Shown in pieces: positions 1 to 64,000 of a DNA stretch of 64,000 bases (position 1 is its first letter; every line of letters begins with the position of its first letter). The stretch comes from an uncultured Kiloniellaceae bacterium (lineage in GTDB: Bacteria; Pseudomonadota; Alphaproteobacteria; Kiloniellales; Kiloniellaceae). The notes under the pieces are model-generated. The model did not search any database and was not told the origin of the DNA. It saw only the letters and a program-made list of their open reading frames with translations. Location of the stretch: positions 1,302,001 to 1,366,000 of the forward strand of contig CANLSF010000001.1 of assembly GCA_947493695.1 (NCBI GenBank). The letters are read 5' to 3'. A program made the position numbers and the translations under genes.

Positions 1-425
1 CCCAGATGCCGGTCGGTGTCGATCTTCACCTTGACGCCGCAATAACTGAAGATGCCCTCGGTCACGACGGTCACCATATCCACGCCATCAGCTTTGCTGG
101 ATACGATGAAGGGGGCGGGTTTGTAGTCAGGGTAGGTCGTGCCGGCGCCAACGGCAGTAACAAAGCCACTCTGACCAATCAGATCACCGCTCCATTCCTC
201 CTCACGGTTCATGAAGGGCACGAGCTTGTGGCCGTCGTCCTTGGCCTGTTCGATGATGGTCAGCGGATCAAGACGGACAAGTACGCCTTCGTGATTGGCG
301 TAGCGGTCGCAGGCGCCTGATTTGCCGTCGGCGATGTAGCACATGACCGGGCAGGCATCGCAACGGATCTTCTCCGCGGGTGCGCCGGATTTCGTCTGTG
401 TTGCCTGCTGTTCAGCTTGATCCAT
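1..425 (-). CDS. 6-hydroxynicotinate reductase-like Fe-S protein (N-terminal part)
   Basis: The gene reads leftward and is cut by the window edge, so only about 141 N-terminal residues are seen; the ORF track misses it for that reason. The start ATG overlaps the last 14 bases of the upstream molybdenum hydroxylase gene, which argues for one operon. The visible part has a cysteine cluster, CDACPVMCYI followed by GACDRY, that could ligand an Fe-S centre, then VRLDPL and a segment TEGIFSYCGVKVKIDTD. I recognise this as the protein usually annotated as 6-hydroxynicotinate reductase, which in anaerobes reduces 6-hydroxynicotinate. In aerobic proteobacteria, where it sits beside xanthine-dehydrogenase-type genes, the true substrate is not established. 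Family call is fairly good; reaction is inference. Confidence 0.6.
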   Translation of the reverse strand, partial: MDQAEQQATQTKSGAPAEKIRCDACPVMCYIADGKSGACDRYANHEGVLVRLDPLTIIEQAKDDGHKLVPFMNREEEWSGDLIGQSGFVTAVGAGTTYPDYKPAPFIVSSKADGVDMVTVVTEGIFSYCGVKVKIDTDRHL

Positions 426-3183
426 TTGACACCTGTTTCTTCTGAACCGCGAGGATTGCCGCGCGTACCTTGTCCGGGGTTGCGGGCAGGTTTCGAATGC
501 TCGCGCCCGTCGCGTCCCGGATTGCATTGAGGATCGCCGGAGCGGTTGCGACCAGAACGTGTTCGCCCAGGCCCTTGGCCCCGAAGGGACCATGGAGGTC
601 GGGTTCTTCAAGGATCACGGACTCGATCTGTGGAATGTCGCCGAAGGTCGGGATCAGATAGTCGTGCAGATTTTCGCTGCGCCCGGGAATGAATTCTTCC
701 ATCAGTGCGAGGCCGATGCCCTGGGCGGAACCGCCTTCGATCTGGCCCTCGATCAGTGTTGGATTGATGGCGCGCCCGACGTCGTGGACGGCGGTCAGCT
801 TCAGGAGTTTGATTGTGCCCAACGCCTCGTCGACCTCCAACTCGGTCATCTGCGCGCCGTAGCCGTAAGCCGCGTAAGGCTCACCCTGTCCGTTTTCGTC
901 AAGCGGTGAAGTCGGCGGATCGAAGGTGCCTTCGCCCATGGCGACGAAGCCTTTGTCGTCACTTTCCAGACCGGAGAGGGCGATGCGGTGCGTACCGTCT
1001 TCATCGCTGGCCACAAGGTCATTGCCTTCCAGCGACAATCGGGCCTCGCTTGCGACGTTCGCGAAACGCAAGAGCTTCTCGCGGAGGTTTTGGCCTGCCA
1101 GAAAGGCGGCTTTGCCCGAGATGAAGGTCTGACGCGATGCCGAGGTTTTACCCGCATCCGATGTTAGGTCCGTATCGTCGTTGACGAAGTCCATAGTCTC
1201 GATCGGCAGGCCGACTGCGTCGGCGCAGATTTGAGCGATGACTGTGTTGGCACCCTGGCCGATATCCACGGCGCCATTGAAAAGCACAATTCTGCCATCC
1301 CTCTGAAGGCCTACGTGGATCGTGGAGGGATTGGGAAGTGAGGTGTTGCCGCAGCCGTACCAGAGGCCGGAAAGGCCCACCCCGCGTCTGCGACCGCTGT
1401 TCCCGGGATCGGCGTTGAAGCTTGCCGCTCTGTCACGTGCGATCTGCCAACGGTCGCGCAAAGTTTCCAGGCACTTCTTTGCGCCGCAACCTTGATCAAA
1501 GACCTGCCCGGTCACTGTCGGGACGCCGTTTTCCAGTGCGTTGTTGATTCGAAATTCAAGCCGGTCGATGGCAAGCTTGTCGGCGAGTTCGTCGAAGAGA
1601 CTCTCTTGCGCGATCGCCGATTGCGGTACACCAAAGCCCCGGAACGCTCCGGAAACCGGCCCGTTGCTATGAACACCCTGGGCTTGCGCGCTATAGTTTG
1701 GAATCCGATAAGGACCGGAGGCGTGAACCGGGACGCGGTTGGCGACGGTCGGGCCCCAGGAGGCGTAGGCGCCGGTATTGAAGATACCATCGAACTTCAT
1801 CGCGCAGAGCTTGCCTTCCCGGGTGGCAGCGATCTTCGCGGTGATTTGTGACGGATGGCGCTTTGTCGTCGAGGCCATTGACTCCGTGCGTGTGTAGACC
1901 ATGCGAACAGGGCGTCCCAGCCGCCAGGCCGCAATAGCCAGAAATGGATGAGTCGAGAGATCCAGTTTGGAGCCAAAGCCTCCACCGACTGCGGTGGGCA
2001 TTACGCGGATCTGTTCCGGTGCAACGTTCAGAATGGCGGCGATTTCGTCGCGATTCATATAAGGCGCCTGGGTGCAGACTTCGATCTCAAGACGGTCTTC
2101 GACCCGGCGCGCCATTCCGGCTTCCGGTTCGATGTAGGCGTGTTCGATGTAGCCGGTCGAGAAGTCGCCCTCGACCACTGCAGCAGCCTCGCTAAAACCG
2201 GTGTCGATATCTCCACAGCGCACTTTACCGCGCGCCATGAGGTTGCCAGGCCGGCTTGCGTGGAGTTGGGGGGCCGATTCCGCCATAGCTTCGTTTGGTG
2301 TCAGAGTGTGAGGCAATTCCTGCCATTCAACGGGGAAGTCTGCGAGATCGAGCGCTTCGATTGCCGCAGGCGTACCGACAACGGCGGCAACAGCCTCGCT
2401 CCGGAACCGGGTTTCGCCCTCGGCAAATACCGGTTGGTCTGCAAAGGGCGGGATTACGCCAAAAAGATTGCGCCCGGGGATATCATCCGCGGTCAGCACG
2501 GCTTCTACACCCGGATGCGAAGTGACATAGTGCGCCAGATCACCGAGCGTAAAGCTAGCACGATGATACGGCGAGCGGACGACACGGATCAGCAAACTCT
2601 CGTCGAGTCCGATGTCTGCGCCAAAGATCTCCGTACCGCGAACCTTGGCCTCGCCATCGACCCGATTGAGGCGGGCGCCGACCGCGGCGCCGGAGTTACT
2701 GCGAAGTGGGGCGGTCGCGAAATCCGATGCATCCATCACCGCGCTTATGATCTTCCGGTAACCTGTGCAGCGGCAAAGAACGCCGCCGAGCGCATCCTTG
2801 ACCTGGTCTTCGCTCGGCTTTGCCGTCTTCTCCAGCAATGCTGCCGCAGACACGATCATGCCGGGCGTGCAGATGCCGCACTGCGCAGCGCCGTGATGCA
2901 GCATCGACTGTTGCAGTTTGGATAAGGTGCCGTTCGATGACAGACCCTCAATGGTGGTGACTGAGCGTCCCTGAACCTGTGCCGAAGCCGTCATGCAGGC
3001 GCAGACCGGGTCCCCGTCGATCAAGACCGTGCAGGCACCGCAGTCACCCGCGTCACAACCGACTTTTGTGCCGGTTTTACCCAGGCGCTCACGCAACAGC
3101 TTGGTCAGACGTTCAGCAGGAGGCGCTTCAACACGTGTTGCTTCTCCGTTGAGCGAAAAACTCAGGTCGATATCTGCACTCAT
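412..3183 (-). CDS. Molybdenum hydroxylase, fused [2Fe-2S] and Mo-cofactor subunits (xanthine dehydrogenase family)
   Basis: A 923-residue protein that joins two subunits usually encoded separately. Residues 1-160 are the two-[2Fe-2S] domain: CDAGDCGACTVLIDG (plant-ferredoxin-like cluster) then QCGICTPGM and CRCTGY (second cluster). From about residue 170 on it is the molybdopterin-cytosine-dinucleotide domain, with GGGFGSKLDLSTHP, GAFRGFGVPQSA, GQGANTV and GPFGAKGLGEH, the last carrying the conserved catalytic Glu. The layout resembles Desulfovibrio aldehyde oxidoreductase (Fe-S plus Mo in one chain), but here an FAD subunit is encoded separately just upstream. It should hydroxylate an N-heterocycle or aldehyde and pass electrons to the FAD subunit. 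The start overlaps the FAD-subunit stop (ATGA). The nicotinate-reductase-like neighbour favours an N-heterocycle substrate; the exact one is unknown. Confidence 0.88.
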   Translation of the reverse strand: MSADIDLSFSLNGEATRVEAPPAERLTKLLRERLGKTGTKVGCDAGDCGACTVLIDGDPVCACMTASAQVQGRSVTTIEGLSSNGTLSKLQQSMLHHGAAQCGICTPGMIVSAAALLEKTAKPSEDQVKDALGGVLCRCTGYRKIISAVMDASDFATAPLRSNSGAAVGARLNRVDGEAKVRGTEIFGADIGLDESLLIRVVRSPYHRASFTLGDLAHYVTSHPGVEAVLTADDIPGRNLFGVIPPFADQPVFAEGETRFRSEAVAAVVGTPAAIEALDLADFPVEWQELPHTLTPNEAMAESAPQLHASRPGNLMARGKVRCGDIDTGFSEAAAVVEGDFSTGYIEHAYIEPEAGMARRVEDRLEIEVCTQAPYMNRDEIAAILNVAPEQIRVMPTAVGGGFGSKLDLSTHPFLAIAAWRLGRPVRMVYTRTESMASTTKRHPSQITAKIAATREGKLCAMKFDGIFNTGAYASWGPTVANRVPVHASGPYRIPNYSAQAQGVHSNGPVSGAFRGFGVPQSAIAQESLFDELADKLAIDRLEFRINNALENGVPTVTGQVFDQGCGAKKCLETLRDRWQIARDRAASFNADPGNSGRRRGVGLSGLWYGCGNTSLPNPSTIHVGLQRDGRIVLFNGAVDIGQGANTVIAQICADAVGLPIETMDFVNDDTDLTSDAGKTSASRQTFISGKAAFLAGQNLREKLLRFANVASEARLSLEGNDLVASDEDGTHRIALSGLESDDKGFVAMGEGTFDPPTSPLDENGQGEPYAAYGYGAQMTELEVDEALGTIKLLKLTAVHDVGRAINPTLIEGQIEGGSAQGIGLALMEEFIPGRSENLHDYLIPTFGDIPQIESVILEEPDLHGPFGAKGLGEHVLVATAPAILNAIRDATGASIRNLPATPDKVRAAILAVQKKQVSNGSS

Positions 3184-4049
3184 CGTGCTTCGTCCTCTGG
3201 TGTCGCTACTTTTTCCAATGCTCTTTTGACCAGTTCTTCAGCGACGTCCATGCGGTACTCCGAAGTTCCACGAACGTCGTTGATCGGCGTCAGACCGATG
3301 ACATCATCGGCAACGACCCTTGCTGACAGACCTTGTGCAGCTGTCTGTCCGATCAGGCGTTCTTCCAGTCTTTTCAGGCGTTGCGCGACGGGTGAGCAGG
3401 AGCCGACAGCAATCCGGGCGTCGATGATCTTTCCATTCTTGTCAGGCACGATAACCACCGCGACCATGGCGATCGAAATCACCAGATAGCGGCGGGCGCC
3501 AAGTTTAAGAAATGAGCTTCGGCCCTCTGGCGCGATATCGGGTATGTGCAAGGCACTCACAAGTTCGTCTGAATGCCGGTCCGTTTTGCGAACGCCTGTG
3601 ATAAAATCGCCGAGTGGCAGACGGCGATTCCCACCCGGATAAGCCAGCTCGATCTCCGCATTCAGCGTCAGCAATGGCGGCACGCCGTCGGCGGCGGGCG
3701 AGGCGTTACAGATGTTTCCGGCGAGGGTGCCGCTGTTCTGGATCTGGATCGAACCGACTTCCCGCGCGGCTGCCTTGAGGCCGTCGAATGCGGCGGGCAG
3801 CGCTGTTTCAATCACGTCTGTCCATGTGGTCAATCCACCCAGTCGCCAGCCTGTCGCCGTTTTTGAAATGCCTCGGAGTTCAGGAATGGCGGTCAGGTCA
3901 AGCAGGCTTTCGGAGATCGGCTGATCTCCCTGTGCCGGATAAAAATCGGTCCCGCCGGCCAGAATGCGCCAGGACCCCTGCTCCAGACTCTGCAAAGCGT
4001 CGTCGAGACGAGTCGGCCTTGAGAATTCCCCCATACGCTTAACCACCAC
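3180..4049 (-). CDS. FAD-binding subunit of molybdenum hydroxylase (CoxM/XdhB-like)
   Basis: This 289-residue protein is the medium subunit of a xanthine-dehydrogenase-family enzyme. ILAGGTDFYP near residue 30 is the FAD-pyrophosphate binding loop, and GSIQIQNSGTLAGNICNASPAADGVPPLL near residue 100 is the second FAD motif; the C-terminal part matches the CO-dehydrogenase flavoprotein C-terminal domain. It should accept electrons from the Fe-S/Mo chain encoded next and pass them to NAD, quinone or oxygen. It is the first gene of the three-gene minus-strand operon, and its stop overlaps the next start by four bases. The ATG 15 bases further in (MGEFSRP, start 4034) fits family N-termini equally well. 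A 17-base palindrome lies about 35 bases upstream. Confidence 0.88.
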   Translation of the reverse strand: MVVKRMGEFSRPTRLDDALQSLEQGSWRILAGGTDFYPAQGDQPISESLLDLTAIPELRGISKTATGWRLGGLTTWTDVIETALPAAFDGLKAAAREVGSIQIQNSGTLAGNICNASPAADGVPPLLTLNAEIELAYPGGNRRLPLGDFITGVRKTDRHSDELVSALHIPDIAPEGRSSFLKLGARRYLVISIAMVAVVIVPDKNGKIIDARIAVGSCSPVAQRLKRLEERLIGQTAAQGLSARVVADDVIGLTPINDVRGTSEYRMDVAEELVKRALEKVATPEDEAR

Positions 4050-4083
4050 CCTGATTTTATATGCGTATTTTTATCGTATGTAT

Positions 4084-4100
4084 ACCAATGCAGCATTGGT
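4084..4100. promoter_or_regulatory. Palindrome ACCAATGC-A-GCATTGGT, candidate operator of the Mo-hydroxylase operon
   Basis: A perfect 8-base inverted repeat with a one-base centre lies about 35 bases upstream of the FAD-subunit start, where an operator or activator site would sit. The symmetry suits a dimeric HTH regulator such as a GntR, TetR or MarR type. No regulator gene is adjacent in the window, so the binding protein is unknown. Confidence 0.45.
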
Positions 4101-4620
4101 GCAACAACATCGTGACCAAGGTTAGGGTTCGGCGTCAACAAAAAACTGTAAAGCGCGATTGCTGATGGGGATGAGCTTAGCAAGCTCGATTGAGGGCAGG
4201 CGGATGGGGGATCCTGGTGTGATGGGATAGAAATGAGATGGTTCCGCAGCTTGTCACCAAAGCCCGGAAATCTCGGTAATTACCATGTCCGTCGAAGGCA
4301 GGACTACGCCTCGAGCTAAGTCATATCCTCCTCGTATAAGTGCCCGCGGAACGACCGTAAGTAAAAAATAAAACACCATTTAAGACAAAGTAGGTGAAAA
4401 ATATCTCGCATAAGGCGTATAATTTCATTTGTAGACTATAATTAACGAGATGACATTTTGTTTGTATAGTAACGGTATCAAAGTGGCGGTGTTGTCCTCA
4501 GCCGCTTTGTCTGGAGTTTAAATCTCGGTTTGGACTGCGCGGTGCTTTGGTCTCAATACTTTTGCCCAGGGCGTGGTTAAAGAGGGGCGATGTAACCCTT
4601 TTTCGGGTTTCGGCGACGGC
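4101..4620. other. Intergenic region between divergent Mo-hydroxylase operon and histidine kinase
   Basis: About 520 bases without a convincing gene. ORFs on either strand here are short and lack coding character. The segment 4380-4480 is AT-rich and probably carries the histidine kinase promoter, but no clean -35/-10 pair stands out. The GTG at 4573 gives an N-terminal extension of the kinase of 16 residues that is not favoured. Confidence 0.5.
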
Positions 4621-6909
4621 ATGAACAATATTCGCAAAGAAAGACGAGCCTATATTGCGGTTGCCGCAGGTTTGATCAGTCTGCTGATTTTCATCGGATT
4701 TTTTATCCATAGCGCAGAACGGGAACAGCACAGACTGGCAGAGGCTGAATTAAAGGCTGTCGCCAGTGGGATCGGCACGCTAGCTGCTTTCGAGTTGCGG
4801 AATTCGTCGACGCCAAATCTGGTCGGCTTGTTGCGGCAACTCGCTCTCGCGGACGAATTACTGCGGATTCGCTTTCAGGACAATGAAACCGATAAGACTT
4901 ACGAGGTCGTGCGGTCGCGAGATGATCTTTTTCTCGATCCTGACGACCCGCGGCGCGATGTTTCTTATGAGGTCATCTCGCTCCAAATCGACGTTGTCCA
5001 CGAGGGCAAGCTGCAAGGGCGTCTGGAACTGGAGAAAGCGGTTCTGCCGCCGCCAGATTCGCGCTCATTGGCAGAGCATCTGGTGGTATCCCTCCTGACC
5101 TTGGTTGCGGCCTTTGCATCTGCCTTGATAGGTCTAAAGATTTTTGTAGTCGCACGCAGCTCTTCAACGATTGACGCACAGCACCCGCTATCGCCTCTGG
5201 AGGCGATTGTGAATCCTTTCCGCGCGCATGATTCGCCCGGTTTTGCCGCCTTAAGGCCCGACCAGGTTGCCGCCGTCGTGCGACAGGCCGGCTTTACGAT
5301 GCTGGTCAATTTGGCAAACATATCCTTTTTGCTGGGCATTCTCTGGCAGGAGGTTCCTCTTGCGCTGCTGACACCCTGGGCTCTGTTCATTTATCTTTTG
5401 GTCCTCTCCGCACTCTGGTCATGGTGGCGAAACCACAAACGCCCGTTGCCGGAGGCCGTGTCCAAGCGCGCTTTACGCAGGATGACTTACCGGGCGGGTG
5501 TATTGGGGTTGGCGTGGGGAATTGCGCTTTCGGTCTTCTTCACCGATGCAAGCCCCATAGCGCGCTATATTCTGATTGCAGTCGGGCTTGGCACTGCGGC
5601 GGGCGGCACGGCGGCGCTTGCGCCGGTTCCTTCCGCTGCAATCGCCTTTACCAGTGCCATCCTAGTGCCGGGAGCTTTGCGGTTTGCAACGCTTGAAGGC
5701 GAGGGCTTTATCACCCTCGCTATTCTTTGCGTGCTTTTCGCCTGTGCCATGGGAGCTTTCCTGAGCCAAGTCTATCACGCCTTCGCGCGCAACGTTCTGG
5801 CGCGGCTGGATGAGGCGCGCCATGCCGAAACCATTGCGTTGGTGATGAATACCTATGAGGAGCAGGCCTCAGACTGGTTGTGGGAGACGGACCCTGACGG
5901 CCGTTTGCGTTCGGTGCCGCAGCGGATGGACCTGTTGTTCGGAAAAAATATTGGCGGGCTGACGGGCCGTACCTTCCGGGAGCTTGTGGGGCCGTCGGAA
6001 GCCAATGTCTGGCACCGGCTGTTCCAACGCCTTGAATCCGGCGAGAGTTTTCGGAGTGAAGTTATAGAAACGCTCGATCACAAGGGGGAACGGCGCTGGA
6101 TATCGCTTTCCGGGCGATGCCGAACAAACGGCGAGTGGCATGGTGTCGGGTCGGATGTCACCGAGCGTGAAAGAGCTCTAAATTCGATGCGCGAAGCGAC
6201 GGAGGCAGCAGAAGCGGCGTCGCGGGTGACCTCGGCATTTCTGGCCACCACAAGTCACGAACTGCGCACGCCTTTGAATGCAATCATCGGATTTTCGCAG
6301 ATGTTGACCATGGGCCACCTCAAACCGGAGAAGGTGAAGGATTACACCCAGACGATAAACAACGCGGGACAGCACCTGCTGCAGATCGTCAACGGTATCC
6401 TCGAAATGGCGCAGATTGAGGCTGGCAGCAAGAGGTTGGTCCGTGAAACATTTGATCTGGAAGAGGTCATTGGGGCCTCTGTCGATTTCCTCTCCTTTGA
6501 GGCCAGTAAGGCCAAAGTCGAGGTCCGCGTTGCCGCCAATGAAAAGCCGATCCGGATTTTCGCCGACCGGCAGGCTTTGCGTCAGGTGCTTTTGAACATC
6601 ATCGGGAACGCGGTCAAGTTCACGCCTGAAGGCGGCTCGATCGATATCGCCAGCAGGAAATCGCAGGAACGCATCGAGATAATTGTGACGGATACAGGCA
6701 TTGGCATCTCGCAACGCCATATCGACCGGGTTTTTCAGCCCTTTGCCCAGGCCGACGACCGTCTGGCACGGCGTTACGAAGGAACCGGCCTCGGTCTGTC
6801 CATCGCAAAGGGCTTAATCGAACTTCACGGAGGTAATCTGCAGATAAGCAGCCATGTCGGAGAAGGCACGACTCTCATTATCACATTGCCAGCCAGCTTG
6901 CCGGAATAA
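4621..6909 (+). CDS. Membrane-bound PAS sensor histidine kinase (paralogue 1)
   Basis: About 762 residues from ATG 4621; the track starts at a GTG 48 bases earlier, but alignment with the paralogue at 10652 supports the shorter form. One TM helix lies near the N-terminus (AAGLISLLIFIGFF), followed by a roughly 120-residue extracytoplasmic segment, a second TM helix, a cluster of about four hydrophobic helices (residues 230-380), a PAS-like segment around ASDWLWETD, then the HisKA box TTSHELRTPLNAIIGFSQ with the phospho-His and a HATPase domain (NIIGNAVKF, DTGIGI, GTGLGLSIAKGL). All catalytic boxes are intact. The DHp sequence resembles PleC/DivJ-type alphaproteobacterial kinases. No response regulator is encoded nearby, so the partner is unknown. 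Confidence 0.9.
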   Translation: MNNIRKERRAYIAVAAGLISLLIFIGFFIHSAEREQHRLAEAELKAVASGIGTLAAFELRNSSTPNLVGLLRQLALADELLRIRFQDNETDKTYEVVRSRDDLFLDPDDPRRDVSYEVISLQIDVVHEGKLQGRLELEKAVLPPPDSRSLAEHLVVSLLTLVAAFASALIGLKIFVVARSSSTIDAQHPLSPLEAIVNPFRAHDSPGFAALRPDQVAAVVRQAGFTMLVNLANISFLLGILWQEVPLALLTPWALFIYLLVLSALWSWWRNHKRPLPEAVSKRALRRMTYRAGVLGLAWGIALSVFFTDASPIARYILIAVGLGTAAGGTAALAPVPSAAIAFTSAILVPGALRFATLEGEGFITLAILCVLFACAMGAFLSQVYHAFARNVLARLDEARHAETIALVMNTYEEQASDWLWETDPDGRLRSVPQRMDLLFGKNIGGLTGRTFRELVGPSEANVWHRLFQRLESGESFRSEVIETLDHKGERRWISLSGRCRTNGEWHGVGSDVTERERALNSMREATEAAEAASRVTSAFLATTSHELRTPLNAIIGFSQMLTMGHLKPEKVKDYTQTINNAGQHLLQIVNGILEMAQIEAGSKRLVRETFDLEEVIGASVDFLSFEASKAKVEVRVAANEKPIRIFADRQALRQVLLNIIGNAVKFTPEGGSIDIASRKSQERIEIIVTDTGIGISQRHIDRVFQPFAQADDRLARRYEGTGLGLSIAKGLIELHGGNLQISSHVGEGTTLIITLPASLPE

Positions 6910-6936
6910 GGGACGAGTCTCAGAGGAAACGGAAGT

Positions 6937-7191
6937 TTATTTCCGTGATTCAATCTCCGCCAGGACGCTCTGTTTCTCTTCGGCGCTCAGTATCGGCCAG
7001 TCGCGGATCTCGTCGACGTTGCGCAGACAGCCGATGCAGAGGCCCGAGGCGTCGTCCAGCTGGCAGACGCTGATACAGGGGGACGGGATCGTGCGATCAA
7101 TGCCGCGAAGCCGCGCTTGTTTGCGGCGTTCTCTGCGCGCAGCGCGCTCGGGATCCTGGTTTTCGCTCACTGCTGCGTAACCCTTGCTCAT
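6937..7191 (-). CDS. DUF1289 domain small cysteine-rich protein
   Basis: An 84-residue protein. The core SPCISVCQLDDASGLCIGCLRN has the four-cysteine pattern of DUF1289, probably a metal or Fe-S binding knuckle, followed by EIRDWPILSAEEKQ, typical of this short family. The N-terminal 35 residues are charged (RRERRKQARLRG) and an internal start is possible. It is convergent with the histidine kinase, with a 27-base gap, and divergent from the cyclase gene. Function of the family is not established. Confidence 0.8.
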   Translation of the reverse strand: MSKGYAAVSENQDPERAARRERRKQARLRGIDRTIPSPCISVCQLDDASGLCIGCLRNVDEIRDWPILSAEEKQSVLAEIESRK

Positions 7192-7375
7192 GCGAAGTCG
7201 AGGTCAGTGTGTCTGGCTTTAACGCCTGCAGTTTCGACCTTAGCTTCAATCCGCGGTAAACGATCTTAACGGGATCGTGTTCCTCTAACGCCACAGCAGG
7301 TTTGCCACGACAGGAAATCCCAATATATCCTTCCTTGCTGAATAGCCAGCCAAAGTCGCGAGAGGCAGTGTATTT

Positions 7376-9085
7376 ATGGTTCGTCGATTACGCCTTTGGA
7401 GTGGTTTGTTCCTCATGGCGTTTGTCTTTACCCACTATGCGAACCATGCACTTGGAATCGTCTCGCTGGAATGGATGGAGGCAGGCCGCAAGGTTTTTCT
7501 GTCTTTCTGGCGATTTTTGCCGATCAGCGCCTTATTTTATGCCGCGCTGACCCTGCATGTGCTGCTTGCCTTCTGGGCGCTCTATCAGCGCAGGCGGATC
7601 AAAATGGCGCCTTGGGAGTTTTGGCAAACACTGCTGGGTTTCGCGATTCCGCCGCTGTTGGTCGCACACATCCTGGGGACGCGCTTTGTTCACGAAGTGT
7701 ATGGAATTCAGGACAACTACTTCCTTGAACTGCTGATCTTCTTTGTCCTGCGCCCGGATTATGGGATCAGGCAGTTCGTTACGATTGTGGTCGTCTGGGT
7801 TCACGGGTGTCTGGGCATGCATTTCTGGCTGCGGCTGAAACCCTGGTATCCACGAATCTTGCCCTTTGCTGCGGCGTTGGCGCTGTTGGTCCCGGTTTTG
7901 GGTGCAGTCGGCGTGTTTGTCGCCGGGCAACAGATCGCGGTTCTGGCACAGGATCCCGTATGGCTGAAGGAGGTTCAGGCGACCGTGCGGCTGGCGACCA
8001 GAGACCAGGTGGCGCAAGTCGGGATGCTCAACGACATTGTGCTTGGTGTTTTGGGGGCACTCCTGGTTCTGTCTCTATCGGGCCGGGTTATTCGACGTTT
8101 CGTGGACCGGCTGCGTGGTTTGGTGCATCTGACCTATCCCGATGGCCGGCGCGTGGCTGTGGTCCAGGGAACAACGATATTGGAAGCGAGCCGTGGCGCC
8201 GGTATCGGACACGCGTCCGTTTGCGGTGGCCGGGGACGCTGTTCCACCTGCCGAGTCCGTATCGGCGCGGGTTTAGAGGTCTTGCCGCCACCGAGCCCTG
8301 ACGAACAACGTGTCCTGGAGCGTGTCGGCGCCCCACCCAACCAGCGCCTTGCCTGCCAGACGCGGCCGCAGGCCGATCTTGAAGTCACGCCTGTGCTGCC
8401 GCCCAGCATCAGCCCGCGTCAGGCTGAAGGCGGGGCTGATTATCTGCAGGGACAGGAACGGGAAATCGCTATTCTCTTTGCGGACCTTCGTGGCTTCACG
8501 ACCCTGGCCGAACATAAACTGCCTTACGATGTTGTGTTCATCCTGAACCGGTATTTTGCAGCCATGGGCGCTGCGGTTGAGGCTTCCGGCGGACGCTTGG
8601 ACAAGTTCATTGGCGACGGTGTGATGGCGTTGTTCGGCATTGAGGGTGGGCCGCAAGCGGGCAGCCGCAATGCATTGGCTGCCGCCCGCGCCATGGCAGA
8701 GCGCCTGGAGGATTTGAACCGTGCCCTTGCCAATGATCTCGACACGCCGCTTCGGATCGGGATCGGGATACATGTCGGGCCGGTCATTGTCGGAGAGATG
8801 GGTTATGGTTCGGCGACCTCCGTGACGGCGATCGGCGATGCGGTCAATACCGCCAGCCGGCTGGAGGCCATGACCAAGGATTTCGCTGCGCAGCTTGTGA
8901 TCTCAGATCCGGTGGCCGAACTGGCCAATCTGGATACGACGGCTTTTACCAGCCAGAATATCGAGGTTCGGGGCCGTGAAGGCGGGTTGATGGTCAGGGT
9001 CATAAAGGAGGCGAAGGACCTCACACATCCTGAAAAACCGAGTAACGAAAAGGCCGCGAAGAGGAATGCTGAACAACTCGGTTAG
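7376..9085 (+). CDS. Membrane His-rich region / [2Fe-2S] ferredoxin / class III nucleotide cyclase fusion
   Basis: A 569-residue three-part protein. Residues 1-240 form about six TM helices with histidines in or near the membrane (FTHYANH, LTLHVLL, VAHILGTRFVHE, WVHGCLGMHFW), a pattern seen in b-type cytochrome anchors such as SdhC/D; heme binding is my inference. Residues 245-335 are a plant-type ferredoxin with CGGRGRCSTCRVRI and a last Cys in LACQT. Residues 360-540 are a class III cyclase: ILFADLRGFT and GDGVMALFG give both metal aspartates, KFIGDG carries the Lys usual for ATP specificity, and NTASRLE gives the transition-state Asn and Arg. It should make cAMP, plausibly gated by electron supply. 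A GAGAGG Shine-Dalgarno sequence precedes the ATG. Ferredoxin-cyclase fusions are known in alphaproteobacteria; the signal they sense is not. Confidence 0.88.
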   Translation: MVRRLRLWSGLFLMAFVFTHYANHALGIVSLEWMEAGRKVFLSFWRFLPISALFYAALTLHVLLAFWALYQRRRIKMAPWEFWQTLLGFAIPPLLVAHILGTRFVHEVYGIQDNYFLELLIFFVLRPDYGIRQFVTIVVVWVHGCLGMHFWLRLKPWYPRILPFAAALALLVPVLGAVGVFVAGQQIAVLAQDPVWLKEVQATVRLATRDQVAQVGMLNDIVLGVLGALLVLSLSGRVIRRFVDRLRGLVHLTYPDGRRVAVVQGTTILEASRGAGIGHASVCGGRGRCSTCRVRIGAGLEVLPPPSPDEQRVLERVGAPPNQRLACQTRPQADLEVTPVLPPSISPRQAEGGADYLQGQEREIAILFADLRGFTTLAEHKLPYDVVFILNRYFAAMGAAVEASGGRLDKFIGDGVMALFGIEGGPQAGSRNALAAARAMAERLEDLNRALANDLDTPLRIGIGIHVGPVIVGEMGYGSATSVTAIGDAVNTASRLEAMTKDFAAQLVISDPVAELANLDTTAFTSQNIEVRGREGGLMVRVIKEAKDLTHPEKPSNEKAAKRNAEQLG

Positions 9086-9188
9086 GGCGTGTCGCGTTTG
9101 ATCGTACTTTTCGCTCCTTTGAATACACTCGCTGCCCCAATCTCTGCCCCGGCTCTGCCGTCCTCTTTCCGGTTGGGCGTGACAGGCG

Positions 9189-9671
9189 CTAATGCGCGGC
9201 CTTAAAGGCTGTGACGGCTTCTTGGAGTTCCAGATATTCGACGCATTCTGTTCCACAGGCTGTTTTCAGGACGTTCAGGCGTTGCTCGGCACGGGGAAGA
9301 TCCGACATTTCAAGATAAAGCTCGCCAAGATATTCGTTGGCGCCGAGATGTTTCGGGTCCAGCTCAAGAGCTTGGTTGTAATTGCGCAGGGCTGCATCCC
9401 AGTCACCAAGTTTCCGGAGGCTGAAACCCATGAGGCTGAAAGCGTCGGGGTTACGTGGGTCTGTCGCGATCACCTTTTTCAGAAGGGGAACTGCCGAGGC
9501 GTAGCTGCCCAGATCGATCAGCTTAATGGCTTTTGCCAATTCGGAGCGTTCACCTGTCGCAGTGTCACTCTCGTAGCCGCCGACGGGCCCAGCGGCAGGT
9601 GCCTGCGATATGGATAGAGAGAAAACGACGAGAGCCGCTGCAATTGCGATGAGACTGGCTTTGCGAGTCAT
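9189..9671 (-). CDS. Exported TPR-repeat protein
   Basis: About 160 residues from ATG 9671; the track start at 9704 would put 11 extra residues before a clear signal peptide (MTRKASLIAIAAALVVFSLSISQAPAAG). The mature part holds at least two TPR units (AVPLLKKVIATDPRNPDAFSLMGFSLRKLGDWDAALRNYNQALELDPKHLGANEYLGELYLEM), then a Cys pair (CGTEC) near the C-terminus that could form a disulfide in the periplasm. It is probably a periplasmic protein-interaction scaffold. It follows recX on the same strand with a 38-base gap and is convergent with the cyclase gene. Confidence 0.85.
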   Translation of the reverse strand: MTRKASLIAIAAALVVFSLSISQAPAAGPVGGYESDTATGERSELAKAIKLIDLGSYASAVPLLKKVIATDPRNPDAFSLMGFSLRKLGDWDAALRNYNQALELDPKHLGANEYLGELYLEMSDLPRAEQRLNVLKTACGTECVEYLELQEAVTAFKAAH

Positions 9672-9709
9672 GTGAGGCCCTGGAATTATCGTGGTAGCGC
9701 TCATTTTGG

Positions 9710-10318
9710 TCAGTTCCCGCTTTGTGCCTTCAGGTTCTCGACCACCTCGAGATTCTCGGCGTCGATAATCCTGCGCACAAGTTCGTAGCTGAAACCCTTT
9801 CTTCCAAGTGCCGCCATGTCCCGATCCCGTTTTTCCGCGCGCTGTTCCTCGTTGCGATAGGGGCCGAGCCGTCGCTTTCTTGCATAAACGATGGCGGCCG
9901 CGACTTCTGGGTCGGCAGTGTCGTCTCTAAGCCCGGAGAATGCAGCGTCTATATGGTTCGCAGCGACACCCTTGGCAGCCAGGTCGGCACGAATTCCGCG
10001 TGCTGACGTGCCGCGCCGGTGAAGGCTGCGCGCACGGGTTTCTGCATAGTTCCGGTCATCCAGCAGGCCATTGCGGGTCAGCTTATCCAGGATCGCGTCA
10101 ATGTGCTTGGCACCTTCCTCCCGGTCCGTGCCATGCGCGCGGGCAGAGCGTTCGACGCGCATCATCAGCAAGCGAGCCAGGTGTGCCCGCGAAGTCGCGT
10201 AGCGGTCCAGGTGGTACAACGCAGCATTTTCCAGGTACCGCGCAGTCGCCTTTTTGGGACCTTTTCTTCGGCGGTCGCCCTGTTTTTGCCCGCTATCGGG
10301 TTCGTATTCTTCAGTCAT
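9710..10318 (-). CDS. recX: RecX-family regulator of RecA
   Basis: A 202-residue protein built of short three-helix repeats as in RecX: ATARYLENAALYHLDRYATSRAHLARLLMMRV, then IDAILDKLTRNGLLDDRNYAETRARSLHRRGTSARGIRADLAAKGV, then a third repeat near RKRRLGPYR. RecX binds RecA filaments and limits their extension. No recA is adjacent, which is common in alphaproteobacteria. The N-terminus is strongly basic (KQGDRRRKGPKKATAR). It is divergent from histidine kinase paralogue 2. Confidence 0.85.
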   Translation of the reverse strand: MTEEYEPDSGQKQGDRRRKGPKKATARYLENAALYHLDRYATSRAHLARLLMMRVERSARAHGTDREEGAKHIDAILDKLTRNGLLDDRNYAETRARSLHRRGTSARGIRADLAAKGVAANHIDAAFSGLRDDTADPEVAAAIVYARKRRLGPYRNEEQRAEKRDRDMAALGRKGFSYELVRRIIDAENLEVVENLKAQSGN

Positions 10319-10651
10319 AGGATTTTAGAATGCCACGAGAAACGCCTGTGTTCACTGATAATGCGTTATGTGACTTATGCTCCTATAAATCGCCGGTTAT
10401 ACCCTTGGATAGCGGCCTTTTGCAGATGATTCGTAAACATATTTAAACCGTATGTGTGCACTGTGACTTTCCGACGTTACGTCGTTTACAAATGCGATTG
10501 TAGCTTTGGGTGAAACAGGTGTTGCGATCGACACAACTGCGAATTGTTCTAAGTAATAGACCTCATTTTTTAATCACATTGGCCTGGATACACTTCAGGC
10601 ACAGAAAAGACGAAGTGAATTAGGGATGCAGTTCTCCTAGATGCACGCGAC
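10319..10651. other. Divergent intergenic region between recX and histidine kinase 2
   Basis: 333 bases with no supported gene. The stretch is more AT-rich than the flanking genes and must carry both promoters. A short inverted repeat CGACG-tta-CGTCG lies near 10472-10484. I see no SOS-type box that I could support for recX. Confidence 0.45.
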
Positions 10652-12946
10652 ATGACAGCAACTGACAGAAAATTAGTAGACACGCAGGTTTATGCATTCT
10701 TTGCTGCGGTCCTTGTTGTTTTGATGCTGCTCTTCGGCTTCTTCATTGACAGTGCTGATAGTGAGCAGCGGCGCCTTGTGCAGGTCGAGATGTCCCTGGT
10801 GGCTCGCGAAGCTGCGCATATAGCGGTGCCTCAACTGCGCGCGAACAACACCGACGTTCTGCAAAGCAGCCTGGATGAAATCCTGGCCCACCATGACGTT
10901 TCTTATCTTGCTGTGTTGGACATGCGCTCCGGCCTGACCATCAGCGCACCGGCAGGGGCAAAAGCAACAGGAGCGTCGAGCGACAGGATGTCTATCACTC
11001 TTCCCCTTCAGTCGGGTGATCAACGGCTGGGGACTCTCGTACTTGAGAAGGACCTGATGAAGTCCTCTGAGGCGCAGTCTGTCGGTAAGCACCTTGCGTT
11101 ATCGCTCGGGGCCTTGTCGGCTTTGATTGCTGCGGCCTGGGCGGGGCTCAGATTCTTTGTGATCACGCGACGGTCCAAAGACGTCAATCATGCCCGGCCC
11201 TTTTCGACGCTTGCTGCGATTACCAGTCCGTTTCTTGAGCGGGACCATCCGGATTTTGCAGCGCTCAGGCCGGATCAGGTTGCTGCGATTGTGCGGCAAT
11301 CCGGGTTCACTATGGCGCTGGTTCTGTCGAATGGCGCATTCCTGGTGAGTTCTATCTGGTCACAGGTTCCACAGTGGATTCTCATCACGTGGGTCGGGGT
11401 CGTGGGGAGTTTAGCGATTGCCAGTCTGCGCGTCTGGCTGCGGAACCGTCACCGTCCTTTGCCCGCAGAGGTCTCCAGGGCGACCTTGCGCCGGATCACC
11501 TATCAGGCAGGCCTTCTGGGCTTGGCCTGGGGTATTGCGCTCTCGGTGTTCTTTGCCAGTGTCGATACAAACAGCCGTTTTGTACTGATTGCACTGGGAC
11601 TGGGAATGGCGGCGGGCGGGACAGCGACCCTGGCGTCCGTACCTTCCGCCGCTTTGGCCTTTACGAGCGCGATTCTGATCCCGGCGTTGCTCCGGTTTGC
11701 CACACTGGAAGGAGACGGCTTCGCAACCCTGGCCATTCTCTGCATTCTTTTTGCAGGTTCGATGAGCGCCTTTCTGGCGCAGGCCTACCACAGCTTCGCC
11801 CGCAACGTCCTGGCGCGGCAGGCACAGGCACGTCAGGCTGAGACAATTGCCCTGGTGCTCAATACCTATGAGGAACAAGCGTCGGACTGGCTCTGGGAAA
11901 CGGACGACAAGCAACGTTTTGTGTCACCGCCCGAGCGCATGGAGCATCTGTTCGGTCATAAACCCGGCACACTCGCAAATTTGAAACTGACTGCGATTTC
12001 GCCGGATAGCCAACGCGAGGGCTGGCCGCAGCTTATGCATGCTTTTTCGAACCAGGAAAATTTTCGCAGTCTGGTTATCAGGACCGTTGATCTTGACGGT
12101 CAGGATCGTTGGATTTCGCTTTCGGGGCGGAAGCAGGAGGAGGGCGGATGGCACGGCGTCGGGTCAGATGTCACGATCCGGGAGACGGCCCTTATCCAGC
12201 TGCGCGACGCCATGGAGGAGGCGAAATCGGCGTCCCGCGCCACGACGGCATTCCTGGCGGCAACCAGTCATGAATTGAGAACGCCATTGAACGCCATCAT
12301 CGGCTTTTCGCAGCTTTTGGAGAGCGTTGAAGTGCCTCCTGAGAAAACCAAAGACTATCTGCAAACGATCAGTGGCGCCGGCACGCATCTCCTAAATATC
12401 GTAAACGGTATCCTCGAAATGGCCCAGATAGAGGCTGGCCAGAAGACCCTGCGCTGTGAGGAGATCGATGTCGTGAACGTAATCCAGGAAGCCATCGAGT
12501 TTCTGTCATTACAGTCGGAAACCGCCGGTACGAATCTTAGATTTACGCATCCGAAAATAGCCGCGACGGTAACGGCTGATCCACAAGCCCTGCGGCAGGT
12601 CCTGCTCAACGTCATCGGCAATGCCCTGAAGTTTACGCCAGCGGGTGGTGTCGTTGATATCGAAGTTGTCATAGAGGATGAAGAGACTGTGGTGGTCATT
12701 TCCGATACAGGCATCGGAATCGCCAAAGAGGACGTGAAGCGGGTTCTTCAGCCTTTTGCGCAGGTCGATGACCGGCTGGAGCGGCGTTATGACGGAACTG
12801 GTCTTGGACTTCCAATCGCCAAAGGTCTGATCGATATACATAACGGCAGCTTCTCGATTGAGAGCCACCCGGGTGAAGGGACCAGGGTTCGCATCGGACT
12901 GCCGCGTTCCGCCGAGATGCCCCGGCAGATTGCTCAGTCCGGCTGA
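10652..12946 (+). CDS. Membrane-bound PAS sensor histidine kinase (paralogue 2)
   Basis: 764 residues with the same architecture as the kinase at 4621: N-terminal TM helix (YAFFAAVLVVLMLLFGFF), extracytoplasmic loop, second TM helix, a multi-helix hydrophobic block, a PAS-like segment at ASDWLWETDD, then HisKA (AATSHELRTPLNAIIGFSQLL) and HATPase (NVIGNALKF, DTGIGI, GTGLGLPIAKGL). Long stretches match paralogue 1 closely, for example in the block ALRPDQVAA(I/V)VRQ and the motif NTYEEQASDWLWETD, so the pair arose by duplication. The extracytoplasmic loops differ most, which suggests different inputs. No response regulator is adjacent. Confidence 0.9.
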   Translation: MTATDRKLVDTQVYAFFAAVLVVLMLLFGFFIDSADSEQRRLVQVEMSLVAREAAHIAVPQLRANNTDVLQSSLDEILAHHDVSYLAVLDMRSGLTISAPAGAKATGASSDRMSITLPLQSGDQRLGTLVLEKDLMKSSEAQSVGKHLALSLGALSALIAAAWAGLRFFVITRRSKDVNHARPFSTLAAITSPFLERDHPDFAALRPDQVAAIVRQSGFTMALVLSNGAFLVSSIWSQVPQWILITWVGVVGSLAIASLRVWLRNRHRPLPAEVSRATLRRITYQAGLLGLAWGIALSVFFASVDTNSRFVLIALGLGMAAGGTATLASVPSAALAFTSAILIPALLRFATLEGDGFATLAILCILFAGSMSAFLAQAYHSFARNVLARQAQARQAETIALVLNTYEEQASDWLWETDDKQRFVSPPERMEHLFGHKPGTLANLKLTAISPDSQREGWPQLMHAFSNQENFRSLVIRTVDLDGQDRWISLSGRKQEEGGWHGVGSDVTIRETALIQLRDAMEEAKSASRATTAFLAATSHELRTPLNAIIGFSQLLESVEVPPEKTKDYLQTISGAGTHLLNIVNGILEMAQIEAGQKTLRCEEIDVVNVIQEAIEFLSLQSETAGTNLRFTHPKIAATVTADPQALRQVLLNVIGNALKFTPAGGVVDIEVVIEDEETVVVISDTGIGIAKEDVKRVLQPFAQVDDRLERRYDGTGLGLPIAKGLIDIHNGSFSIESHPGEGTRVRIGLPRSAEMPRQIAQSG

Positions 12947-13065
12947 CACCCTTTGGACGCTGCAGGTTTTGCTATGGCCCATGTTTGCTGTTTTGGGGAC
13001 CGTCTCTTTGTTTTGAAAGAACGGATCTCTTGCAAGCTGCGTCTCTGAGGACTATTTCATCCGAT

Positions 13066-13878
13066 ATGCAATCTTCTCCGACGACCAAGCCTTTGTCGCC
13101 CCGCAAGATGGGTGTGATCAACGGGCGCGGACTCTGGACGCTCTACGTCAAGGAAGTCCGCCGCTTCATGAATGTTTTCTCCCAGACGCTTCTGGCGCCG
13201 ATGGTGACGACCCTGCTGTTTCTCGCGGTCTTCGCCCTCGCGCTGGGTGGCGGCGGACGCCAGGTGGGGGGCGTGGACTACATCCTGTTCCTCGGGCCGG
13301 GTCTGATCATGATGTCCATGGTTCAGAACGCCTTCGCGAACACTTCCTCCTCAATCCTGATTGCCAAGGTGCAGGGCAATATCGTCGATCTGCTGATGCC
13401 GCCGCTCTCGCCTGCAGAACTGGTGATCGGAGTTGCCGGTGGTGGTGTGACGCGTGGGGTCATGGTGGGATTCGTGGTCGCACTCGGGATGTCGATCTTC
13501 GTGCCTCTGTCGATCCATAATGCCGGTTTCATTCTCTGGCACGCGATCAACGCGTCGCTGATGCTTGCGCTTCTGGGCTTGATCGGTGGGATCTGGGCTG
13601 AAAAGTTCGATCACATCGCGGCGGTGACCAACTTCATCATTACCCCTTTTTCCTTCCTCTCGGGCACCTTCTATTCGATTGAACGCTTGCCTGAGAACTG
13701 GCGCTTTATTGCGGACTTCAACCCCTTTTTCTACATGATCGACGGGTTCCGCTACGGCTTTATCGGTCATGCGGATTCTTCGCTGGCCGTGGGTTTCTTT
13801 CTGGTTCTTATCGTTAACATAGGTCTCGGGTTTACGGCTCACCGCATGATTTCGACGGGATACCGCCTTAAGGCATGA
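13066..13878 (+). CDS. ABC-2 type transporter permease (first of pair)
   Basis: About 270 residues from ATG 13066; the longer track form adds 27 residues without family character. It has the ABC-2 fold of about six TM helices, with an amphipathic N-terminus (GLWTLYVKEVRRF), the central signature region (ILIAKVQGNIVDLLMPPLSPAELVIG) and a late segment (TPFSFLSGTFYSIERLPENWRFIADFNPFFYMIDGFRYG) typical of NodJ/DrrB-like exporters. It should form the membrane channel of an exporter. A homologous permease follows after 44 bases, but no ATPase gene is in this neighbourhood. Confidence 0.87.
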   Translation: MQSSPTTKPLSPRKMGVINGRGLWTLYVKEVRRFMNVFSQTLLAPMVTTLLFLAVFALALGGGGRQVGGVDYILFLGPGLIMMSMVQNAFANTSSSILIAKVQGNIVDLLMPPLSPAELVIGVAGGGVTRGVMVGFVVALGMSIFVPLSIHNAGFILWHAINASLMLALLGLIGGIWAEKFDHIAAVTNFIITPFSFLSGTFYSIERLPENWRFIADFNPFFYMIDGFRYGFIGHADSSLAVGFFLVLIVNIGLGFTAHRMISTGYRLKA

Positions 13879-13922
13879 TGGTGTCTTGAGGGTTCTGGCG
13901 CCTTAGTAGAAGCGGAAAAAAC

Positions 13923-14747
13923 ATGAGCTTAGGCGCGACAAAGGAAGTCAGCAAACCAAGAACCATCCGACAGTATGGCGCGATCAACTGGCGTGGCCTT
14001 TGGGCGCTCTATTCCCGCAAGGCGGTGCTTCGGTTTCTGCGCTATGGCCTGGAATCAATCGCGGGACCGGTCGCTTCCAGTTGCATCTTCGTTCTGGTTT
14101 TTGTGCTGGCGCTGGACGGTGGCACGGCAATGTCACCTGATTTGACCCTGGCGCAGTTCGTTGTGCCCGGAATCGTCATGTTTACGCTGGCGCATGTCGC
14201 CTTTGATTCCGCGGCAGTGATGATCATTCACGACAAGCAGGACGGGGTCATCCAGGATGTGCTGATGGCACCTCTGACACCTCTTGAGATTGTCATCGGC
14301 TATAGTCTGGGAGCGGCCACCAACGGGTTGCTGACCGGCGGCATATTGTTGGTGATCTTCTCTGTTTTTATCGATCTTCCTTTCATCAACCCGCTTATGG
14401 CAATCGGTTTTGCGCTCGGCGGGACGCTACTTTTTGCCATGGTCGGCATGATTGTAGGAATCTGGTCTGAACGCTGGGATCATTTCAGCGCCGCTGAGAC
14501 CTTTCTCGTCATGCCGTTAGGATTGCTCTCAGGCACTTTCTTTTCTCTTGAGCGCGTGCCGGGCGGGTTTGAATGGTTATTGCTGGGCAATCCCATGTTC
14601 CACGCCATAAACGGATTTCGAGCCGCCGTGACCGGTCACAGTGATGCTTCAATATGGTCTGGAGCCCTTCTGATTACCGGCCTGACCGTAATTCTGGCTT
14701 TGACGACCTGGCGTCTCTTCGCAGTGGGCTATCGCATAAAGGCCTGA
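13923..14747 (+). CDS. ABC-2 type transporter permease (second of pair)
   Basis: A 274-residue homologue of the preceding gene, aligned throughout: YGAINWRGLWALYSRKAVLRFL at the N-terminus, MIIHDKQDGVIQDVLMAPLTPLEIVIGY in the centre, and PLGLLSGTFFSLERVPGGFEWLLLGNPMFHAINGFRAA near the end, with about six TM helices. The two permeases probably pair as a heterodimer, or they belong to two related exporters with ATPases encoded elsewhere. No ATP-binding gene lies within this part of the window. Confidence 0.87.
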   Translation: MSLGATKEVSKPRTIRQYGAINWRGLWALYSRKAVLRFLRYGLESIAGPVASSCIFVLVFVLALDGGTAMSPDLTLAQFVVPGIVMFTLAHVAFDSAAVMIIHDKQDGVIQDVLMAPLTPLEIVIGYSLGAATNGLLTGGILLVIFSVFIDLPFINPLMAIGFALGGTLLFAMVGMIVGIWSERWDHFSAAETFLVMPLGLLSGTFFSLERVPGGFEWLLLGNPMFHAINGFRAAVTGHSDASIWSGALLITGLTVILALTTWRLFAVGYRIKA

Positions 14748-14869
14748 AGTTGTGCCAATCACCGCTGCCTGAAGCGTCAAATCCAAGATTTAATCGAATC
14801 TCTACACTTTAGGGTTGAAGCTACACTCAGGCAGGATTGCATCGAGAAGCTGTAGGGGCGCACAAGATT

Positions 14870-15835
14870 ATGTTTTTGCTGAGATTTTCCGGATTTTCAT
14901 CAGTCTCCGGGCTTGCCGTTCCACTGGGTTTGCGTGCCCGGTTCCTTCCATTTTTGCTTCTTCTCGTTCTCTGCTGGTCTGATGCGGTTCTGGCACGCTC
15001 AGTTGACCGACCGTTCGGACAAGGCGTTTTGTGGAAGGTCGAGGGACCGCAGCGCGATATAGCCCCCAACTATGTGTTCGGTACGGTTCATGTCACTGAC
15101 CGCCGTGTTTTGAACCTGCCGATGGAGGTCAAAAAAGCCTTCGCGCATGCGCGCGCTGCCCTCTTCGAGATCAGACAGAAAAGCAGTGATGCAGCTCTGT
15201 CTCGAGACTTTGTACTGCTGGAAGAGGGGCAATCCGTGAGCCAGTATCTGGATGGTGATCAGCTCCGCCGTTTGAGTAAAGCGGCCGAGCTCTATGGCTT
15301 CGAGGAGTATGTCCTCTACCGCTTTAAGCCATGGGCTCTCTACAGCATGTTTTCTGTGCCGCCTTCGGAGGCTGCGCGGAAAAAATCCGGTAAAAAGGTT
15401 TTGGATAATGCGATGCAAACCCGCGCACGGGACTTTGGAGTGCCGGTGTATGGGCTTGAGACACTCGAAGAACAATTGGCGCTTTTCGAGGGCTCTTCGG
15501 ATGAAGAGCAGGTTGCTTACCTGGACTCGGTGTTGCGTCAGCTTGACGAGGTCGAAGTCAGCTTTGAAGCCTTTCTGCAGCTTTATTTAGCGCGCGATAT
15601 TGATGGTATCTTTGATCTTGCGATAGAAAACATGGACGCCGCTGACAGCGAAGCATGGGATTCTTTCCAGGAAGTGTTCCTGGACCAGCGCAACATCAAC
15701 ATGGTCGATCGCATGCAAAGCCATCTGCAGGAAGGCGGCGCCTTCGTTGCCATTGGCGCGTTACATCTGCCCGGCGAACTGGGCGTGTTGAACCTGCTTC
15801 AGTCCAAGGGCTACACACTCACACGGGTTTACTGA
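14870..15835 (+). CDS. TraB/GumN family protein
   Basis: About 321 residues from ATG 14870, preceded by a GGGG-containing ribosome site; the TTG at 14837 used in the track is less likely. A hydrophobic export signal (FLPFLLLLVLCWSDAVLA) is followed by the family start LWKVEGPQRDIAPNYVFGTVHVTDRRV, which holds the GT.H motif of the TraB/GumN fold, and the end FVAIGALHLPGELGVLNLLQSKGYTLTRVY holds the second conserved GALHLPG motif. The fold resembles erythromycin-esterase/TIKI-type metal hydrolases; the bacterial role is unknown. It is probably periplasmic. Confidence 0.87.
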   Translation: MFLLRFSGFSSVSGLAVPLGLRARFLPFLLLLVLCWSDAVLARSVDRPFGQGVLWKVEGPQRDIAPNYVFGTVHVTDRRVLNLPMEVKKAFAHARAALFEIRQKSSDAALSRDFVLLEEGQSVSQYLDGDQLRRLSKAAELYGFEEYVLYRFKPWALYSMFSVPPSEAARKKSGKKVLDNAMQTRARDFGVPVYGLETLEEQLALFEGSSDEEQVAYLDSVLRQLDEVEVSFEAFLQLYLARDIDGIFDLAIENMDAADSEAWDSFQEVFLDQRNINMVDRMQSHLQEGGAFVAIGALHLPGELGVLNLLQSKGYTLTRVY

Positions 15836-15900
15836 TCCCTACTCGAGCTTGACATGAAGCCCTTAGCGTCCGGCTCATGGCTGGATTGCAGAGCGTCTGG

Positions 15901-15929
15901 TTGACAGCGACGGGCTTTCGGCGAATATT
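15901..15929 (+). promoter_or_regulatory. Candidate argD promoter (TTGACA-N17-AATATT)
   Basis: A perfect -35 hexamer TTGACA at 15901-15906 is followed after 17 bases by AATATT at 15924-15929, four of six matches to the -10 consensus. Transcription would start near 15935, immediately before the hairpin at 15940. A second TTGACA at 15849 has no good -10 partner. Confidence 0.45.
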
Positions 15930-15939
15930 CACGAGGTAT

Positions 15940-15974
15940 CCGGGTTGGCTTCGGCCGTCCCGGGCATTTTTTTT
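15940..15974 (+). terminator. Intrinsic terminator-like hairpin with TTCG loop and T8 tract, just upstream of argD
   Basis: The stem CCGGGTTGGC/GCCGTCCCGG has one T-T mismatch and one G-T wobble, closes on a TTCG tetraloop and is followed by GCA and eight T. It lies 105 bases after the TraB/GumN stop and only about 30 bases before the argD start. It may end the upstream transcript, or sit in the argD leader as an attenuator, because almost no promoter space remains after it. Confidence 0.75.
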
Positions 15975-16003
15975 GGTCGACGTGCAGCCAGAAGGAGGAC
16001 CTC

Positions 16004-17197
16004 GTGAGCCAAGCACTCTTGCCAACCTACGCCCGCGCTGACCTCGCCTTCGAAAGAGGTGAGGGCCCTTACCTGTATACGGCTGACGACCGACGATTCC
16101 TGGATTTTGCCGCAGGTATTGCCGTCAACGCATTGGGACACAGTCATCCACATCTGGTCGAGGCGCTGACCAGGCAAGGCGCGAAGCTGTGGCATGTTTC
16201 CAATCTCTATCAGATTCCCGATGGCGCACGCCTGGCCGAGCGCCTTGTCGAGAACAGCTTTGCGGATCGGGTGTTTTTCTCGAACTCCGGGGCCGAGGCG
16301 ATGGAAGGTGCGCTGAAACTTGCGCGCAAGTATCACCACGCCAAGGGAAATCCGGAGCGTTTCCGGGTCATCACCTGCAGCAGTGCGTTTCACGGCCGGA
16401 CCATGACGACGCTCTCGGCAGCGGGCAATCCCAAGTACCTGGAGGGTTTCGGACCGGAGCCCGAGGGTTTCGACCATGTGGCCTTCGGCAATATGAACGA
16501 GTTGCGGGCGGCTATTACGCCTGAGACAGCCGCAATTCTGGTTGAACCGGTGCAGGGTGAAGGCGGTATCCGGCCGGCTTCGGTGGAATACCTGCGTGCC
16601 CTGCGCGAAGTCTGCGACGAATATGGCCTTTTGCTGATCTTCGACGAGATCCAGTGTGGCATGGGGCGGACCGGTAAGCTCTTTGCTCATGAGTGGGCAG
16701 GGATTGCTCCGGACGTCATGGCGCTGGCTAAAGGCATTGGTGGCGGCTTTCCGCTCGGCGCCTTCCTGGCGACCGAGGAGGCTGCCTCAGGCATGCAGCC
16801 CGGATCCCACGGCAGCACTTACGGTGGCAACCCTCTGGCCATGGCGGTCGGTAACGCCGTGCTGGATGTCATGCTGGATGAGGATTTTCTGGTCCATGTT
16901 CAGCGCATCGGTGATCTGCTGAAGTCACGGCTGGAGGCTCTTGTTGCAGCCAATCCGCATGTCTTTGAAGAAGTGCGCGGGACCGGCCTGATTCTTGGCC
17001 TGAAAGCAGTGCCAACCAATGGCGAGGTTATTGCCGCCCTGCGTGACCAGGGACTCTTGACCGTCGGGGCCGCGGAAAACGTTATTCGTATTCTGCCGCC
17101 TCTGATCATAGACGAGACTCATGTCGATGAAGCCCTACAGGCTCTCGAGAAGGTCTGTACAAACTGGCCTAACCAGGCTTCGGATGGGACGTCATGA
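16004..17197 (+). CDS. argD: Acetylornithine aminotransferase
   Basis: A 397-residue class III PLP aminotransferase that makes N-acetylornithine from N-acetylglutamate semialdehyde in arginine synthesis, and in many bacteria also serves lysine synthesis. Visible motifs: [55 protein letters not shown] with the PLP-pyridine Asp, and [14 protein letters not shown] with the PLP lysine. The GTG start has a strong GGAGG site five bases upstream. It overlaps argF by ATGA and begins the argD-argF-hslO operon. Ornithine or succinylornithine aminotransferase are close relatives, but the argF link favours ArgD. Confidence 0.93.
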
Positions 17198-18108
17198 CAT
17201 CGCCCAAACACTTCCTTGATCTCGATCGCTTCAGTGGCGACGAGCTCCACGGTATTCTCGATATCGGTGCAAACCTGAAAAGCGGAGAAGCTCTCAACGG
17301 TGAGAGCAAACCGCTGGCCGGCAAGATGCTCGCGATGATTTTCGAAAAACCTTCGACACGGACCCGAGTGTCCTTCGAGGTTGGTATGCGCCAGCTCGGC
17401 GGTGACGCGGTGGTGCTGGAGCCAAGCGGAACGCAGCTTGGCCGTGGGGAGTCCGTGGCGGACACGGCACGAGTTCTCTCGCGCTATGTCGATGCCATCA
17501 TGATTCGCACGACGCGTGAGGAAATTCTGCTGGAAATGGCGGAATATGCGACGGTTCCGGTGATCAACGGCCTGACTGATCGCACGCACCCCTGTCAGCT
17601 CATGGCGGACGTCATGACCCTCCAGGAGCATCGCGGCGACATCAAAGGCAAGGTCATTACCTGGTCCGGCGACGGCAATAACATGGCGACTTCCTGGATT
17701 CACGCGGCGACGCGTTTCGGGTTTGAGCTGCGTCTGGCCTGTCCGGAAATCCTCTCGCCACCACAGGACGTATTGGACTGGGCGGCGCGCGAAGGTGGCA
17801 AGATCGTTGTCACGCCGGATGTTGACGCGGCGGTGGCGGGATCGGATTGCGTGGTCACTGATACCTGGGTCTCTATGGGTGACGATGATGGCACGACACG
17901 CCATAATGTCCTGCGAGGCTATCAGGTTGATGATCGTCTGATGTCTTTGGCCAAGCCGGACGCTGTCTTCATGCACTGTCTGCCGGCCCATCGCGGTGAC
18001 GAGGTGACAGCGTCTGTGATTGACGGACCACAGTCGGTGATCTGGGATGAAGCGGAAAACCGCCTTCATGCGCAAAAGGGAATTCTCTACTGGTGTTTGG
18101 CAAAATGA
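17194..18108 (+). CDS. argF: Ornithine carbamoyltransferase
   Basis: A 304-residue enzyme that condenses ornithine and carbamoyl phosphate to citrulline. [12 protein letters not shown] is the carbamoyl-phosphate loop, [14 protein letters not shown] the second substrate loop, [10 protein letters not shown] the central conserved segment, and [12 protein letters not shown] carries the Cys-Leu-Pro ornithine-site motif. Length is normal for the anabolic enzyme. Its start overlaps the argD stop (ATGA) and its stop overlaps the hslO start (ATGA), so translation of the three genes is coupled. Confidence 0.95.
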
Positions 18109-19061
18109 GCCCTGACACGGGTTCCGGCGCGGAGCCCGGAGACAGCCCGACCCTAGACGATCTGGTTCAGCCCTTCATGCTTGAGACCTCTGGCATTCGT
18201 GGCCGCCTGGTGAAGCTCGGCGAAAGCCTCGATACGATCCTCGGCAGACATGAGTATCCGGAACCGGTTGCTACCGCTCTCGGGGAGCTGTTGCTGCTGG
18301 CCTCGGTGCTTTCCAGCATGCTGAAGTTTAGCGGCGTCTTCACCTTGCAGGTCAAGGGCGATGGAGCCGTCAGCATCATGGTCGCTGATATCACTTCGGA
18401 AGGGGACTTGCGCGGTTACGCCGGCTTCGATGCTGACAAGCTCGCTGCGCTCGAAGCTGCACGATCTGGAGACGCGGAGCGTTTCAGCGTTTCGGAGTTG
18501 TTGGGCAAAGGTTATCTGGCTTTCACGGTGGATCAGCGCGCGGATACTGATCGCTATCAGGGCATCGTCGAGTTGGACGGTGAAAGTTTAGCCGATTGTC
18601 TGCTGCACTATTTCCGCCAGTCTGAGCAGATTCAAACCGGCTTGCTGGTCTCGGTCGGCCGGGACGGGGAAGGACACTGGCGCGGCGGCGGTCTGGGGCT
18701 CCAGCATCTGCCGGATGAAGCCAAGGCCAGCGGACAGAACGAAGATCTGCGTGAGGAAGACTGGCGCCGTTCCATGATCTTGCAGGCTAGCTGCACCGAG
18801 ACCGAGCTACTCGACGTTTCGCTGCCTGCAAACGACCTGCTGTTCCGCCTGTTCCACGAAGAGGGCGTTCGTGTCTTCGAGCGCCGGGCAATTGCCTTTG
18901 GATGCCGGTGCTCAAGCAGTCGGTTGGAAGCCGTTCTCGCGCAGATGCCGCGTGAAGAGGTCGAGACACTGAAGGTGGACGGTGTGGTTGTTGCGACCTG
19001 CGAGTTCTGCAGCACTGACTATCGCTACGATGATGCCGCACTGGACCGTCTTTACAAGTAA
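18105..19061 (+). CDS. hslO: Redox-regulated holdase chaperone Hsp33
   Basis: About 318 residues. The ATG at 18105 overlaps the argF stop as ATGA and is preferred to the GTG at 18093. The N-terminal substrate-binding domain runs to about residue 240, with [31 protein letters not shown]. The C-terminal redox switch has the zinc cysteines CRC and, 45 residues later, CEFC, matching the CXC...CXXC of Hsp33. Oxidation of these cysteines turns on chaperone activity. Placement after argDF recurs in alphaproteobacteria. Confidence 0.94.
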
Positions 19062-19191
19062 CCTGTGTCGTTCCTGCCCAAGCCTCCGGCGTTGCAGACA
19101 TTTCCATCCAGCAGTCTAGCGCTGTATTTTCAACGGAATTTGCTGCTATAAGCCTGTCATCACTCCAATCGTTTCGAGAGGACTCGGGAAT

Positions 19192-19794
19192 ATGCGTTTT
19201 GCTTTGCGTGGTACGGCTCGTCTGGCCGTGATGCTATTGTTTGGTCTGGTTGTGGCTGCCTGTGAGACACCGCCGGCCCAGAACAACTTCGCGGAAATTA
19301 CCTTCCGCCACCTGCCCGAGATCAAATTGAACGTCGGTGAGGTTGTCTACCAGTCCGAATATCAGGCGCCCAAGACCTTGCCGAACGTGGATCACGTTTT
19401 TCCGGTTCCGCCAGAGCGTGCGATGAAAAACTGGGTGGATGATCGTCTCCGGGCCGTAGGTCCGGCGAACAAAGTCGTATTTATTCTCAAAGACGCCTCG
19501 GTGACCGAGGAAAGGCTCGAGACCAAAGGCGGAGTCACGGGGGCTTTCACGACGGAGCAGACGGAACGCTATACCGCCCGCATGGCCGTTGAGATGAATA
19601 TTGTCGACGACTTCGGCAACAGGCTGTCGACCTTGAATGCTCGCACAGAGCGCTCCACTACGACGGCGGAAGACTTATCGCTGCGGGAACGTGAGCAAGT
19701 CTGGTTCCAATTGACCGAAGATGTCATGCGTGACCTGGACCAGCAGCTCGAACCGACAATTCGGAAAGTCTTTTTCCCTTATCTGACTCTCTAA
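19192..19794 (+). CDS. Predicted lipoprotein of unknown function
   Basis: A 200-residue protein with a lipoprotein signal, LAVMLLFGLVVAACETPP, whose VVAAC lipobox predicts lipidation at Cys 24. The mature part has no motif I can name: an early FAEITFRHLPEIKLNVGEVVYQSEYQAP, a mixed alpha/beta middle with GAFTTEQTERYTARMAVEMNIVDDFGN, and a C-terminal helix ending in IRKVFFPYLTL. It follows hslO after 130 bases with its own upstream space, so it is probably a separate unit. I recognise it only as a conserved type of alphaproteobacterial lipoprotein. Confidence 0.82.
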   Translation: MRFALRGTARLAVMLLFGLVVAACETPPAQNNFAEITFRHLPEIKLNVGEVVYQSEYQAPKTLPNVDHVFPVPPERAMKNWVDDRLRAVGPANKVVFILKDASVTEERLETKGGVTGAFTTEQTERYTARMAVEMNIVDDFGNRLSTLNARTERSTTTAEDLSLREREQVWFQLTEDVMRDLDQQLEPTIRKVFFPYLTL

Positions 19795-20390
19795 AGGGAC
19801 GCCCGGCAAGGTCGGGTCACAAATTGCGATTTGCCATCATATGACCCGCTAAAAAAGGGGGGGCTGAGCTCTTCGGAGACTCCCTGCCTTTAGGTGTGTC
19901 TGCCACGCGCAGGTGCAATCCTGCTCTATGCGTGCGTGCGGTCTACTTTGTGCGCGACAGGACAATCGTTTCTACTTACCGGGGCGTAATCTAGAAATAC
20001 TTCATTGTTTCGCGATTGCTCATCACGAGCACGCGTGCACACGTATTTGGTGCTTTCTGATTGAAGGTGATGTGAAGCGGTCAAGAGATCGAGAAGTAAT
20101 AATAGTTATTTTGTCATTCAAAAAAACATCTTTTAAAAACTTGAATTATATAATTTTTTAAAAAACTAAGAGCATTTTTATTTTTATTTTGTTTTACATG
20201 GAAGTAACAATAGACTTAAAACATTCAAAATAAAAAATATTACAGTAACAATCGATTGTGAGCGGAGATTATAAATAAAATTACAGAAGTTAACTTGATT
20301 TATAGTTTTTCAATTCTTATTGTGGAGGTATCTCGGAAGGCATGACTGTGTACGAATGGTTGTGCTGTAGCTAAAAAATCAGAGGAATTC
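19795..20390. other. AT-rich intergenic region upstream of outer-membrane protein gene
   Basis: About 600 bases without a supported gene. At 19813-19848 the arms CGGGTCA/TGACCCG enclose a second small stem CAAAT-TGCG-ATTTG, and an A-run and G-run follow. From about 20090 to 20330 the sequence is strikingly A/T-rich with many A and T runs, unlike everything else in the window. The 82-residue ORF at 19913 shows no family features. The region probably holds the promoter and control sites of the barrel gene and might include a small RNA. Confidence 0.5.
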
Positions 20391-21011
20391 ATGAAAGCGT
20401 TATTTATCGGCTTATCGGCTTTAGCCCTCTTCGGGTTCGCCGGTTCTGCTCAGGCACAATTCTATCTTGGCGCGCAAGGTGGCGTCTCAATCCAGGATGA
20501 AGGAGACGCAGAAGAAGGCAACGTTGATGGCGAAATCGACTTCTCGGAAGGCTTTGCGATCGGAGCCGTAGGGGGATATCGCTTCGGACTCAACGATAAC
20601 CTTTCCCTCGATGTCGAGGGTGAGGTCACGTATCGCGACAATGACGTAGATGATATCACGGTTTCTGGCGTCGATCTCGACGCAGATGGGGATCTGACCT
20701 CATTCGCTTTCATGGCGAACGGTTGGTTGAATTGGCACGTAGGATCCGGCTTTTCACCTTATGTCGGTGGCGGAGTTGGCGTTCTTCATGTTGAGCTCGA
20801 AGATCTGGATGTTGTTGGTCTCAATCTCGATGATGATAGCGATACGGTTATTGCGGGACAGCTTGGTGCCGGCGTGGCCTATGCGGTTACGGAAAACGTT
20901 GAGCTTTCACTCGACTATCGGTTTTTAATCGCTGACGACGCCGACTTTAACGGTACTGAGACAGAGATTGAGAATCATTCGGTTCTGCTCGGATTCAAGT
21001 ACCTCTTTTAA
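20391..21011 (+). CDS. Outer-membrane beta-barrel protein
   Basis: 206 residues, preceded by a good AGAGGAATTC ribosome site. A Sec signal peptide ends at GSAQA-QF. The mature protein begins FYLGAQGGVSIQDEGD and alternates barrel strands with very acidic loops (DEGDAEEGNVDGEID, DNDVDDITVSGVDLDADGD, DLDVVGLNLDDDSD). It ends in HSVLLGFKYLF, with the terminal Phe expected for BAM recognition. It looks like an eight-stranded OmpA/OmpW-like porin-type barrel of the outer membrane beta-barrel class. The acidic loops may bind divalent cations; that is inference. Confidence 0.9.
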   Translation: MKALFIGLSALALFGFAGSAQAQFYLGAQGGVSIQDEGDAEEGNVDGEIDFSEGFAIGAVGGYRFGLNDNLSLDVEGEVTYRDNDVDDITVSGVDLDADGDLTSFAFMANGWLNWHVGSGFSPYVGGGVGVLHVELEDLDVVGLNLDDDSDTVIAGQLGAGVAYAVTENVELSLDYRFLIADDADFNGTETEIENHSVLLGFKYLF

Positions 21012-21115
21012 AGGGGATCGTATTCCGAAGTGTAAAACGGAGTTCAGAACTCTCGTTTGAGGTCTGGGCTCAGTTTTTAGACCTTCGTTCCCGCTGGCCT
21101 CGCACTAGAGGAATT

Positions 21116-21158
21116 GGGCACGGATCTATTGGACTTCTCGTTCAACAGATCCGTGCCC
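21116..21158. repeat. Perfect 12-base inverted repeat between convergent genes
   Basis: GGGCACGGATCT at 21116-21127 pairs exactly with AGATCCGTGCCC at 21147-21158 around a 19-base loop. It lies between the barrel gene and convergent argE. There is no T-run on either side, so it is not a standard intrinsic terminator, though it could block or end transcription from both sides. Confidence 0.6.
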
Positions 21159-21218
21159 GAAGTATTTCAGGGTGTTGTTGGGCTGTGCGCTCATACGGGC
21201 TATGGTCTACCGTCTGGA

Positions 21219-22385
21219 TTAACTCCCGACTGCCCAGTCCGCCAGCTTCTTCATGAAAGCTTCGCACTGCTCGACCTGTGCGATATCGATGAATTCGTTC
21301 GGCTGGTGCGCCTGGTCGATTGAACCTGGACCGCACATAACAGTCGAAATACCAATTTCCTGAAACAAACCGCCTTCCGTGGCGAAGGAGACGACTTCAC
21401 TGGCGTTGAGGCCGGTCAGCAGACGCACGAGCTGCTCGGCAGCGCCGTCGTCTTCGGGCATGAGGGCAGGCACGCTGGAGCGGAGTTTCGTCTCGATCCG
21501 GGCATCGGGCGCAAACTCGCGCAGTTTTGGCAAAACGGTTTCTGCGACAAAATCTTCGTAACTGGCCAGAATCGCGGCCGGGTCATCGCCCGGCAGAGTT
21601 CGGTGTTCCCAGAAGAAATTGCAGTTCTGTGCAATAATGTTCTGGGCGGTCCCGCCGTTGATCACACCAACGTTGAAGGTGGTGTACGGCGGCTCGTAGC
21701 CTGAATCCGGCACGGCATTGGCACGTTTGGCTTCGGCCATCTTCCGGATGAAATCGATCAGCATGGAGGCTGCGAAGATCGCATTGCCGCCGCGGTGCGG
21801 TTGACTCGAATGCGCCGCTTGCCCTGTGATCTGAGTTTCGTAGACCGCGATCCCCTTGTGACCATTGACGATCCGCATGGATGTAGGCTCGCCGATGATC
21901 ACCATTGCGGGGCGCGGCAGGTTGGCTTTGAGATCGGCAATCAGACTACGGACACCCAGGCACCCGACTTCCTCGTCGTAGGAAAGCGCCAGATGGATCG
22001 GTTTTTTGAGCGACCGGGACAGAAAGTCGGGGACTAGTGCGAGGGCTGCCGCGCTGAAGGACTTCATGTCGGAGGTGCCGCGCCCAAAAAGCTGCCCGTC
22101 TTTCTCGACCACGGTAAAGGGATCGCTGGCCCATTCCTGTCCGGCAACCGGCACTACGTCGGTATGTCCGGAAAGGACGACACCACCCTCGATTTCCGGA
22201 CCAATCGTTGCGAAGAGATTCGCCTTGCTGCCGTCTTCGTTGCTGGTCCGTCGGGTGGCGACCCCGTAGCTCTGCAGATAATCATCAACAAAATCGATCA
22301 GGGCGATGTTCGAGAGCGCGGAAGTGGTATCGAACGCGATCAGGCGATCGATCATTTCGCGCGTGGTGAAGGTTTCTCGTGCCAT
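21219..22385 (-). CDS. argE: Acetylornithine deacetylase
   Basis: About 388 residues from the ATG at 22385 (MARETFTTREMIDRL); the longer track ORF adds 39 residues that overlap the end of trkH and have no family match. It is an M20 metallopeptidase-type deacylase that releases ornithine from N-acetylornithine. GVVLSGHTDVVPVAGQEW gives a metal His-Asp, RGTSDMKSF the bridging Asp, and SYDEEVGCLG the catalytic and metal Glu pair. RGGNAIF sits in the dimerisation domain and the C-terminal metal-ligand region is intact. Other M20 deacylases are possible, but length and motifs fit ArgE. It follows trkH by 29 bases on the same strand. Confidence 0.87.
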   Translation of the reverse strand: MARETFTTREMIDRLIAFDTTSALSNIALIDFVDDYLQSYGVATRRTSNEDGSKANLFATIGPEIEGGVVLSGHTDVVPVAGQEWASDPFTVVEKDGQLFGRGTSDMKSFSAAALALVPDFLSRSLKKPIHLALSYDEEVGCLGVRSLIADLKANLPRPAMVIIGEPTSMRIVNGHKGIAVYETQITGQAAHSSQPHRGGNAIFAASMLIDFIRKMAEAKRANAVPDSGYEPPYTTFNVGVINGGTAQNIIAQNCNFFWEHRTLPGDDPAAILASYEDFVAETVLPKLREFAPDARIETKLRSSVPALMPEDDGAAEQLVRLLTGLNASEVVSFATEGGLFQEIGISTVMCGPGSIDQAHQPNEFIDIAQVEQCEAFMKKLADWAVGS

Positions 22386-22414
22386 GATTTGACCTATTGC
22401 AATGAGTTGAGGAA

Positions 22415-23857
22415 TTATCCCCGCCAGAACGCCGGGGTGAGAAGGACCAATACGGTAAAGAGTTCCAGACGTCCGAGCAGCATTCCTGCGCTCATCAGCC
22501 ATTTTGCGCCGTCGGGAAGCGGCGCAAAGGTGCCTGAGGGCCCGATAACTTCACCAAAGCCGGGGCCGACATTGGCGATCGCGGTTGCTGCGCCCGACAT
22601 GGCGGTGATGTAGTCGAGGCCGAACATCGACAAGCCGATGGCCAGCAGCGCAAAGCTGACGGCGAAGAGGAAAAAGAAACCCATGACGGATTCTGCGACA
22701 CCTTCAGCAAGGGGCTTCCTGTTGTAGTAGGGGAAGAAGATGCCATGCGGCTGCATCAGACGGTGCAGCTGCGTCTTTGCGGTCGCGTAGAGCACCTGGA
22801 AACGGAAAATCTTGATCCCACAGGTGGTTGAACCGGCGCAGCCACCAATGCACATCAGCATGAAGAAGAGAATGACAACGAACCCGCCCCATTGTCCGAA
22901 ATCGGCGGTCGAATAACCTGTGCCCGTGATGATCGAGATCACGTTAAAGGTGCTGTAGCGCAGGGCTGCCGGAATATCCATGATGCCCTGGGCAACGACC
23001 CAGGCTGCTGTGGCCAGGATCGCCAGCACGACCAGGGCAATCAGACCGCGCACCTGACTGTCGTTGATCAGGGAGCGGAAGTTCCCGCGTACGGCACGCA
23101 AGTAGAGTACGAAGGGCAGGCTGCCCAAGATCATGAAGAGGCTAATCGACCAGTCGACCGCACTGCTGTCGAACTGCCCGACCGAGGCGTCGTAGGTCGA
23201 AAAGCCGCCGGTGGCGATTGAGGTCATGGCGTGCGCAATGGCGTCGAAGCCCGAAAGGCCCAGGCTCCAGAGCAGAATGGCGGCAAAGACTGTGAGCGAA
23301 ACGTAGACAATCGAGATTTCCGCGGCGATCTGGGCCGCCTTGGGCAGAACCTTATCCGTATCGAAGGCTTCCACACGGAACATCTGCATACCACCGACCT
23401 GCAGGATCGGCAGGATCGCGACCGCCATGACAATGATACCGATACCGCCTAGCCACTGAAGGATCGAGCGCCAGAGAAGAATGCCCGGCGGCGCGTTATC
23501 GAGACCGACGATGACCGTTGAGCCGGTCGTCGTGACACCGGACATGGATTCGAAGAAAGCGTCGGTGAAACTCATGTTGAGTTCGCTGAACGCAAAGGGC
23601 AGCGCGCCGACTGTCGCAATCATCAACCAGGAGAGGTTGGTCATCACGAAAGCCTGCCGCAGGGTAAAGGTCAGCAAACCCGAGCGGGTTGTGAGCACCA
23701 TGGAAACGCTAAGGAAGAGCGCGATGCCGGAAGAGGCTGCGAAGACCTGCCAGTCGGAATGGCCTGAGGCAGCATCGACGACCGCCGGAATCATCATGGC
23801 GACGGCCAGAACCGAGAGGAGAATGCCAGCGACGAAAACGACTGGACGTAGCTCCAT
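22415..23857 (-). CDS. trkH: TrkH/KtrB family potassium uptake protein
   Basis: About 480 residues from the ATG at 23857 (MELRPVVF); the 22 extra residues of the track ORF precede the first TM helix and are unlikely. It shows the four pore-loop repeats of the superfamily of K transporters: SMSGVTTTGSTV, SIATGGFSTYD, ITGTGYSTADF and ATAIANVGPGFG, each with its selectivity Gly. About ten TM helices are predicted. It would need a cytosolic TrkA-type NAD-binding partner, which is not in this window. Confidence 0.93.
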   Translation of the reverse strand: MELRPVVFVAGILLSVLAVAMMIPAVVDAASGHSDWQVFAASSGIALFLSVSMVLTTRSGLLTFTLRQAFVMTNLSWLMIATVGALPFAFSELNMSFTDAFFESMSGVTTTGSTVIVGLDNAPPGILLWRSILQWLGGIGIIVMAVAILPILQVGGMQMFRVEAFDTDKVLPKAAQIAAEISIVYVSLTVFAAILLWSLGLSGFDAIAHAMTSIATGGFSTYDASVGQFDSSAVDWSISLFMILGSLPFVLYLRAVRGNFRSLINDSQVRGLIALVVLAILATAAWVVAQGIMDIPAALRYSTFNVISIITGTGYSTADFGQWGGFVVILFFMLMCIGGCAGSTTCGIKIFRFQVLYATAKTQLHRLMQPHGIFFPYYNRKPLAEGVAESVMGFFFLFAVSFALLAIGLSMFGLDYITAMSGAATAIANVGPGFGEVIGPSGTFAPLPDGAKWLMSAGMLLGRLELFTVLVLLTPAFWRG

Positions 23858-24022
23858 TAGCAATGGACTCCGGATGCTACCGGGCGAAGGGCTCCAGTCA
23901 GCACAAGGCAGCCCGACAGCCATTGCGCTGAAAGGCCGGTTACTTGGTCGTCGGTTGCTGTCATCGTGCGATTCGTCACAGTGGAGCCATTACGCGCATT
24001 TGATAACCGAAACTCAAGTGTT

Positions 24023-24661
24023 TCAGGAAGACCTTGTTTGCGGCGAACCCACCAGTGCCAGAAATTCCCGGCGTGTTGAAGCGTTGCTGCGGAACAATCC
24101 TAGCATGCGGCTGGTGACCATGGTCACGCCCGTTTTGTTGACGCCACGGGTTGTCATGCATTGATGGGCTGCCTCAATCACGACCGCAACCCCCTTGGGT
24201 TTCAGGACATCGTTGATGGAGTTGGCAATCTGGGCGGTCATCTTTTCCTGAATTTGCAGACGACGAGCATAGGCTTCGACGATACGCGCCAGTTTGCTGA
24301 TTCCAACGACCCGGTTGTCGGGCATGTAGGCAACGTGTGCCTTACCGATGATTGGCGCCATATGATGCTCGCAGTGTGAGACGAAGCTGATATCGCGCAG
24401 CAGTACGATCTCGTCATAGCCTTCGACTTCCTCGAAAGTTCTCTGCAGGACTTCATCGGGATCGACGTCGTACCCGCCGAAAAACTCATCGTAGGACCGC
24501 ACAACGCGGTCGGGCGTTGCCAGAAGGCCCTCGCGGTTCGGGTCATCACCGGCCCAGCGCAAAAGAGTTTTTACGGCTTCCAGTGCTTCGTCGCGCGATG
24601 GCTTGTCTGTTGAAGTCTGTCCGGACTGACTGGACGCTAATGATGAAGGGTCTGTGTTCAC
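24023..24661 (-). CDS. folE: GTP cyclohydrolase I
   Basis: About 212 residues from the GTG at 24661, which has a GGAG site eight bases before it; the track start is a TTG without a site. It converts GTP to dihydroneopterin triphosphate, the first step toward folate or other pterins. Signature motifs: [32 protein letters not shown] with zinc Cys and His, [27 protein letters not shown], and the final CMTTRGV with the second zinc Cys. It lies downstream of apaG on the same strand after 183 bases. Confidence 0.95.
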
Positions 24662-24844
24662 GTTCGAAGCTCCATGTTGCTGCGGATCTCTCTTGCAGTG
24701 GTTCGGCAATGAAGTGGATGCAAGTCCGCAACAGGCAAGGGGGTGGATGCAAAGAGTTAGCCGGTGTTGGTCCCAGGGTCTGGTGTGTCGCAGATGCTGC
24801 CGGTAGAGCGCAAATTTCTGCTACGGCGGCCTGATGACCGGCGG

Positions 24845-25237
24845 TCAGTTTAACTGTACGGCTTGATGTGGGCTGTCCAGTGAGAAGGCAGGAACCTCTA
24901 TATCAAAGCGTTCGCCATTCGCGCACTCCATCTCATAGGAGCCGACCATGATGCCGGAAGGAGTCGAAAGAGGTGTCCCGCTTGCATATTCGTAGGTTTC
25001 GCCGGGATTAAGCTGCGGCTGCTCGCCGACGACACCCGCCCCGCGAACCTCCTGGACCCGCCCCAGCGAATCTGTGATGCGCCAATAACGGTTCAAAAGC
25101 TGAACGACTTCGTTTCCCGTGTTTTCGATATGCACCTGATAGGCCCAGACGAAGTGGCTGTCGGAAGGCGAGGACTGCTCTTCCAGATAGACTGGTTTGA
25201 CCGTGACGCGGATGCCGCGTGTTGTCGCGGAATACAT
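24845..25237 (-). CDS. apaG: ApaG-domain protein
   Basis: A 130-residue single-domain ApaG protein (all-beta, fibronectin-III-like fold). Signature segments: [75 protein letters not shown] in order, then [22 protein letters not shown]. ApaG was first linked to Co/Mg resistance and the same domain occurs in eukaryotic F-box and polymerase-interacting proteins; the bacterial function remains unclear. Length is standard. Confidence 0.93.
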
Positions 25238-25407
25238 GGTCTGTGGAACTCCTTACCTGGCTGTCACACCTGCAGGCCCTTTCGGTCCTGCCAGGGTCTG
25301 ACGTTTTTCTCCAAGTGAAAGAAAAATCATCGGACTCTGTCGCATGTGAATTCGATCTAGCAGCTTGGCGGACCTTAGTATATCGCGACTTACGATCAAG
25401 CAAAATA

Positions 25408-25437
25408 AGAACGGCGCCGCTTGCGCGACGCCGTTCT
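25408..25437 (-). terminator. Intrinsic terminator after the OmpA-like lipoprotein gene
   Basis: On the minus strand, AGAACGGCG and CGCCGTTCT form a nine-base perfect stem with a 12-base loop followed by TATTTTG. It lies about 50 bases past the stop of the OmpA-like gene at 25486 and before apaG, so it should isolate the two units. Confidence 0.7.
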
Positions 25438-25485
25438 CTTGAATCCACCCGGAAGTTTAGTCCCGGTTTGAGACTCTTTGCCTGG

Positions 25486-26367
25486 TTACTGGATGATAAC
25501 TTCAACCCGGCGATTGGCCTGTTCACGGACACCGTCTGCGGTCGGAACGGCAGACTCTGCCTCGCCACGTCCGCCAACCGAGATCGCGTCTGGTGCAACA
25601 CCCCGGTCAATCAGAGCGGCACGAACCGCATCTGCGCGCTGGAGTGAAAGGTCAATGTTGTACTCTTCAGAGCCTGCACGGTCTGCGTGACCGGTAACCG
25701 CAAACTCTGCATCGTCCAGTCCACTGGCCGTTGAGACTGCGTCATCAAGCTTGCTGAAGTCGCCACCGCGAACACTGGAGCTGTCGAAATCGAACAGCAG
25801 TACGAAAGGCTTCGGTGCTGCGCTCGAGATGACTGGTGCCGGTGCCGGTGCTGCGGCTGCAGGCGCCGGAGCAGGCTTGGCTTCCAGTTCGGCGAGGGCT
25901 GCGTAGAACTCATCACGGCAGGCCGCAATATGGTCCGGCTGGTGGTTTTCTTCCTGCTGCTCAATCCAGCAGTCGAAGCGACCCTGTGCATGAGCTGCCC
26001 GCTCGGGCTTGTTCTCACGACCACCGGCATCCAGAGCTGTAACGAGGCGCGCACGTGCGTCAGTCAGCTCACCAACCTTATCGGCCGGCAGGTGCCATGC
26101 AGAGATTTCTTCAGGAAGCACGACTTCGCCGCCTGCAGCCCGGAGGCCTTTTTGCGAGAAATAACCAGCGTCCTGCCAGTCATACATTTCGTCGGCTTCG
26201 AACAAAGTGATCTGGCGATACTCTTCGGTCAGAGCCTGTGTAAAGGCGGTGCCGCCCGAAGCATTGGCGTTGCGCATATTTTCAATGTCGTATCCAACAC
26301 CGAAGCCAGCACAGCCGCTTAAGAGGGTTAAAGCGGCGAGAGCGCCAAGTAATTTAGTAGGGAACAT
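25486..26367 (-). CDS. OmpA-family outer-membrane lipoprotein
   Basis: About 293 residues; MFPTKLLGALAALTLLSGCAG is a lipoprotein signal with lipobox LLSGC. The N-terminal 170 residues are a helical domain of unknown fold with DADEMYDWQDAGYFSQKGLRAAGG-like sequence and a Cys-containing stretch. An Ala/Pro linker (APAPAAAAPAPAPV) leads to the C-terminal OmpA domain: LLFDFDSSSV, TGHADRAGSEEYNIDLSLQRADAVRAAL and GRGEAESAVPTADGVREQANRRVEV. The Asp and Arg used for peptidoglycan binding are present. It anchors the outer membrane to the wall. The same helical domain plus OmpA design occurs in other alphaproteobacteria. Confidence 0.9.
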   Translation of the reverse strand: MFPTKLLGALAALTLLSGCAGFGVGYDIENMRNANASGGTAFTQALTEEYRQITLFEADEMYDWQDAGYFSQKGLRAAGGEVVLPEEISAWHLPADKVGELTDARARLVTALDAGGRENKPERAAHAQGRFDCWIEQQEENHQPDHIAACRDEFYAALAELEAKPAPAPAAAAPAPAPVISSAAPKPFVLLFDFDSSSVRGGDFSKLDDAVSTASGLDDAEFAVTGHADRAGSEEYNIDLSLQRADAVRAALIDRGVAPDAISVGGRGEAESAVPTADGVREQANRRVEVIIQ

Positions 26368-26564
26368 ATTCACACTCTCCTTAACGGTGGCTCAATATGG
26401 CGCACCGAATATAAAACGACGTAATTCTGATCCGGATCTGTACGACTTAGCAATGCGGGTTACTACGGACTTGATATTGATTTGGCGACAGTTTAGGTGC
26501 GCCGACTCTTACTGTCAAAACTGTTAGATCACAAATACCCACGCTTGTTTCCGATCCTATCGCG

Positions 26565-27335
26565 TTACAGTGACAATTTTTTTATTATCCCGACTTCTCT
26601 GTGTTCACGTGTGGATATTTCATGATTTTTTTGCGGCGTTCGAGAGGCGGAAGGATTATCAACCATAGCAGGCTGAACTTCAATAACCCTTTCACCCGTC
26701 GCCGTTGCGTCCTCGGGGTCATGGGTGACCAGCAGGGTAGGTAAACCCTCGGCACGTGCATGATCAAAGACAAAACGCCGCACGCGCTCACGCAGATGCA
26801 CGTCCAGCTTGGAAAAGGGCTCGTCCAGAAGCAGAGCGCGGGGTTCGGAGAGTAGCGTCCTCATGAGTGCGACCCGGGCACGCTGCCCTCCGGAGAGAGT
26901 TGCCGGGTCGCGGCGCGCAAAGCCTTCCAGGTCGGCTTCTGCAAGCGCTCGCTCGATACGTGCGTTGCGTTCCTGTTTGTCTTTAATCCGCTGAGGCAGT
27001 CCAAAGGCAAGGTTCTCACCTACTGAAAGGTGTGGAAACAGCAAATCGTCCTGGAAAAGAATCCCAGCACGGCGCCGTTCGGGCGGGAATCCGGTCATAT
27101 CCTGACCGTTGATAAATATTTTTCCTGAAGTGTCGAAACTCGGCTCCAAAGTACCGCAAACGTAGGCCAGAATGCTGGATTTTCCCGATCCGCTCGGTCC
27201 CATGAGGGTCACAATCTCTCCGCCGGCGACGTCTAGATCGAGCGGCGCGATCAGAGCGCGGCCCGCGATTCCCAGGCTTACACCACGAAGTGCCAGGCTG
27301 TTTCGCGATTCGTTTCGCTCATTTGACTGACTCAC
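26565..27335 (-). CDS. ABC importer ATP-binding protein (YnjD-like)
   Basis: About 256 residues from GTG 27335, which overlaps the permease stop as GTGA; the track ORF extends 100 residues into the permease gene in a wrong frame. Walker A is GPSGSGKSS, the Q-loop is LFQDDLLFPHLSV, the signature is LSGGQRARVALMR, Walker B is ALLLDEPFSKLD and the switch His is in LVTHDPEDA. It powers the permease encoded upstream. It matches ATPases of the thiamine/iron/YnjD group. Forms a three-gene unit: binding protein, permease, ATPase. Confidence 0.9.
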   Translation of the reverse strand: MSQSNERNESRNSLALRGVSLGIAGRALIAPLDLDVAGGEIVTLMGPSGSGKSSILAYVCGTLEPSFDTSGKIFINGQDMTGFPPERRRAGILFQDDLLFPHLSVGENLAFGLPQRIKDKQERNARIERALAEADLEGFARRDPATLSGGQRARVALMRTLLSEPRALLLDEPFSKLDVHLRERVRRFVFDHARAEGLPTLLVTHDPEDATATGERVIEVQPAMVDNPSASRTPQKNHEISTREHREVGIIKKLSL

Positions 27336-29038
27336 GCGATTCCTCTCAAGCCGCGCCGATGGCGGTAAAGCAGTGCCGGTATTCCTATGGCCAGGCCGAA
27401 CGCGATCATTGGCAAGAGCGCCTGAAGTAAGGCAAAAACGCCCGCGACCCGGCGATTCGCGCCGGCCGCCAGGCTGACGGCTTCGGTGGTAAGAGTGACA
27501 TATCGTCCACCGCCTGCAAACAGGGTCGGGAGATACTGGGCAACGCTGACCGCGAATCCGATTGCCATGGCGTAGAGAATGGGCCTGAGCAGCATCGGCA
27601 ATTTCACCCGCCAGAAGACCCGGCCTGGGGAAGCGCCAAGGCACAGGGCGCTGCGGACATAGCGTTCGTCCAAATTACGGTATGAGTCCGATAGTGATAG
27701 AAACACGTATGGCAGAACGAAGAGCAGGTGCGTCCAGACCAGAGCCCACCAGGTCCCGTCCAGATTCAGGTGCACAGCCAGAACCTGAGTTCCGAAGAGG
27801 AAACCGATCTGCGGCACCAAGAGAGGTGCATAGAGCAGCCAGATACCACGTCCATTGCTCGATACACTTTGTCTGCGCTCATTCTCGAGGCAGGCAACGA
27901 CAAGTGTCGTTGCGATGGCCGCCGCCGCCAGCCCTATGGTCATGGTGTTCAAGCCGGCAGTCAGAATAGAGCTTCCCTGGCGCATCCAGCTTTCCAGTGA
28001 AACCACGCTTGGAAGCACATCGGGGTATCGCCAGCGTCTGGCGAAGGACCAGATGGCCATGCCCAGAATGCTCAGAGCTCCCAGTCCACAAACGCTTGAA
28101 GCTGCGAGGCCAAATACCGGTGCAAGCGCGCGGCCGCCGTATCCGCGCTGGCCGTCGGTCAGCCAAGACCGTGTGAGGCGGGCGATGATGATTTCGAGGA
28201 GTCTCCAACCTCCAATTGCTGCTGCGACGATGCCAAATTGCAGACTGGCACAGGCGGCTGCGACAAACCGCATGCTCAGATCCGGATCGTTGAACCAGCG
28301 TAAGACCAGCACGGCGAGCGGTGGCGGCGTTGTCGGGGCGAGAATCAGCGCCATGTCGACGACGGACAATGAGAAGGCGAGAACGGCGTATATAGGCAAA
28401 CGAATCTGGGGATAAATCGCCGGCAGGACGACTTTTATCCAGGCTGTCACAGGTCCGTATCCGAGCGAACGCGCAATGGCCAGACGGCGGTCCGCATGTG
28501 TCTGGTGCAGCGCCGCGAGGGTCATAAGGAAAAGGAACGGCATTTCCTTGATCACGAGCCCCAAAGTCAATGCGAAGCCGTAAGGGTCCTGCACGCTGGC
28601 AATATCCGGAGGGGTTGTCCAACCTGTTGCCCAGGGTGAGAAAAGCCGAACCAACCAGCCGCTTGGAGCGATCAAAAAGGCGAGGCCGATAGCGACCGCG
28701 ACGTGGGGGACGGCCAGCAGAGGCGCGATAAGGCGGCGTAGAGCCTGGAAGGATTTGCGCTCACTGCAGCATGCGACGAAGCCAATGACCAGGACCAGAG
28801 ACAGGAAGGTCGAGAGGATGCCGGAAGTCAGGGTCAGTCTGAGGGCTGAGCCCAAGCCGGGATAGGCGAAGAGTTCGCGCCAGCCGGCGAGGCTGAACTC
28901 ATGTCCTCCCAGCGCAGGAAAAATGCCAACCGCAGGCAGCCAGGTGCCGATCAGGCCGGCGACAATCGGCGCCAAAAACAGCAGCATCGTGAAACCAGGC
29001 GCGTACCGAAGAATTTCAATTCGCCGAAATCTGCTCAC
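27332..29038 (-). CDS. ABC importer permease, two fused permease units (YnjC-like)
   Basis: 568 residues with about 12 TM helices. Two BPD-type permease halves are fused in one chain, as in ThiP, FbpB and YnjC. EAA-type loops occur near residues 190-210 (RRLAIARSLGYGPVTAWIKVVLPAIYPQIRLP) and 470-500 (ERYVRSALCLGASPGRVFWRVKLPMLLRPIL). The start follows the binding-protein gene after about 88 bases. Its stop overlaps the ATPase start. The substrate is not evident from the permease. Confidence 0.88.
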   Translation of the reverse strand: MSRFRRIEILRYAPGFTMLLFLAPIVAGLIGTWLPAVGIFPALGGHEFSLAGWRELFAYPGLGSALRLTLTSGILSTFLSLVLVIGFVACCSERKSFQALRRLIAPLLAVPHVAVAIGLAFLIAPSGWLVRLFSPWATGWTTPPDIASVQDPYGFALTLGLVIKEMPFLFLMTLAALHQTHADRRLAIARSLGYGPVTAWIKVVLPAIYPQIRLPIYAVLAFSLSVVDMALILAPTTPPPLAVLVLRWFNDPDLSMRFVAAACASLQFGIVAAAIGGWRLLEIIIARLTRSWLTDGQRGYGGRALAPVFGLAASSVCGLGALSILGMAIWSFARRWRYPDVLPSVVSLESWMRQGSSILTAGLNTMTIGLAAAAIATTLVVACLENERRQSVSSNGRGIWLLYAPLLVPQIGFLFGTQVLAVHLNLDGTWWALVWTHLLFVLPYVFLSLSDSYRNLDERYVRSALCLGASPGRVFWRVKLPMLLRPILYAMAIGFAVSVAQYLPTLFAGGGRYVTLTTEAVSLAAGANRRVAGVFALLQALLPMIAFGLAIGIPALLYRHRRGLRGIA

Positions 29039-29126
29039 GCGCTTTCACCCGGATACAACAGAACTTGATGGGGCGTAGTCCCGAATATATCGCAATTTTG
29101 CTGATTCGTTGACTTGAACCGCCAGA

Positions 29127-30347
29127 TCAGCGGCTGTAACGCTCTTGCCATTCTGCCTCAATCCTGGTCATCCAGGCCGGATGCGGTTCCAGCAAGGTTG
29201 CGCCCAGTTCTTCGGGCGTAAGCGTGGCGGCGCCGCGCGGCAGATCATTGAAGCGTTGTTGGTCTGTTTTGGAGAGCTTCGACATCGCCAGAACGGTATC
29301 GTCGCCCCACACGGTTTCATTCTGCTTTTCGGCCTGGGCTTCCGGGCTCATCAGGAAGTCGGCAACCACCATGGCCGCGGCTTTGGCAGAGGCATTAAAG
29401 GGAATGGCAACAAAGTGCGTGTTGCCGATCGTTCCCTCTTCAAGCACGAAAACCCTTGCGGATCCCGGGAGCAGGTCGGTCGCGATCAGCGAAGAAGCTT
29501 CAGACGGATAAAACGAGATGTGGATATCGACCTCGCCGTCATCGAGCAGTTGCCGCTGTGCCGGGCCGTTTGCCGGGAAGAGCTCACCCTTGCGCCACAA
29601 GTGGGGGTGCAGGGCATCGAGGTAATCCCAAAGTGGCGCGGTCACTTCGGCGAAACGCTCTTCGCTCGTGAAGGGTTTTTGCAACTCGTCCCGGTCCTGG
29701 GCCAATTCAATCAGAACCTGCTTCAGGAAGGTCGAACCAATGAAGTCCGGCGGGGTCGGGTAGGTAAAGCGGCCTGGGTTGGCCTCCGCCCATTTCAGAA
29801 AGCCGGGAATGGAGCGCGGTGTCGTCTCGACACGTGCGCTGTCGTAAATGAAGTTGATCTTGGCCATGCCCCAGGGGGCTTCCAGGCCTTCGACCGGAAC
29901 GGTGAAGTCCACGCGTGTGCTCGGCTTATGCTCGACATCAACCCCTGCGAAATTGGGAAGCGTCTCACTGAAGGGACCATGCAACAGGCCGTTTTCCTTC
30001 ATGGCCGCGAAATTTTCACCGTTGATCCAGATGAGGTCGATCGAACCACCGTTTGTGCGACCAGCGGCTTTTTCGGCCAGAACCCGGGAAACCGCATCCG
30101 CTGTGTCCGAGAGTTTGACGTGGTTCAGGCTGATGCCGTATTCATCCCAGACGCGTTTTCCCACCCAGGCGATGTAGGCATTGATGCGTTCGTCGCCGCC
30201 CCAGGCGTTCCAGTAGACCTTTTGGCCTCGCGCCTCGGCCAGTGTGTCATCCCAGTTCTGGCTTTGAGCCTGACTCGCGCCGGCGGCGCCAAGCAGGCAA
30301 ACAATGCCGACAAAAATCTGACGAATTCCGGATTGAATACTGCTCAT
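29127..30347 (-). CDS. ABC importer substrate-binding protein (YnjB-like)
   Basis: About 406 residues from ATG 30347, which begins the signal peptide MSSIQSGIRQIFVGIVCLLGAAGASQAQS; the 26 extra residues of the track lack signal character. The mature protein is a type II periplasmic binding protein with VYWNAWGGDERINAYIAWVGKRVWDEYG at the start, GGSIDLIWINGENFAAMKENGLLHGP, APWGMAKINFIYDSARV, and a C-terminal EELGATLLEPHPAWMTRIEAEWQERY. This combination is typical of the YnjB/COG4134 family. The ligand is unknown for the family. It is the first gene of the importer operon. Confidence 0.88.
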   Translation of the reverse strand: MSSIQSGIRQIFVGIVCLLGAAGASQAQSQNWDDTLAEARGQKVYWNAWGGDERINAYIAWVGKRVWDEYGISLNHVKLSDTADAVSRVLAEKAAGRTNGGSIDLIWINGENFAAMKENGLLHGPFSETLPNFAGVDVEHKPSTRVDFTVPVEGLEAPWGMAKINFIYDSARVETTPRSIPGFLKWAEANPGRFTYPTPPDFIGSTFLKQVLIELAQDRDELQKPFTSEERFAEVTAPLWDYLDALHPHLWRKGELFPANGPAQRQLLDDGEVDIHISFYPSEASSLIATDLLPGSARVFVLEEGTIGNTHFVAIPFNASAKAAAMVVADFLMSPEAQAEKQNETVWGDDTVLAMSKLSKTDQQRFNDLPRGAATLTPEELGATLLEPHPAWMTRIEAEWQERYSR

Positions 30348-30575
30348 TATTGCTTCTTTTCTCTGGCTTCGGGGCGGATTCTCTGGCTTCAGAGTATGAG
30401 GCAACCTAGCTTGCGCGCCCGACAATGTCAGTAGTTAGAAATCTACACTCACGCGGCTTTTATCAAAGGTGTTCCGCTTGAATTTAGTATCTCAAGGCTG
30501 AGTACAGCCGCAGGTACGCCCTCGGTCCAGTGCCATTGCATCCAACCGGTCCTTCGCTTATACAAAAAGCCGGTC

Positions 30576-30649
30576 GCGGGCGTAGCTCAATGGTAGAGCA
30601 GAAGCTTCCCAAGCTTACGACGAGGGTTCGATTCCCTTCGCCCGCTCCA
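30576..30649 (+). tRNA. tRNA-Gly (anticodon CCC)
   Basis: The 74 bases fold as a cloverleaf: acceptor stem GCGGGCG/CGCCCGC, D arm GCTC-AATGGTA-GAGC, anticodon stem GAAGC/GCTTA with a terminal mismatch allowance and loop TTCCCAA giving anticodon CCC, T arm AGGG-TTCGATT-CCCT, discriminator T and encoded CCA. It reads GGG codons. No direct repeat of its 3' end that would mark an integrated element is seen within the next kilobases. Confidence 0.95.
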
Positions 30650-30678
30650 AGTTCCTGAGATCCTTCAGAATTTCTTGA

Positions 30679-32007
30679 ATGCAGCTGCCTGTTTGTCAGG
30701 TCTGTAGAGCGACGGGCGAGCCGCCATCTGATTGTATCAAATCGAGCAGGGTTCCCTTGATCTCTTTATCCGTTTCACCTTTAGCACGCATCTGGATCGT
30801 GCTTTTCAGCGCCCTGTTGTTCGGCGTTGCGCAATTCCAACGCTCGGCGGGCGGTATTATCTCGCCGCTACTCACTGAAGAGTTTGATCTGACGCCTACG
30901 GCTATCGGCGCAGTCATCGGTACCATGTTTATTGCGACGATGACCATGCAGGTGCCTGCGGGTATCGCACTGGACCGTTACGGCGTACGCAGGGTCGTGC
31001 CGCTTATGCTGGCGGTGTCCGGCTTGGGGAGTGTGCTTTTCTCCTTTGCGGAAGATCTCCAGTGGCTTCTGGTGGCGCGCATTCTTTTGGGGGTGGGATT
31101 CGCCTCAACGACCGCCGGCGCATACCTGCTCTTTACCCGCTGGTTCCCGCAAGACAGGTTCGCCACTCTGTCCGGGCTCATGGTCGCAATCGGTGGTATC
31201 GGTGGATTGATGGGAACCTATCCACTGGCTGAATCCATCGAGGTATTCGGCTGGCGGGCAAACTTCGTTGCCATGGGGCTTTTTATTCTGGTGGTTTCTT
31301 TGCTGGGGTTTGTGACCATCCGCGATGCACCACCGGATTATCAGGGGCTGACGACACGCGCCGGTTCGCTTAGGGATACGCTGCTTGGGTACAGGCAAAT
31401 ATTTGGCAAGCGGGATTTTTTCAAAATCCTGTCACTGGGGCTGGTCACCTTTGCGCCGATTACAGCAGTTGCCGGTCTTTGGGGTGGACCCTACTTTCAA
31501 GAGATCCATGGCCTGAGCCGAACCCAGGCCGGGATGATCCTATTTGCCCTCTTTTTGTCGACCAGTCTCGCAGGGCTGGTGGTCGGACCGTTGGATCGCC
31601 GTTTCGGTACCCGGAAGGGTGTTGTGCTCGTCTGTGCGTTTCTGTCGTTTTGCTGTTTCGCAACACTCGCATCCTGGCATCGGGTACCGTTCGAAGTTGC
31701 TGTCCTCTGTTTGGTTCTGATGACTTTCTTTCAGAGCTTTTACCTGCCATTGGCCGCTCATAACCGTTCGCTGTTCGAGGACCACCTTATTGGACGCGCC
31801 TCGACACTGCTTACACTGGTGTCGGTGGCGGGTATTCCTCTCCTGCAAAGCGGTTTTGGTGTCGTTCTGGACTTGAGCCTGCGCAACGGTCTGTCGGATG
31901 AGCAGGGCTATCGGCTGGGATTTGGCGCGATTTCTGTGGCCTTGCTGGTGGCGTCCGTGATCTACGCGACCGCGAAGGATATCAAGCCGCAAGATGCGCA
32001 CAAGTAA
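30679..32007 (+). CDS. Major facilitator superfamily transporter
   Basis: 442 residues as tracked, with 12 TM helices. The loop between TM2 and TM3 carries the MFS signature (GIALDRYGVRRVVPLM), and the sixth-to-seventh helix loop is the usual long cytosolic segment. The N-terminal 35 residues before WIVLFSALLFGVAQFQRSAGG are poorly convincing; a TTG at LISLSVSP with an AGGG site upstream may be the true start. The sequence FQRSAGGIISPLLTEEF resembles nitrate/organic anion type MFS members, but the substrate cannot be given. The gene begins 30 bases after the tRNA. Confidence 0.85.
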   Translation: MQLPVCQVCRATGEPPSDCIKSSRVPLISLSVSPLARIWIVLFSALLFGVAQFQRSAGGIISPLLTEEFDLTPTAIGAVIGTMFIATMTMQVPAGIALDRYGVRRVVPLMLAVSGLGSVLFSFAEDLQWLLVARILLGVGFASTTAGAYLLFTRWFPQDRFATLSGLMVAIGGIGGLMGTYPLAESIEVFGWRANFVAMGLFILVVSLLGFVTIRDAPPDYQGLTTRAGSLRDTLLGYRQIFGKRDFFKILSLGLVTFAPITAVAGLWGGPYFQEIHGLSRTQAGMILFALFLSTSLAGLVVGPLDRRFGTRKGVVLVCAFLSFCCFATLASWHRVPFEVAVLCLVLMTFFQSFYLPLAAHNRSLFEDHLIGRASTLLTLVSVAGIPLLQSGFGVVLDLSLRNGLSDEQGYRLGFGAISVALLVASVIYATAKDIKPQDAHK

Positions 32008-32221
32008 ACAAAGGCGTCTGTAAAGTTAGGCGCAATTATTCGTTTGGTAGAATTCCACCTCAATCCTAATTTTTACGGTGTGGCTCCAAGGTGTTTAATG
32101 GGTGTCAAATAAATGACATTCTGTGATATAAAAGAAGCAATGTAAAAAGCGATTGAATGTCACTTTACGAGCTCAAATATCCGATCCATAACGATGTTGT
32201 ATTGTTATGAAGGAGATTATG

Positions 32222-32389
32222 ATGTTTGAAGTGAAGCGTTTCGCACCCTTGTTCGCGGTACTTGCTCTTGGTGCCGCTGTGTCCGCTTGTGACGAAGTTG
32301 CCCGTGAGCAGCAAAGTGAAGCGCCGGCTCAGCTCGAGCAAGTGCCTGACAACCAGCAGTCTCAGGACCCAGCGGTTCCTACGGAATAA
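32222..32389 (+). CDS. Small predicted lipoprotein (55 residues)
   Basis: The ATG at 32222 has an AAGGAG site six bases upstream, better spaced than the earlier ATGs. MFEVKRFAPLFAVLALGAAVSACDEV is a lipoprotein signal with lipobox AVSAC. Only about 30 mature residues remain, rich in Gln, Glu and Pro (REQQSEAPAQLEQVPDNQQ). Short lipoproteins of this kind are found as entericidin-like or cell-envelope stress products; no family is assigned. Confidence 0.72.
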   Translation: MFEVKRFAPLFAVLALGAAVSACDEVAREQQSEAPAQLEQVPDNQQSQDPAVPTE

Positions 32390-32827
32390 GGGACTGAAGT
32401 TCAGGTTCTTCTGAGCCCACGCTCTTGAAGTTTCGGGACGTGCAACTCGAGTTTGTCCGGATCATAGATTGCTTCTTTGGGGGCAATTCAAGTCGGGATT
32501 AGAGTTGCCCTGGGTAATCTGCCCGCCTTGTGAATCCGCGCTATCTGTTCGAGTTGGGTTGGTTCGCATGTGTTGGCAGGACCGCTGAGAGGTTCTAACG
32601 CGGTTGAGTTAGACTCGTTGAGTTAGACCCAAACAGAAGTGACGGCGGCCCTTTGTGGGCCGCCGTCTTTTTGGTTTCTGCTGGCCAAAAGAGCCGAGGT
32701 AAAACCTTGACGCCTCTGGCGCAGAGGATAAGTCCGTTATTCTTCCCGCCGGTTTGCAGCCTCTACTGTAGCCGGCCCGTCAGGCCGGGTTACGCACAAG
32801 GCGCGCGGGTAAGGTGTGGCTTGCAGC
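32390..32827. other. Intergenic region with a 14-base tandem repeat and a terminator
   Basis: About 440 bases with no supported gene. GTTGAGTTAGACTC at 32603 is followed directly by GTTGAGTTAGACCC, a tandem repeat with one mismatch. The clear terminator at 32641 follows 12 bases later, about 250 bases after the lipoprotein stop, so a stable untranslated RNA or a long 3' region may be transcribed here. Confidence 0.5.
32641..32675 (+). terminator. Strong intrinsic terminator
   Basis: GACGGCGGCCC and GGGCCGCCGTC form a perfect 11-base stem with loop TTTGT, followed by TTTTTGGTTT on the plus strand. It is the cleanest terminator of the window and ends transcription from the small lipoprotein gene or from an unannotated RNA in front of it. 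Confidence 0.9.
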
Positions 32828-33151
32828 TTATGCAGCGTTGGCTGCAGATCTGCGATCGTTGTTTGCGGCCACGTTTGGCAACACATCCATAACATCCTGG
32901 ATGAACTGGCTGCGCGCAATTACGGACCATTCCGAATCATATGCACAGTACCAGCCGTGATCTTTTCCGAACGCGCAGAGGAGATATTCGTCATCCTGAT
33001 CCAGGATTGCGACGACAACCTCGCCGTTGTCGATTTCAACCGGAACACAGGATCCGGCGCGCTGGTCGTCGACCAAGGTATTGCCCGCTTCTACGAGCAC
33101 ATTGATGTCGGCCTTGGTAAACGCGAGATGTCCGATAGGCAGTATCGACAC
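32828..33151 (-). CDS. Hypothetical protein
   Basis: 107 residues from a GTG with a GAGG site about ten bases before it. The sequence has good coding character (VPVEIDNGEVVVAILDQDDEYLLCAFGKDHGWYCAYDSEWSVIARSQFIQDVMDVLPN in order), with no signal peptide or TM helix. The N-terminal half reads like a small all-beta domain and the C-terminal tail is Asn/Ala-rich. I do not recognise a family. It stands alone between a terminator and the anti-sigma/cupin gene. Confidence 0.6.
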   Translation of the reverse strand: MSILPIGHLAFTKADINVLVEAGNTLVDDQRAGSCVPVEIDNGEVVVAILDQDDEYLLCAFGKDHGWYCAYDSEWSVIARSQFIQDVMDVLPNVAANNDRRSAANAA

Positions 33152-33332
33152 GTATTTTCATCCTCAATTGCCGTTGTTCAGCTCTCACAGTCTCGCAGCA
33201 GTTTATGACCAAGACGTAAACAGGCTGACAGTTATATCCGGCACCAGTCTTGAGTGAATATGGTTAACGAATGCACCGGTCTAGTGGCAAACATTGCCAA
33301 AAGTCAAGTGCTTACATTCAATTGGGGGAAAG

Positions 33333-34463
33333 TCAGGCGGAGCCTTCGGGATCAGGGATCCGCTCCACGATATGACCGCGGATCAGGATCAGACTATCGC
33401 TTGCAGCCACGATCTCGGGGACGAAGCTTTTGGTGTCAAAAGCCTGAAAATCGCCGGGCTTGAGCGTTTCTTCTCCGATCGCAACCCGGCCCTCGATCAC
33501 ATAGACTTCTTCAATTCCACCTCTGCGTTGAGGTTGTATGCGACCACCGGGAATCATGCGAAGCAGGTAGCTCTGGCGATTGAAATTATCGTCACGGTTG
33601 AGCTGTTTTTTATAGACCCTGGGTGCGAGCGCTTCCCACTCACCGTCCTCGGCACGTATAAGCGGAGAGGAAGACTCCTTGATTATCTCGGAGGGCGGAT
33701 CTTGAGAGACTTCTTTTGGCGTTTCCTCAGGCGCGGCTGAGTTTTGACTGGTCTCATGATCCTGTTTCGCGAGAATGTTTTGCGCGGCTCTTAAAACGGC
33801 CTGCACCTTGCGTGCAGCCTGGTCCTTTGAGAGGCTTTCTGCCTCGATCGGTTCTTGGGTGTCTGCGTTCTTCGGCTGGGTAGCGCGCGCCTGCGTGTTG
33901 GTATCTTTATGGGGGCTTGGAACGTGCTCAGGACTCGTTTCGATGCTGCTCTCGCCCGCCAGCGCCAATGCCATGTTCTTGGGGTGTGACAGATTCTGGC
34001 GTGATGCAGTCGGTTTCGCCGCGGTCGTTCTGCGAGGTGCGCGTTGAGCCGCCTGTCCGCAACGGACCCGGCTCTCGAGGGTGGAGTCCAGCGATATCTG
34101 ATCCAGGGCCGCCTGAACTTCGCGCTGAGTCTGCAAGTCTAGAAGCGGATCGCTCGTTCCGGCGCCCAACCGCTTTCGAGTAGATTTGATCTCATCCCGC
34201 TTTTGACTGACGGTCGGGCTCGTTCCGGCTTTGACGGCAGTTCCTTTGGTTGAGATGCTACTCGGAATATCTGTTCTTCCGGGCTTGCCCGGATGCAGCA
34301 GCATGCCGCCGCGCTCCATACCGAATCGGCGCTCCCAGTCCTTCACCGCCGTGCGCAGGGCCGGATTCACACTCAGTTCGTTCTTGAATTGCAGCAGCAT
34401 GGCACGGCTGAGGGTTCCGAGCACAAACTCCGCTGCCAACATCTGTACTTCTTTGTGATCCAT
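33333..34463 (-). CDS. Anti-sigma-factor-like protein with C-terminal cupin domain
   Basis: About 376 residues from ATG 34463 (MDHKEVQM); the 48 extra residues of the track are unlikely. The N-terminus (LAAEFVLGTLSRAMLLQFKNELSVNPALRTAVKDWERRFG) matches the RskA/ChrR anti-sigma helical segment. A 220-residue low-complexity charged linker follows. The last 110 residues (EWEALAPRVYKKQLNRDDNFNRQSYLLRMIPGG to IRGHIVERIPDPEGSA) form a ChrR-like cupin, but the usual His metal ligands are replaced: the motif reads QPQRRGGIEEVYVIEG. No ECF sigma gene is adjacent. It probably regulates a sigma factor encoded elsewhere. Confidence 0.68.
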   Translation of the reverse strand: MDHKEVQMLAAEFVLGTLSRAMLLQFKNELSVNPALRTAVKDWERRFGMERGGMLLHPGKPGRTDIPSSISTKGTAVKAGTSPTVSQKRDEIKSTRKRLGAGTSDPLLDLQTQREVQAALDQISLDSTLESRVRCGQAAQRAPRRTTAAKPTASRQNLSHPKNMALALAGESSIETSPEHVPSPHKDTNTQARATQPKNADTQEPIEAESLSKDQAARKVQAVLRAAQNILAKQDHETSQNSAAPEETPKEVSQDPPSEIIKESSSPLIRAEDGEWEALAPRVYKKQLNRDDNFNRQSYLLRMIPGGRIQPQRRGGIEEVYVIEGRVAIGEETLKPGDFQAFDTKSFVPEIVAASDSLILIRGHIVERIPDPEGSA

Positions 34464-35045
34464 CGAACCCGAATCGAACCTTACGCGACTTAAAACGAAA
34501 ACCGCATGCAAGCTGTGGCACCCAAGACCCGGTAGGCGGGAAGAAGAAGCTGGTTTATGCGATAAAGCGCGCACACTAACCACTTCCCTGCGAAGGTTCC
34601 AGACCAAGCTTTACGATCATCACGGCGATCGAGGTCATGGTCTGTTAAATTGAAGCGGAGCTGGCAGTGAGACTTCGTTTTCTGGCAAGGCGTTAAGTGA
34701 TGGGTGACCATGATGAATCGCGTGTACGAGAAATCTTAACAAATGACACAGTGGCTCGCGGGACACGAGAGCTTGTGGCCGAATCGCAATCAGAGGCATC
34801 GCCGTTGCCGGAGTGTGGTACGCCGCGAATCGGCATCCCGGAGGAACTGAAAATAGGGATGATCGGCCTTCCGGTCCGCAACGAAACGGACGTTTGGTCA
34901 ACCGAAATTCTGGAGTCAAGGCAGGTCGTAAGGCATATAGGGGCTGATTGTTTATCTGTAGCACTTTAGCGTAGATGCTGATTCGCGCTTTTCACTGAAC
35001 CGGTGAAAAACGATCTGGCTCTACGAGACAAGCGGGAGCGTACGA
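34464..35045. other. Intergenic region upstream of pyc
   Basis: About 580 bases. A plus-strand ORF at 34700-34969 (about 89 residues, MGDHDESRVREILTND...) might encode a small protein, but it has no recognisable motif, no clear ribosome site and a competing ORF on the other strand, so it is not called. The final 70 bases contain an inverted repeat and the GGGAG ribosome site of pyc. Confidence 0.35.
34989..35009. promoter_or_regulatory. Inverted repeat TTTTCAC-N7-GTGAAAA upstream of pyc
   Basis: A perfect seven-base inverted repeat with a seven-base centre sits 37 bases before the pyc start codon. The symmetry suits a dimeric regulator such as a LacI- or GntR-type protein; it could equally be a hairpin in the 5' leader. 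Confidence 0.35.
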
Positions 35046-38000
35046 ATGCCGGGAGCAGAGTCAAAGAATGGCCGCAAAACATTTCGGAAGCTCCTGGTTG
35101 CGAATCGAAGCGAAATCGCAATCCGGGTGCTGCGTGCCGCTAGTGAGTTGGGGATCCGCACTGTTGCGGTCTATTCGCACGAAGACCGTTTCGCGCTTCA
35201 TCGCTTCAAGTCGGACGAAAGCTATCTGATCGGCAAGGGCCGCGAACCGGTTCAGGCCTATCTGGCGATTGATGAAATTCTCCGCGTTGCCAAAGAAGCA
35301 AAGGTCGATGCCATCCATCCCGGCTACGGCTTTCTGTCCGAGAACCCCGATTTCGCAGATGCCTGCCAACGCGAGGGCATCACCTTCATCGGTCCATCGC
35401 CGGATGTGATGCGCAGTTTCGGCAGTAAGGTCGAGGCGCGGCAGATGGCGGAGGCCGCTGGTGTGCCGGTCATGCCCGCGACCGGTCCTTTGCCCCGTGA
35501 CAAGGACGAGATCGCTGCGTTGGCCGAACAGGTCGGTTACCCTGTCATGCTGAAGGCCAGTTGGGGTGGCGGTGGCCGCGGTATGCGAATTATCGAAACC
35601 GCGGATGAGCTCCATGAGCAGGTGGCCGCAGGTCAGCGCGAAGCCCGTGCCGCCTTCGGGCGGGATGAGGTCTTTCTCGAAAAGCTCGTGCGCCGCGCCC
35701 GCCATGTCGAGGTGCAGGTGCTGGGCGACCTGCACGGCAACATCGTCCACCTTTTCGAGCGTGACTGCACCATGCAGCGCCGTAATCAGAAGGTCGTCGA
35801 GCGTGCGCCCGCACCCTATTTCGATGAAACGCAGCGCCAGGATCTTTGCCAGTCGGCGGTGAAGCTCGCGCGCTCGGCGGGCTATCAGCTCGCGGGAACG
35901 GTCGAGTTCCTCTACGACGTGGATACCGCGAAGACCTACTTTATCGAAGTCAATCCGCGCATTCAGGTCGAGCATACGGTGACGGAGGAGGTCACGGGTG
36001 TGGATCTGGTCAAGGCGCAAATCCGTATCGCCCAGGGGGCAGTCATCGGCACGCCGGAGAGCGGCGTGCCGGCGCAGGAGGATATCAAGCTGCGCGGCCA
36101 CGCCTTGCAGTGCCGGGTAACCACCGAAGACCCTCAAAACAACTTTATTCCCGACTATGGCCGCATCACCAATTATCGCGGTGCCAACGGCTTCGGGATT
36201 CGTCTTGACGGCGGTACAGCCTATTCCGGTGCTTTGATTACGCCTTTTTATGATTCGCTGCTGGAAAAGGTCACGGCCTGGGCGCCGACGCCGGAGGAAA
36301 CCGTCAGTCGTATGGACCGCGCACTCCGCGAGTTCCGGATTCGCGGCGTGGCCACCAATCTCTTCTTTCTTGAGACCCTCATCGGCCACCCGAGCTTCGT
36401 CGCCGGTGACTACACGACACGTTTCATCGACCAAACGCCCGAGCTCTTTGAAGTTCATCTGCGCCGCGACCGGGCGACCCGCCTGCTGTCCTTCATCGGT
36501 GATGTTCTGATCAATGGCAACCCCGAGGTCGAAGGCCGACCCGCACCGGGACCCATGCCGGAAGCCCAGGTTCCCGCTACAAAAATCCTGGTGACAACCA
36601 CTGCCGACAATGACCAGGGCCCTCGCGGCAGCCGGGATCTGCTCGAGAAGCTGGGGCCTGAGGGGCTGTCGAAGTGGATGCTCGATCAGAAACAGTTGCT
36701 GGTGACGGACACGACGTTCCGTGACGCGCATCAGTCGCTCTTTGCGACCCGCATGCGTAGCCACGATATGCTGACGATTGCCGAGCACTATTCGCGGTCG
36801 CTACCCAACCTCTTTTCTTTGGAGTGTTGGGGCGGCGCGACCTTCGACGTCGCAATGCGCTTCCTGAAGGAAGATCCCTGGGAGCGCCTGACGGAATTGC
36901 GCGAGCGGATTCCGAACATTCTGTTCCAGATGCTGCTGCGCGGTTCCAACGGCGTCGGCTACAAGAACTATCCTGACAATGTGGTGCGTTTCTTCGTGCA
37001 GCAGTCGGCGGAGGCCGGTGTTGATATCTTCCGGGTGTTCGATTCCCTGAACTGGGTCGAAAATATGCGCGGCGCCATGGATGCAGTGGGCGAAACCGGC
37101 AAGGTCCTGGAAGCCGCCATCTGCTACACCGGCGATATCGCCGACCCCAGCCGCTCGAAGTACGATCTGAAGTACTACGTCAACATGGCCAAGGAGCTGG
37201 AAGCCGCAGGTGCGCACATCATTGCGGTCAAGGACATGGCCGGTCTCTGTAAGCCAGCTGCCGCACGCATGCTGATTACCGCCCTCAAGCAGGAAGTCGG
37301 TGTGCCGATCCACTTCCACACCCATGACACCAGCGGCATTGCTGCCGCCTCCGTTCTGGCTGCTGCCGAGGCCGGCGTGGATGCCGCCGACGCGGCCATG
37401 GATTCCATGAGTGGTCTGACTTCGCAACCGAACCTGGGCTCTATCGCTGAGGCTCTGCACGGCCAGCCGCGTGATCCCGGCCTGGATCGGGGCGCATTGC
37501 GCTCGACGGCCAACTATTGGGACGGGGTGCGGCGCTACTATCAGGCCTTTGAGAGCGACATGCGTGCCGGTTCCGCCGGTGTTTTCGAGCACGGTATGCC
37601 GGGCGGCCAATACACCAACCTGCGTCAACAGGCGCGCTCCATGGGTTTGGAGGCCCATTGGCAGGAGGTTGCGGCGGCCTATACCGCGGTCAATGAGATG
37701 TTCGGCGACATCGTCAAGGTCACTCCCTCTTCAAAGGTCGTGGGCGACATGGCTCTCTTTATGGTCACCAACGATCTGACTCCCGCTGAGGTGCTCGATC
37801 CCAAGCATGACATCGCCTTCCCGGAATCCGTGATTGATCTCTTCCGGGGCGATATGGGGCAGCCGCCGGGCGGCTGGCCCAAGGCGTTGCAGGACAAGAT
37901 CCTCAAGGGTGAGACGCCGATCACCGTACGCCCGGGCTCGATTCTGCCGGATACAGATCTGGAGCAGGAACGTACAGAGATCGAACGCAAGCTGCGCCGC

Positions 38001-38543
38001 AAGGTGAATGACCGGGATCTGGCATCTTATCTGATGTACCCGAGCGTCTTCGAGGAATACGCCAAGCATCGTCGCAGCTTCGGTAACGTCGCGATCCTGC
38101 CGACCCCGGCTTTTTTCTACGGTCTGGAGCACGGTGAAGAGATCAATGTCGATATCGAGCGCGGCAAGACTCTGATCATCCGCTATCAGGCAACCAGTGA
38201 AGCGAACGACGACGGACAACGTACAGTCTTTTTCGAGCTCAATGGCCAGCCGCGTACGGTCAAGGTTACCGATAAGAAACTCGCGGCCAGCGCGAATGCT
38301 CACCGCAAGGCCGACGAGAACGATCCTGGTCAGATCGGCGCACCCATGCCGGGTCTGATCGTCTCGGTCTCTGCTTCTCCTGGCAATCCCGTCGAGCAAG
38401 GCGACCGCCTCTTCACCATCGAAGCCATGAAGATGGAGACGGCGGTCTACGCAGATGTCAGCGGCAAGGTGCTCGAAGTGGTTGCACCGGCAGGCACGCG
38501 GGTAGAGCCTCACGACCTGGTCGTGGTGATTGAGGAGGAGTGA
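35046..38543 (+). CDS. pyc: Pyruvate carboxylase
   Basis: 1165 residues, the full single-chain form that makes oxaloacetate from pyruvate, bicarbonate and ATP. Residues 10-460 are biotin carboxylase: RKLLVANRSEIAIRVLRAA, WGGGGRGMRI (ATP-grasp loop) and EVNPRIQVEHTVTEE. Residues 550-860 are the carboxyltransferase barrel: TDTTFRDAHQSLFATRMR and IAVKDMAGLCKP, with the metal His pair in HFHTHDTSG. The last 75 residues are the biotin carrier, with the biotinyl Lys in EAMKMETAV. A ribosome site GGGAG precedes the ATG. It ends 25 bases from the convergent phzF-type gene. Confidence 0.97.
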   Translation: MPGAESKNGRKTFRKLLVANRSEIAIRVLRAASELGIRTVAVYSHEDRFALHRFKSDESYLIGKGREPVQAYLAIDEILRVAKEAKVDAIHPGYGFLSENPDFADACQREGITFIGPSPDVMRSFGSKVEARQMAEAAGVPVMPATGPLPRDKDEIAALAEQVGYPVMLKASWGGGGRGMRIIETADELHEQVAAGQREARAAFGRDEVFLEKLVRRARHVEVQVLGDLHGNIVHLFERDCTMQRRNQKVVERAPAPYFDETQRQDLCQSAVKLARSAGYQLAGTVEFLYDVDTAKTYFIEVNPRIQVEHTVTEEVTGVDLVKAQIRIAQGAVIGTPESGVPAQEDIKLRGHALQCRVTTEDPQNNFIPDYGRITNYRGANGFGIRLDGGTAYSGALITPFYDSLLEKVTAWAPTPEETVSRMDRALREFRIRGVATNLFFLETLIGHPSFVAGDYTTRFIDQTPELFEVHLRRDRATRLLSFIGDVLINGNPEVEGRPAPGPMPEAQVPATKILVTTTADNDQGPRGSRDLLEKLGPEGLSKWMLDQKQLLVTDTTFRDAHQSLFATRMRSHDMLTIAEHYSRSLPNLFSLECWGGATFDVAMRFLKEDPWERLTELRERIPNILFQMLLRGSNGVGYKNYPDNVVRFFVQQSAEAGVDIFRVFDSLNWVENMRGAMDAVGETGKVLEAAICYTGDIADPSRSKYDLKYYVNMAKELEAAGAHIIAVKDMAGLCKPAAARMLITALKQEVGVPIHFHTHDTSGIAAASVLAAAEAGVDAADAAMDSMSGLTSQPNLGSIAEALHGQPRDPGLDRGALRSTANYWDGVRRYYQAFESDMRAGSAGVFEHGMPGGQYTNLRQQARSMGLEAHWQEVAAAYTAVNEMFGDIVKVTPSSKVVGDMALFMVTNDLTPAEVLDPKHDIAFPESVIDLFRGDMGQPPGGWPKALQDKILKGETPITVRPGSILPDTDLEQERTEIERKLRRKVNDRDLASYLMYPSVFEEYAKHRRSFGNVAILPTPAFFYGLEHGEEINVDIERGKTLIIRYQATSEANDDGQRTVFFELNGQPRTVKVTDKKLAASANAHRKADENDPGQIGAPMPGLIVSVSASPGNPVEQGDRLFTIEAMKMETAVYADVSGKVLEVVAPAGTRVEPHDLVVVIEEE

Positions 38544-38568
38544 ACGTCTCCTGAAGTGGGAAGCGCTG

Positions 38569-39420
38569 CTAAGCGGCGGCGGTCTCTTTGATCACATGCG
38601 TGCCGCCGGACACGCGCACGCTTTCGCCTTTTGTCGCGCCAACCTCGACGGTTAACGCAGAGGGGACGCCCATGTCGTGGCCTTGCAGGATCTCGATGGC
38701 TTCGCCGCCCTTCAGCCAGCCGCTGTCGCGGAGGAAGCCGCCGAGCGCTGCTGCGGCTGCGCCGGTCGCCGGGTCCTCATAGACACCGCCAACGGCGAAG
38801 GGATTGCGGGCGTGGAAACGCCGGTCGTTTTCCGCCCAGATCAGACTGATGGTTGTCAAGTCGGCAGCGGTCATGAGGTTTTTCACCTCCTCGTATGGGT
38901 ACTCCATCTCTGCCAGCGCCGTGCGGCTTGCGAGGGCGATCACCAGATGGGATGCGCCTGCGTGGGCGATGGTCAGCGGCAGGCGTGGGTCCAGATCCTT
39001 CATCGAAAGGCCGAAGGCAGTCAGAACTGGTTTTGTCAGTTCCTCCGTTGCGGGTTTCGACCAGGTTGCGGGCGATTGCAGTGCCGCACCCCAGCCGCCG
39101 TCTCCGCTAGGCTCGGCATCGACGGTGATGTTGGCATCGTTGAGTTCCAGCTTATAGGTTCCCGCTCCAAAACGCGCGCCCAGGGCGGCACCGGTTGCGA
39201 TGGTGGCATGGCCGCAGAAAGGCACTTCAGTCTCCGGTGCGAAGTAGCGCACACGCCAACCATCAGCGGCTTGAGAGAGAAACGCGGTCTCCGAATAACC
39301 AACCTCAGCGGCGGTTTTCAGCATCTCGGCTTCAGTTGGCATGGTTTCGACGAAGGCGACGCCCGCGGGGTTACCGCCGACACCGTTTTCTGAAAAGGCT
39401 GAAATCCTGAGCACGTCCAT
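38569..39420 (-). CDS. PhzF family protein
   Basis: About 283 residues from ATG 39420 (MDVLRISAF); the track start is 16 residues upstream. It has the diaminopimelate-epimerase-like PhzF fold: GVGGNPAGVAFVETMP near the start, YSETAFLS with the conserved Glu acid/base, RYFAPETEVPFCGHATIATG, and ATGAAAAALGGFL near the end. PhzF isomerises a phenazine precursor, but most family members act elsewhere and their substrates are unknown; no phenazine genes are present here. It is convergent with pyc. Confidence 0.88.
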   Translation of the reverse strand: MDVLRISAFSENGVGGNPAGVAFVETMPTEAEMLKTAAEVGYSETAFLSQAADGWRVRYFAPETEVPFCGHATIATGAALGARFGAGTYKLELNDANITVDAEPSGDGGWGAALQSPATWSKPATEELTKPVLTAFGLSMKDLDPRLPLTIAHAGASHLVIALASRTALAEMEYPYEEVKNLMTAADLTTISLIWAENDRRFHARNPFAVGGVYEDPATGAAAAALGGFLRDSGWLKGGEAIEILQGHDMGVPSALTVEVGATKGESVRVSGGTHVIKETAAA

Positions 39421-39586
39421 TGCAGCGTTCCTCCAAGTCTTGTGCGCCTGGGTATCCCAGGCAGTCACGATGTAACGCTTCCAGACTTATGCTGTGGCGC
39501 GCGTGTAAAAAAGTTAAACCTGATAACGAGGCGAGTTAACGTTGCTAACTCATCTGACTTGACGGGGCAAAATCTCTCGCCGAGTG

Positions 39587-39970
39587 TCACTTCGCATTGA
39601 CCGTGCCGCCGATCAAACCAAAGAAACCCGTGATCTCGTTGATGCGTCCATCCTCTGCGATGCGGCCAAAGTCGATGCTCTCCGGCAATTGCTTGTTGCC
39701 GCCCAATCGCATGGTCCAGGTAAAGCGAAAAGAGTCGTGATGGGCATCTACCGGACTGAGCCGCACGACCTGACCGCCTGGAAAACGTGCCTGGGTTTCG
39801 CCGATTAGATCGCTCAGCGCTGTCCGACCGGTCACCTCGACGGTTGGATCGCTGTAGCGCCCCTGCTCATGCCAAACTGCTTCCAGGATATCATTGCGCA
39901 GTGACACATCGCTTTCCCGCCAGGCTGCGCAATAGCGGTCGATCAGTGCTGTAAGTTCGGTGGTAGTCAT
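39587..39970 (-). CDS. SnoaL-like / NTF2-fold protein
   Basis: 127 residues in the cone-shaped NTF2-like fold: ALIDRYCAAWRESDVSLRNDILEAVWHEQGRYSDPTVEVTGRTALSDLIGETQARFPGGQV is the typical N-terminal half, and the segment RFTWTMRLGGNKQLPESIDFGRIAEDGRINEITGFFG closes the barrel. Such proteins may be isomerases, hydrolases or ligand-binding. It is divergent from the LysR gene and is a candidate target of that regulator, because both share the 150-base region between them. Confidence 0.84.
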   Translation of the reverse strand: MTTTELTALIDRYCAAWRESDVSLRNDILEAVWHEQGRYSDPTVEVTGRTALSDLIGETQARFPGGQVVRLSPVDAHHDSFRFTWTMRLGGNKQLPESIDFGRIAEDGRINEITGFFGLIGGTVNAK

Positions 39971-40077
39971 ATTTTCACACTTGGTTAATTAATAATTAAT
40001 TATCTGGTTAAATGCGTTGGCCATCAATGTGTTTAGGAGGTTTTCTGTAAGTGTTCTGTTGCCTTATAGCCATTTCT

Positions 40078-40105
40078 GCTAATCATATTGCCTCAATTGA
40101 TTAGC
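40078..40105. promoter_or_regulatory. Palindrome GCTAATCA-N12-TGATTAGC, candidate LysR operator
   Basis: A perfect eight-base inverted repeat with a 12-base centre lies 13 bases before the LysR start, inside the divergent region shared with the SnoaL-like gene. The spacing suits LysR-type half-sites with T-N11-A symmetry (T and A of the centre fit). Autoregulation and control of the divergent gene are plausible. Confidence 0.6.
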
Positions 40106-40118
40106 TGGAATAACCATA

Positions 40119-41021
40119 ATGGATCTCAACCGCCTGCGCGTTTTCCAGACCGTTTATCGCCATAATAGCACTGTCGGCGCGGCGAGAGCGCTTTCCGTCA
40201 CCCGCTCGGCGGTCAGTCAATCCCTCAGTAAGTTGGAGACGGAAGTCGGTGTGGAGCTCTTCACCCGTGCGGCCAGGGGGCTCGTCCCAACCTCCGCGGG
40301 GCATAGCCTGTTCCGGCGTATCGACCCTTTCCTGTCTTCGCTGGAAAGTGAGGTGCGTGCAATTAAGTCGGCGGGGGAACGCCCATCCGGTCTGTTGCGG
40401 CTTGGCGCGCCGGTGGCTTTTGGGCGCCGCTATCTTCCGGCGAAACTGGCATCCTTCCGGGCCCGCCACCCGGAGGTGGAGTTCGCGCTTGAACTGGGGA
40501 ACCAGACCCGCCTGCTGTCCCTGCTCGAGGCGGGAGAATTGGACCTTACTATTTCGGACGTTTTCGACGATCCCAGTCCGTCGCGACTGCGCCCGTCGCT
40601 CTTCAGCCTTGAGACACTGTTCGAGGAGCGCATGACACTGCTCTGTTCAAGGGATTATTTCGAGCAACACGGCCTCAAGACTGCAAGCTTCGAAACTCTG
40701 GCGTCCTGTGACTTCCTGACACACCAGAACCAGACTTTCGATCTCAAAAGCTGGTTCCGACATCATTTCGACAAGGTGCCGCCACAGCTTAATATTGCTC
40801 TGACGGTGGACGACAGTCATGCGCTGTTCGAGGCGGTGAAGCTCTCGCTCGGGCTCGCGGTGCTCGGGTCACACCTGGCCGAAGGAGAGCTCGAAAGCGG
40901 AGAGCTCCGCGCCGTGCTCGCAGGCCCGACAGACGAGATCAACCGTATTTCGCTGGTCCAGTTGCTCGACAAAAAGCCGTCTCTCACTGAGCGGACTTTC
41001 GTCAAACACCTGCTCGCGTGA
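40119..41021 (+). CDS. LysR-type transcriptional regulator
   Basis: 300 residues. The N-terminal winged HTH (LNRLRVFQTVYRHNSTVGAARALSVTRSAVSQSLSKLETEVGVELFTRAARGLVPTSAG) is typical, followed by a two-lobe periplasmic-binding-like effector domain. The start lies 14 bases after a strong palindrome. The divergent SnoaL-like gene is the likely first target, with autoregulation. The effector cannot be predicted. Its stop lies 24 bases before the convergent fumarase stop. Confidence 0.93.
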   Translation: MDLNRLRVFQTVYRHNSTVGAARALSVTRSAVSQSLSKLETEVGVELFTRAARGLVPTSAGHSLFRRIDPFLSSLESEVRAIKSAGERPSGLLRLGAPVAFGRRYLPAKLASFRARHPEVEFALELGNQTRLLSLLEAGELDLTISDVFDDPSPSRLRPSLFSLETLFEERMTLLCSRDYFEQHGLKTASFETLASCDFLTHQNQTFDLKSWFRHHFDKVPPQLNIALTVDDSHALFEAVKLSLGLAVLGSHLAEGELESGELRAVLAGPTDEINRISLVQLLDKKPSLTERTFVKHLLA

Positions 41022-41045
41022 CCTACGAGCGAGTCCAGTCCTTGC

Positions 41046-42692
41046 CTATTCCAGGTTCAGATCGAGGAAGAAGTCATTGCCCTTGCCGTCGATTACGATA
41101 AAGGCGGGGAAGTCTTCCACGTCGATGCGCCAGATGGCTTCCATGCCCAATTCCGGGTACTCAATGCATTCGACCTTACGGATGCAGTCCTGGGCCAGCC
41201 GCGCAGCCGGACCACCGATGGAGCCCAGATAGAAGCCGCCATGCGCCGCGCAGGCCCGGCGCACCTTGCTGCTGCGGTTGCCTTTGGCCAGCATGACCAT
41301 GGAGCCGCCCGCTGCCTGGAACTGCTCGACGAACCCGTCCATGCGGCCCGCCGTTGTGGGACCGAAGGAGCCTGACGCATAACCTTCCGGCGTTTTGGCT
41401 GGACCCGCATAGTACACCGGATGGTTCTTGAAGTAGTCCGGCAGGGGTTCACCGGCCTCCAGGCGGGCGCGCAGTTTGGCATGCGCCGCGTCACGCGCCA
41501 CGATCATCGGTCCGGTCAGGGAGAGGCGGGTTTTGATCGGGTGCCTGTTGAGCTCGGTAAGGATCTCGGGCATCGGTTTGGTCAGGTCGATCTTTACGAC
41601 CTCGCCACCCAGCGCTTCACCGTCGACATCCGGCAGGTACTTTGCCGGGTTCCGCTCCAGCTCCTCCAGGAAAACACCTTCCTTGGTGATTTTGCCCATA
41701 GCCTGACGGTCTGCGGAGCAGGATACGCCCAGCGCGATGGGGAGGCTGGCGCCATGACGAGGCAGGCGCATCACGCGCACGTCGTGACAGAAGTACTTGC
41801 CGCCGAACTGTGCGCCGATGCCCATGTTCTGGGTCAGCTTGAAGATCTGTTCTTCCATCTCCGTATCGCGGAAAGCATGGCCCTGATCGGAACCCTCCGT
41901 AGGCAGGCTGTCCAGATAGCGGCAACTGGCCAATTTGACCGTTTTCAGCGCCATTTCAGCAGAGGTTCCGCCGATGCAGATCGCCAGGTGATAGGGCGGA
42001 CAGGCTGCCGTACCCAGAGTGCGGATCTTTTCGTCCAGGAATTCGATCAGCCGTTCCGGTGTCAAAAGCGAAGGCGTGGCCTGGAACAGGAAGGTCTTGT
42101 TCGCAGAGCCGCCGCCCTTGGCGACGAAAAGGAACTTGTAGGCATCCTCGCCCTCCGCGTAGATCTCGATCTGGGCGGGCAGATTGTTGGCGGTGTTCTT
42201 TTCCTCGTACATGGTGACCGGCGAGACCTGGCTGTAACGCAGGTTCCGCTTGTCGTAGGCGTCGAGTACGCCCTGACCAAGAGCAGTGTCATCACCCCCG
42301 GCGGTCCAGACGCGCCGGCCCTTCTTACCCATGATGATCGCGGTCCCGGTGTCCTGGCACATGGGCAGGATCTCACCTGCTGCGATGTTGGCATTTTTCA
42401 GCAGGTCGAAGGCGACAAAGCGATCGTTCGGGGAGGCCTCCGGGTCATCCAGGATCTTGCGCAGCTGTTCCAGATGGCCGGGACGCAGTAGATGGTTGAT
42501 GTCCATGAAGGCCTGCTCCGACAGCAGCCGGATGGCTTCTGCATCGACCTTCAGAACCTCTTCACCATTGAAGCTCTCGACCGATACGCCCTGATCGGAG
42601 AGCTTGCGGTAGGGGGTGGTATCCTCACCGAGAGGAAACAGGGTGCCAAGCCCTTTGATGTCCTGGTTGTTGCCTGTTGTTTCACTACTCAT
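41046..42692 (-). CDS. Class I fumarate hydratase (iron-sulfur)
   Basis: 548 residues, the single-chain class I form (FumA/FumB type), distinct from the oxygen-stable class II FumC. The N-terminal alpha part has [15 protein letters not shown] with a cluster Cys, [19 protein letters not shown] with a second, and the C-terminal beta part has [39 protein letters not shown] and [12 protein letters not shown]. It interconverts fumarate and malate in the TCA cycle using a [4Fe-4S] cluster. The gene stands alone. A second class II enzyme may exist outside the window. Confidence 0.92.
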
Positions 42693-42842
42693 GAGTCCAC
42701 CTCCGGATCTGGAAAGACCTGTTCGGTGACACCAACTCCGCTTGGCGCCGCCTCGCTATCGGTCCGACGCGCCTTGAATATCCGATCTGCGCCGGACTGT
42801 CCAAAGCCTATCTATCGGAAGGCGTAACGTCTGGGTGACCAG

Positions 42843-43454
42843 TCAACGTAGGAAATAGATAACTGAGCCCGCAAGGAGCGCCCCCATGACCAGATTAAAG
42901 CGCCGCTGGCTTTTGGGATCGCGCAGCAGCTTCTGCAGGGCCACACCGGCGGAGAGCCACAGGAAAGTACTCGGCAGGGCGGCCAGAATAAAGACACCGC
43001 CGAGAGAAAGCGATTGCACCAGTGCACCGGCGGCGTCGGCCTGAAGGTAGGTGCCGGCGGCTCCGGCACATACCAGCCAGGACTTAGGATTGACCCACTG
43101 AAAGGACGCGGCGCCCAGAAAGCCGACAGGCTTCGTGTTTTCCTGTGTGTTGCTTGATGCAGGAGTTGGGGGATTCGCCGATGCGATCTTCCAGGCCAGC
43201 CAGAGCAGAAAGGCCGCGCCGCCCCACTTGAGCACTTCCTGTATCTGCGGGCTCTCGAGCACGACACTGCCGAGACCGAAAGCGACGATGGACATCATGA
43301 AGCCCATCCCAAGGACAACCCCTAAAAGGCAAGGAAGGCCCCGCAGTAATCCGACATTTGCGCCGGTTGCGGTCAACAACACATTGCTTGGCCCTGGGGT
43401 AGCTGCGGCTGCGAAGGCGAAAAGGAAAAAGGCGACGGCTTGATCTGGCGACAT
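42843..43454 (-). CDS. LysE family amino-acid exporter
   Basis: 203 residues with about six TM helices. The N-terminus FFLFAFAAAATPGPSNVLLTATGANVGLLRGLPCLLGVVLGMGF is the LysE/RhtB signature, with the TPGP motif and GLRG-like loop, and FLGAASFQWVNPKSWL is the typical mid-protein segment. It should export an amino acid or related compound by proton exchange. It follows the cupin gene by 37 bases on the same strand and is divergent from the AraC gene. The substrate could be a basic amino acid given the neighbouring genes, which is inference. Confidence 0.88.
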   Translation of the reverse strand: MSPDQAVAFFLFAFAAAATPGPSNVLLTATGANVGLLRGLPCLLGVVLGMGFMMSIVAFGLGSVVLESPQIQEVLKWGGAAFLLWLAWKIASANPPTPASSNTQENTKPVGFLGAASFQWVNPKSWLVCAGAAGTYLQADAAGALVQSLSLGGVFILAALPSTFLWLSAGVALQKLLRDPKSQRRFNLVMGALLAGSVIYFLR

Positions 43455-43491
43455 GAGTTGCTTCTTCTCTCAGCGAGATTGGAAGGGAGGT

Positions 43492-43863
43492 TCAAATCCA
43501 GGGAGGATCTTCAACCTTGCGTGTGTCGCTGGAGTCACCGGTGTTCAGGGTTCCCGCGGGTTCGATCATAATGATCTCACATTCGTCACCGGCGACGGGC
43601 AGGTGCTCGACGCCCTTGGGGACGATGTGGATATCACCCGGTTTCAGGTTGGCTTCGCCATCCCGGTATCTGATGGTCAGGCAGCCTTTGTGAACCATGA
43701 AAAGTTCGTCGGTATCATTGTGTGAGTGCCAGACGAATTCGCCTTGGATCTTAGCGATTTTGATATGCAGGTCGTTAAGCTGTCCGATGACTTTCGGTGA
43801 CCAGTGTTCGGAAAATTTGCTGAACTTCTCGCTCAGATTTATCGTGCCGGGGTCGTAAGGCAA
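43492..43863 (-). CDS. Small cupin-domain protein
   Basis: About 123 residues from a TTG at 43863 with GGAGG seven bases ahead; the track ORF extends into the AraC gene. Cupin motif 1 is GEFVWHSHNDTDELFMVHKG, with three His/Glu metal ligands (H-S-H, then E), and motif 2 is LKPGDIHIVPKGVEHLPVAG, with the fourth His. It is a metal-binding beta-barrel of unknown reaction, probably one of the small single-domain cupins that neighbour LysE exporters. It heads the cupin-lysE unit. Confidence 0.82.
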   Translation of the reverse strand: MPYDPGTINLSEKFSKFSEHWSPKVIGQLNDLHIKIAKIQGEFVWHSHNDTDELFMVHKGCLTIRYRDGEANLKPGDIHIVPKGVEHLPVAGDECEIIMIEPAGTLNTGDSSDTRKVEDPPWI

Positions 43864-43913
43864 AAACACGCCTCCTATTTGAGTCAGAACGAGATACGCT
43901 CCAGGTCCTGTTT

Positions 43914-44819
43914 GTGGAATCCATGTTCGATAAGAAAAACAGATCACGCGGCAGCGGTATTGAACGTTTGTGCAGGCGGGGCTCCGCTGCAAAGCGGCCA
44001 AAGCGCGACTGGTTTCGGAACTATGCTTCAGCGCCGGGGATTGAGCTCTTCGAAGCCTGGTTCGAAGGTCATGCTTACGATAAGCACCGCCACGACACCT
44101 ACGCGATCGGACTGACCGATCTCGGCGTACAGGCCTTCGACTATCGCGGTGCTGCGCAAGTCAGTACTGCTGGAAATGTGATTGTTCTGCATCCCGACGA
44201 AGTTCATGACGGCCATGCGGGAAGCGACGAAGGTTTCGGATATCGTATGCTGTACGTTTCTCCTGTACGCCTGTTCGAAGCCGTACGCTCTCTCTCCGGA
44301 AGTGCCGTGCTGCCCTTTATTCCTGACGCAATTTGCCAGGACCCGGTTCTGGCAGGGGTGATTTCGTCGGCATTTCGCGGCGGCCAGGAATTGAACATTG
44401 AGTCTCTGGCAAACGACAGCCTGATCCTGGAGCTGGCGGAGGGCCTGTTGAGAAATGATCCGAAAAGCCGTGCGCGGTTTTCCGGGCGGGTGCTGGACGT
44501 CGTGGCATTGGACAGAGTGCGCCAGTTTCTGGATGCCGAGCATCAACGGATCGTGTCATCGTCGGAACTTGAAGTGATCAGCGGTCTCACCCGTTATGAT
44601 CTTGCGCGCCAGTTCCGCATGGCCTACGGCAGCAGTCCATACCGCTATTCTCTGGCGCGTCGACTGGATTATGCCCGCTGCCGCTTAAGCAACGAGGGTT
44701 CGCTGGCAGACCTCGCGCTGGAAGCCGGTTTTTCCGATCAGGCGCATTTCACCCGCATGTTCAAGTCAGTCTACGGTGTCACGCCGGCGCGCTATGTAAG
44801 GCTGCACACATCGCTATAG
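43914..44819 (+). CDS. AraC-family transcriptional regulator
   Basis: 301 residues as tracked; a start at 43923 (MFDKKNRS) is equally possible. The N-terminal cupin-like sensor domain (FEAWFEGHAYDKHRHDTYAIGLTDLGVQAFDYRG, then NVIVLHPDEVHDGHAG) is followed by two AraC HTH units: ISGLTRYDLARQFRMAYGSSPYRYSLARRLDYARCRL and SLADLALEAGFSDQAHFTRMFKSVYGVTPARY. It is divergent from cupin-lysE, only about 50 bases away, and probably controls that unit. AraC-LysE pairs of this type are frequent. The effector is unknown. Confidence 0.9.
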   Translation: MESMFDKKNRSRGSGIERLCRRGSAAKRPKRDWFRNYASAPGIELFEAWFEGHAYDKHRHDTYAIGLTDLGVQAFDYRGAAQVSTAGNVIVLHPDEVHDGHAGSDEGFGYRMLYVSPVRLFEAVRSLSGSAVLPFIPDAICQDPVLAGVISSAFRGGQELNIESLANDSLILELAEGLLRNDPKSRARFSGRVLDVVALDRVRQFLDAEHQRIVSSSELEVISGLTRYDLARQFRMAYGSSPYRYSLARRLDYARCRLSNEGSLADLALEAGFSDQAHFTRMFKSVYGVTPARYVRLHTSL

Positions 44820-44872
44820 CCGATGTTGAGACTCCCAATATCTTTATATCTTTTACGTCATTTTTCGGTGTG

Positions 44873-44900
44873 ACAAAATTTTTAAAATTAGACATTTTGT
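44873..44900. promoter_or_regulatory. Inverted repeat ACAAAAT-N14-ATTTTGT before DauR-like gene
   Basis: A perfect seven-base inverted repeat in an AT-rich stretch ends 14 bases before the start of the YheO-type regulator. It overlaps the region where the promoter should lie, so it is a candidate autoregulatory site. AT-rich sequence makes chance symmetry more likely. Confidence 0.4.
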
Positions 44901-44914
44901 AAAAAATATGCTCA

Positions 44915-45592
44915 ATGAAGGCCATGAGCAAGTTATCAAGCGACTATGGCGCGGTGAGCAAACTGATTGCCCGGCTTTTCCCCGGACAGGTGGAGGTCGC
45001 GCTTCATGATCTCCACACCGGGAAAATTGCTGCGATAGAAGGCAATATCTCCAATCGAGCAGTGGGCGACGACTCCCTAGTTGAGACCGAAGGCCTCGAA
45101 GCGGATGTCGATGACAGCGATATCATCGGTCCTTACGCTCAGACCAATTGGGACGGTGAAGTCCTGCGGTCTTTCACGGCAGTTGTGCGTGATCCCGAGG
45201 GGCAGCCCAGTGCACTGATTTGCGTGAACATGCGCACTGCCGCCTTTGCTGCCGCGGCCAATCTGCTCGCGACCTTCAGCGAATTTGACCAGACGCCGCG
45301 CTCGAAAGCGCTCTTCGCACAAGACTGGCGGGAAGCCGCAAATAACTTGATTGCTGAAACTTTGAAAGAACGCGGTGTGACACTGGTTAGCGCCAGACGA
45401 GATGACAAGGTTGCACTCGTCGCGGCTCTGGACAAAGCCGGGATTCTCGAGATGAGGGGCTCTTCGGAGCATGCTGCCAAGGCGCTCGGGGTGTCGCGCG
45501 CCAGTATCTACAATCTGTTGAAAGATGCCCGCGGTGGAGAAAATCCGGCGGAAGATCAAAAGACGACGGAGCTGGCCCAAGCCCATGCGTAA
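44915..45592 (+). CDS. YheO/DauR-like transcriptional regulator
   Basis: 225 residues. The N-terminal domain (LIARLFPGQVEVALHDLHTGKIAAIEGNISNR and RSFTAVVRDPEGQPSALICVNM) is a YheO-type PAS-like sensor, and the C-terminal 60 residues (DDKVALVAALDKAGILEMRGSSEHAAKALGVSRASIYNLLKDAR) are the HTH_22 DNA-binding domain. DauR, a member of this family, represses D-arginine use in Pseudomonas. Here the gene overlaps the aminotransferase start and is followed by an ornithine cyclodeaminase-family gene, as dauB is in the dau operon, so it probably regulates this amino-acid operon. Start could also be the ATG at 44924. Confidence 0.85.
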   Translation: MKAMSKLSSDYGAVSKLIARLFPGQVEVALHDLHTGKIAAIEGNISNRAVGDDSLVETEGLEADVDDSDIIGPYAQTNWDGEVLRSFTAVVRDPEGQPSALICVNMRTAAFAAAANLLATFSEFDQTPRSKALFAQDWREAANNLIAETLKERGVTLVSARRDDKVALVAALDKAGILEMRGSSEHAAKALGVSRASIYNLLKDARGGENPAEDQKTTELAQAHA

Positions 45593-46724
45593 CTTTGAAC
45601 TTGAGACCTACTTTTCGAAATGGGAATTCACCGCCAGGCATCACATGACCGCCTCCGATGTTCAGAGCATGAGCATCGATTCCCTGATGTCTATGGCGGG
45701 TACCTCGGTTTCGGACACGCTTGGTGATCTCTCATTGGGCTATACCGAAACCTGGGGCGCACCGGATCTGCGCGACGCAATTGCGGCCACTTACGACCGG
45801 ATGCAGCCAGAGAACATTCTCTGTTTAGCGGGCGCGGAGGAGGGCGTGTATGCGGCCATGCGCGTGCTTCTGGAACCCGAAGACCATGCTATCGTGGTAG
45901 TGCCGAACTATCAGGCGGCCGAAACCATACCTTTGAGCATCTGCGCGGTTACCGGCGTTCAACTTGATGCGCAGAAGGGGTGGCGGCTGGATGTCGAAGA
46001 TGTCAAACGCGCCCTTCGCCCCAATACCAAACTCATCTCCGTTAATTTCCCAAACAATCCGACCGGCGCCGTCATGCCCAAAGCAGATTACGACGCACTC
46101 ATTGCACTCTGCCGTGAACATGACCTCTATCTTTTCAACGATGAGGTTTATCGGCTTTTGGAGCTTGATGAGAGCAAGCGCCTGCCGCAAGCCGCTGATG
46201 CCTACGAGAAGGGAATATCCCTGAGCGTGATGTCAAAGGCCTACGGCTTGCCAGGGTTGCGCATTGGATGGATTGCCAGCCAGGACAAGGCGCTTCTCTT
46301 GCGGCTGGAGCGTTACAAGCATTATCTCTCGATCTGTAACTCGGCACCGAGCGAGCGGCTCGCTGTCATCGCCCTGAGTGTTCGTGAGCAGATACTCGAG
46401 CGGAACCGCGCTTTGCTCCGGCGTAATATCGGTGAGTTGGATAGCTTCTTTGCCGACTATCCGTCGCTCTTCGAGTGGCAGCACCCGGACGGTGGCTGCA
46501 TCGCTTATCCCCGCTACGTAGGGCAGGGTGACGTCGAAGCCTTCTGCACAGGTCTCATCGAAGAAAACGGCGTTCTTCTTCTGCCCGCCTCGATTTACCG
46601 CTCGGAGCTGATGGACGCCCCTGTGGATCGTTTCCGGATCGGCTTTGGCCGGGAAAACATAGAAGAAGGTCTCACGGCTTTTCGGGATTTTCTCGACCGC
46701 AACCATAACCGCTTTGCCGTTTAA
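45585..46724 (+). CDS. Class I/II PLP aminotransferase
   Basis: About 379 residues from ATG 45585, overlapping the preceding stop (ATGCGTAA); the track ORF adds 20 basic residues in the wrong context. Fold type I aminotransferase: SLGYTETWGAPDLRDAIA, SVNFPNNPTGAVMPKADYDALIALC with the NPTG motif, LFNDEVYRLL with the PLP-pyridine Asp, and SLSVMSKAYGLPGLRIGW with the PLP Lys in SKAYG. The Arg that binds the substrate carboxylate lies in the C-terminal DRFRIGFGR. Substrate is not evident; related proteins are called capreomycidine-synthase-like. It works beside the ornithine cyclodeaminase family enzyme that follows by nine bases. Confidence 0.85.
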   Translation: MRNFELETYFSKWEFTARHHMTASDVQSMSIDSLMSMAGTSVSDTLGDLSLGYTETWGAPDLRDAIAATYDRMQPENILCLAGAEEGVYAAMRVLLEPEDHAIVVVPNYQAAETIPLSICAVTGVQLDAQKGWRLDVEDVKRALRPNTKLISVNFPNNPTGAVMPKADYDALIALCREHDLYLFNDEVYRLLELDESKRLPQAADAYEKGISLSVMSKAYGLPGLRIGWIASQDKALLLRLERYKHYLSICNSAPSERLAVIALSVREQILERNRALLRRNIGELDSFFADYPSLFEWQHPDGGCIAYPRYVGQGDVEAFCTGLIEENGVLLLPASIYRSELMDAPVDRFRIGFGRENIEEGLTAFRDFLDRNHNRFAV

Positions 46725-46733
46725 GGTTCTTCC

Positions 46734-47693
46734 ATGCGGGTCGTAGGCCTCGACGAAATCCTATCCCTGCTCGATCAAGCCGCGATTGTCGACGCCGTGC
46801 GTGAGGCGTTCATTCAAAGCGACCGTGGAGAGATCGAAGCGCCTGCACCGATGCAGATGCTGTTCGGCGGACAGGGACGTGAACTTGCGGGGGATTGTCA
46901 TGTCAAATCGGCCTTCTCCGGCAGCTTTCAGTATTTTTGCATCAAGGTGGCCGCAGGTTTTTATGCAAATCCGGCGCTAGGGCTTGATGTTAACAACGGT
47001 GTGGTGCTGCTTTTTTGTTCGAGAACCGGTGTGCCGCTTGCACTGCTTCGGGATGATGGTTGCCTGACTTCGGCTCGGACTGCGGCCGCGGGGGCGCTGG
47101 CGGCATCCCTGGTTGCTGCGGGAACACCAAAGCGCCTTGGTGTCATCGGCTGCGGTCAGCAGGCAGAGCAACAGGCGCGATGGATTGCGACACAGAACGA
47201 TATCTCGCAAATCACCGTTTTCGGCCGCGCGTTGGACAGGGCGACCAAGCTTATCAGTCGTTTGGAAGCGTTGGGAATTCCGTTGCAGGTGGCTACGAGT
47301 ACCGCTGACCTCTCTGCAAAATCGGATATCATTGTAACGACTACACCGGCCACATCTCCTGTTCTGATGTCATCGGATGTGGAAGGCGCTAAGCACATCA
47401 TCGCGGTAGGGGCCGACAGTCCCGGAAAAAACGAATTGGATCCACGAATTCTGGCCCGCGCGGATGTCATAATCACCGATGACCATAAGCAAGCACTGGA
47501 TCATGGCGAATTCGGCACGGCGGTGCGTGCCGGACTGCTGTCGGAAAGCAAAGATCTCTCGCTCGGTGCCTTGCTTGCTGACCGGGCAGGGCTGAAGCTT
47601 GATGAGGGGGCATTGTCCGTCGTAGACCTAACCGGGCTCGGCGCGCAGGATCTTGCGATTGCCTCGCTGATCTATGAAGGGCTTCCGAACTAG
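46734..47693 (+). CDS. Ornithine cyclodeaminase / mu-crystallin family protein
   Basis: 319 residues. The N-terminal half has AIVDAVREAFIQSDRGEIEAP and the substrate-side segment SAFSGSFQYFCIKVAAGFYANPALGLDVNNGVVLLF. The Rossmann NAD(P) loop is LGVIGCGQQAEQQARW, with GADSPGKNELDPRILARADVIITDD after it. Members convert ornithine to proline, reduce imino acids, or act as amino-acid dehydrogenases such as DauB. The usual catalytic Lys lies in CIKVAAGF. With a DauR-like regulator and an aminotransferase upstream, a role in basic or D-amino-acid breakdown is the best guess. It is convergent with greB, 5 bases away. Confidence 0.88.
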   Translation: MRVVGLDEILSLLDQAAIVDAVREAFIQSDRGEIEAPAPMQMLFGGQGRELAGDCHVKSAFSGSFQYFCIKVAAGFYANPALGLDVNNGVVLLFCSRTGVPLALLRDDGCLTSARTAAAGALAASLVAAGTPKRLGVIGCGQQAEQQARWIATQNDISQITVFGRALDRATKLISRLEALGIPLQVATSTADLSAKSDIIVTTTPATSPVLMSSDVEGAKHIIAVGADSPGKNELDPRILARADVIITDDHKQALDHGEFGTAVRAGLLSESKDLSLGALLADRAGLKLDEGALSVVDLTGLGAQDLAIASLIYEGLPN

Positions 47694-47698
47694 GTGCG

Positions 47699-48253
47699 TC
47701 AGGTACTGCTGTAGGAAATTTCCAGCACCTCAACGGGCTCCCGGCCATTGGGAGTGCGCACTTCGACGGTGTCGCCTTCGGCGGCTTTCAGCAGGGCGCG
47801 GGCGATGGGCGAGATCCAGCTGACTTCATTGCATTCGCTGCGTGCCTCGTCGACGCCGACGATCCGGATGGTGCGCTCGGTGTCTTTGGAATCCGCGTAG
47901 GTCACGGTGGCGCCGAAAAAGACCTGTTCGTGATTGGTCTGGCGGGCCGGATCGACCACTTCGGCGATCTCGATGCGTTTGATCAGGAAGCGCATGCGCC
48001 GGTCAATTTCGCGCAGGCGTTTTTTGCCGTAGATGTAATCTCCGTTCTCGGAACGGTCGCCGTTTCCGGCCGCCCAGGAGACAACCTCGACCACCTTCGG
48101 ACGGTCCTCGACGCGCAGATATTTCAGTTCATCCCGTAAACGCTGAAGACCCTGCGGCGTGATGTAGTTTTTGACCCCGCGCGGCAGCGCTTCCGACTCT
48201 TCGGGCAGGTCTTCGTCTTCTGCGTCGGTTTCTTTGGTGAAGGCTTTGCTCAT
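47699..48253 (-). CDS. greB: Transcription elongation factor GreB
   Basis: 184 residues. The central block YITPQGLQRLRDELKYLRVEDRPKVVEVVSWAAGNGDRSENGDYIYGKKRLREIDRRMRFL is the coiled-coil Gre domain with the acidic tip (GDRSENGDY), and the C-terminal FKBP-like domain follows with VFFGATVTYAD, ISPIARALLKAAEGDTVEV and EVLEISY. The GKKRLREIDRR segment distinguishes GreB from GreA. It rescues backtracked RNA polymerase by cleaving the RNA 3' end. The acidic N-terminal 25 residues are an extension. Confidence 0.92.
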   Translation of the reverse strand: MSKAFTKETDAEDEDLPEESEALPRGVKNYITPQGLQRLRDELKYLRVEDRPKVVEVVSWAAGNGDRSENGDYIYGKKRLREIDRRMRFLIKRIEIAEVVDPARQTNHEQVFFGATVTYADSKDTERTIRIVGVDEARSECNEVSWISPIARALLKAAEGDTVEVRTPNGREPVEVLEISYSST

Positions 48254-48312
48254 GGGCGCATTTTACCCTCTGTCTGGCAGCGCTGCACAGCGGAATGTGA
48301 CGTGCGCCGGAC

Positions 48313-49401
48313 TCAGGTCAGGTCTGACCCGCCCGCGAAGGCCTCAAGGGTGTGTTCGAACATCTCTTTCTCAAGATCGCGGGTGATAAAGACCAGGCGC
48401 GAACTATGGTCCTCGTCCGGCCAGCTTTCCAGCTGTATAGGCGGATGGAACATATGCTGGACGCCGTGGATCACGACCGGACCTTCATTGCCTTCGATGT
48501 TCAGAATGCCCTTGATGCGCAGAAGATTGCCGCCGTAGAGCATGATCAGCATCTCAACCCAGGAATTGAGACGATCCCAGTTCAAAGGCTCATCACGTGT
48601 AATGCAGAAGGCCCGGATGCTGGTGTCGTGCCGATTGACGTCGTGGTGATCACCATGGGCGTGACCATGGTCATGTCCATGTTCGCGACCAAGTGCGTCC
48701 TCGTAGGCTTGAGTTTTCAGCCAGCCCTGTACATCCAGAGTTTTGGTGGTCGGGTCATAGAGACCGGCGTTGAAAAGTGCGGCAGCTTCGATTTGTCCCT
48801 GTGACACCGGCAGTATCGGTGCTGCAGGGTTCAGGTTCTTCAGGCGTTCCGTCAGGGCCTCGGCGGATTTCGGCTCGGCAACATCGGTCTTGGTCATCAA
48901 CAGCCGGTCGGCGACTGCTGCCTGCTTCACGGATTCGAAGTGATTGTCGAGGGTATTGCCACCGTTGGCAGCGTCGACCGTCGCGATCACGCCGTCCAGG
49001 CGAAAGCGTTCGATCAGGAAGGGGTCGTTCATCAGGGTTTGCAGGATCGGGGCCGGATCGGCAAGGCCAGTGGTTTCGATCACCACCCGGTCAAAGGGCG
49101 GAATTTCGTGCCGGACCCGCTGTTTGAAGAGCTTGCGCATGGTCTCGACCAGATCACCACGGACCGTACAGCAGAGACAGCCGCTGTTCAGCAGGATTGT
49201 GTCTTCCTTGGCATTCTCGACCAGCATGTGATCCAGGCCGATCTCGCCGAACTCATTGACGATCACGGCGGTGTTCGCCATGTCCGCCTGCTCCAGAAGA
49301 TGGCGCAGGACCGTCGTCTTGCCACTGCCCAGAAACCCGGTCAGAACCGAGACCGGCAAAGGGGCGTCCGGGATCGCCAGATCTTGCTCAACTGCGCTCA
49401 T
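48313..49401 (-). CDS. CobW/G3E-family GTPase (metallochaperone)
   Basis: 362 residues. Walker A is TGFLGSGKTTVLRHLL, the metal-binding CxCC is SGCLCCTVRGDLVETM and the guanine specificity motif is in LLMTKTDVAEPKS. A His-rich stretch GREHGHDHGHAHGDHHDVNRHD sits before the C-terminal CobW domain (PVVIHGVQHMFHPPIQLESW). G3E GTPases deliver Zn, Co or Ni; the His-rich loop suggests a transition metal. Start overlaps the ctaA stop by ATGA, so the two are translationally coupled, which links this GTPase to heme A and oxidase assembly or places it under the same control. Confidence 0.9.
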   Translation of the reverse strand: MSAVEQDLAIPDAPLPVSVLTGFLGSGKTTVLRHLLEQADMANTAVIVNEFGEIGLDHMLVENAKEDTILLNSGCLCCTVRGDLVETMRKLFKQRVRHEIPPFDRVVIETTGLADPAPILQTLMNDPFLIERFRLDGVIATVDAANGGNTLDNHFESVKQAAVADRLLMTKTDVAEPKSAEALTERLKNLNPAAPILPVSQGQIEAAALFNAGLYDPTTKTLDVQGWLKTQAYEDALGREHGHDHGHAHGDHHDVNRHDTSIRAFCITRDEPLNWDRLNSWVEMLIMLYGGNLLRIKGILNIEGNEGPVVIHGVQHMFHPPIQLESWPDEDHSSRLVFITRDLEKEMFEHTLEAFAGGSDLT

Positions 49402-50516
49402 ACTGCTGTTCCATAGCCTTTTTGAAGCTCATCCCTGGCCCCGGCTTCTTCGCTCGGGGCGCTGCGAAGATGATGAAGGACCCAGAACGCCAGCGACAGC
49501 AATAAAATTGCACCGGCCTGGTGCAGGGCACCGAGCCAGATCGGCACGACCAGCAAAAGCGTGGAGATACCAAGCATGACCTGAACCGCAACACCGGCCA
49601 GCAACAGGGAGAAGGCGTTTTGAGCGGCGTCCGAGAGCGCGAGACGACGTGACCAGACCCACAGTCCCAATACTACTGCGGCGCAGATCATGGCCAAGGC
49701 GCGATGATTGAATTGAACGGCAGCGATATTCTCGAAGAAATTCAGCAGGTAAGGCGAAAGTGCCGCGTAGTCGCTCGGGATCCAGTCGCCGTCCATCAGG
49801 GGAAAGGTATTGTAGATCATGCCGGCGTTCAGCCCAGCGACAAAGCCGCCAGATGCGATCGTGACCAGAAGCAGGCAAATCAACCCGATGACCGCTCGGC
49901 GCAGGCCCGAGAGGGTGACGGCGGGCGAGGCAGGCGGCTTCGGCGCCAAAAGGCGGAAAGCGATCCAGAGGATGTAGGCATAGATCGCGATGGCGAGCAG
50001 CAGGTGAGCGGTCAGGCGGTATTGACTGACGTCTGTGCGGTCGGCAAAGCCACTGGAGACCATGTACCAGCCCAGGCCACCCTGCAGACCGCCCAGCAGG
50101 AACATGACGATCAGATGCGGGATCAGGCCGCGCTGAAGCTTGCCGCGGATCAGAAACCAGATAAAGGGAACGGCAAAGACCACGCCGATCAGGCGGCCCC
50201 AGAGCCGGTGGATGTACTCCCACCAGAAGATGGTCTTGAATTCCTCAAGGCTCATCCCGGCGTTGATCTGCTGGTACTCCGGGATCTGCCGGTAGAGCGC
50301 GAACATGCGCTGCCATTCCGTATCGCTCAGCGGTGGCAGGGTGCCCATCACCGGCGCCCATTCCATGATCGAAAGACCGGATTCCGTTAGACGCGTGATG
50401 GCGCCGATCACGGCCATGGCCAGAATCATGGCGCAACAGCTCATGAGCCAAAGACCGACGCTTCTATCGGCAGGGCTCAGGGACGTCGGTGTGGAGACTG
50501 TGAGGCTCGCGTTCAT
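49398..50516 (-). CDS. ctaA: Heme A synthase
   Basis: About 372 residues from ATG 50516 (MNASLTVST); the track adds 26 residues without support. About eight TM helices, as in COX15/CtaA of alphaproteobacteria. The heme ligands are visible: IMEWAPVMG, WWEYIHRLWGRLIG with the first His, AHLLLA, VQFNHRALAM, and LHQAGAILLLS with the last. It oxidises heme O to heme A for cytochrome oxidase. No ctaB or oxidase subunits are in the window. The downstream CobW gene overlaps its stop. Confidence 0.93.
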   Translation of the reverse strand: MNASLTVSTPTSLSPADRSVGLWLMSCCAMILAMAVIGAITRLTESGLSIMEWAPVMGTLPPLSDTEWQRMFALYRQIPEYQQINAGMSLEEFKTIFWWEYIHRLWGRLIGVVFAVPFIWFLIRGKLQRGLIPHLIVMFLLGGLQGGLGWYMVSSGFADRTDVSQYRLTAHLLLAIAIYAYILWIAFRLLAPKPPASPAVTLSGLRRAVIGLICLLLVTIASGGFVAGLNAGMIYNTFPLMDGDWIPSDYAALSPYLLNFFENIAAVQFNHRALAMICAAVVLGLWVWSRRLALSDAAQNAFSLLLAGVAVQVMLGISTLLLVVPIWLGALHQAGAILLLSLAFWVLHHLRSAPSEEAGARDELQKGYGTAV

Positions 50517-50651
50517 GTTCTGCGCCGGACTGAAGTTCTGACTTCCGCTTTCACGAATGCGAGACAATTTAGTCCGCGAACCCCATGCGGCCAAGTGCCC
50601 TGAAGCTGCGGCAAAGCGCCGCCCGAGGGGGCCTGGTCCGAAAAGTAGTCC

Positions 50652-51056
50652 CTAAAGGGTCATGTAGCGGGCGCGTGCACCGCGCTCAATGGCGGCGGCA
50701 GGCAGGCGTCCGACCGGCAGCTGGTGACGCAAAAGCTCCAGCAGGCGAAGTTCTTCCTGGCTCACTTCCCCGTCCGACGCAGCAACGTCACACGCCAGGG
50801 CGTAGGCGGTTTCACGCAGCTTTTCGGGCAGACTGGCCAGGATTACGTTCAGCACGCGCTCGAGGCCATCATCGTTGTTCATCAGCTCTGCGCAGTCACG
50901 GGAGGTCTCAAGCAGCTTCGCCTCTTCGTAGTCTTCGAAGATCGGCAGATGCTTGACCACGTCGCCGATGGTCAGCAACTCGGAGTCCGTCATCTCACGG
51001 TCGGCGGCGGACACCAGAACCATGGTGTAGATCAGGGCTGCATGATGGTCGATCAT
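50652..51056 (-). CDS. TerB-like (tellurite resistance B) family protein
   Basis: 134 residues, all helical. HAALIYTMVLVSAADREMTDSELLTIGDVVKHLP is the first helical repeat with its acidic loop and LRETAYALACDVAASDGEVSQEELRLLELLRHQL is the second, with the DGEVSxEE acidic loop characteristic of TerB. The loops may bind a metal. Many TerB-fold proteins have no link to tellurite and appear in stress and envelope systems. The gene stands alone between ctaA and the AEC gene, so context says little. Confidence 0.85.
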   Translation of the reverse strand: MIDHHAALIYTMVLVSAADREMTDSELLTIGDVVKHLPIFEDYEEAKLLETSRDCAELMNNDDGLERVLNVILASLPEKLRETAYALACDVAASDGEVSQEELRLLELLRHQLPVGRLPAAAIERGARARYMTL

Positions 51057-51280
51057 AAGGAAGGCTCGCTTCTTTCTGTAATGAATACGCCAGCAGGATG
51101 GGTTGCGGGTAATCTCTCAAACAAAACCGCCGCCGCAAAGGTCTTTGTGAAGGGTGGAAACCCGACGCCAGGCCAGTTTGCAACGACACTCGCTATATAC
51201 TGCCATCATACGAAGTTGCAAGGGAGTGATGCAAATTCCGCACTCGACAGATGGGGAATTGGAGGGCAGTTTCGGCCGCT

Positions 51281-52219
51281 ATGGATGCTGTATTGAATGT
51301 TGTTTTGCCCGTTTTCGGGATCATGCTGGCCGGCTATCTCGTCGGTCGGTTTAATGTTCTCGGGGAATCCAGCGGTGAAGCCTTAAGCGCCTTTGTTTAC
51401 TACGTATCCCTGCCTGCTCTCTTCGTTGTCTCCATGTCGCGCGTGGAAATCTCCGAGATTTTCAATGTTCAATACCTTCTGGCGACCGGTGGCGGCATGC
51501 TGGCAACCTTTGCCGTCGCCATGCTGATTGCCACCTACGCGTTTCCCAACAGGCTTGCCGCGCTGGGCTTGAGCGGCCTGACCGCGATTTTTTCGAACAC
51601 GGGATATATGGGTTTTCCGATCCTGCTCCTGGCTTTTGGCGATCAGGCAACCTTACCGGGTGTCATTGCGACGGTTATGAACGGGACCGTGGTTCTCGCC
51701 GTTGCGACCGTCATAATCGAGATCGACCTCAATCAAAAGAGCGGTGGCCTTGCGATCCTGCGCAACGCCTTTTTGGGGGTCTTTAAAAGTCCTTTGGTAT
51801 TGTCGGCACTGGCCGGACTGCTGTTTTCCGGAATCGGGTTGCCTCTGACGGGTGCCATAGCGACCTTCTGCGATCTGCTGGCGGCAACGGCAGGTCCCTG
51901 CGCGCTCTTTGCGATGGGCCTTTTCATGGTCGGACGTTCGTTTACGGCGGGTGCCGGTGAGATATCGGTTTTGATTCTGCTCAAGCTGATTTTTCAGCCG
52001 ATCATTACGGCATGGTTGGCTTACGGTGTGATGGATATGGCGCCTATGTGGGCGGCGTCGGCAGTGATCATGGCGGCATTGCCCACCGGCGCGTTAGCCT
52101 TTGTTCTCGCACAGCGTTACGGCATCTACACCCAGCGATCCACAGCGGTGATCATGATCTCGACCGTGGTATCTGTTGTGACCCTGACCGTGCTGCTGAA
52201 TCTTCTCGGGATCAGTTAA
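51281..52219 (+). CDS. AEC family (auxin efflux carrier type) transporter
   Basis: About 312 residues from ATG 51281 (MDAVLNVVLPVFGIMLAGYLVGRF), the usual AEC start, rather than the ATG ten residues earlier. It has ten TM helices in two inverted halves, with the conserved crossover near SNTGYMGFPILLLAFG and a matching second-half LIFQPIITAW. Bacterial members export or import malonate, malate or small organic compounds; the substrate here is unknown. Its stop TAA shares bases with the helicase stop, which runs in from the other side. Confidence 0.87.
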   Translation: MDAVLNVVLPVFGIMLAGYLVGRFNVLGESSGEALSAFVYYVSLPALFVVSMSRVEISEIFNVQYLLATGGGMLATFAVAMLIATYAFPNRLAALGLSGLTAIFSNTGYMGFPILLLAFGDQATLPGVIATVMNGTVVLAVATVIIEIDLNQKSGGLAILRNAFLGVFKSPLVLSALAGLLFSGIGLPLTGAIATFCDLLAATAGPCALFAMGLFMVGRSFTAGAGEISVLILLKLIFQPIITAWLAYGVMDMAPMWAASAVIMAALPTGALAFVLAQRYGIYTQRSTAVIMISTVVSVVTLTVLLNLLGIS

Positions 52220-55095
52220 AAGGGCTCGTCGTCTACGTTGGCGTCTTTTTTGAAAAACGCGCTGATTTCGTCCACGGCCTGCGCCAACCCCACCTTTTGC
52301 GGCACCACGCCCTTCGGGAAGGCGCCGTGCAGACGTGACGGCATCATGGGATCGAGCAGCACGAAAATGCCACGGTCCCGGTCCCGACGTACCAGCCGCC
52401 CGAAGGCCTGTCGTAATTTCAGGCGCACCAGCCGGTCGTCATAGGATCTCCCACCAAAGAGTTTACGGCGTTCACGATGCTGAATATCGGGTCTGGGCCA
52501 GGGCACCCGGTCGAACACAATCAGCCGCAGGGCGTCGCCCGGCACGTCCACACCGTCGCGGACAGCATCCGTGCCCAACAGACAGGAATCGATTTCGTCG
52601 CGGAAGATATCGACCAGCGTAGAGATATCCATTGCATCGACATGCTGTGCGTAGAGATCCAGGCCTGCCTGCTCAAGAGGCTCCACCAGTCGCTGTCGCA
52701 CCGCACGCAAACGTGTAATGGCGGTAAAGAGCCCAAGCCCGCCACCGCCTGACGCCAGGAAGAGTTCCCGGTAGGCTGCTGCGACCTGGTTCAGGTCGTC
52801 CTTTCGGACATCTGAAATCACGTACACACGGGTTTGCTTTTCGTAGTCGAAGGGGGAGGCGACCAGAGCACGTATCGCGGGGCTCTCCAGGTGCAGGGCG
52901 CCGGTCCGCTGCTCGGCGGCCTTCCAGGCAGCATCGCCCATGCCGTTCCCGGCATCTGTGACGTCTGTTTCAGGGACTTTTGCTTTGGATGATTGGCTGC
53001 CTGGATCGTCAGTCAGGGTGGCGGAGGTGATGACCAGACCTTGGGCGTTGCGCATAACGGCGTCGGCGAAAGGAATGGTCGGATCCTTCCAGTGGCGGAA
53101 CATGCCGACATCCATGTCGTGTCCGCCGTTGCGTTCCACCGCGAACCAGTCCGTGAAGTCCGGCGGCGTGTCGGCCTGCAGGGCATCCAGCATGGCGCAC
53201 CAGGCGGTGATCTGCATCTGCCCGCGCCGTTCCAGGCTGCGAGAGGAAGCCTCAATCCGGCGGCGCGTATCGCTGTCGAGTTTGTCCGCATCTTCATCGA
53301 GCCGGGCCTGCAGGCCCTTTTTCAGGCCTTCCATGGGCTTGAGGACGCTGGTCAGAGCCTCTTTCAGCTTCGCGGCGGCTTCGATGACGTCCGGTTCTGC
53401 CGGGCGGGCATCAACTTCAAGGCTGTAGGGACTGTCGTGACCGCCACTGCGGGCATAGACCTGCTGGCGCACACCGCGCAGAAACTCCTCCGCGGGCCCG
53501 TTGGTCCGTCCGTCGGCGATCCTCTGATGCCACGCCTCGCCCGGCAGGATGCTTGCTGCTCTCAGGGTTTCGTTCAGGAGATCGGTCAGTTCCGGATCGC
53601 CGGCGACCAGATCTTCCAGCCGTCTGCGCAGACCTCGCGCCCGTCCGGCGGAACGCCCGGCAGACTCTCCACCGATCAGCCAGCGCCGCAGATCGTGGGT
53701 CTCCTGTCCCGAGAGATGGGCGGCGAAGGCGCTGTCGGCGGCGTCGAAAACATGATGACCCTCGTCGAGCACATAATGGGTCGGCAACTGGCCGTCCTCG
53801 CCGCCTCCCAATGCGGCCTGGATCATGACCAGAGCATGGTTCGCCACCACGATCTCTGCCTGTTTGGCTTTGCGGAGATTGCGTTCGATGAAGCATTTTC
53901 GGTAGTGCGAACAGGCTGAATAGATGCATTCGCCGCGCCGGTCGGTCAGGCCCAGGGTTTTCGCCCGACCCAGCAAATCGGCCAGCCAGCCCGGAAAATC
54001 GCCGCCGACCATATCGCCGTCCCGGGTCCAGGCGGCCCAGCGGGCCATCAGTCCGACCGCGACACCGTCGCTGCCCTTGCTGGCCAGTCCGGTTACGGCC
54101 TCGTCGAAGTTTAGAAGACAGAGATAGTTCTCCCGGCCCTTGCGGATTACCACACGCTCGGATTTCAGGCGCGGCTCCGGGTAAAGCTTCGAAAGTTCAT
54201 CATCGAGTTGGCGCTGCAGGTTCCGTGTGTAGGTCGAGATCCAGACCGGTCCCTGGTTTTTCTGCGCCCAAAGGCTGGCCGGGGCAATATAGCCCAAGGT
54301 TTTGCCGGTCCCGGTCCCGGCCTCGGCCAAAACCAGATTGGGTTGATCGGCGGCGCTTCTTGGCCCGAAGGCCTGACTGATTGCTGAGGCGTAATCTGCC
54401 TGCTGTGGCCGGGCTTCTGCTTCACTGTCCAGCAGCTCGCTTAAACGCTGACGAGCTTCACTTGCGCTCACAGATTCGCTGCCAGGCGGGGCGGAAGGGG
54501 GAACCTCATTCCATTCGGAGAGGAAATCCCAGACATGGAGGCCGCGCGCGCGATGCCGCTCGTCGCCGCTGTCCGTGAGCTGTACGGCGGAAAGGACGGC
54601 CGGACCCCATCGCCAGCCGGTCTGGGCCATTGCCCAGGCGATATCATGGGCGGAGGGATCGCGCCGGCTGCTGCGGGCCGCCAGTTCGCGCAGTAAAGCG
54701 AGCGCAATCTGAGGCAGGGCGCTGACCTCGGCGTCCAGGCTTTCCGGTGTCAACAGTCCCAGCTCGTTGGCGAGACCGCGCGGCGTCGGTGTGCAGAAGC
54801 GCGCAGGACGCACGAAGGCGAAGAGTTCGAGCAGGTCGTAGGCGGCAAAGGGATCGCAGCCGAGCCGACGGGCAACAGACTTGGCGTGGACGAGAATCGG
54901 AGCTTCCTGACGGGCGCGCATTGCGGCTTCGCGCAGGGAGAACTCGTTCAGTTCTCCGTCCTGATCGAGCCAGATCGCACGGGTCAAACCGACCGCAAGC
55001 ATCGGCGCTGCAGGAAGCTGCAGGCTACGGTCGCTGATCGGGGCCGCGTCGGGATCAGGGGCGCGCACCTGGGGGGACTCATTGCTTTGTGACAT
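52216..55095 (-). CDS. DinG/XPD-type Fe-S DNA helicase
   Basis: About 959 residues from ATG 55095; the track adds 28. Walker A is LAEAGTGTGKTLGYI and the DEAH box is VLDEGHHVFD. Between them, a C in RENYLCLLNF and three in GECIYSACSHYRKC form the four-Cys Fe-S cluster of the XPD/DinG helicases. The C-terminal helicase motifs are DSCLLGTDAVRDGVDVPGDAL and LRQAFGRLVRRDRDRG. An N-terminal 200-residue extension carries an acidic linker. It is probably a 5'-3' ATP-dependent helicase in DNA repair. The stop shares bases with the convergent AEC gene. Confidence 0.9.
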   Translation of the reverse strand: MSQSNESPQVRAPDPDAAPISDRSLQLPAAPMLAVGLTRAIWLDQDGELNEFSLREAAMRARQEAPILVHAKSVARRLGCDPFAAYDLLELFAFVRPARFCTPTPRGLANELGLLTPESLDAEVSALPQIALALLRELAARSSRRDPSAHDIAWAMAQTGWRWGPAVLSAVQLTDSGDERHRARGLHVWDFLSEWNEVPPSAPPGSESVSASEARQRLSELLDSEAEARPQQADYASAISQAFGPRSAADQPNLVLAEAGTGTGKTLGYIAPASLWAQKNQGPVWISTYTRNLQRQLDDELSKLYPEPRLKSERVVIRKGRENYLCLLNFDEAVTGLASKGSDGVAVGLMARWAAWTRDGDMVGGDFPGWLADLLGRAKTLGLTDRRGECIYSACSHYRKCFIERNLRKAKQAEIVVANHALVMIQAALGGGEDGQLPTHYVLDEGHHVFDAADSAFAAHLSGQETHDLRRWLIGGESAGRSAGRARGLRRRLEDLVAGDPELTDLLNETLRAASILPGEAWHQRIADGRTNGPAEEFLRGVRQQVYARSGGHDSPYSLEVDARPAEPDVIEAAAKLKEALTSVLKPMEGLKKGLQARLDEDADKLDSDTRRRIEASSRSLERRGQMQITAWCAMLDALQADTPPDFTDWFAVERNGGHDMDVGMFRHWKDPTIPFADAVMRNAQGLVITSATLTDDPGSQSSKAKVPETDVTDAGNGMGDAAWKAAEQRTGALHLESPAIRALVASPFDYEKQTRVYVISDVRKDDLNQVAAAYRELFLASGGGGLGLFTAITRLRAVRQRLVEPLEQAGLDLYAQHVDAMDISTLVDIFRDEIDSCLLGTDAVRDGVDVPGDALRLIVFDRVPWPRPDIQHRERRKLFGGRSYDDRLVRLKLRQAFGRLVRRDRDRGIFVLLDPMMPSRLHGAFPKGVVPQKVGLAQAVDEISAFFKKDANVDDEPF

Positions 55096-55269
55096 AGGCG
55101 CGGAGTATATCGACAGAAACCGACCAAGGTCACGGCGGAAGACGTGCATTGCCGAGATAAGGTGAGAGCATTCATGCAACGTTGACCTCTTGCCGCTGCG
55201 CGCCTAGGTTCGCCCTCAACTCCCGAGGTTGTTTCAGCGATGCGGTCGGGATTTTCCAACGAGAGATAA

Positions 55270-56862
55270 GTGACGGATATTATGTCGAGCGAGAGAGAAC
55301 TGGCCCTCCAGGCAAAGGCCTGGCCCTTTGATGAAGCCCGCAATCTATTGGCGCGCATCGGGGGAAAAACGCCGGAAAAAGGTTATGTGCTCTTCGAAAC
55401 CGGCTATGGCCCTTCGGGACTGCCGCATATCGGCACTTTCGGCGAGGTCGTTCGCACCTCCATGGTGCGCCGGGCCTTTCAGGAAATCTCGGACATCCCA
55501 ACCAAGCTTTATTGCTTTTCCGATGATATGGACGGCTTGCGTAAGGTGCCGGACAATGTTCCGAACAAGGAAATGCTCTCGGAAAATCTGGGTCGGGCAC
55601 TGACCTCTATTCCCGATCCCTTCGGCGAGTACGAGAGCTTTGGTCACCACAATAATGCGCGCCTGCGTGGATTTCTTGACAGTTTTGGCTTTGACTACGA
55701 GTTCCAGTCCTCAACCGAGCTCTACAAGTCCGGCCGCTTCGACGACGCCCTGCGTAAGGTCCTGCATCAGTACGACGAAATTCAGAAGATCATGTTGCCG
55801 TCCCTCGGGCCGGAGCGCCGGGAGACTTACAGTCCCTTTATGCCGGTCTGTCCCAAGACAGGTCACGTGTTGCAGGTGCCGATCCTTGAGCGGCACGCCA
55901 ATCAGGGAACAGTCGTCTACAAGGACGCAGATGGCGAGTTGGTCGAGGTGCCGGTCACCGGCGGTCAGTGCAAACTGCAGTGGAAGCCGGACTGGGCAAT
56001 GCGCTGGTATGCGCTGGATGTCGACTATGAGATGTCCGGCAAGGACCTGATGGACTCCGTCAAGCTGGGCGGTCGCATCACCAAGGCGCTGGGCGGCAAG
56101 CCACCGGGCGGCTTTACCTATGAGCTGTTTCTGGACGAGAAGGGCGAAAAGATCTCCAAGTCCAAGGGCAACGGCCTGTCGGTCGAGGAGTGGCTGCAGT
56201 ACGCGCCGCAGGAGAGCCTTGCGCTCTTCATGTATCAGAAGCCCAAGACGGCGAAGCGTCTCTATTTCGATGCCATTCCGCGCATGGTGGACGACTATCT
56301 TACCTTTGCCGGGAAGCTTCCTGATGAGGAGCCTGCCCGTAAGCTGGAGAACCCCGCGTGGCATATCCATGGCGGTAAAGTGCCATCGGCATCCTCGCCG
56401 CTGAATTTTGGGATTTTGCTTAATCTCGCAGGAGTCTGTAACACGGAAGACAGCGCGGTTCTCTGGGGTTTTGTCGGTCGTTATGTGCCTGAGGCAACGC
56501 CGGAAAACACGCCTTTCCTGGACTCGATGATCGGGTATGCGATCCGTTACTATCAGGACTTCGTTAAGCCTACGAAAAGCTACCGCGCCCCTGACGATAA
56601 AGAACGCATCGCGATGGATGATCTGCTGGTTAAGCTGAAAGCGCTGCCTGCGGAGAGCTCGGCTGAAGAAATTCAGACTTTGGTCTACGAGATCGGCAAG
56701 ACCCATGGCTTTGAAAACCTGCGGGACTGGTTCAAAGCACTCTATGAGGTGCTTCTGGGGCAGTCGCAGGGGCCGCGTCTGGGTTCGTTTTTCGCTCTTT
56801 ACGGGCTTGAGGAAAGTTGCCAGTTGGTCCGCCGGGCGCTTGACGGCGAGGATCTGAGTTAA
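55270..56862 (+). CDS. lysK: Class I lysyl-tRNA synthetase
   Basis: 530 residues in the class I, archaeal-type, lysyl-tRNA synthetase family, which replaces the class II enzyme in many alphaproteobacteria. The HIGH box is [20 protein letters not shown], the KMSKS box is [20 protein letters not shown], and the core has [24 protein letters not shown]. It charges tRNA-Lys. A GTG or the ATG at 55282 (MSSEREL) may be the start. Whether a class II LysS also exists cannot be seen here. Confidence 0.95.
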
Positions 56863-56914
56863 GTCATGAGCAGGTAACAAGCGGCGCCTTTCGTTAGGCG
56901 CAGCCTGGGTATCC

Positions 56915-57319
56915 TCAACCGCCCTTGGTCTTGCAGTATTCGCAGGTTGCCTTTACGCCGGGCGGTGCTTTCGGGTGCTCCTTGTTGGCCAGTTTGCCGG
57001 AACCGCCGAAATTGTGAAAGTTCCGGCATTCCTTACCGAAGGCGGCTTCTGCATCCCGCGCAAGGCTGAACTTGAAAGCGTTGATCCGCTTTTTGCCCCC
57101 GAAAACCCGGGCAAAGAAACCAGGCTGCCCTGACCCGCGTTTGAGTTCCTGAAGGAGCGTCTGCTGCAGGCTGGTGTCGCTGCGTCCAACCATCCGGACA
57201 GAAAAGCGTTTGTTGTCCGACATTGTGCCTAAGGCAAAATTACCCGGATTGTCGCCGACCGTATTTTGGATGACCTTGCGCTCTAAGGCAAAAGGGCCAT
57301 CCATGTCGAGTGATGCCAC
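56915..57319 (-). CDS. Small protein with GIY-YIG-like features
   Basis: 134 residues. GNFALGTMSDNKRFSVRMVGRSDTSLQQTLLQEL resembles the first strands and helix of the GIY-YIG nuclease fold, with ALG...VGRSD in place of GIY...YIG, and FKFSLARDAEAAFGKECRNFHNFGG fits the second helix with its Glu. The C-terminal tail, ATCEYCKTKGG, has one CxxC. It could be a degenerate GIY-YIG domain protein. No partner gene is obvious; it is convergent with lysK. The identification is tentative. Confidence 0.6.
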   Translation of the reverse strand: MASLDMDGPFALERKVIQNTVGDNPGNFALGTMSDNKRFSVRMVGRSDTSLQQTLLQELKRGSGQPGFFARVFGGKKRINAFKFSLARDAEAAFGKECRNFHNFGGSGKLANKEHPKAPPGVKATCEYCKTKGG

Positions 57320-57529
57320 TTGCTCGCTCCTGTTTCATTCCCCCCAACGGAGGCTTTCTCAAGAGCCCGGGCCTGCCTGGCCATTCTCGCCACGAAGGGT
57401 TGGACTCCTGCAGACCGCTAACGTCTTGGCCTGTCTGCGTTCTTATGAGTGAAACCTGAGTAAAAAAGCTTAGTGTTCGGTTAATTGTGCAGCAAAAGAA
57501 GGGCCGGTTAGAGACAAATTGAACAGAAT

Positions 57530-58366
57530 TCAACCTCCGTGGGACCAATTCCAGTAGAGTTCTCGCGCTTTTCGATATATCGGGCCCATTTGCAGGTCCC
57601 GGTCGCCGATCCTAGTGATAGGTACAACTTTCGCGTGATTCCCGGTGCTGAAGGCTTCGTCGGCATCGACAACTTCTTCCCAGGTGATTGCACGTTCGTA
57701 AACCGGAATGCCCGCGTCGCGCAGGAGTGCGCCGACGCGTTGGCGGGTGATACCGTTCAAGAAAGTGCCGTTGGGCGCGGGCGTGTGGGCTGCCCCGTCC
57801 TTGGCAATCCAGATGTTGGCGGTCGCCAGTTCAGCCACATTGCCAAGTCCGTCCAGAACGACGGCGTTGTCGAAGCCGTTGTCGATGGCCTCGCGCAGAG
57901 CCCGTCCCGAGTTAGGGTACAGACAGGCTGCTTTAGCCTGAGTCGGTGCCATGCTGGCCAGCGGACGCCGGAAGGATGAGAGTTGCACGGACATTCCCGA
58001 AGGTTGCGGCATCGCAGCCTCAAACACACTAAGGCAAAAGCGTGTGCTCTCAGGGTCAGGCGCAACAAACCCGGTTTCTGCCCAGAGCATGGGGCGGATG
58101 TAGAGCTCTGCATCATTGCTGAACTTCGAGACACCTTCGCGTGCGATCTCGAGGATTTCGCCTGCGGGAACAGGGGGCTTCAGGCCAAAGGCGAGACCCG
58201 AGGCTATCGTCCGTTCGCAATGAAGGTCCAGGTCCGGTGTGACGCCCTCAAAGGCCCGCGCGCCGTCGAAAATGACGGATGCCATCCAGGTCGCATGTGT
58301 CATGGGACCGAAAATGGCCGGATTACCCTCTTGCCAGCTCCCGTCGATGAAATGCACGGCCCTCAT
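57530..58366 (-). CDS. Class IV PLP aminotransferase (branched-chain aminotransferase-like)
   Basis: About 278 residues from ATG 58366, with an AAGGAAGA site before it; the track adds 13 residues. Fold type IV: HATWMASVIFDGARAFEG, ELYIRPMLWAETG, and TQAKAACLYPNSGRALREAIDNGFDNAVVLD carrying the PLP Lys in TQAK, then LGNVAELATANIWIAKDG and GITRQRVGALLRDAGIPVYERAIT. It should transfer amino groups from branched-chain or D-amino acids, or act as a 4-amino-4-deoxychorismate lyase relative; the sequence is closest to IlvE/Dat types. It stands alone. Confidence 0.87.
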   Translation of the reverse strand: MRAVHFIDGSWQEGNPAIFGPMTHATWMASVIFDGARAFEGVTPDLDLHCERTIASGLAFGLKPPVPAGEILEIAREGVSKFSNDAELYIRPMLWAETGFVAPDPESTRFCLSVFEAAMPQPSGMSVQLSSFRRPLASMAPTQAKAACLYPNSGRALREAIDNGFDNAVVLDGLGNVAELATANIWIAKDGAAHTPAPNGTFLNGITRQRVGALLRDAGIPVYERAITWEEVVDADEAFSTGNHAKVVPITRIGDRDLQMGPIYRKARELYWNWSHGG

Positions 58367-58750
58367 ACGTTCTTCCTTTGTCTTGGCGATACATGCGCTC
58401 GTCATGGGCGGACAGGAACGTCCATGCCTCTGTCCGCTTCGGTTTAGCGCAAATGCTCTCCAGCCATGGTGTGTTTGATTCTGTCGAACAGGCGAACGCT
58501 ATCATATTAAAACCTCTTGCCAAGTCTTGTGGCACGCATCGCGGTCCGGATTGCATATCTGCTGGACGGATCCACCCGGAAAAGAGCCTTACTTTCGTGG
58601 ATCAGACGGTAGTCTGACGCAAGGATAGTGGTCTTTTCGAAGGCTGTGAGGCGGACGCTGGCATTGAATAGCTGGAGACGCTCTACATGCAGGATGGGGC
58701 GCTTCAGGCGAATCTATCCAAACCCGATTGGCGTGAGGTTTTGGGCCAAA
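58367..58750. other. Intergenic region between aminotransferase and LexA-like regulator
   Basis: About 385 bases. ORFs here are short and overlap the 5' end of the aminotransferase gene in other frames. It carries the aminotransferase promoter and the 3' end of the regulator unit, where TGGGCCA and TGGCCCA form a weak hairpin near 58742-58765. I see no further gene. Confidence 0.4.
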
Positions 58751-59383
58751 TTACTGGCTGGCCCAGATGATGCGCGACATCCAGGCGACGTCTTTGTTCT
58801 GTAAATCTATCGATGTGGCGGCATTGCCGATCTGCGTGAGTTCAATGCGTCGCGCACTCTCACGGATCAGTTGGCAGATCATAATGCTGCTATCCTGAAG
58901 CTTGAGCAGTACGCGGTCTCCGCGCCGGATACTGGCGGTCGGCGAAATAACGATCAGGTCGCCGTCACGATAAACCGGTTCGTAGCGATTGCCGTTAATC
59001 TCCAAGGCGAAGGCATTGCTGTCTTCGATGTGAGGCGCCAGAACCTCGTCCCAATCTTCATTTGTCGGCGCGCCCTGGGCATCAAAGAAACCCTCTTTCG
59101 CCGCCTGCGAAATGTCGAGGCTGGGGATACGTTGGGCAATCGCGCTGGCGTTTTCCTCGCCCACGATGTTGACGAATTCGGCAAGGGACGCACCGGTCGC
59201 CGCCAGGATTTTTGCAATCGATTCGGTGCTCGGCCAACGCTTCTTGCCCTGCGGCGTGATGCGCTTACTCTTGTTGAAAGTCGTCGGGTCCAATCCAGCC
59301 TGACGCGCAAGTCCAGATGGCGAGAGATTATACTGTCTCGCCAAAACGTCGATGGCCCGCCAGACGTCGTCATGCTTCAACAT
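58751..59383 (-). CDS. XRE-type regulator with S24 (LexA-like) C-terminal domain, catalytic residues lost
   Basis: 210 residues. An HTH (VLARQYNLSPSGLARQAGLDPTTFNKSKRITPQGKKRWPSTESIAKILAATGASLAEFVNIV) is followed by a LexA/CI-type S24 domain, AFALEINGNRYEPVYRDGDLIVISPTASIRRGDRVLLKLQDSSIMICQLIRESARRIELTQI. In the active family the first motif is GDSMxP with the nucleophile Ser, but here it reads NGNRYEPV, and the Lys of the second motif is replaced (IMICQL). The domain is therefore probably non-cleaving and works as dimerisation or ligand sensor. It resembles phage-type repressors and chromosomal S24 homologues. Confidence 0.85.
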   Translation of the reverse strand: MLKHDDVWRAIDVLARQYNLSPSGLARQAGLDPTTFNKSKRITPQGKKRWPSTESIAKILAATGASLAEFVNIVGEENASAIAQRIPSLDISQAAKEGFFDAQGAPTNEDWDEVLAPHIEDSNAFALEINGNRYEPVYRDGDLIVISPTASIRRGDRVLLKLQDSSIMICQLIRESARRIELTQIGNAATSIDLQNKDVAWMSRIIWASQ

Positions 59384-59703
59384 GGGAAGATTATCTTATA
59401 AAAACCGTTTGCGTGCACTAGGAATAAATATCAACTCATCCTGTTCTTAAGTGGGATTGGCAGTGGTACAAGTCCAGTGGAAACCCGGTGCAGGACGATT
59501 TTCGGCAGGAATGCGCGGAAGCACTGTCTTTGATGGGACCTTTTCGGCCTCTGCGTCCAGCGGCGCTCTGACAATCCATCAGGCACGAATCTTCTCACTC
59601 CGGCGCCAGTGAAGACCGTGCGCCGGAGTGAGAAGACAGATGTTAAGCTGGTTCTGCTATGCCGCTGTCGCCGATCGCATGCGGCTCAAGAACGAAGTGA
59701 GGT
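59384..59703. other. Intergenic region holding a long perfect hairpin
   Basis: About 320 bases with no supported gene, between the LexA-like regulator and a small hypothetical gene, both on the minus strand. It contains the 17-base perfect inverted repeat at 59590-59636. The rest shows no motif I recognise. Confidence 0.45.
59590..59636. repeat. Perfect 17-base inverted repeat
   Basis: TCTTCTCACTCCGGCGC at 59590-59606 is exactly complementary to GCGCCGGAGTGAGAAGA at 59620-59636, with a 13-base loop. There is no T-run on either side. It is one of the strongest hairpins in the window and lies downstream of the small hypothetical gene at 59704 and upstream of the LexA-like regulator on the same strand. 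Confidence 0.7.
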
Positions 59704-59922
59704 TCACGGCTCAGTCGTCTCTCCCAGCATCGCCCGATAGACGACTCGCGCGAGGTCAGGGCTGATATGGCCGGCCTGAGAGCCTGCCTTAATCATTTCA
59801 GGTGTGGGTGTACTCGGTACAAGGACAAATCCGGAGTCGCCAACAGCACCGACGGCATCGAGAGCTTTCTGGAGGGCACGGCTGCCGCGAACATCGTTTT
59901 TCTCGTCATCTTTGACTATCAT
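59704..59922 (-). CDS. Small hypothetical protein
   Basis: About 72 residues from ATG 59922, with a GAGG site six bases ahead. MIVKDDEKNDVRGSRALQKALDAVGAVGDSGFVLVPSTPTPEMIKAGSQAGHISPDLARVVYRAML has coding character and is acidic at the start, then helical at ALQKALDAVGAVG, and closes with a helix ARVVYRAMLGE. No signal peptide or TM. I do not recognise a family. It may be co-transcribed with the LexA-like gene, though a hairpin lies between them. Confidence 0.55.
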   Translation of the reverse strand: MIVKDDEKNDVRGSRALQKALDAVGAVGDSGFVLVPSTPTPEMIKAGSQAGHISPDLARVVYRAMLGETTEP

Positions 59923-60156
59923 GGTCACCTCAATGGCGGTGTTTTATTGGGGCACTGCTCGCTATGCTTGAGCAAGTCGCATGCCATATTAATTTTCGCC
60001 TTGTTTTTGCTGCCTCCAGCATTGAATGTCTCGCCGATGCGACGTTTGGACCATAGACTGTTGCATTTTGCAACGCAGAATTGACCGATAGTTGCATAAT
60101 GCAAGGCAATGTATTCAACCTAAAAGCGATCCGACGAGTAGGACAAATTCCCAATT

Positions 60157-60540
60157 ATGCAAGATGCTCTGATTTTTCACATGTGTCGGCGCGATGAATG
60201 GGACCTGGCGCAGGCGCGCGGCAGCTACGCCGGTTCTTCTCAGGATCTCGCAGATGGTTTCATCCATTTCTCTACCGCGCAACAGGTTGAGGTTTCGGCG
60301 GAAAAACACCGGCGTGGCCAGGATGGCTTGGTTTTGCTGAGTGTCGACACTTCGAATTTGGGGGATGCGCTAAAATGGGAGGCTTCCCGCGGCGGCGCCT
60401 TGTTCCCCCATCTCTATGGAGCTTTGCCGGTTTCCGCAGTTCTGCGTGCCGACGACCTGCCACTTGGCCCTGACGGTCGGCACATCTTCCCGGAATTGCC
60501 GGGTAAAGAGGTGGATGTGAAAGGCCCGTCTGGTGATTAG
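60157..60540 (+). CDS. DUF952 domain protein
   Basis: 127 residues. The family signature is clear: IFHMCRRDEWDLAQARGSYAGSSQDLADGFIHFSTAQQVEVSAEKHRRGQDGLVLLSVDTSNLGDALKWEASRGGALFPHLYGALPVSAV. DUF952 proteins resemble an ADP-ribosyltransferase-like fold, with the conserved D-GFIHFS and FPHLYG motifs, but no activity is known. It overlaps the pyrD start by 8 bases, an arrangement often seen in alphaproteobacteria, so the two are translated together. Confidence 0.88.
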   Translation: MQDALIFHMCRRDEWDLAQARGSYAGSSQDLADGFIHFSTAQQVEVSAEKHRRGQDGLVLLSVDTSNLGDALKWEASRGGALFPHLYGALPVSAVLRADDLPLGPDGRHIFPELPGKEVDVKGPSGD

Positions 60541-61597
60541 TTATCGGATCCTGGGGCCGTTATTGCGGCTTTTGAGTCCCGAGAAAGCTCACAATCTGAC
60601 GTTGTGGGGGTTGGAACATGGCCTTGGGCCTGCAGCCGGTGGTGAGAGTGATCCGCTGCTTTCGATCGACCTCTGGGGCCGGAGTTTTGACAATCCTATC
60701 GGCCTCGCTGCCGGCTTTGACAAGAATGCCGCGGTGGTCGGGCCCGCATTTGGACTGGGCTTCGGCTTTGTCGAAATCGGCAGCGTCACTCCGCGTCCTC
60801 AGCCTGGGAATCCCAAGCCCCGGATATTCCGCCTGCCGGAGGATCGGGGTGTCATCAACCGTCTGGGGTTTAACAACCTGGGCATGGATGCGGCTGCGCT
60901 GAACCTACGGAAGTGGCGTGAAGTGCCTTTGCCGGGCGCCCTTGGTGTGAATCTGGGTAAGAATAAGGATACGCAGGATTCAGTTGCCGATTATCTGAAG
61001 GGAGTTAAGGCGCTTGGTGGTTTTGCTGACTACCTGGTAATTAATGTTTCCTCGCCCAATACCCCCGGCCTGCGTGCGCTTCAGGGGCGGGAGGAGCTCA
61101 ATGAACTGATTTCCGCCGTTCAATCTTCTCTGCGAGAGAGTTTTGCGGCAAAAGCCCCGCCGCTAGTGCTGAAGGTAGCACCGGATCTGACCGAAGCCGA
61201 TATAAAGGATATTGCGCAGGTCGCTCTCGAGCAAAACCTGGACGGATTGACCGTATCGAACACCACGATCACGCGCCCAGAGTCACTGAGTGGCAGCGAC
61301 CGCGAGGAAACCGGTGGGCTGAGCGGGCGTCCCCTCTTCAACGTTTCAACCCGGGTTCTGGGCGATTTCTACCTGCTGACCGAGGGGCGTATCCCACTGG
61401 TCGGGGTCGGTGGCGTAGGCAGTGGTGCGGACGCCTATGCTAAGATCCGTGCGGGCGCTTCGCTTGTGCAGCTGTATTCCGCGCTGGTTTACGAAGGGCC
61501 CGAGCTGGTCGAGCGCATTAAGCGGGACCTCGCGCAGCTGTTACGTCGTGACGGCTGCGAAAAGCTTTCCGACGCTATCGGGGCGGCGCACCGCTGA
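60533..61597 (+). CDS. pyrD: Dihydroorotate dehydrogenase, class 2 (quinone-linked)
   Basis: 354 residues from a GTG that overlaps the DUF952 stop. The N-terminal helix YRILGPLLRLLSPEKAHNLTLWGLEHG is the membrane/quinone-tunnel extension of class 2 enzymes. NPIGLAAGFDKNAAV begins the FMN barrel, NVSSPNTPGLRALQ carries the catalytic Ser of class 2, VSNTTI and VGVGGVGSGADAYAKIRAGASLVQLYSAL close the FMN phosphate site. It oxidises dihydroorotate to orotate, passing electrons to ubiquinone. Confidence 0.95.
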   Translation: MISYRILGPLLRLLSPEKAHNLTLWGLEHGLGPAAGGESDPLLSIDLWGRSFDNPIGLAAGFDKNAAVVGPAFGLGFGFVEIGSVTPRPQPGNPKPRIFRLPEDRGVINRLGFNNLGMDAAALNLRKWREVPLPGALGVNLGKNKDTQDSVADYLKGVKALGGFADYLVINVSSPNTPGLRALQGREELNELISAVQSSLRESFAAKAPPLVLKVAPDLTEADIKDIAQVALEQNLDGLTVSNTTITRPESLSGSDREETGGLSGRPLFNVSTRVLGDFYLLTEGRIPLVGVGGVGSGADAYAKIRAGASLVQLYSALVYEGPELVERIKRDLAQLLRRDGCEKLSDAIGAAHR

Positions 61598-61614
61598 CGT
61601 GGGCTTGGTCGTCC

Positions 61615-61962
61615 TCAAAGGATATCCAGAACGGCTTCCGGCGGGCGTCCCAGCGCCGCTTTCGACCCTGAGCTGACAATCGGCCGTTCAATCAGGATGG
61701 GATTCTCGACCATTGCCGTGATCAGCGCGTCGTCGCTCAGGGCGGTATCGTTCAGCTTGAGCTCTTTGTATATTGCTTCGCCGCGCCGAATCAGTTGACG
61801 CGGCTCCAGGCCCAGTTGCGACAGAAGCGCAGTCAAGGTTTCCGCGGAGGGCGGATTTTTCAGATATTCGACAATCTCAGGCTCGACCCCTTTTTCCTTT
61901 ATAAGGGCAAGGGTCTGACGGGATTTGCTGCACCTGGGATTGTGATAGATCTTAACCGACAT
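61615..61962 (-). CDS. arsC: ArsC-family arsenate reductase
   Basis: 115 residues of the glutaredoxin-dependent thioredoxin-fold ArsC family. KIYHNPRCSKSRQTLALIKEKGVEPEIVEYLKNPP carries the catalytic Cys in NPRCSKS, and NPILIERPIV with its Arg is the second signature. It should reduce arsenate to arsenite, or act as an Spx/YffB-like protein with a different role. No other ars gene is adjacent. It is convergent with pyrD. Confidence 0.87.
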   Translation of the reverse strand: MSVKIYHNPRCSKSRQTLALIKEKGVEPEIVEYLKNPPSAETLTALLSQLGLEPRQLIRRGEAIYKELKLNDTALSDDALITAMVENPILIERPIVSSGSKAALGRPPEAVLDIL

Positions 61963-62156
61963 TCTTGCCTCCGGACGGGATCAATTGCTGATACGCATAT
62001 CAATGAAGTCTCTGTCCATGCCGTGCCTGCGCGTCCGGGTCAAGACTGCATCGACCTCAATCTAGGTCAGAAACGCTTGGTTAACCATCTTTCAAGACCT
62101 GATGGCGCAAACTGCGGCCCTGGATCGATAACAGTCTCTGGGAAGTCCGCGCCCGC

Positions 62157-63527
62157 ATGTCAGTGGCCCGCAACATACTGCTGTTCGGACTCTATACCGC
62201 GATGGCGATTGCTGTTGCTGTGGAGGGGCCGTTGCGCGTCCCGCGCCTGGATCAGTCCGTTGCGGTGATGATCGGCCTGCTGATTTTTCTGGCGGGTGCT
62301 CTCGTCCATGAAATGTATCAGCGTCTTTCACGCGAGTCATTTCTCGGTAAGCAAATTCTGGCACTCCGGCATGCACAATCAGAGCTTTACGAGCAGCTCA
62401 ACTGGTCCCGGCGTGAGAACAAGGCACTGGCCGAAGCGGTCGAAGCCGTCGTGCGTTCCGGACGACTGCCGAGCGAACCCGGCACGGTCGACGAAGCCAT
62501 CACTGAGGTCCGCGTTATAAAGTCCTTGGGGGCGTCAAAGCCCAAAGCAGAGCCGGAACACCAGGTTGCAGCCGGACCTGCCGTAACACTGGTTGCGGAT
62601 CCGGAGAGCTTTGGGCCTGTGAGCTCGGGCGCACTGGGATCGGATAAGGTCTATGCTGAGCCGGACGCGCCCGGTTCGTTGCATCCCGTGCTGGAAAACG
62701 ATACGCCGCAACCCGCAGCCGCCAAAGAATCTCATGCGGGATCGCCAAAGAAAACCGGTGACGCCGAGTACGCGATGCCGGACGTGATCCGCAATCTGAG
62801 TGAAGACGAGATTCTGAAACAGGTGCAGAACGCTCTTCGAGATGATCGGATCAGCTTCGTGCTGCAGCCGATTGTCAGTCTGCCGCAGCGTAAGCGCCGC
62901 TTCTATGAATGTTTTTCCCGAGTCCGGACCGAAGAGGATCTCATGATCCTGCCGGAAGAGTACATTGCCGTTGCCGAGCGTGAGGGTCTGATCACTGCAA
63001 TCGACAATATGCTGTTGTTCCGCTGCGTTCAGTTGGTGCGTAAGATCCAGCGCCGCAGCGATAATCTCGATTTTTTCTGTAATATTTCGCCTCATACTCT
63101 TCGAGACGATGACTTTTTCGGTGACTTCGTCGAGTTTCTCGAAAGCAATGATGTCCTGGGTCCGAACCTGATCTTCGAGTTCACACAATCCGAGTTCGCC
63201 GGGTTTGGTGACGTGGAAATGGGGCATCTGGAGCGTTTGGCGCGCGTGGGCTGCCGTCTCTCACTGGATCAGGTCACGGACCTGCAGATGGATTTACCGG
63301 CGCTTGCCGCCCGGAACATCCGCTTTGTGAAAATTCAGGCCGAGCTGCTCGCAGCAGGAACCTCTGAAGTCGATGCCTTGCTCGCATCTTTCCGGGATGT
63401 GCCGATCAAGCTGGTGGCGGAGAAGGTCGAGGAAGAGGATACCCTGCGCAAATTGCTGGATAAGCAGATCGACTTTGGCCAGGGCTACCTCTTTGGTGAG
63501 CCCCGCCTTGCACGCCCGGCGGCGTGA
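62157..63527 (+). CDS. Membrane protein with degenerate EAL domain
   Basis: 456 residues. Two TM helices at the N-terminus (LLFGLYTAMAIAVAVEG, MIGLLIFLAGALVHEMY) are followed by a coiled-coil (LRHAQSELYEQLNWSRRENKALAEAVEAVV) and a 110-residue linker, then an EAL-like domain from residue 215. Signature boxes are changed: EAL reads ECF in FYECFSR, the DDFG box reads DQVTD and the acidic box reads EFTQSE, while NIS, KIQ and the final FGQGYLFGEP are kept. The loss of the second Asp of DDFG suggests no c-di-GMP hydrolysis. It may bind c-di-GMP or only partner a protein; such EAL proteins resemble regulatory non-enzymatic types. Confidence 0.85.
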   Translation: MSVARNILLFGLYTAMAIAVAVEGPLRVPRLDQSVAVMIGLLIFLAGALVHEMYQRLSRESFLGKQILALRHAQSELYEQLNWSRRENKALAEAVEAVVRSGRLPSEPGTVDEAITEVRVIKSLGASKPKAEPEHQVAAGPAVTLVADPESFGPVSSGALGSDKVYAEPDAPGSLHPVLENDTPQPAAAKESHAGSPKKTGDAEYAMPDVIRNLSEDEILKQVQNALRDDRISFVLQPIVSLPQRKRRFYECFSRVRTEEDLMILPEEYIAVAEREGLITAIDNMLLFRCVQLVRKIQRRSDNLDFFCNISPHTLRDDDFFGDFVEFLESNDVLGPNLIFEFTQSEFAGFGDVEMGHLERLARVGCRLSLDQVTDLQMDLPALAARNIRFVKIQAELLAAGTSEVDALLASFRDVPIKLVAEKVEEEDTLRKLLDKQIDFGQGYLFGEPRLARPAA

Positions 63528-63608
63528 CACGCGTCGCCTGCAGGCCAAACGCTCTTTATTCCTGACACCTTATCGACAAGCTTTCTTTCAATCCACGGCC
63601 CTCTGTGT

Positions 63609-63644
63609 CACAAGAACGCGTCTTTCCTTGTGGCTTTTATTTTA
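63609..63644 (+). terminator. Weak terminator candidate before the HAD gene
   Basis: CACAAG at 63609-63614 pairs with CTTGTG at 63627-63632 around a 12-base loop, followed by GCTTTTATTTTA. It lies about 80 bases after the EAL gene and just before the HAD start. The stem is only six bases, so this is a weak call. Confidence 0.35.
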
Positions 63645-63651
63645 GGTTCAG

Positions 63652-64000
63652 GTGGTTTCACTATACGAGGGTCTGTCGGCCATCTCCGACAATTACGACG
63701 GTTACATCATCGATCTATGGGGTGTGATGCACGATGGGGTGAAGGCCTTTCCTGAAGCCATCGATTGCGTGTCACGCCTGAAACAGGCAGGCAAGCAGAT
63801 TGCCATCCTTTCCAATGCTCCTCGCCGCGCTGACGTGGTGATCGCGCGCAATGCGGATCTTGGCATCGCACCGGACCTGGCTGATGTCGTGATGTCTTCG
63901 GGCGAAGATACCTGGCTGCACCTTAACGAACGGCCCGACGCGTTTTACCGTGAGCTGGGACGGCGTTGTTATCACCTGGGGCCGGAGCGCGACCAGGGCA
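63652..64000 (+). CDS. HAD-superfamily class IIA hydrolase, N-terminal part
   Basis: The gene starts at a GTG at 63652 and runs off the right edge, so about 116 residues are seen: VVSLYEGLSAISDNYDGYIIDLWGVMHDGVKAFPEAIDCVSRLKQAGKQIAILSNAPRRAD is motif I (DLWGVMHDG, with the nucleophile Asp) and motif II (LSNAPRR), as in the TIGR01459-like HAD phosphatase family. It was not in the ORF track because it is cut. Substrate unknown; NMP or sugar phosphates are possible. The next motifs are outside the window. Confidence 0.82.
   Translation, partial: MVSLYEGLSAISDNYDGYIIDLWGVMHDGVKAFPEAIDCVSRLKQAGKQIAILSNAPRRADVVIARNADLGIAPDLADVVMSSGEDTWLHLNERPDAFYRELGRRCYHLGPERDQG

Follow-up and report, generated by a model that had tools for sequence, protein, structure and literature searches.

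The closest described relative of the protein studied here is CyaC of Sinorhizobium meliloti, for which the primary paper reportedly names a tetra-histidine signature; replacement of these histidines is said to result in loss of heme and of activity. CyaC (SMc01818) is described as a class III cyclase whose hexahelical domain binds two heme-B groups, likely to be arranged like those of succinate dehydrogenases and fumarate reductases of the diheme type (Klein et al., 2023, PMC10463352). The enzyme carries a [2Fe-2S] cluster, its heme is oxidised and reduced by ubiquinone, and its activity is redox-sensitive (Wissig et al., 2019, Mol Microbiol 112:16, cited in PMC10463352). The same idea of a quinone-responsive, diheme-B CyaC is found in two other papers (PMC9552081; PMC13259868).

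In this study, a window of 64,000 nucleotides from an uncultured Kiloniellaceae bacterium was analysed. It contains an intact reading frame, beginning with ATG, for a protein with a six-helix membrane anchor, a Fer2 domain and a class III nucleotide cyclase domain (Table 1). The Fer2 domain was placed by Pfam between anchor and cyclase; the first 250 residues matched no family in the Pfam scan. The cluster motif reads C283-GGRGR-C289-ST-C292 ... C327, and all six residues of the catalytic set (D370, K410, D414, T484, N491, and R495) are present. In the full-length AlphaFold model (mean pLDDT 90.2) the individual domains are confident, and the cyclase domain matched solved class III cyclases in a fold search, the best being 1wc1. 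The relative placement of the domains is uncertain, because the pTM is 0.62 and the linker at residues 344-352 has low confidence. Judged by sequence, model and analogy together, the gene very probably encodes a CyaC-type redox-regulated adenylate cyclase, the explanation being taken as a whole and including a chain from quinone through heme and cluster to cAMP.

Table 1. Coordinates of the putative cyaC gene, its predicted domains and neighbors in the window, and of related modules at other loci (positions with an L prefix).
Feature	Position	Strand	Description and evidence
Putative CyaC-type adenylate cyclase gene	7376..9085	+	569 aa, 6TM - Fer2 - class III cyclase; ORF, translation, Pfam, relatives
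Six-helix membrane anchor, residues 1-247	7376..8116	+	AlphaFold helices, invariant H20/H61/H98/H143, weak cytochrome b matches of relatives
Fer2 [2Fe-2S] domain, residues 256-332	8141..8371	+	Pfam PF00111, E 1.8e-11; ligands C283, C289, C292, C327
Class III nucleotide cyclase domain, residues 361-535	8456..8980	+	Pfam PF00211 Guanylate_cyc, E 3.1e-18
DUF1289 protein gene, divergent upstream	6940..7191	-	84 aa; Pfam PF06945, E 9e-19; context
TPR protein gene, convergent downstream	9189..9704	-	171 aa; Pfam TPR; context
Stand-alone 6TM-Fer2 protein	L119:2920-4080	+	Fer2 + four His, no cyclase
Stand-alone 6TM-Fer2 protein	L120:4971-6095	-	Fer2 + four His, no cyclase
Stand-alone 6TM-Fer2 protein	L174:5017-6174	-	Fer2 + four His, no cyclase
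Module + MscS channel gene pair	L119:2920-6008	+	
Module + MscS channel gene pair	L120:2767-6095	-	
Module + MscS channel gene pair	L174:2714-6174	-	

A sequence-only reading of this gene had proposed about six transmembrane helices, a complete [2Fe-2S] motif and an apparently complete class III cyclase, and all three were borne out. Residues 1-250 were modelled as a confident bundle of six membrane-length helices (AlphaFold with a 56-sequence alignment; pLDDT 95.8, pTM 0.90), at positions 2-28, 48-71, 79-109, 127-152, 158-190, and 209-246. Conservation was assessed with 145 full-length sequences, pairwise less than 90% identical and down to 33% identical to the window protein, which were gathered from the class, from named genomes and from the phylum; the set is biased towards query-like sequences and contains full-length copies only. 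Within it H20, H61, H98, and H143 are invariant (145/145), one on each of TM1 to TM4. The proposed check of histidine conservation across homologues was passed: of the seven histidines pointed out earlier these four are fixed, while H24 (120/145), H149 (101/145), and H106 (69/145) vary. The four fixed residues are candidates for the ligation of two b-hemes. By residue count from the cytoplasmic helix ends, H61 and H143 are the pair closer to the cytoplasm, and H20 and H98 lie deeper. These depths would suit one proximal and one distal heme and suggest pairing of H20 with H98 and of H61 with H143. From the positions of Arg and Lys at the helix ends, the bundle seems to have both its termini on the cytoplasmic side, which would place ferredoxin and cyclase in the cytoplasm as well.

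By sequence the anchor appears to resemble the diheme cytochrome b subunits of succinate/fumarate:quinone oxidoreductases, at scores below the curated cut-offs. The anchors of 56 relatives were scanned singly against NCBIfam and Pfam, and every cytochrome b match was of this sub-threshold kind. The NCBIfam family sdhC_b558_fam was by far the leading match, with 25 of the 56 anchors (best E 2e-5); two fumarate reductase cytochrome b models matched weakly (two anchors each), and the next family after sdhC_b558_fam, which looks unrelated, matched seven members. Sdh_cyt was the commonest weak match in Pfam (12/56). The window protein itself matched neither sdhC_b558_fam nor Sdh_cyt, and a search of the phylum for sdhC_b558 members returned two sub-threshold fragments only. 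No link between the anchor and solved structures was detected by sequence, even in a profile search at E 10. In a Foldseek search of the PDB with the anchor the sole outlier was 5xmj_C, the cytochrome b subunit of the Desulfovibrio gigas quinol:fumarate reductase, with a match that was not significant (probability 0.47, TM 0.41/0.46, E 2.3); all other listed matches had probabilities of 0.09 or less. Both the oxidoreductase subunits and the anchor are helix bundles with four histidines as candidate ligands of two b-hemes. The anchor differs in being fused to Fer2 and cyclase domains and in its surroundings, as no flavoprotein or iron-sulfur subunit gene was found among the neighbors examined (3180 to 13878). 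FrdC has five membrane helices, one fewer than the window anchor.

The cluster cysteines 283, 289, 292, and 327 are invariant in the same 145 sequences, as are D370 and D414. The other catalytic residues are nearly so: R495 was retained in 144/145, N491 in 140/145, T484 in 138/145, and K410 in 129/145. The cyclase domain is the best conserved part of the family, with a mean identity of 0.65 vs. 0.42 for the anchor. Two full-length relatives, L179:1868-3664 (-) and L180:3179-5311 (-), keep all four histidines and all four cysteines, and in their cyclase sites D-T-D-M-S-R and D-A-D-I-M-Q replace D-K-D-T-N-R; the sensor would be intact in both and the cyclase domain possibly inactive. Five CyaC-like proteins (L175, L176, L177, L178, and L193), four of them from a single non-alphaproteobacterial family, have Q at the position of K410. 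Their nucleotide specificity may differ.

Of 385 genomes sampled from the class, 112 carry the anchor-ferredoxin part (E <= 1e-15), which was also detected in other classes of the phylum. Since full-length relatives were found class-wide and in those other classes, the observation is far beyond chance. The closest relatives among named genomes are from Pelagibius and an uncultured Kiloniellaceae (80-86% identical). Fer2-cyclase proteins without a membrane anchor also exist: one has 337 aa (L122:3496-4506), and many others have about 310 aa. In L122, as in the window protein, Fer2 precedes a class III cyclase, and the two proteins are 42% identical across residues 255-516; the soluble fusions differ in having no anchor and hence no candidate heme ligands. 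Among the opened matches in the sampled genomes, no fusion of the anchor to outputs besides cyclase was noticed, only stand-alone copies. One cyclase of about 504 aa (L121:3208-4722, +) combines in a single polypeptide two CDGSH stretches, a Fer2 and a Guanylate_cyc domain and, at the C-terminus, a Rieske domain; it has no evident membrane anchor and would have up to four Fe-S sites round one cyclase. Nothing relevant on a CDGSH/Rieske cyclase was found in a literature search that covered open-licence papers only. Three small membrane proteins (L204:2225-2818, L206:2353-2961, and L207:1744-2784, all +) match helices 1-3 of the anchor profile at E ~1e-8, and no Pfam family was found for them in the Pfam scan; L204 apparently retains three of the four anchor histidines. 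One cyaC copy (L126:2919-5474, +) is broken across two overlapping frames, by a frameshift or a sequencing error.

Three stand-alone 6TM-Fer2 proteins carry, as judged by eye from translations, the four histidines. The gene immediately downstream encodes an MscS-type channel in 3/3 cases, with a 4-base overlap; the channels have 643 aa (L119), 735 aa (L120), and 768 aa (L174). Two of the loci (L120 and L174) belong to one bacterial family and L119 to another. Tentatively, the six-helix, tetra-histidine and [2Fe-2S] unit could be a portable quinone/redox sensor beyond cyclases and might redox-gate an MscS-type channel as a subunit, a possibility that we hold somewhat doubtful on three cases, from three of the sampled alphaproteobacterial genomes, in which function is read from gene order. 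Nothing relevant on a redox-linked MscS channel was found in the search of open-licence papers. If functional, the cyclase-free copies beside MscS genes would mean that the sensor serves ion channels in addition to cAMP signalling. This side finding is more novel than the window cyclase itself.

By analogy, it is very likely that the window enzyme reads quinone reduction via two hemes and an iron-sulfur cluster and answers with cyclic AMP. The six helices would hold two b-hemes, H20 and H98 ligating the outer and H61 and H143 the cytoplasmic-side one, as helix order and depth suggest. The ubiquinone pool would reduce or oxidise the hemes, and their state would be passed on, presumably via the [2Fe-2S] domain that links the anchor to the cyclase. 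The class III cyclase would act as a dimer, and in this organism an oxidised quinone pool would presumably lead to more cAMP. The electron route from heme to [2Fe-2S] cluster to cyclase is one that we infer for the window protein; no demonstration of the heme-to-cluster step was found in the literature searched.

It has to be considered whether anchor and cluster do act in series. The anchor could bind heme while the [2Fe-2S] domain is a second, independent sensor (of oxidative stress or cluster supply) or the acceptor of a soluble reductase, in which case the cyclase would integrate two redox inputs. The anchorless Fer2-cyclases point in this direction, as Fer2 can evidently serve a cyclase alone, and so does the uncertain domain placement in the full-length model. 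We nevertheless regard such an arrangement as rather unlikely, for anchor and Fer2 co-occur without a cyclase in L119, L120, and L174, suggesting one functional unit.

Another question is whether the anchor is a heme protein at all. A role as lipid receptor has been reported for the membrane domains of mammalian cyclases and for that of Rv1625c (PMC11606603; PMC12505454), and like other hexahelical cyclase anchors the present one could sense a lipid or another ligand, its histidines being structural. The sub-threshold level of the cytochrome b similarity would agree with this. An invariant histidine on each of four consecutive helices, through 33% identity, argues for heme instead, as do the lead of sdhC_b558_fam among the family matches and the diheme-B reported for S. 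meliloti CyaC (PMC10463352), so that a lipid sensor seems very improbable. It is scarcely credible that the protein is a redox enzyme, an electron carrier, with a vestigial cyclase domain: copies without a cyclase exist, and L179 and L180 lack several catalytic residues while keeping all histidines and cysteines, but the six catalytic residues are complete in the window protein, and conservation within the family is highest in the cyclase. The CyaC-type reading, with hemes, cluster and cyclase in one chain of events, is the one we prefer.

The genes flanking the window cyaC encode a DUF1289 protein, a histidine kinase, a TPR protein and RecX. Among 80 related loci, 23 have the DUF1289 gene on the opposite strand, 37 have a homologue of the TPR gene, and 24 have recX. 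The DUF1289 gene, encoding fewer than 100 aa, lay outside the program-made list of reading frames. Two membrane-bound histidine kinases of like architecture (4573-6909 and 10652-12946, both +) flank the cyaC region; copies of high identity were seen for both in the two closest relatives only. Promoter and terminator scans gave nothing beyond chance. The source genome encodes 12 class III cyclase domains and 10 cNMP-binding domains, the latter making the presence of a cAMP receptor likely.

Like S. meliloti CyaC, the window protein joins a six-helix anchor, a [2Fe-2S] cluster and a class III adenylate cyclase in a single chain, and its four invariant membrane histidines are as expected for a diheme-B anchor of this kind. 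CyaC variants changed at K410, T484, N491, and R495 have been used (PMC10463352), and these residues are identical, down to their numbers, in the window protein. The numbers may coincide in part by chance, since relatives differ in the distance between the first membrane histidine and the catalytic site (the window protein's value was found in 42/146; 111/146 share the same K-T-N-R spacing). The host belongs to a different order of Alphaproteobacteria, its nearest named relatives being Kiloniellales. In S. meliloti cyaC is adjoined by a TetR gene, cycR; among the flanking genes examined here no TetR gene was found, the immediate neighbors being the divergent DUF1289 and the convergent TPR gene instead. 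Adjacency of cycR is a trait of S. meliloti that probably does not define the CyaC type. The earlier proposal that quinone or heme and the [2Fe-2S] cluster set cAMP output fits the evidence and agrees with S. meliloti CyaC, but its claim to novelty, a new b-heme site in this position, was rejected: CyaC was published as a diheme-B cyclase in 2019. The window protein is a well-preserved relative of CyaC, and the sensing idea is sound, not new. The comparison names four fixed histidines as targets for mutation, and a design characterised in one rhizobium emerges as a widespread, strictly conserved sensor.
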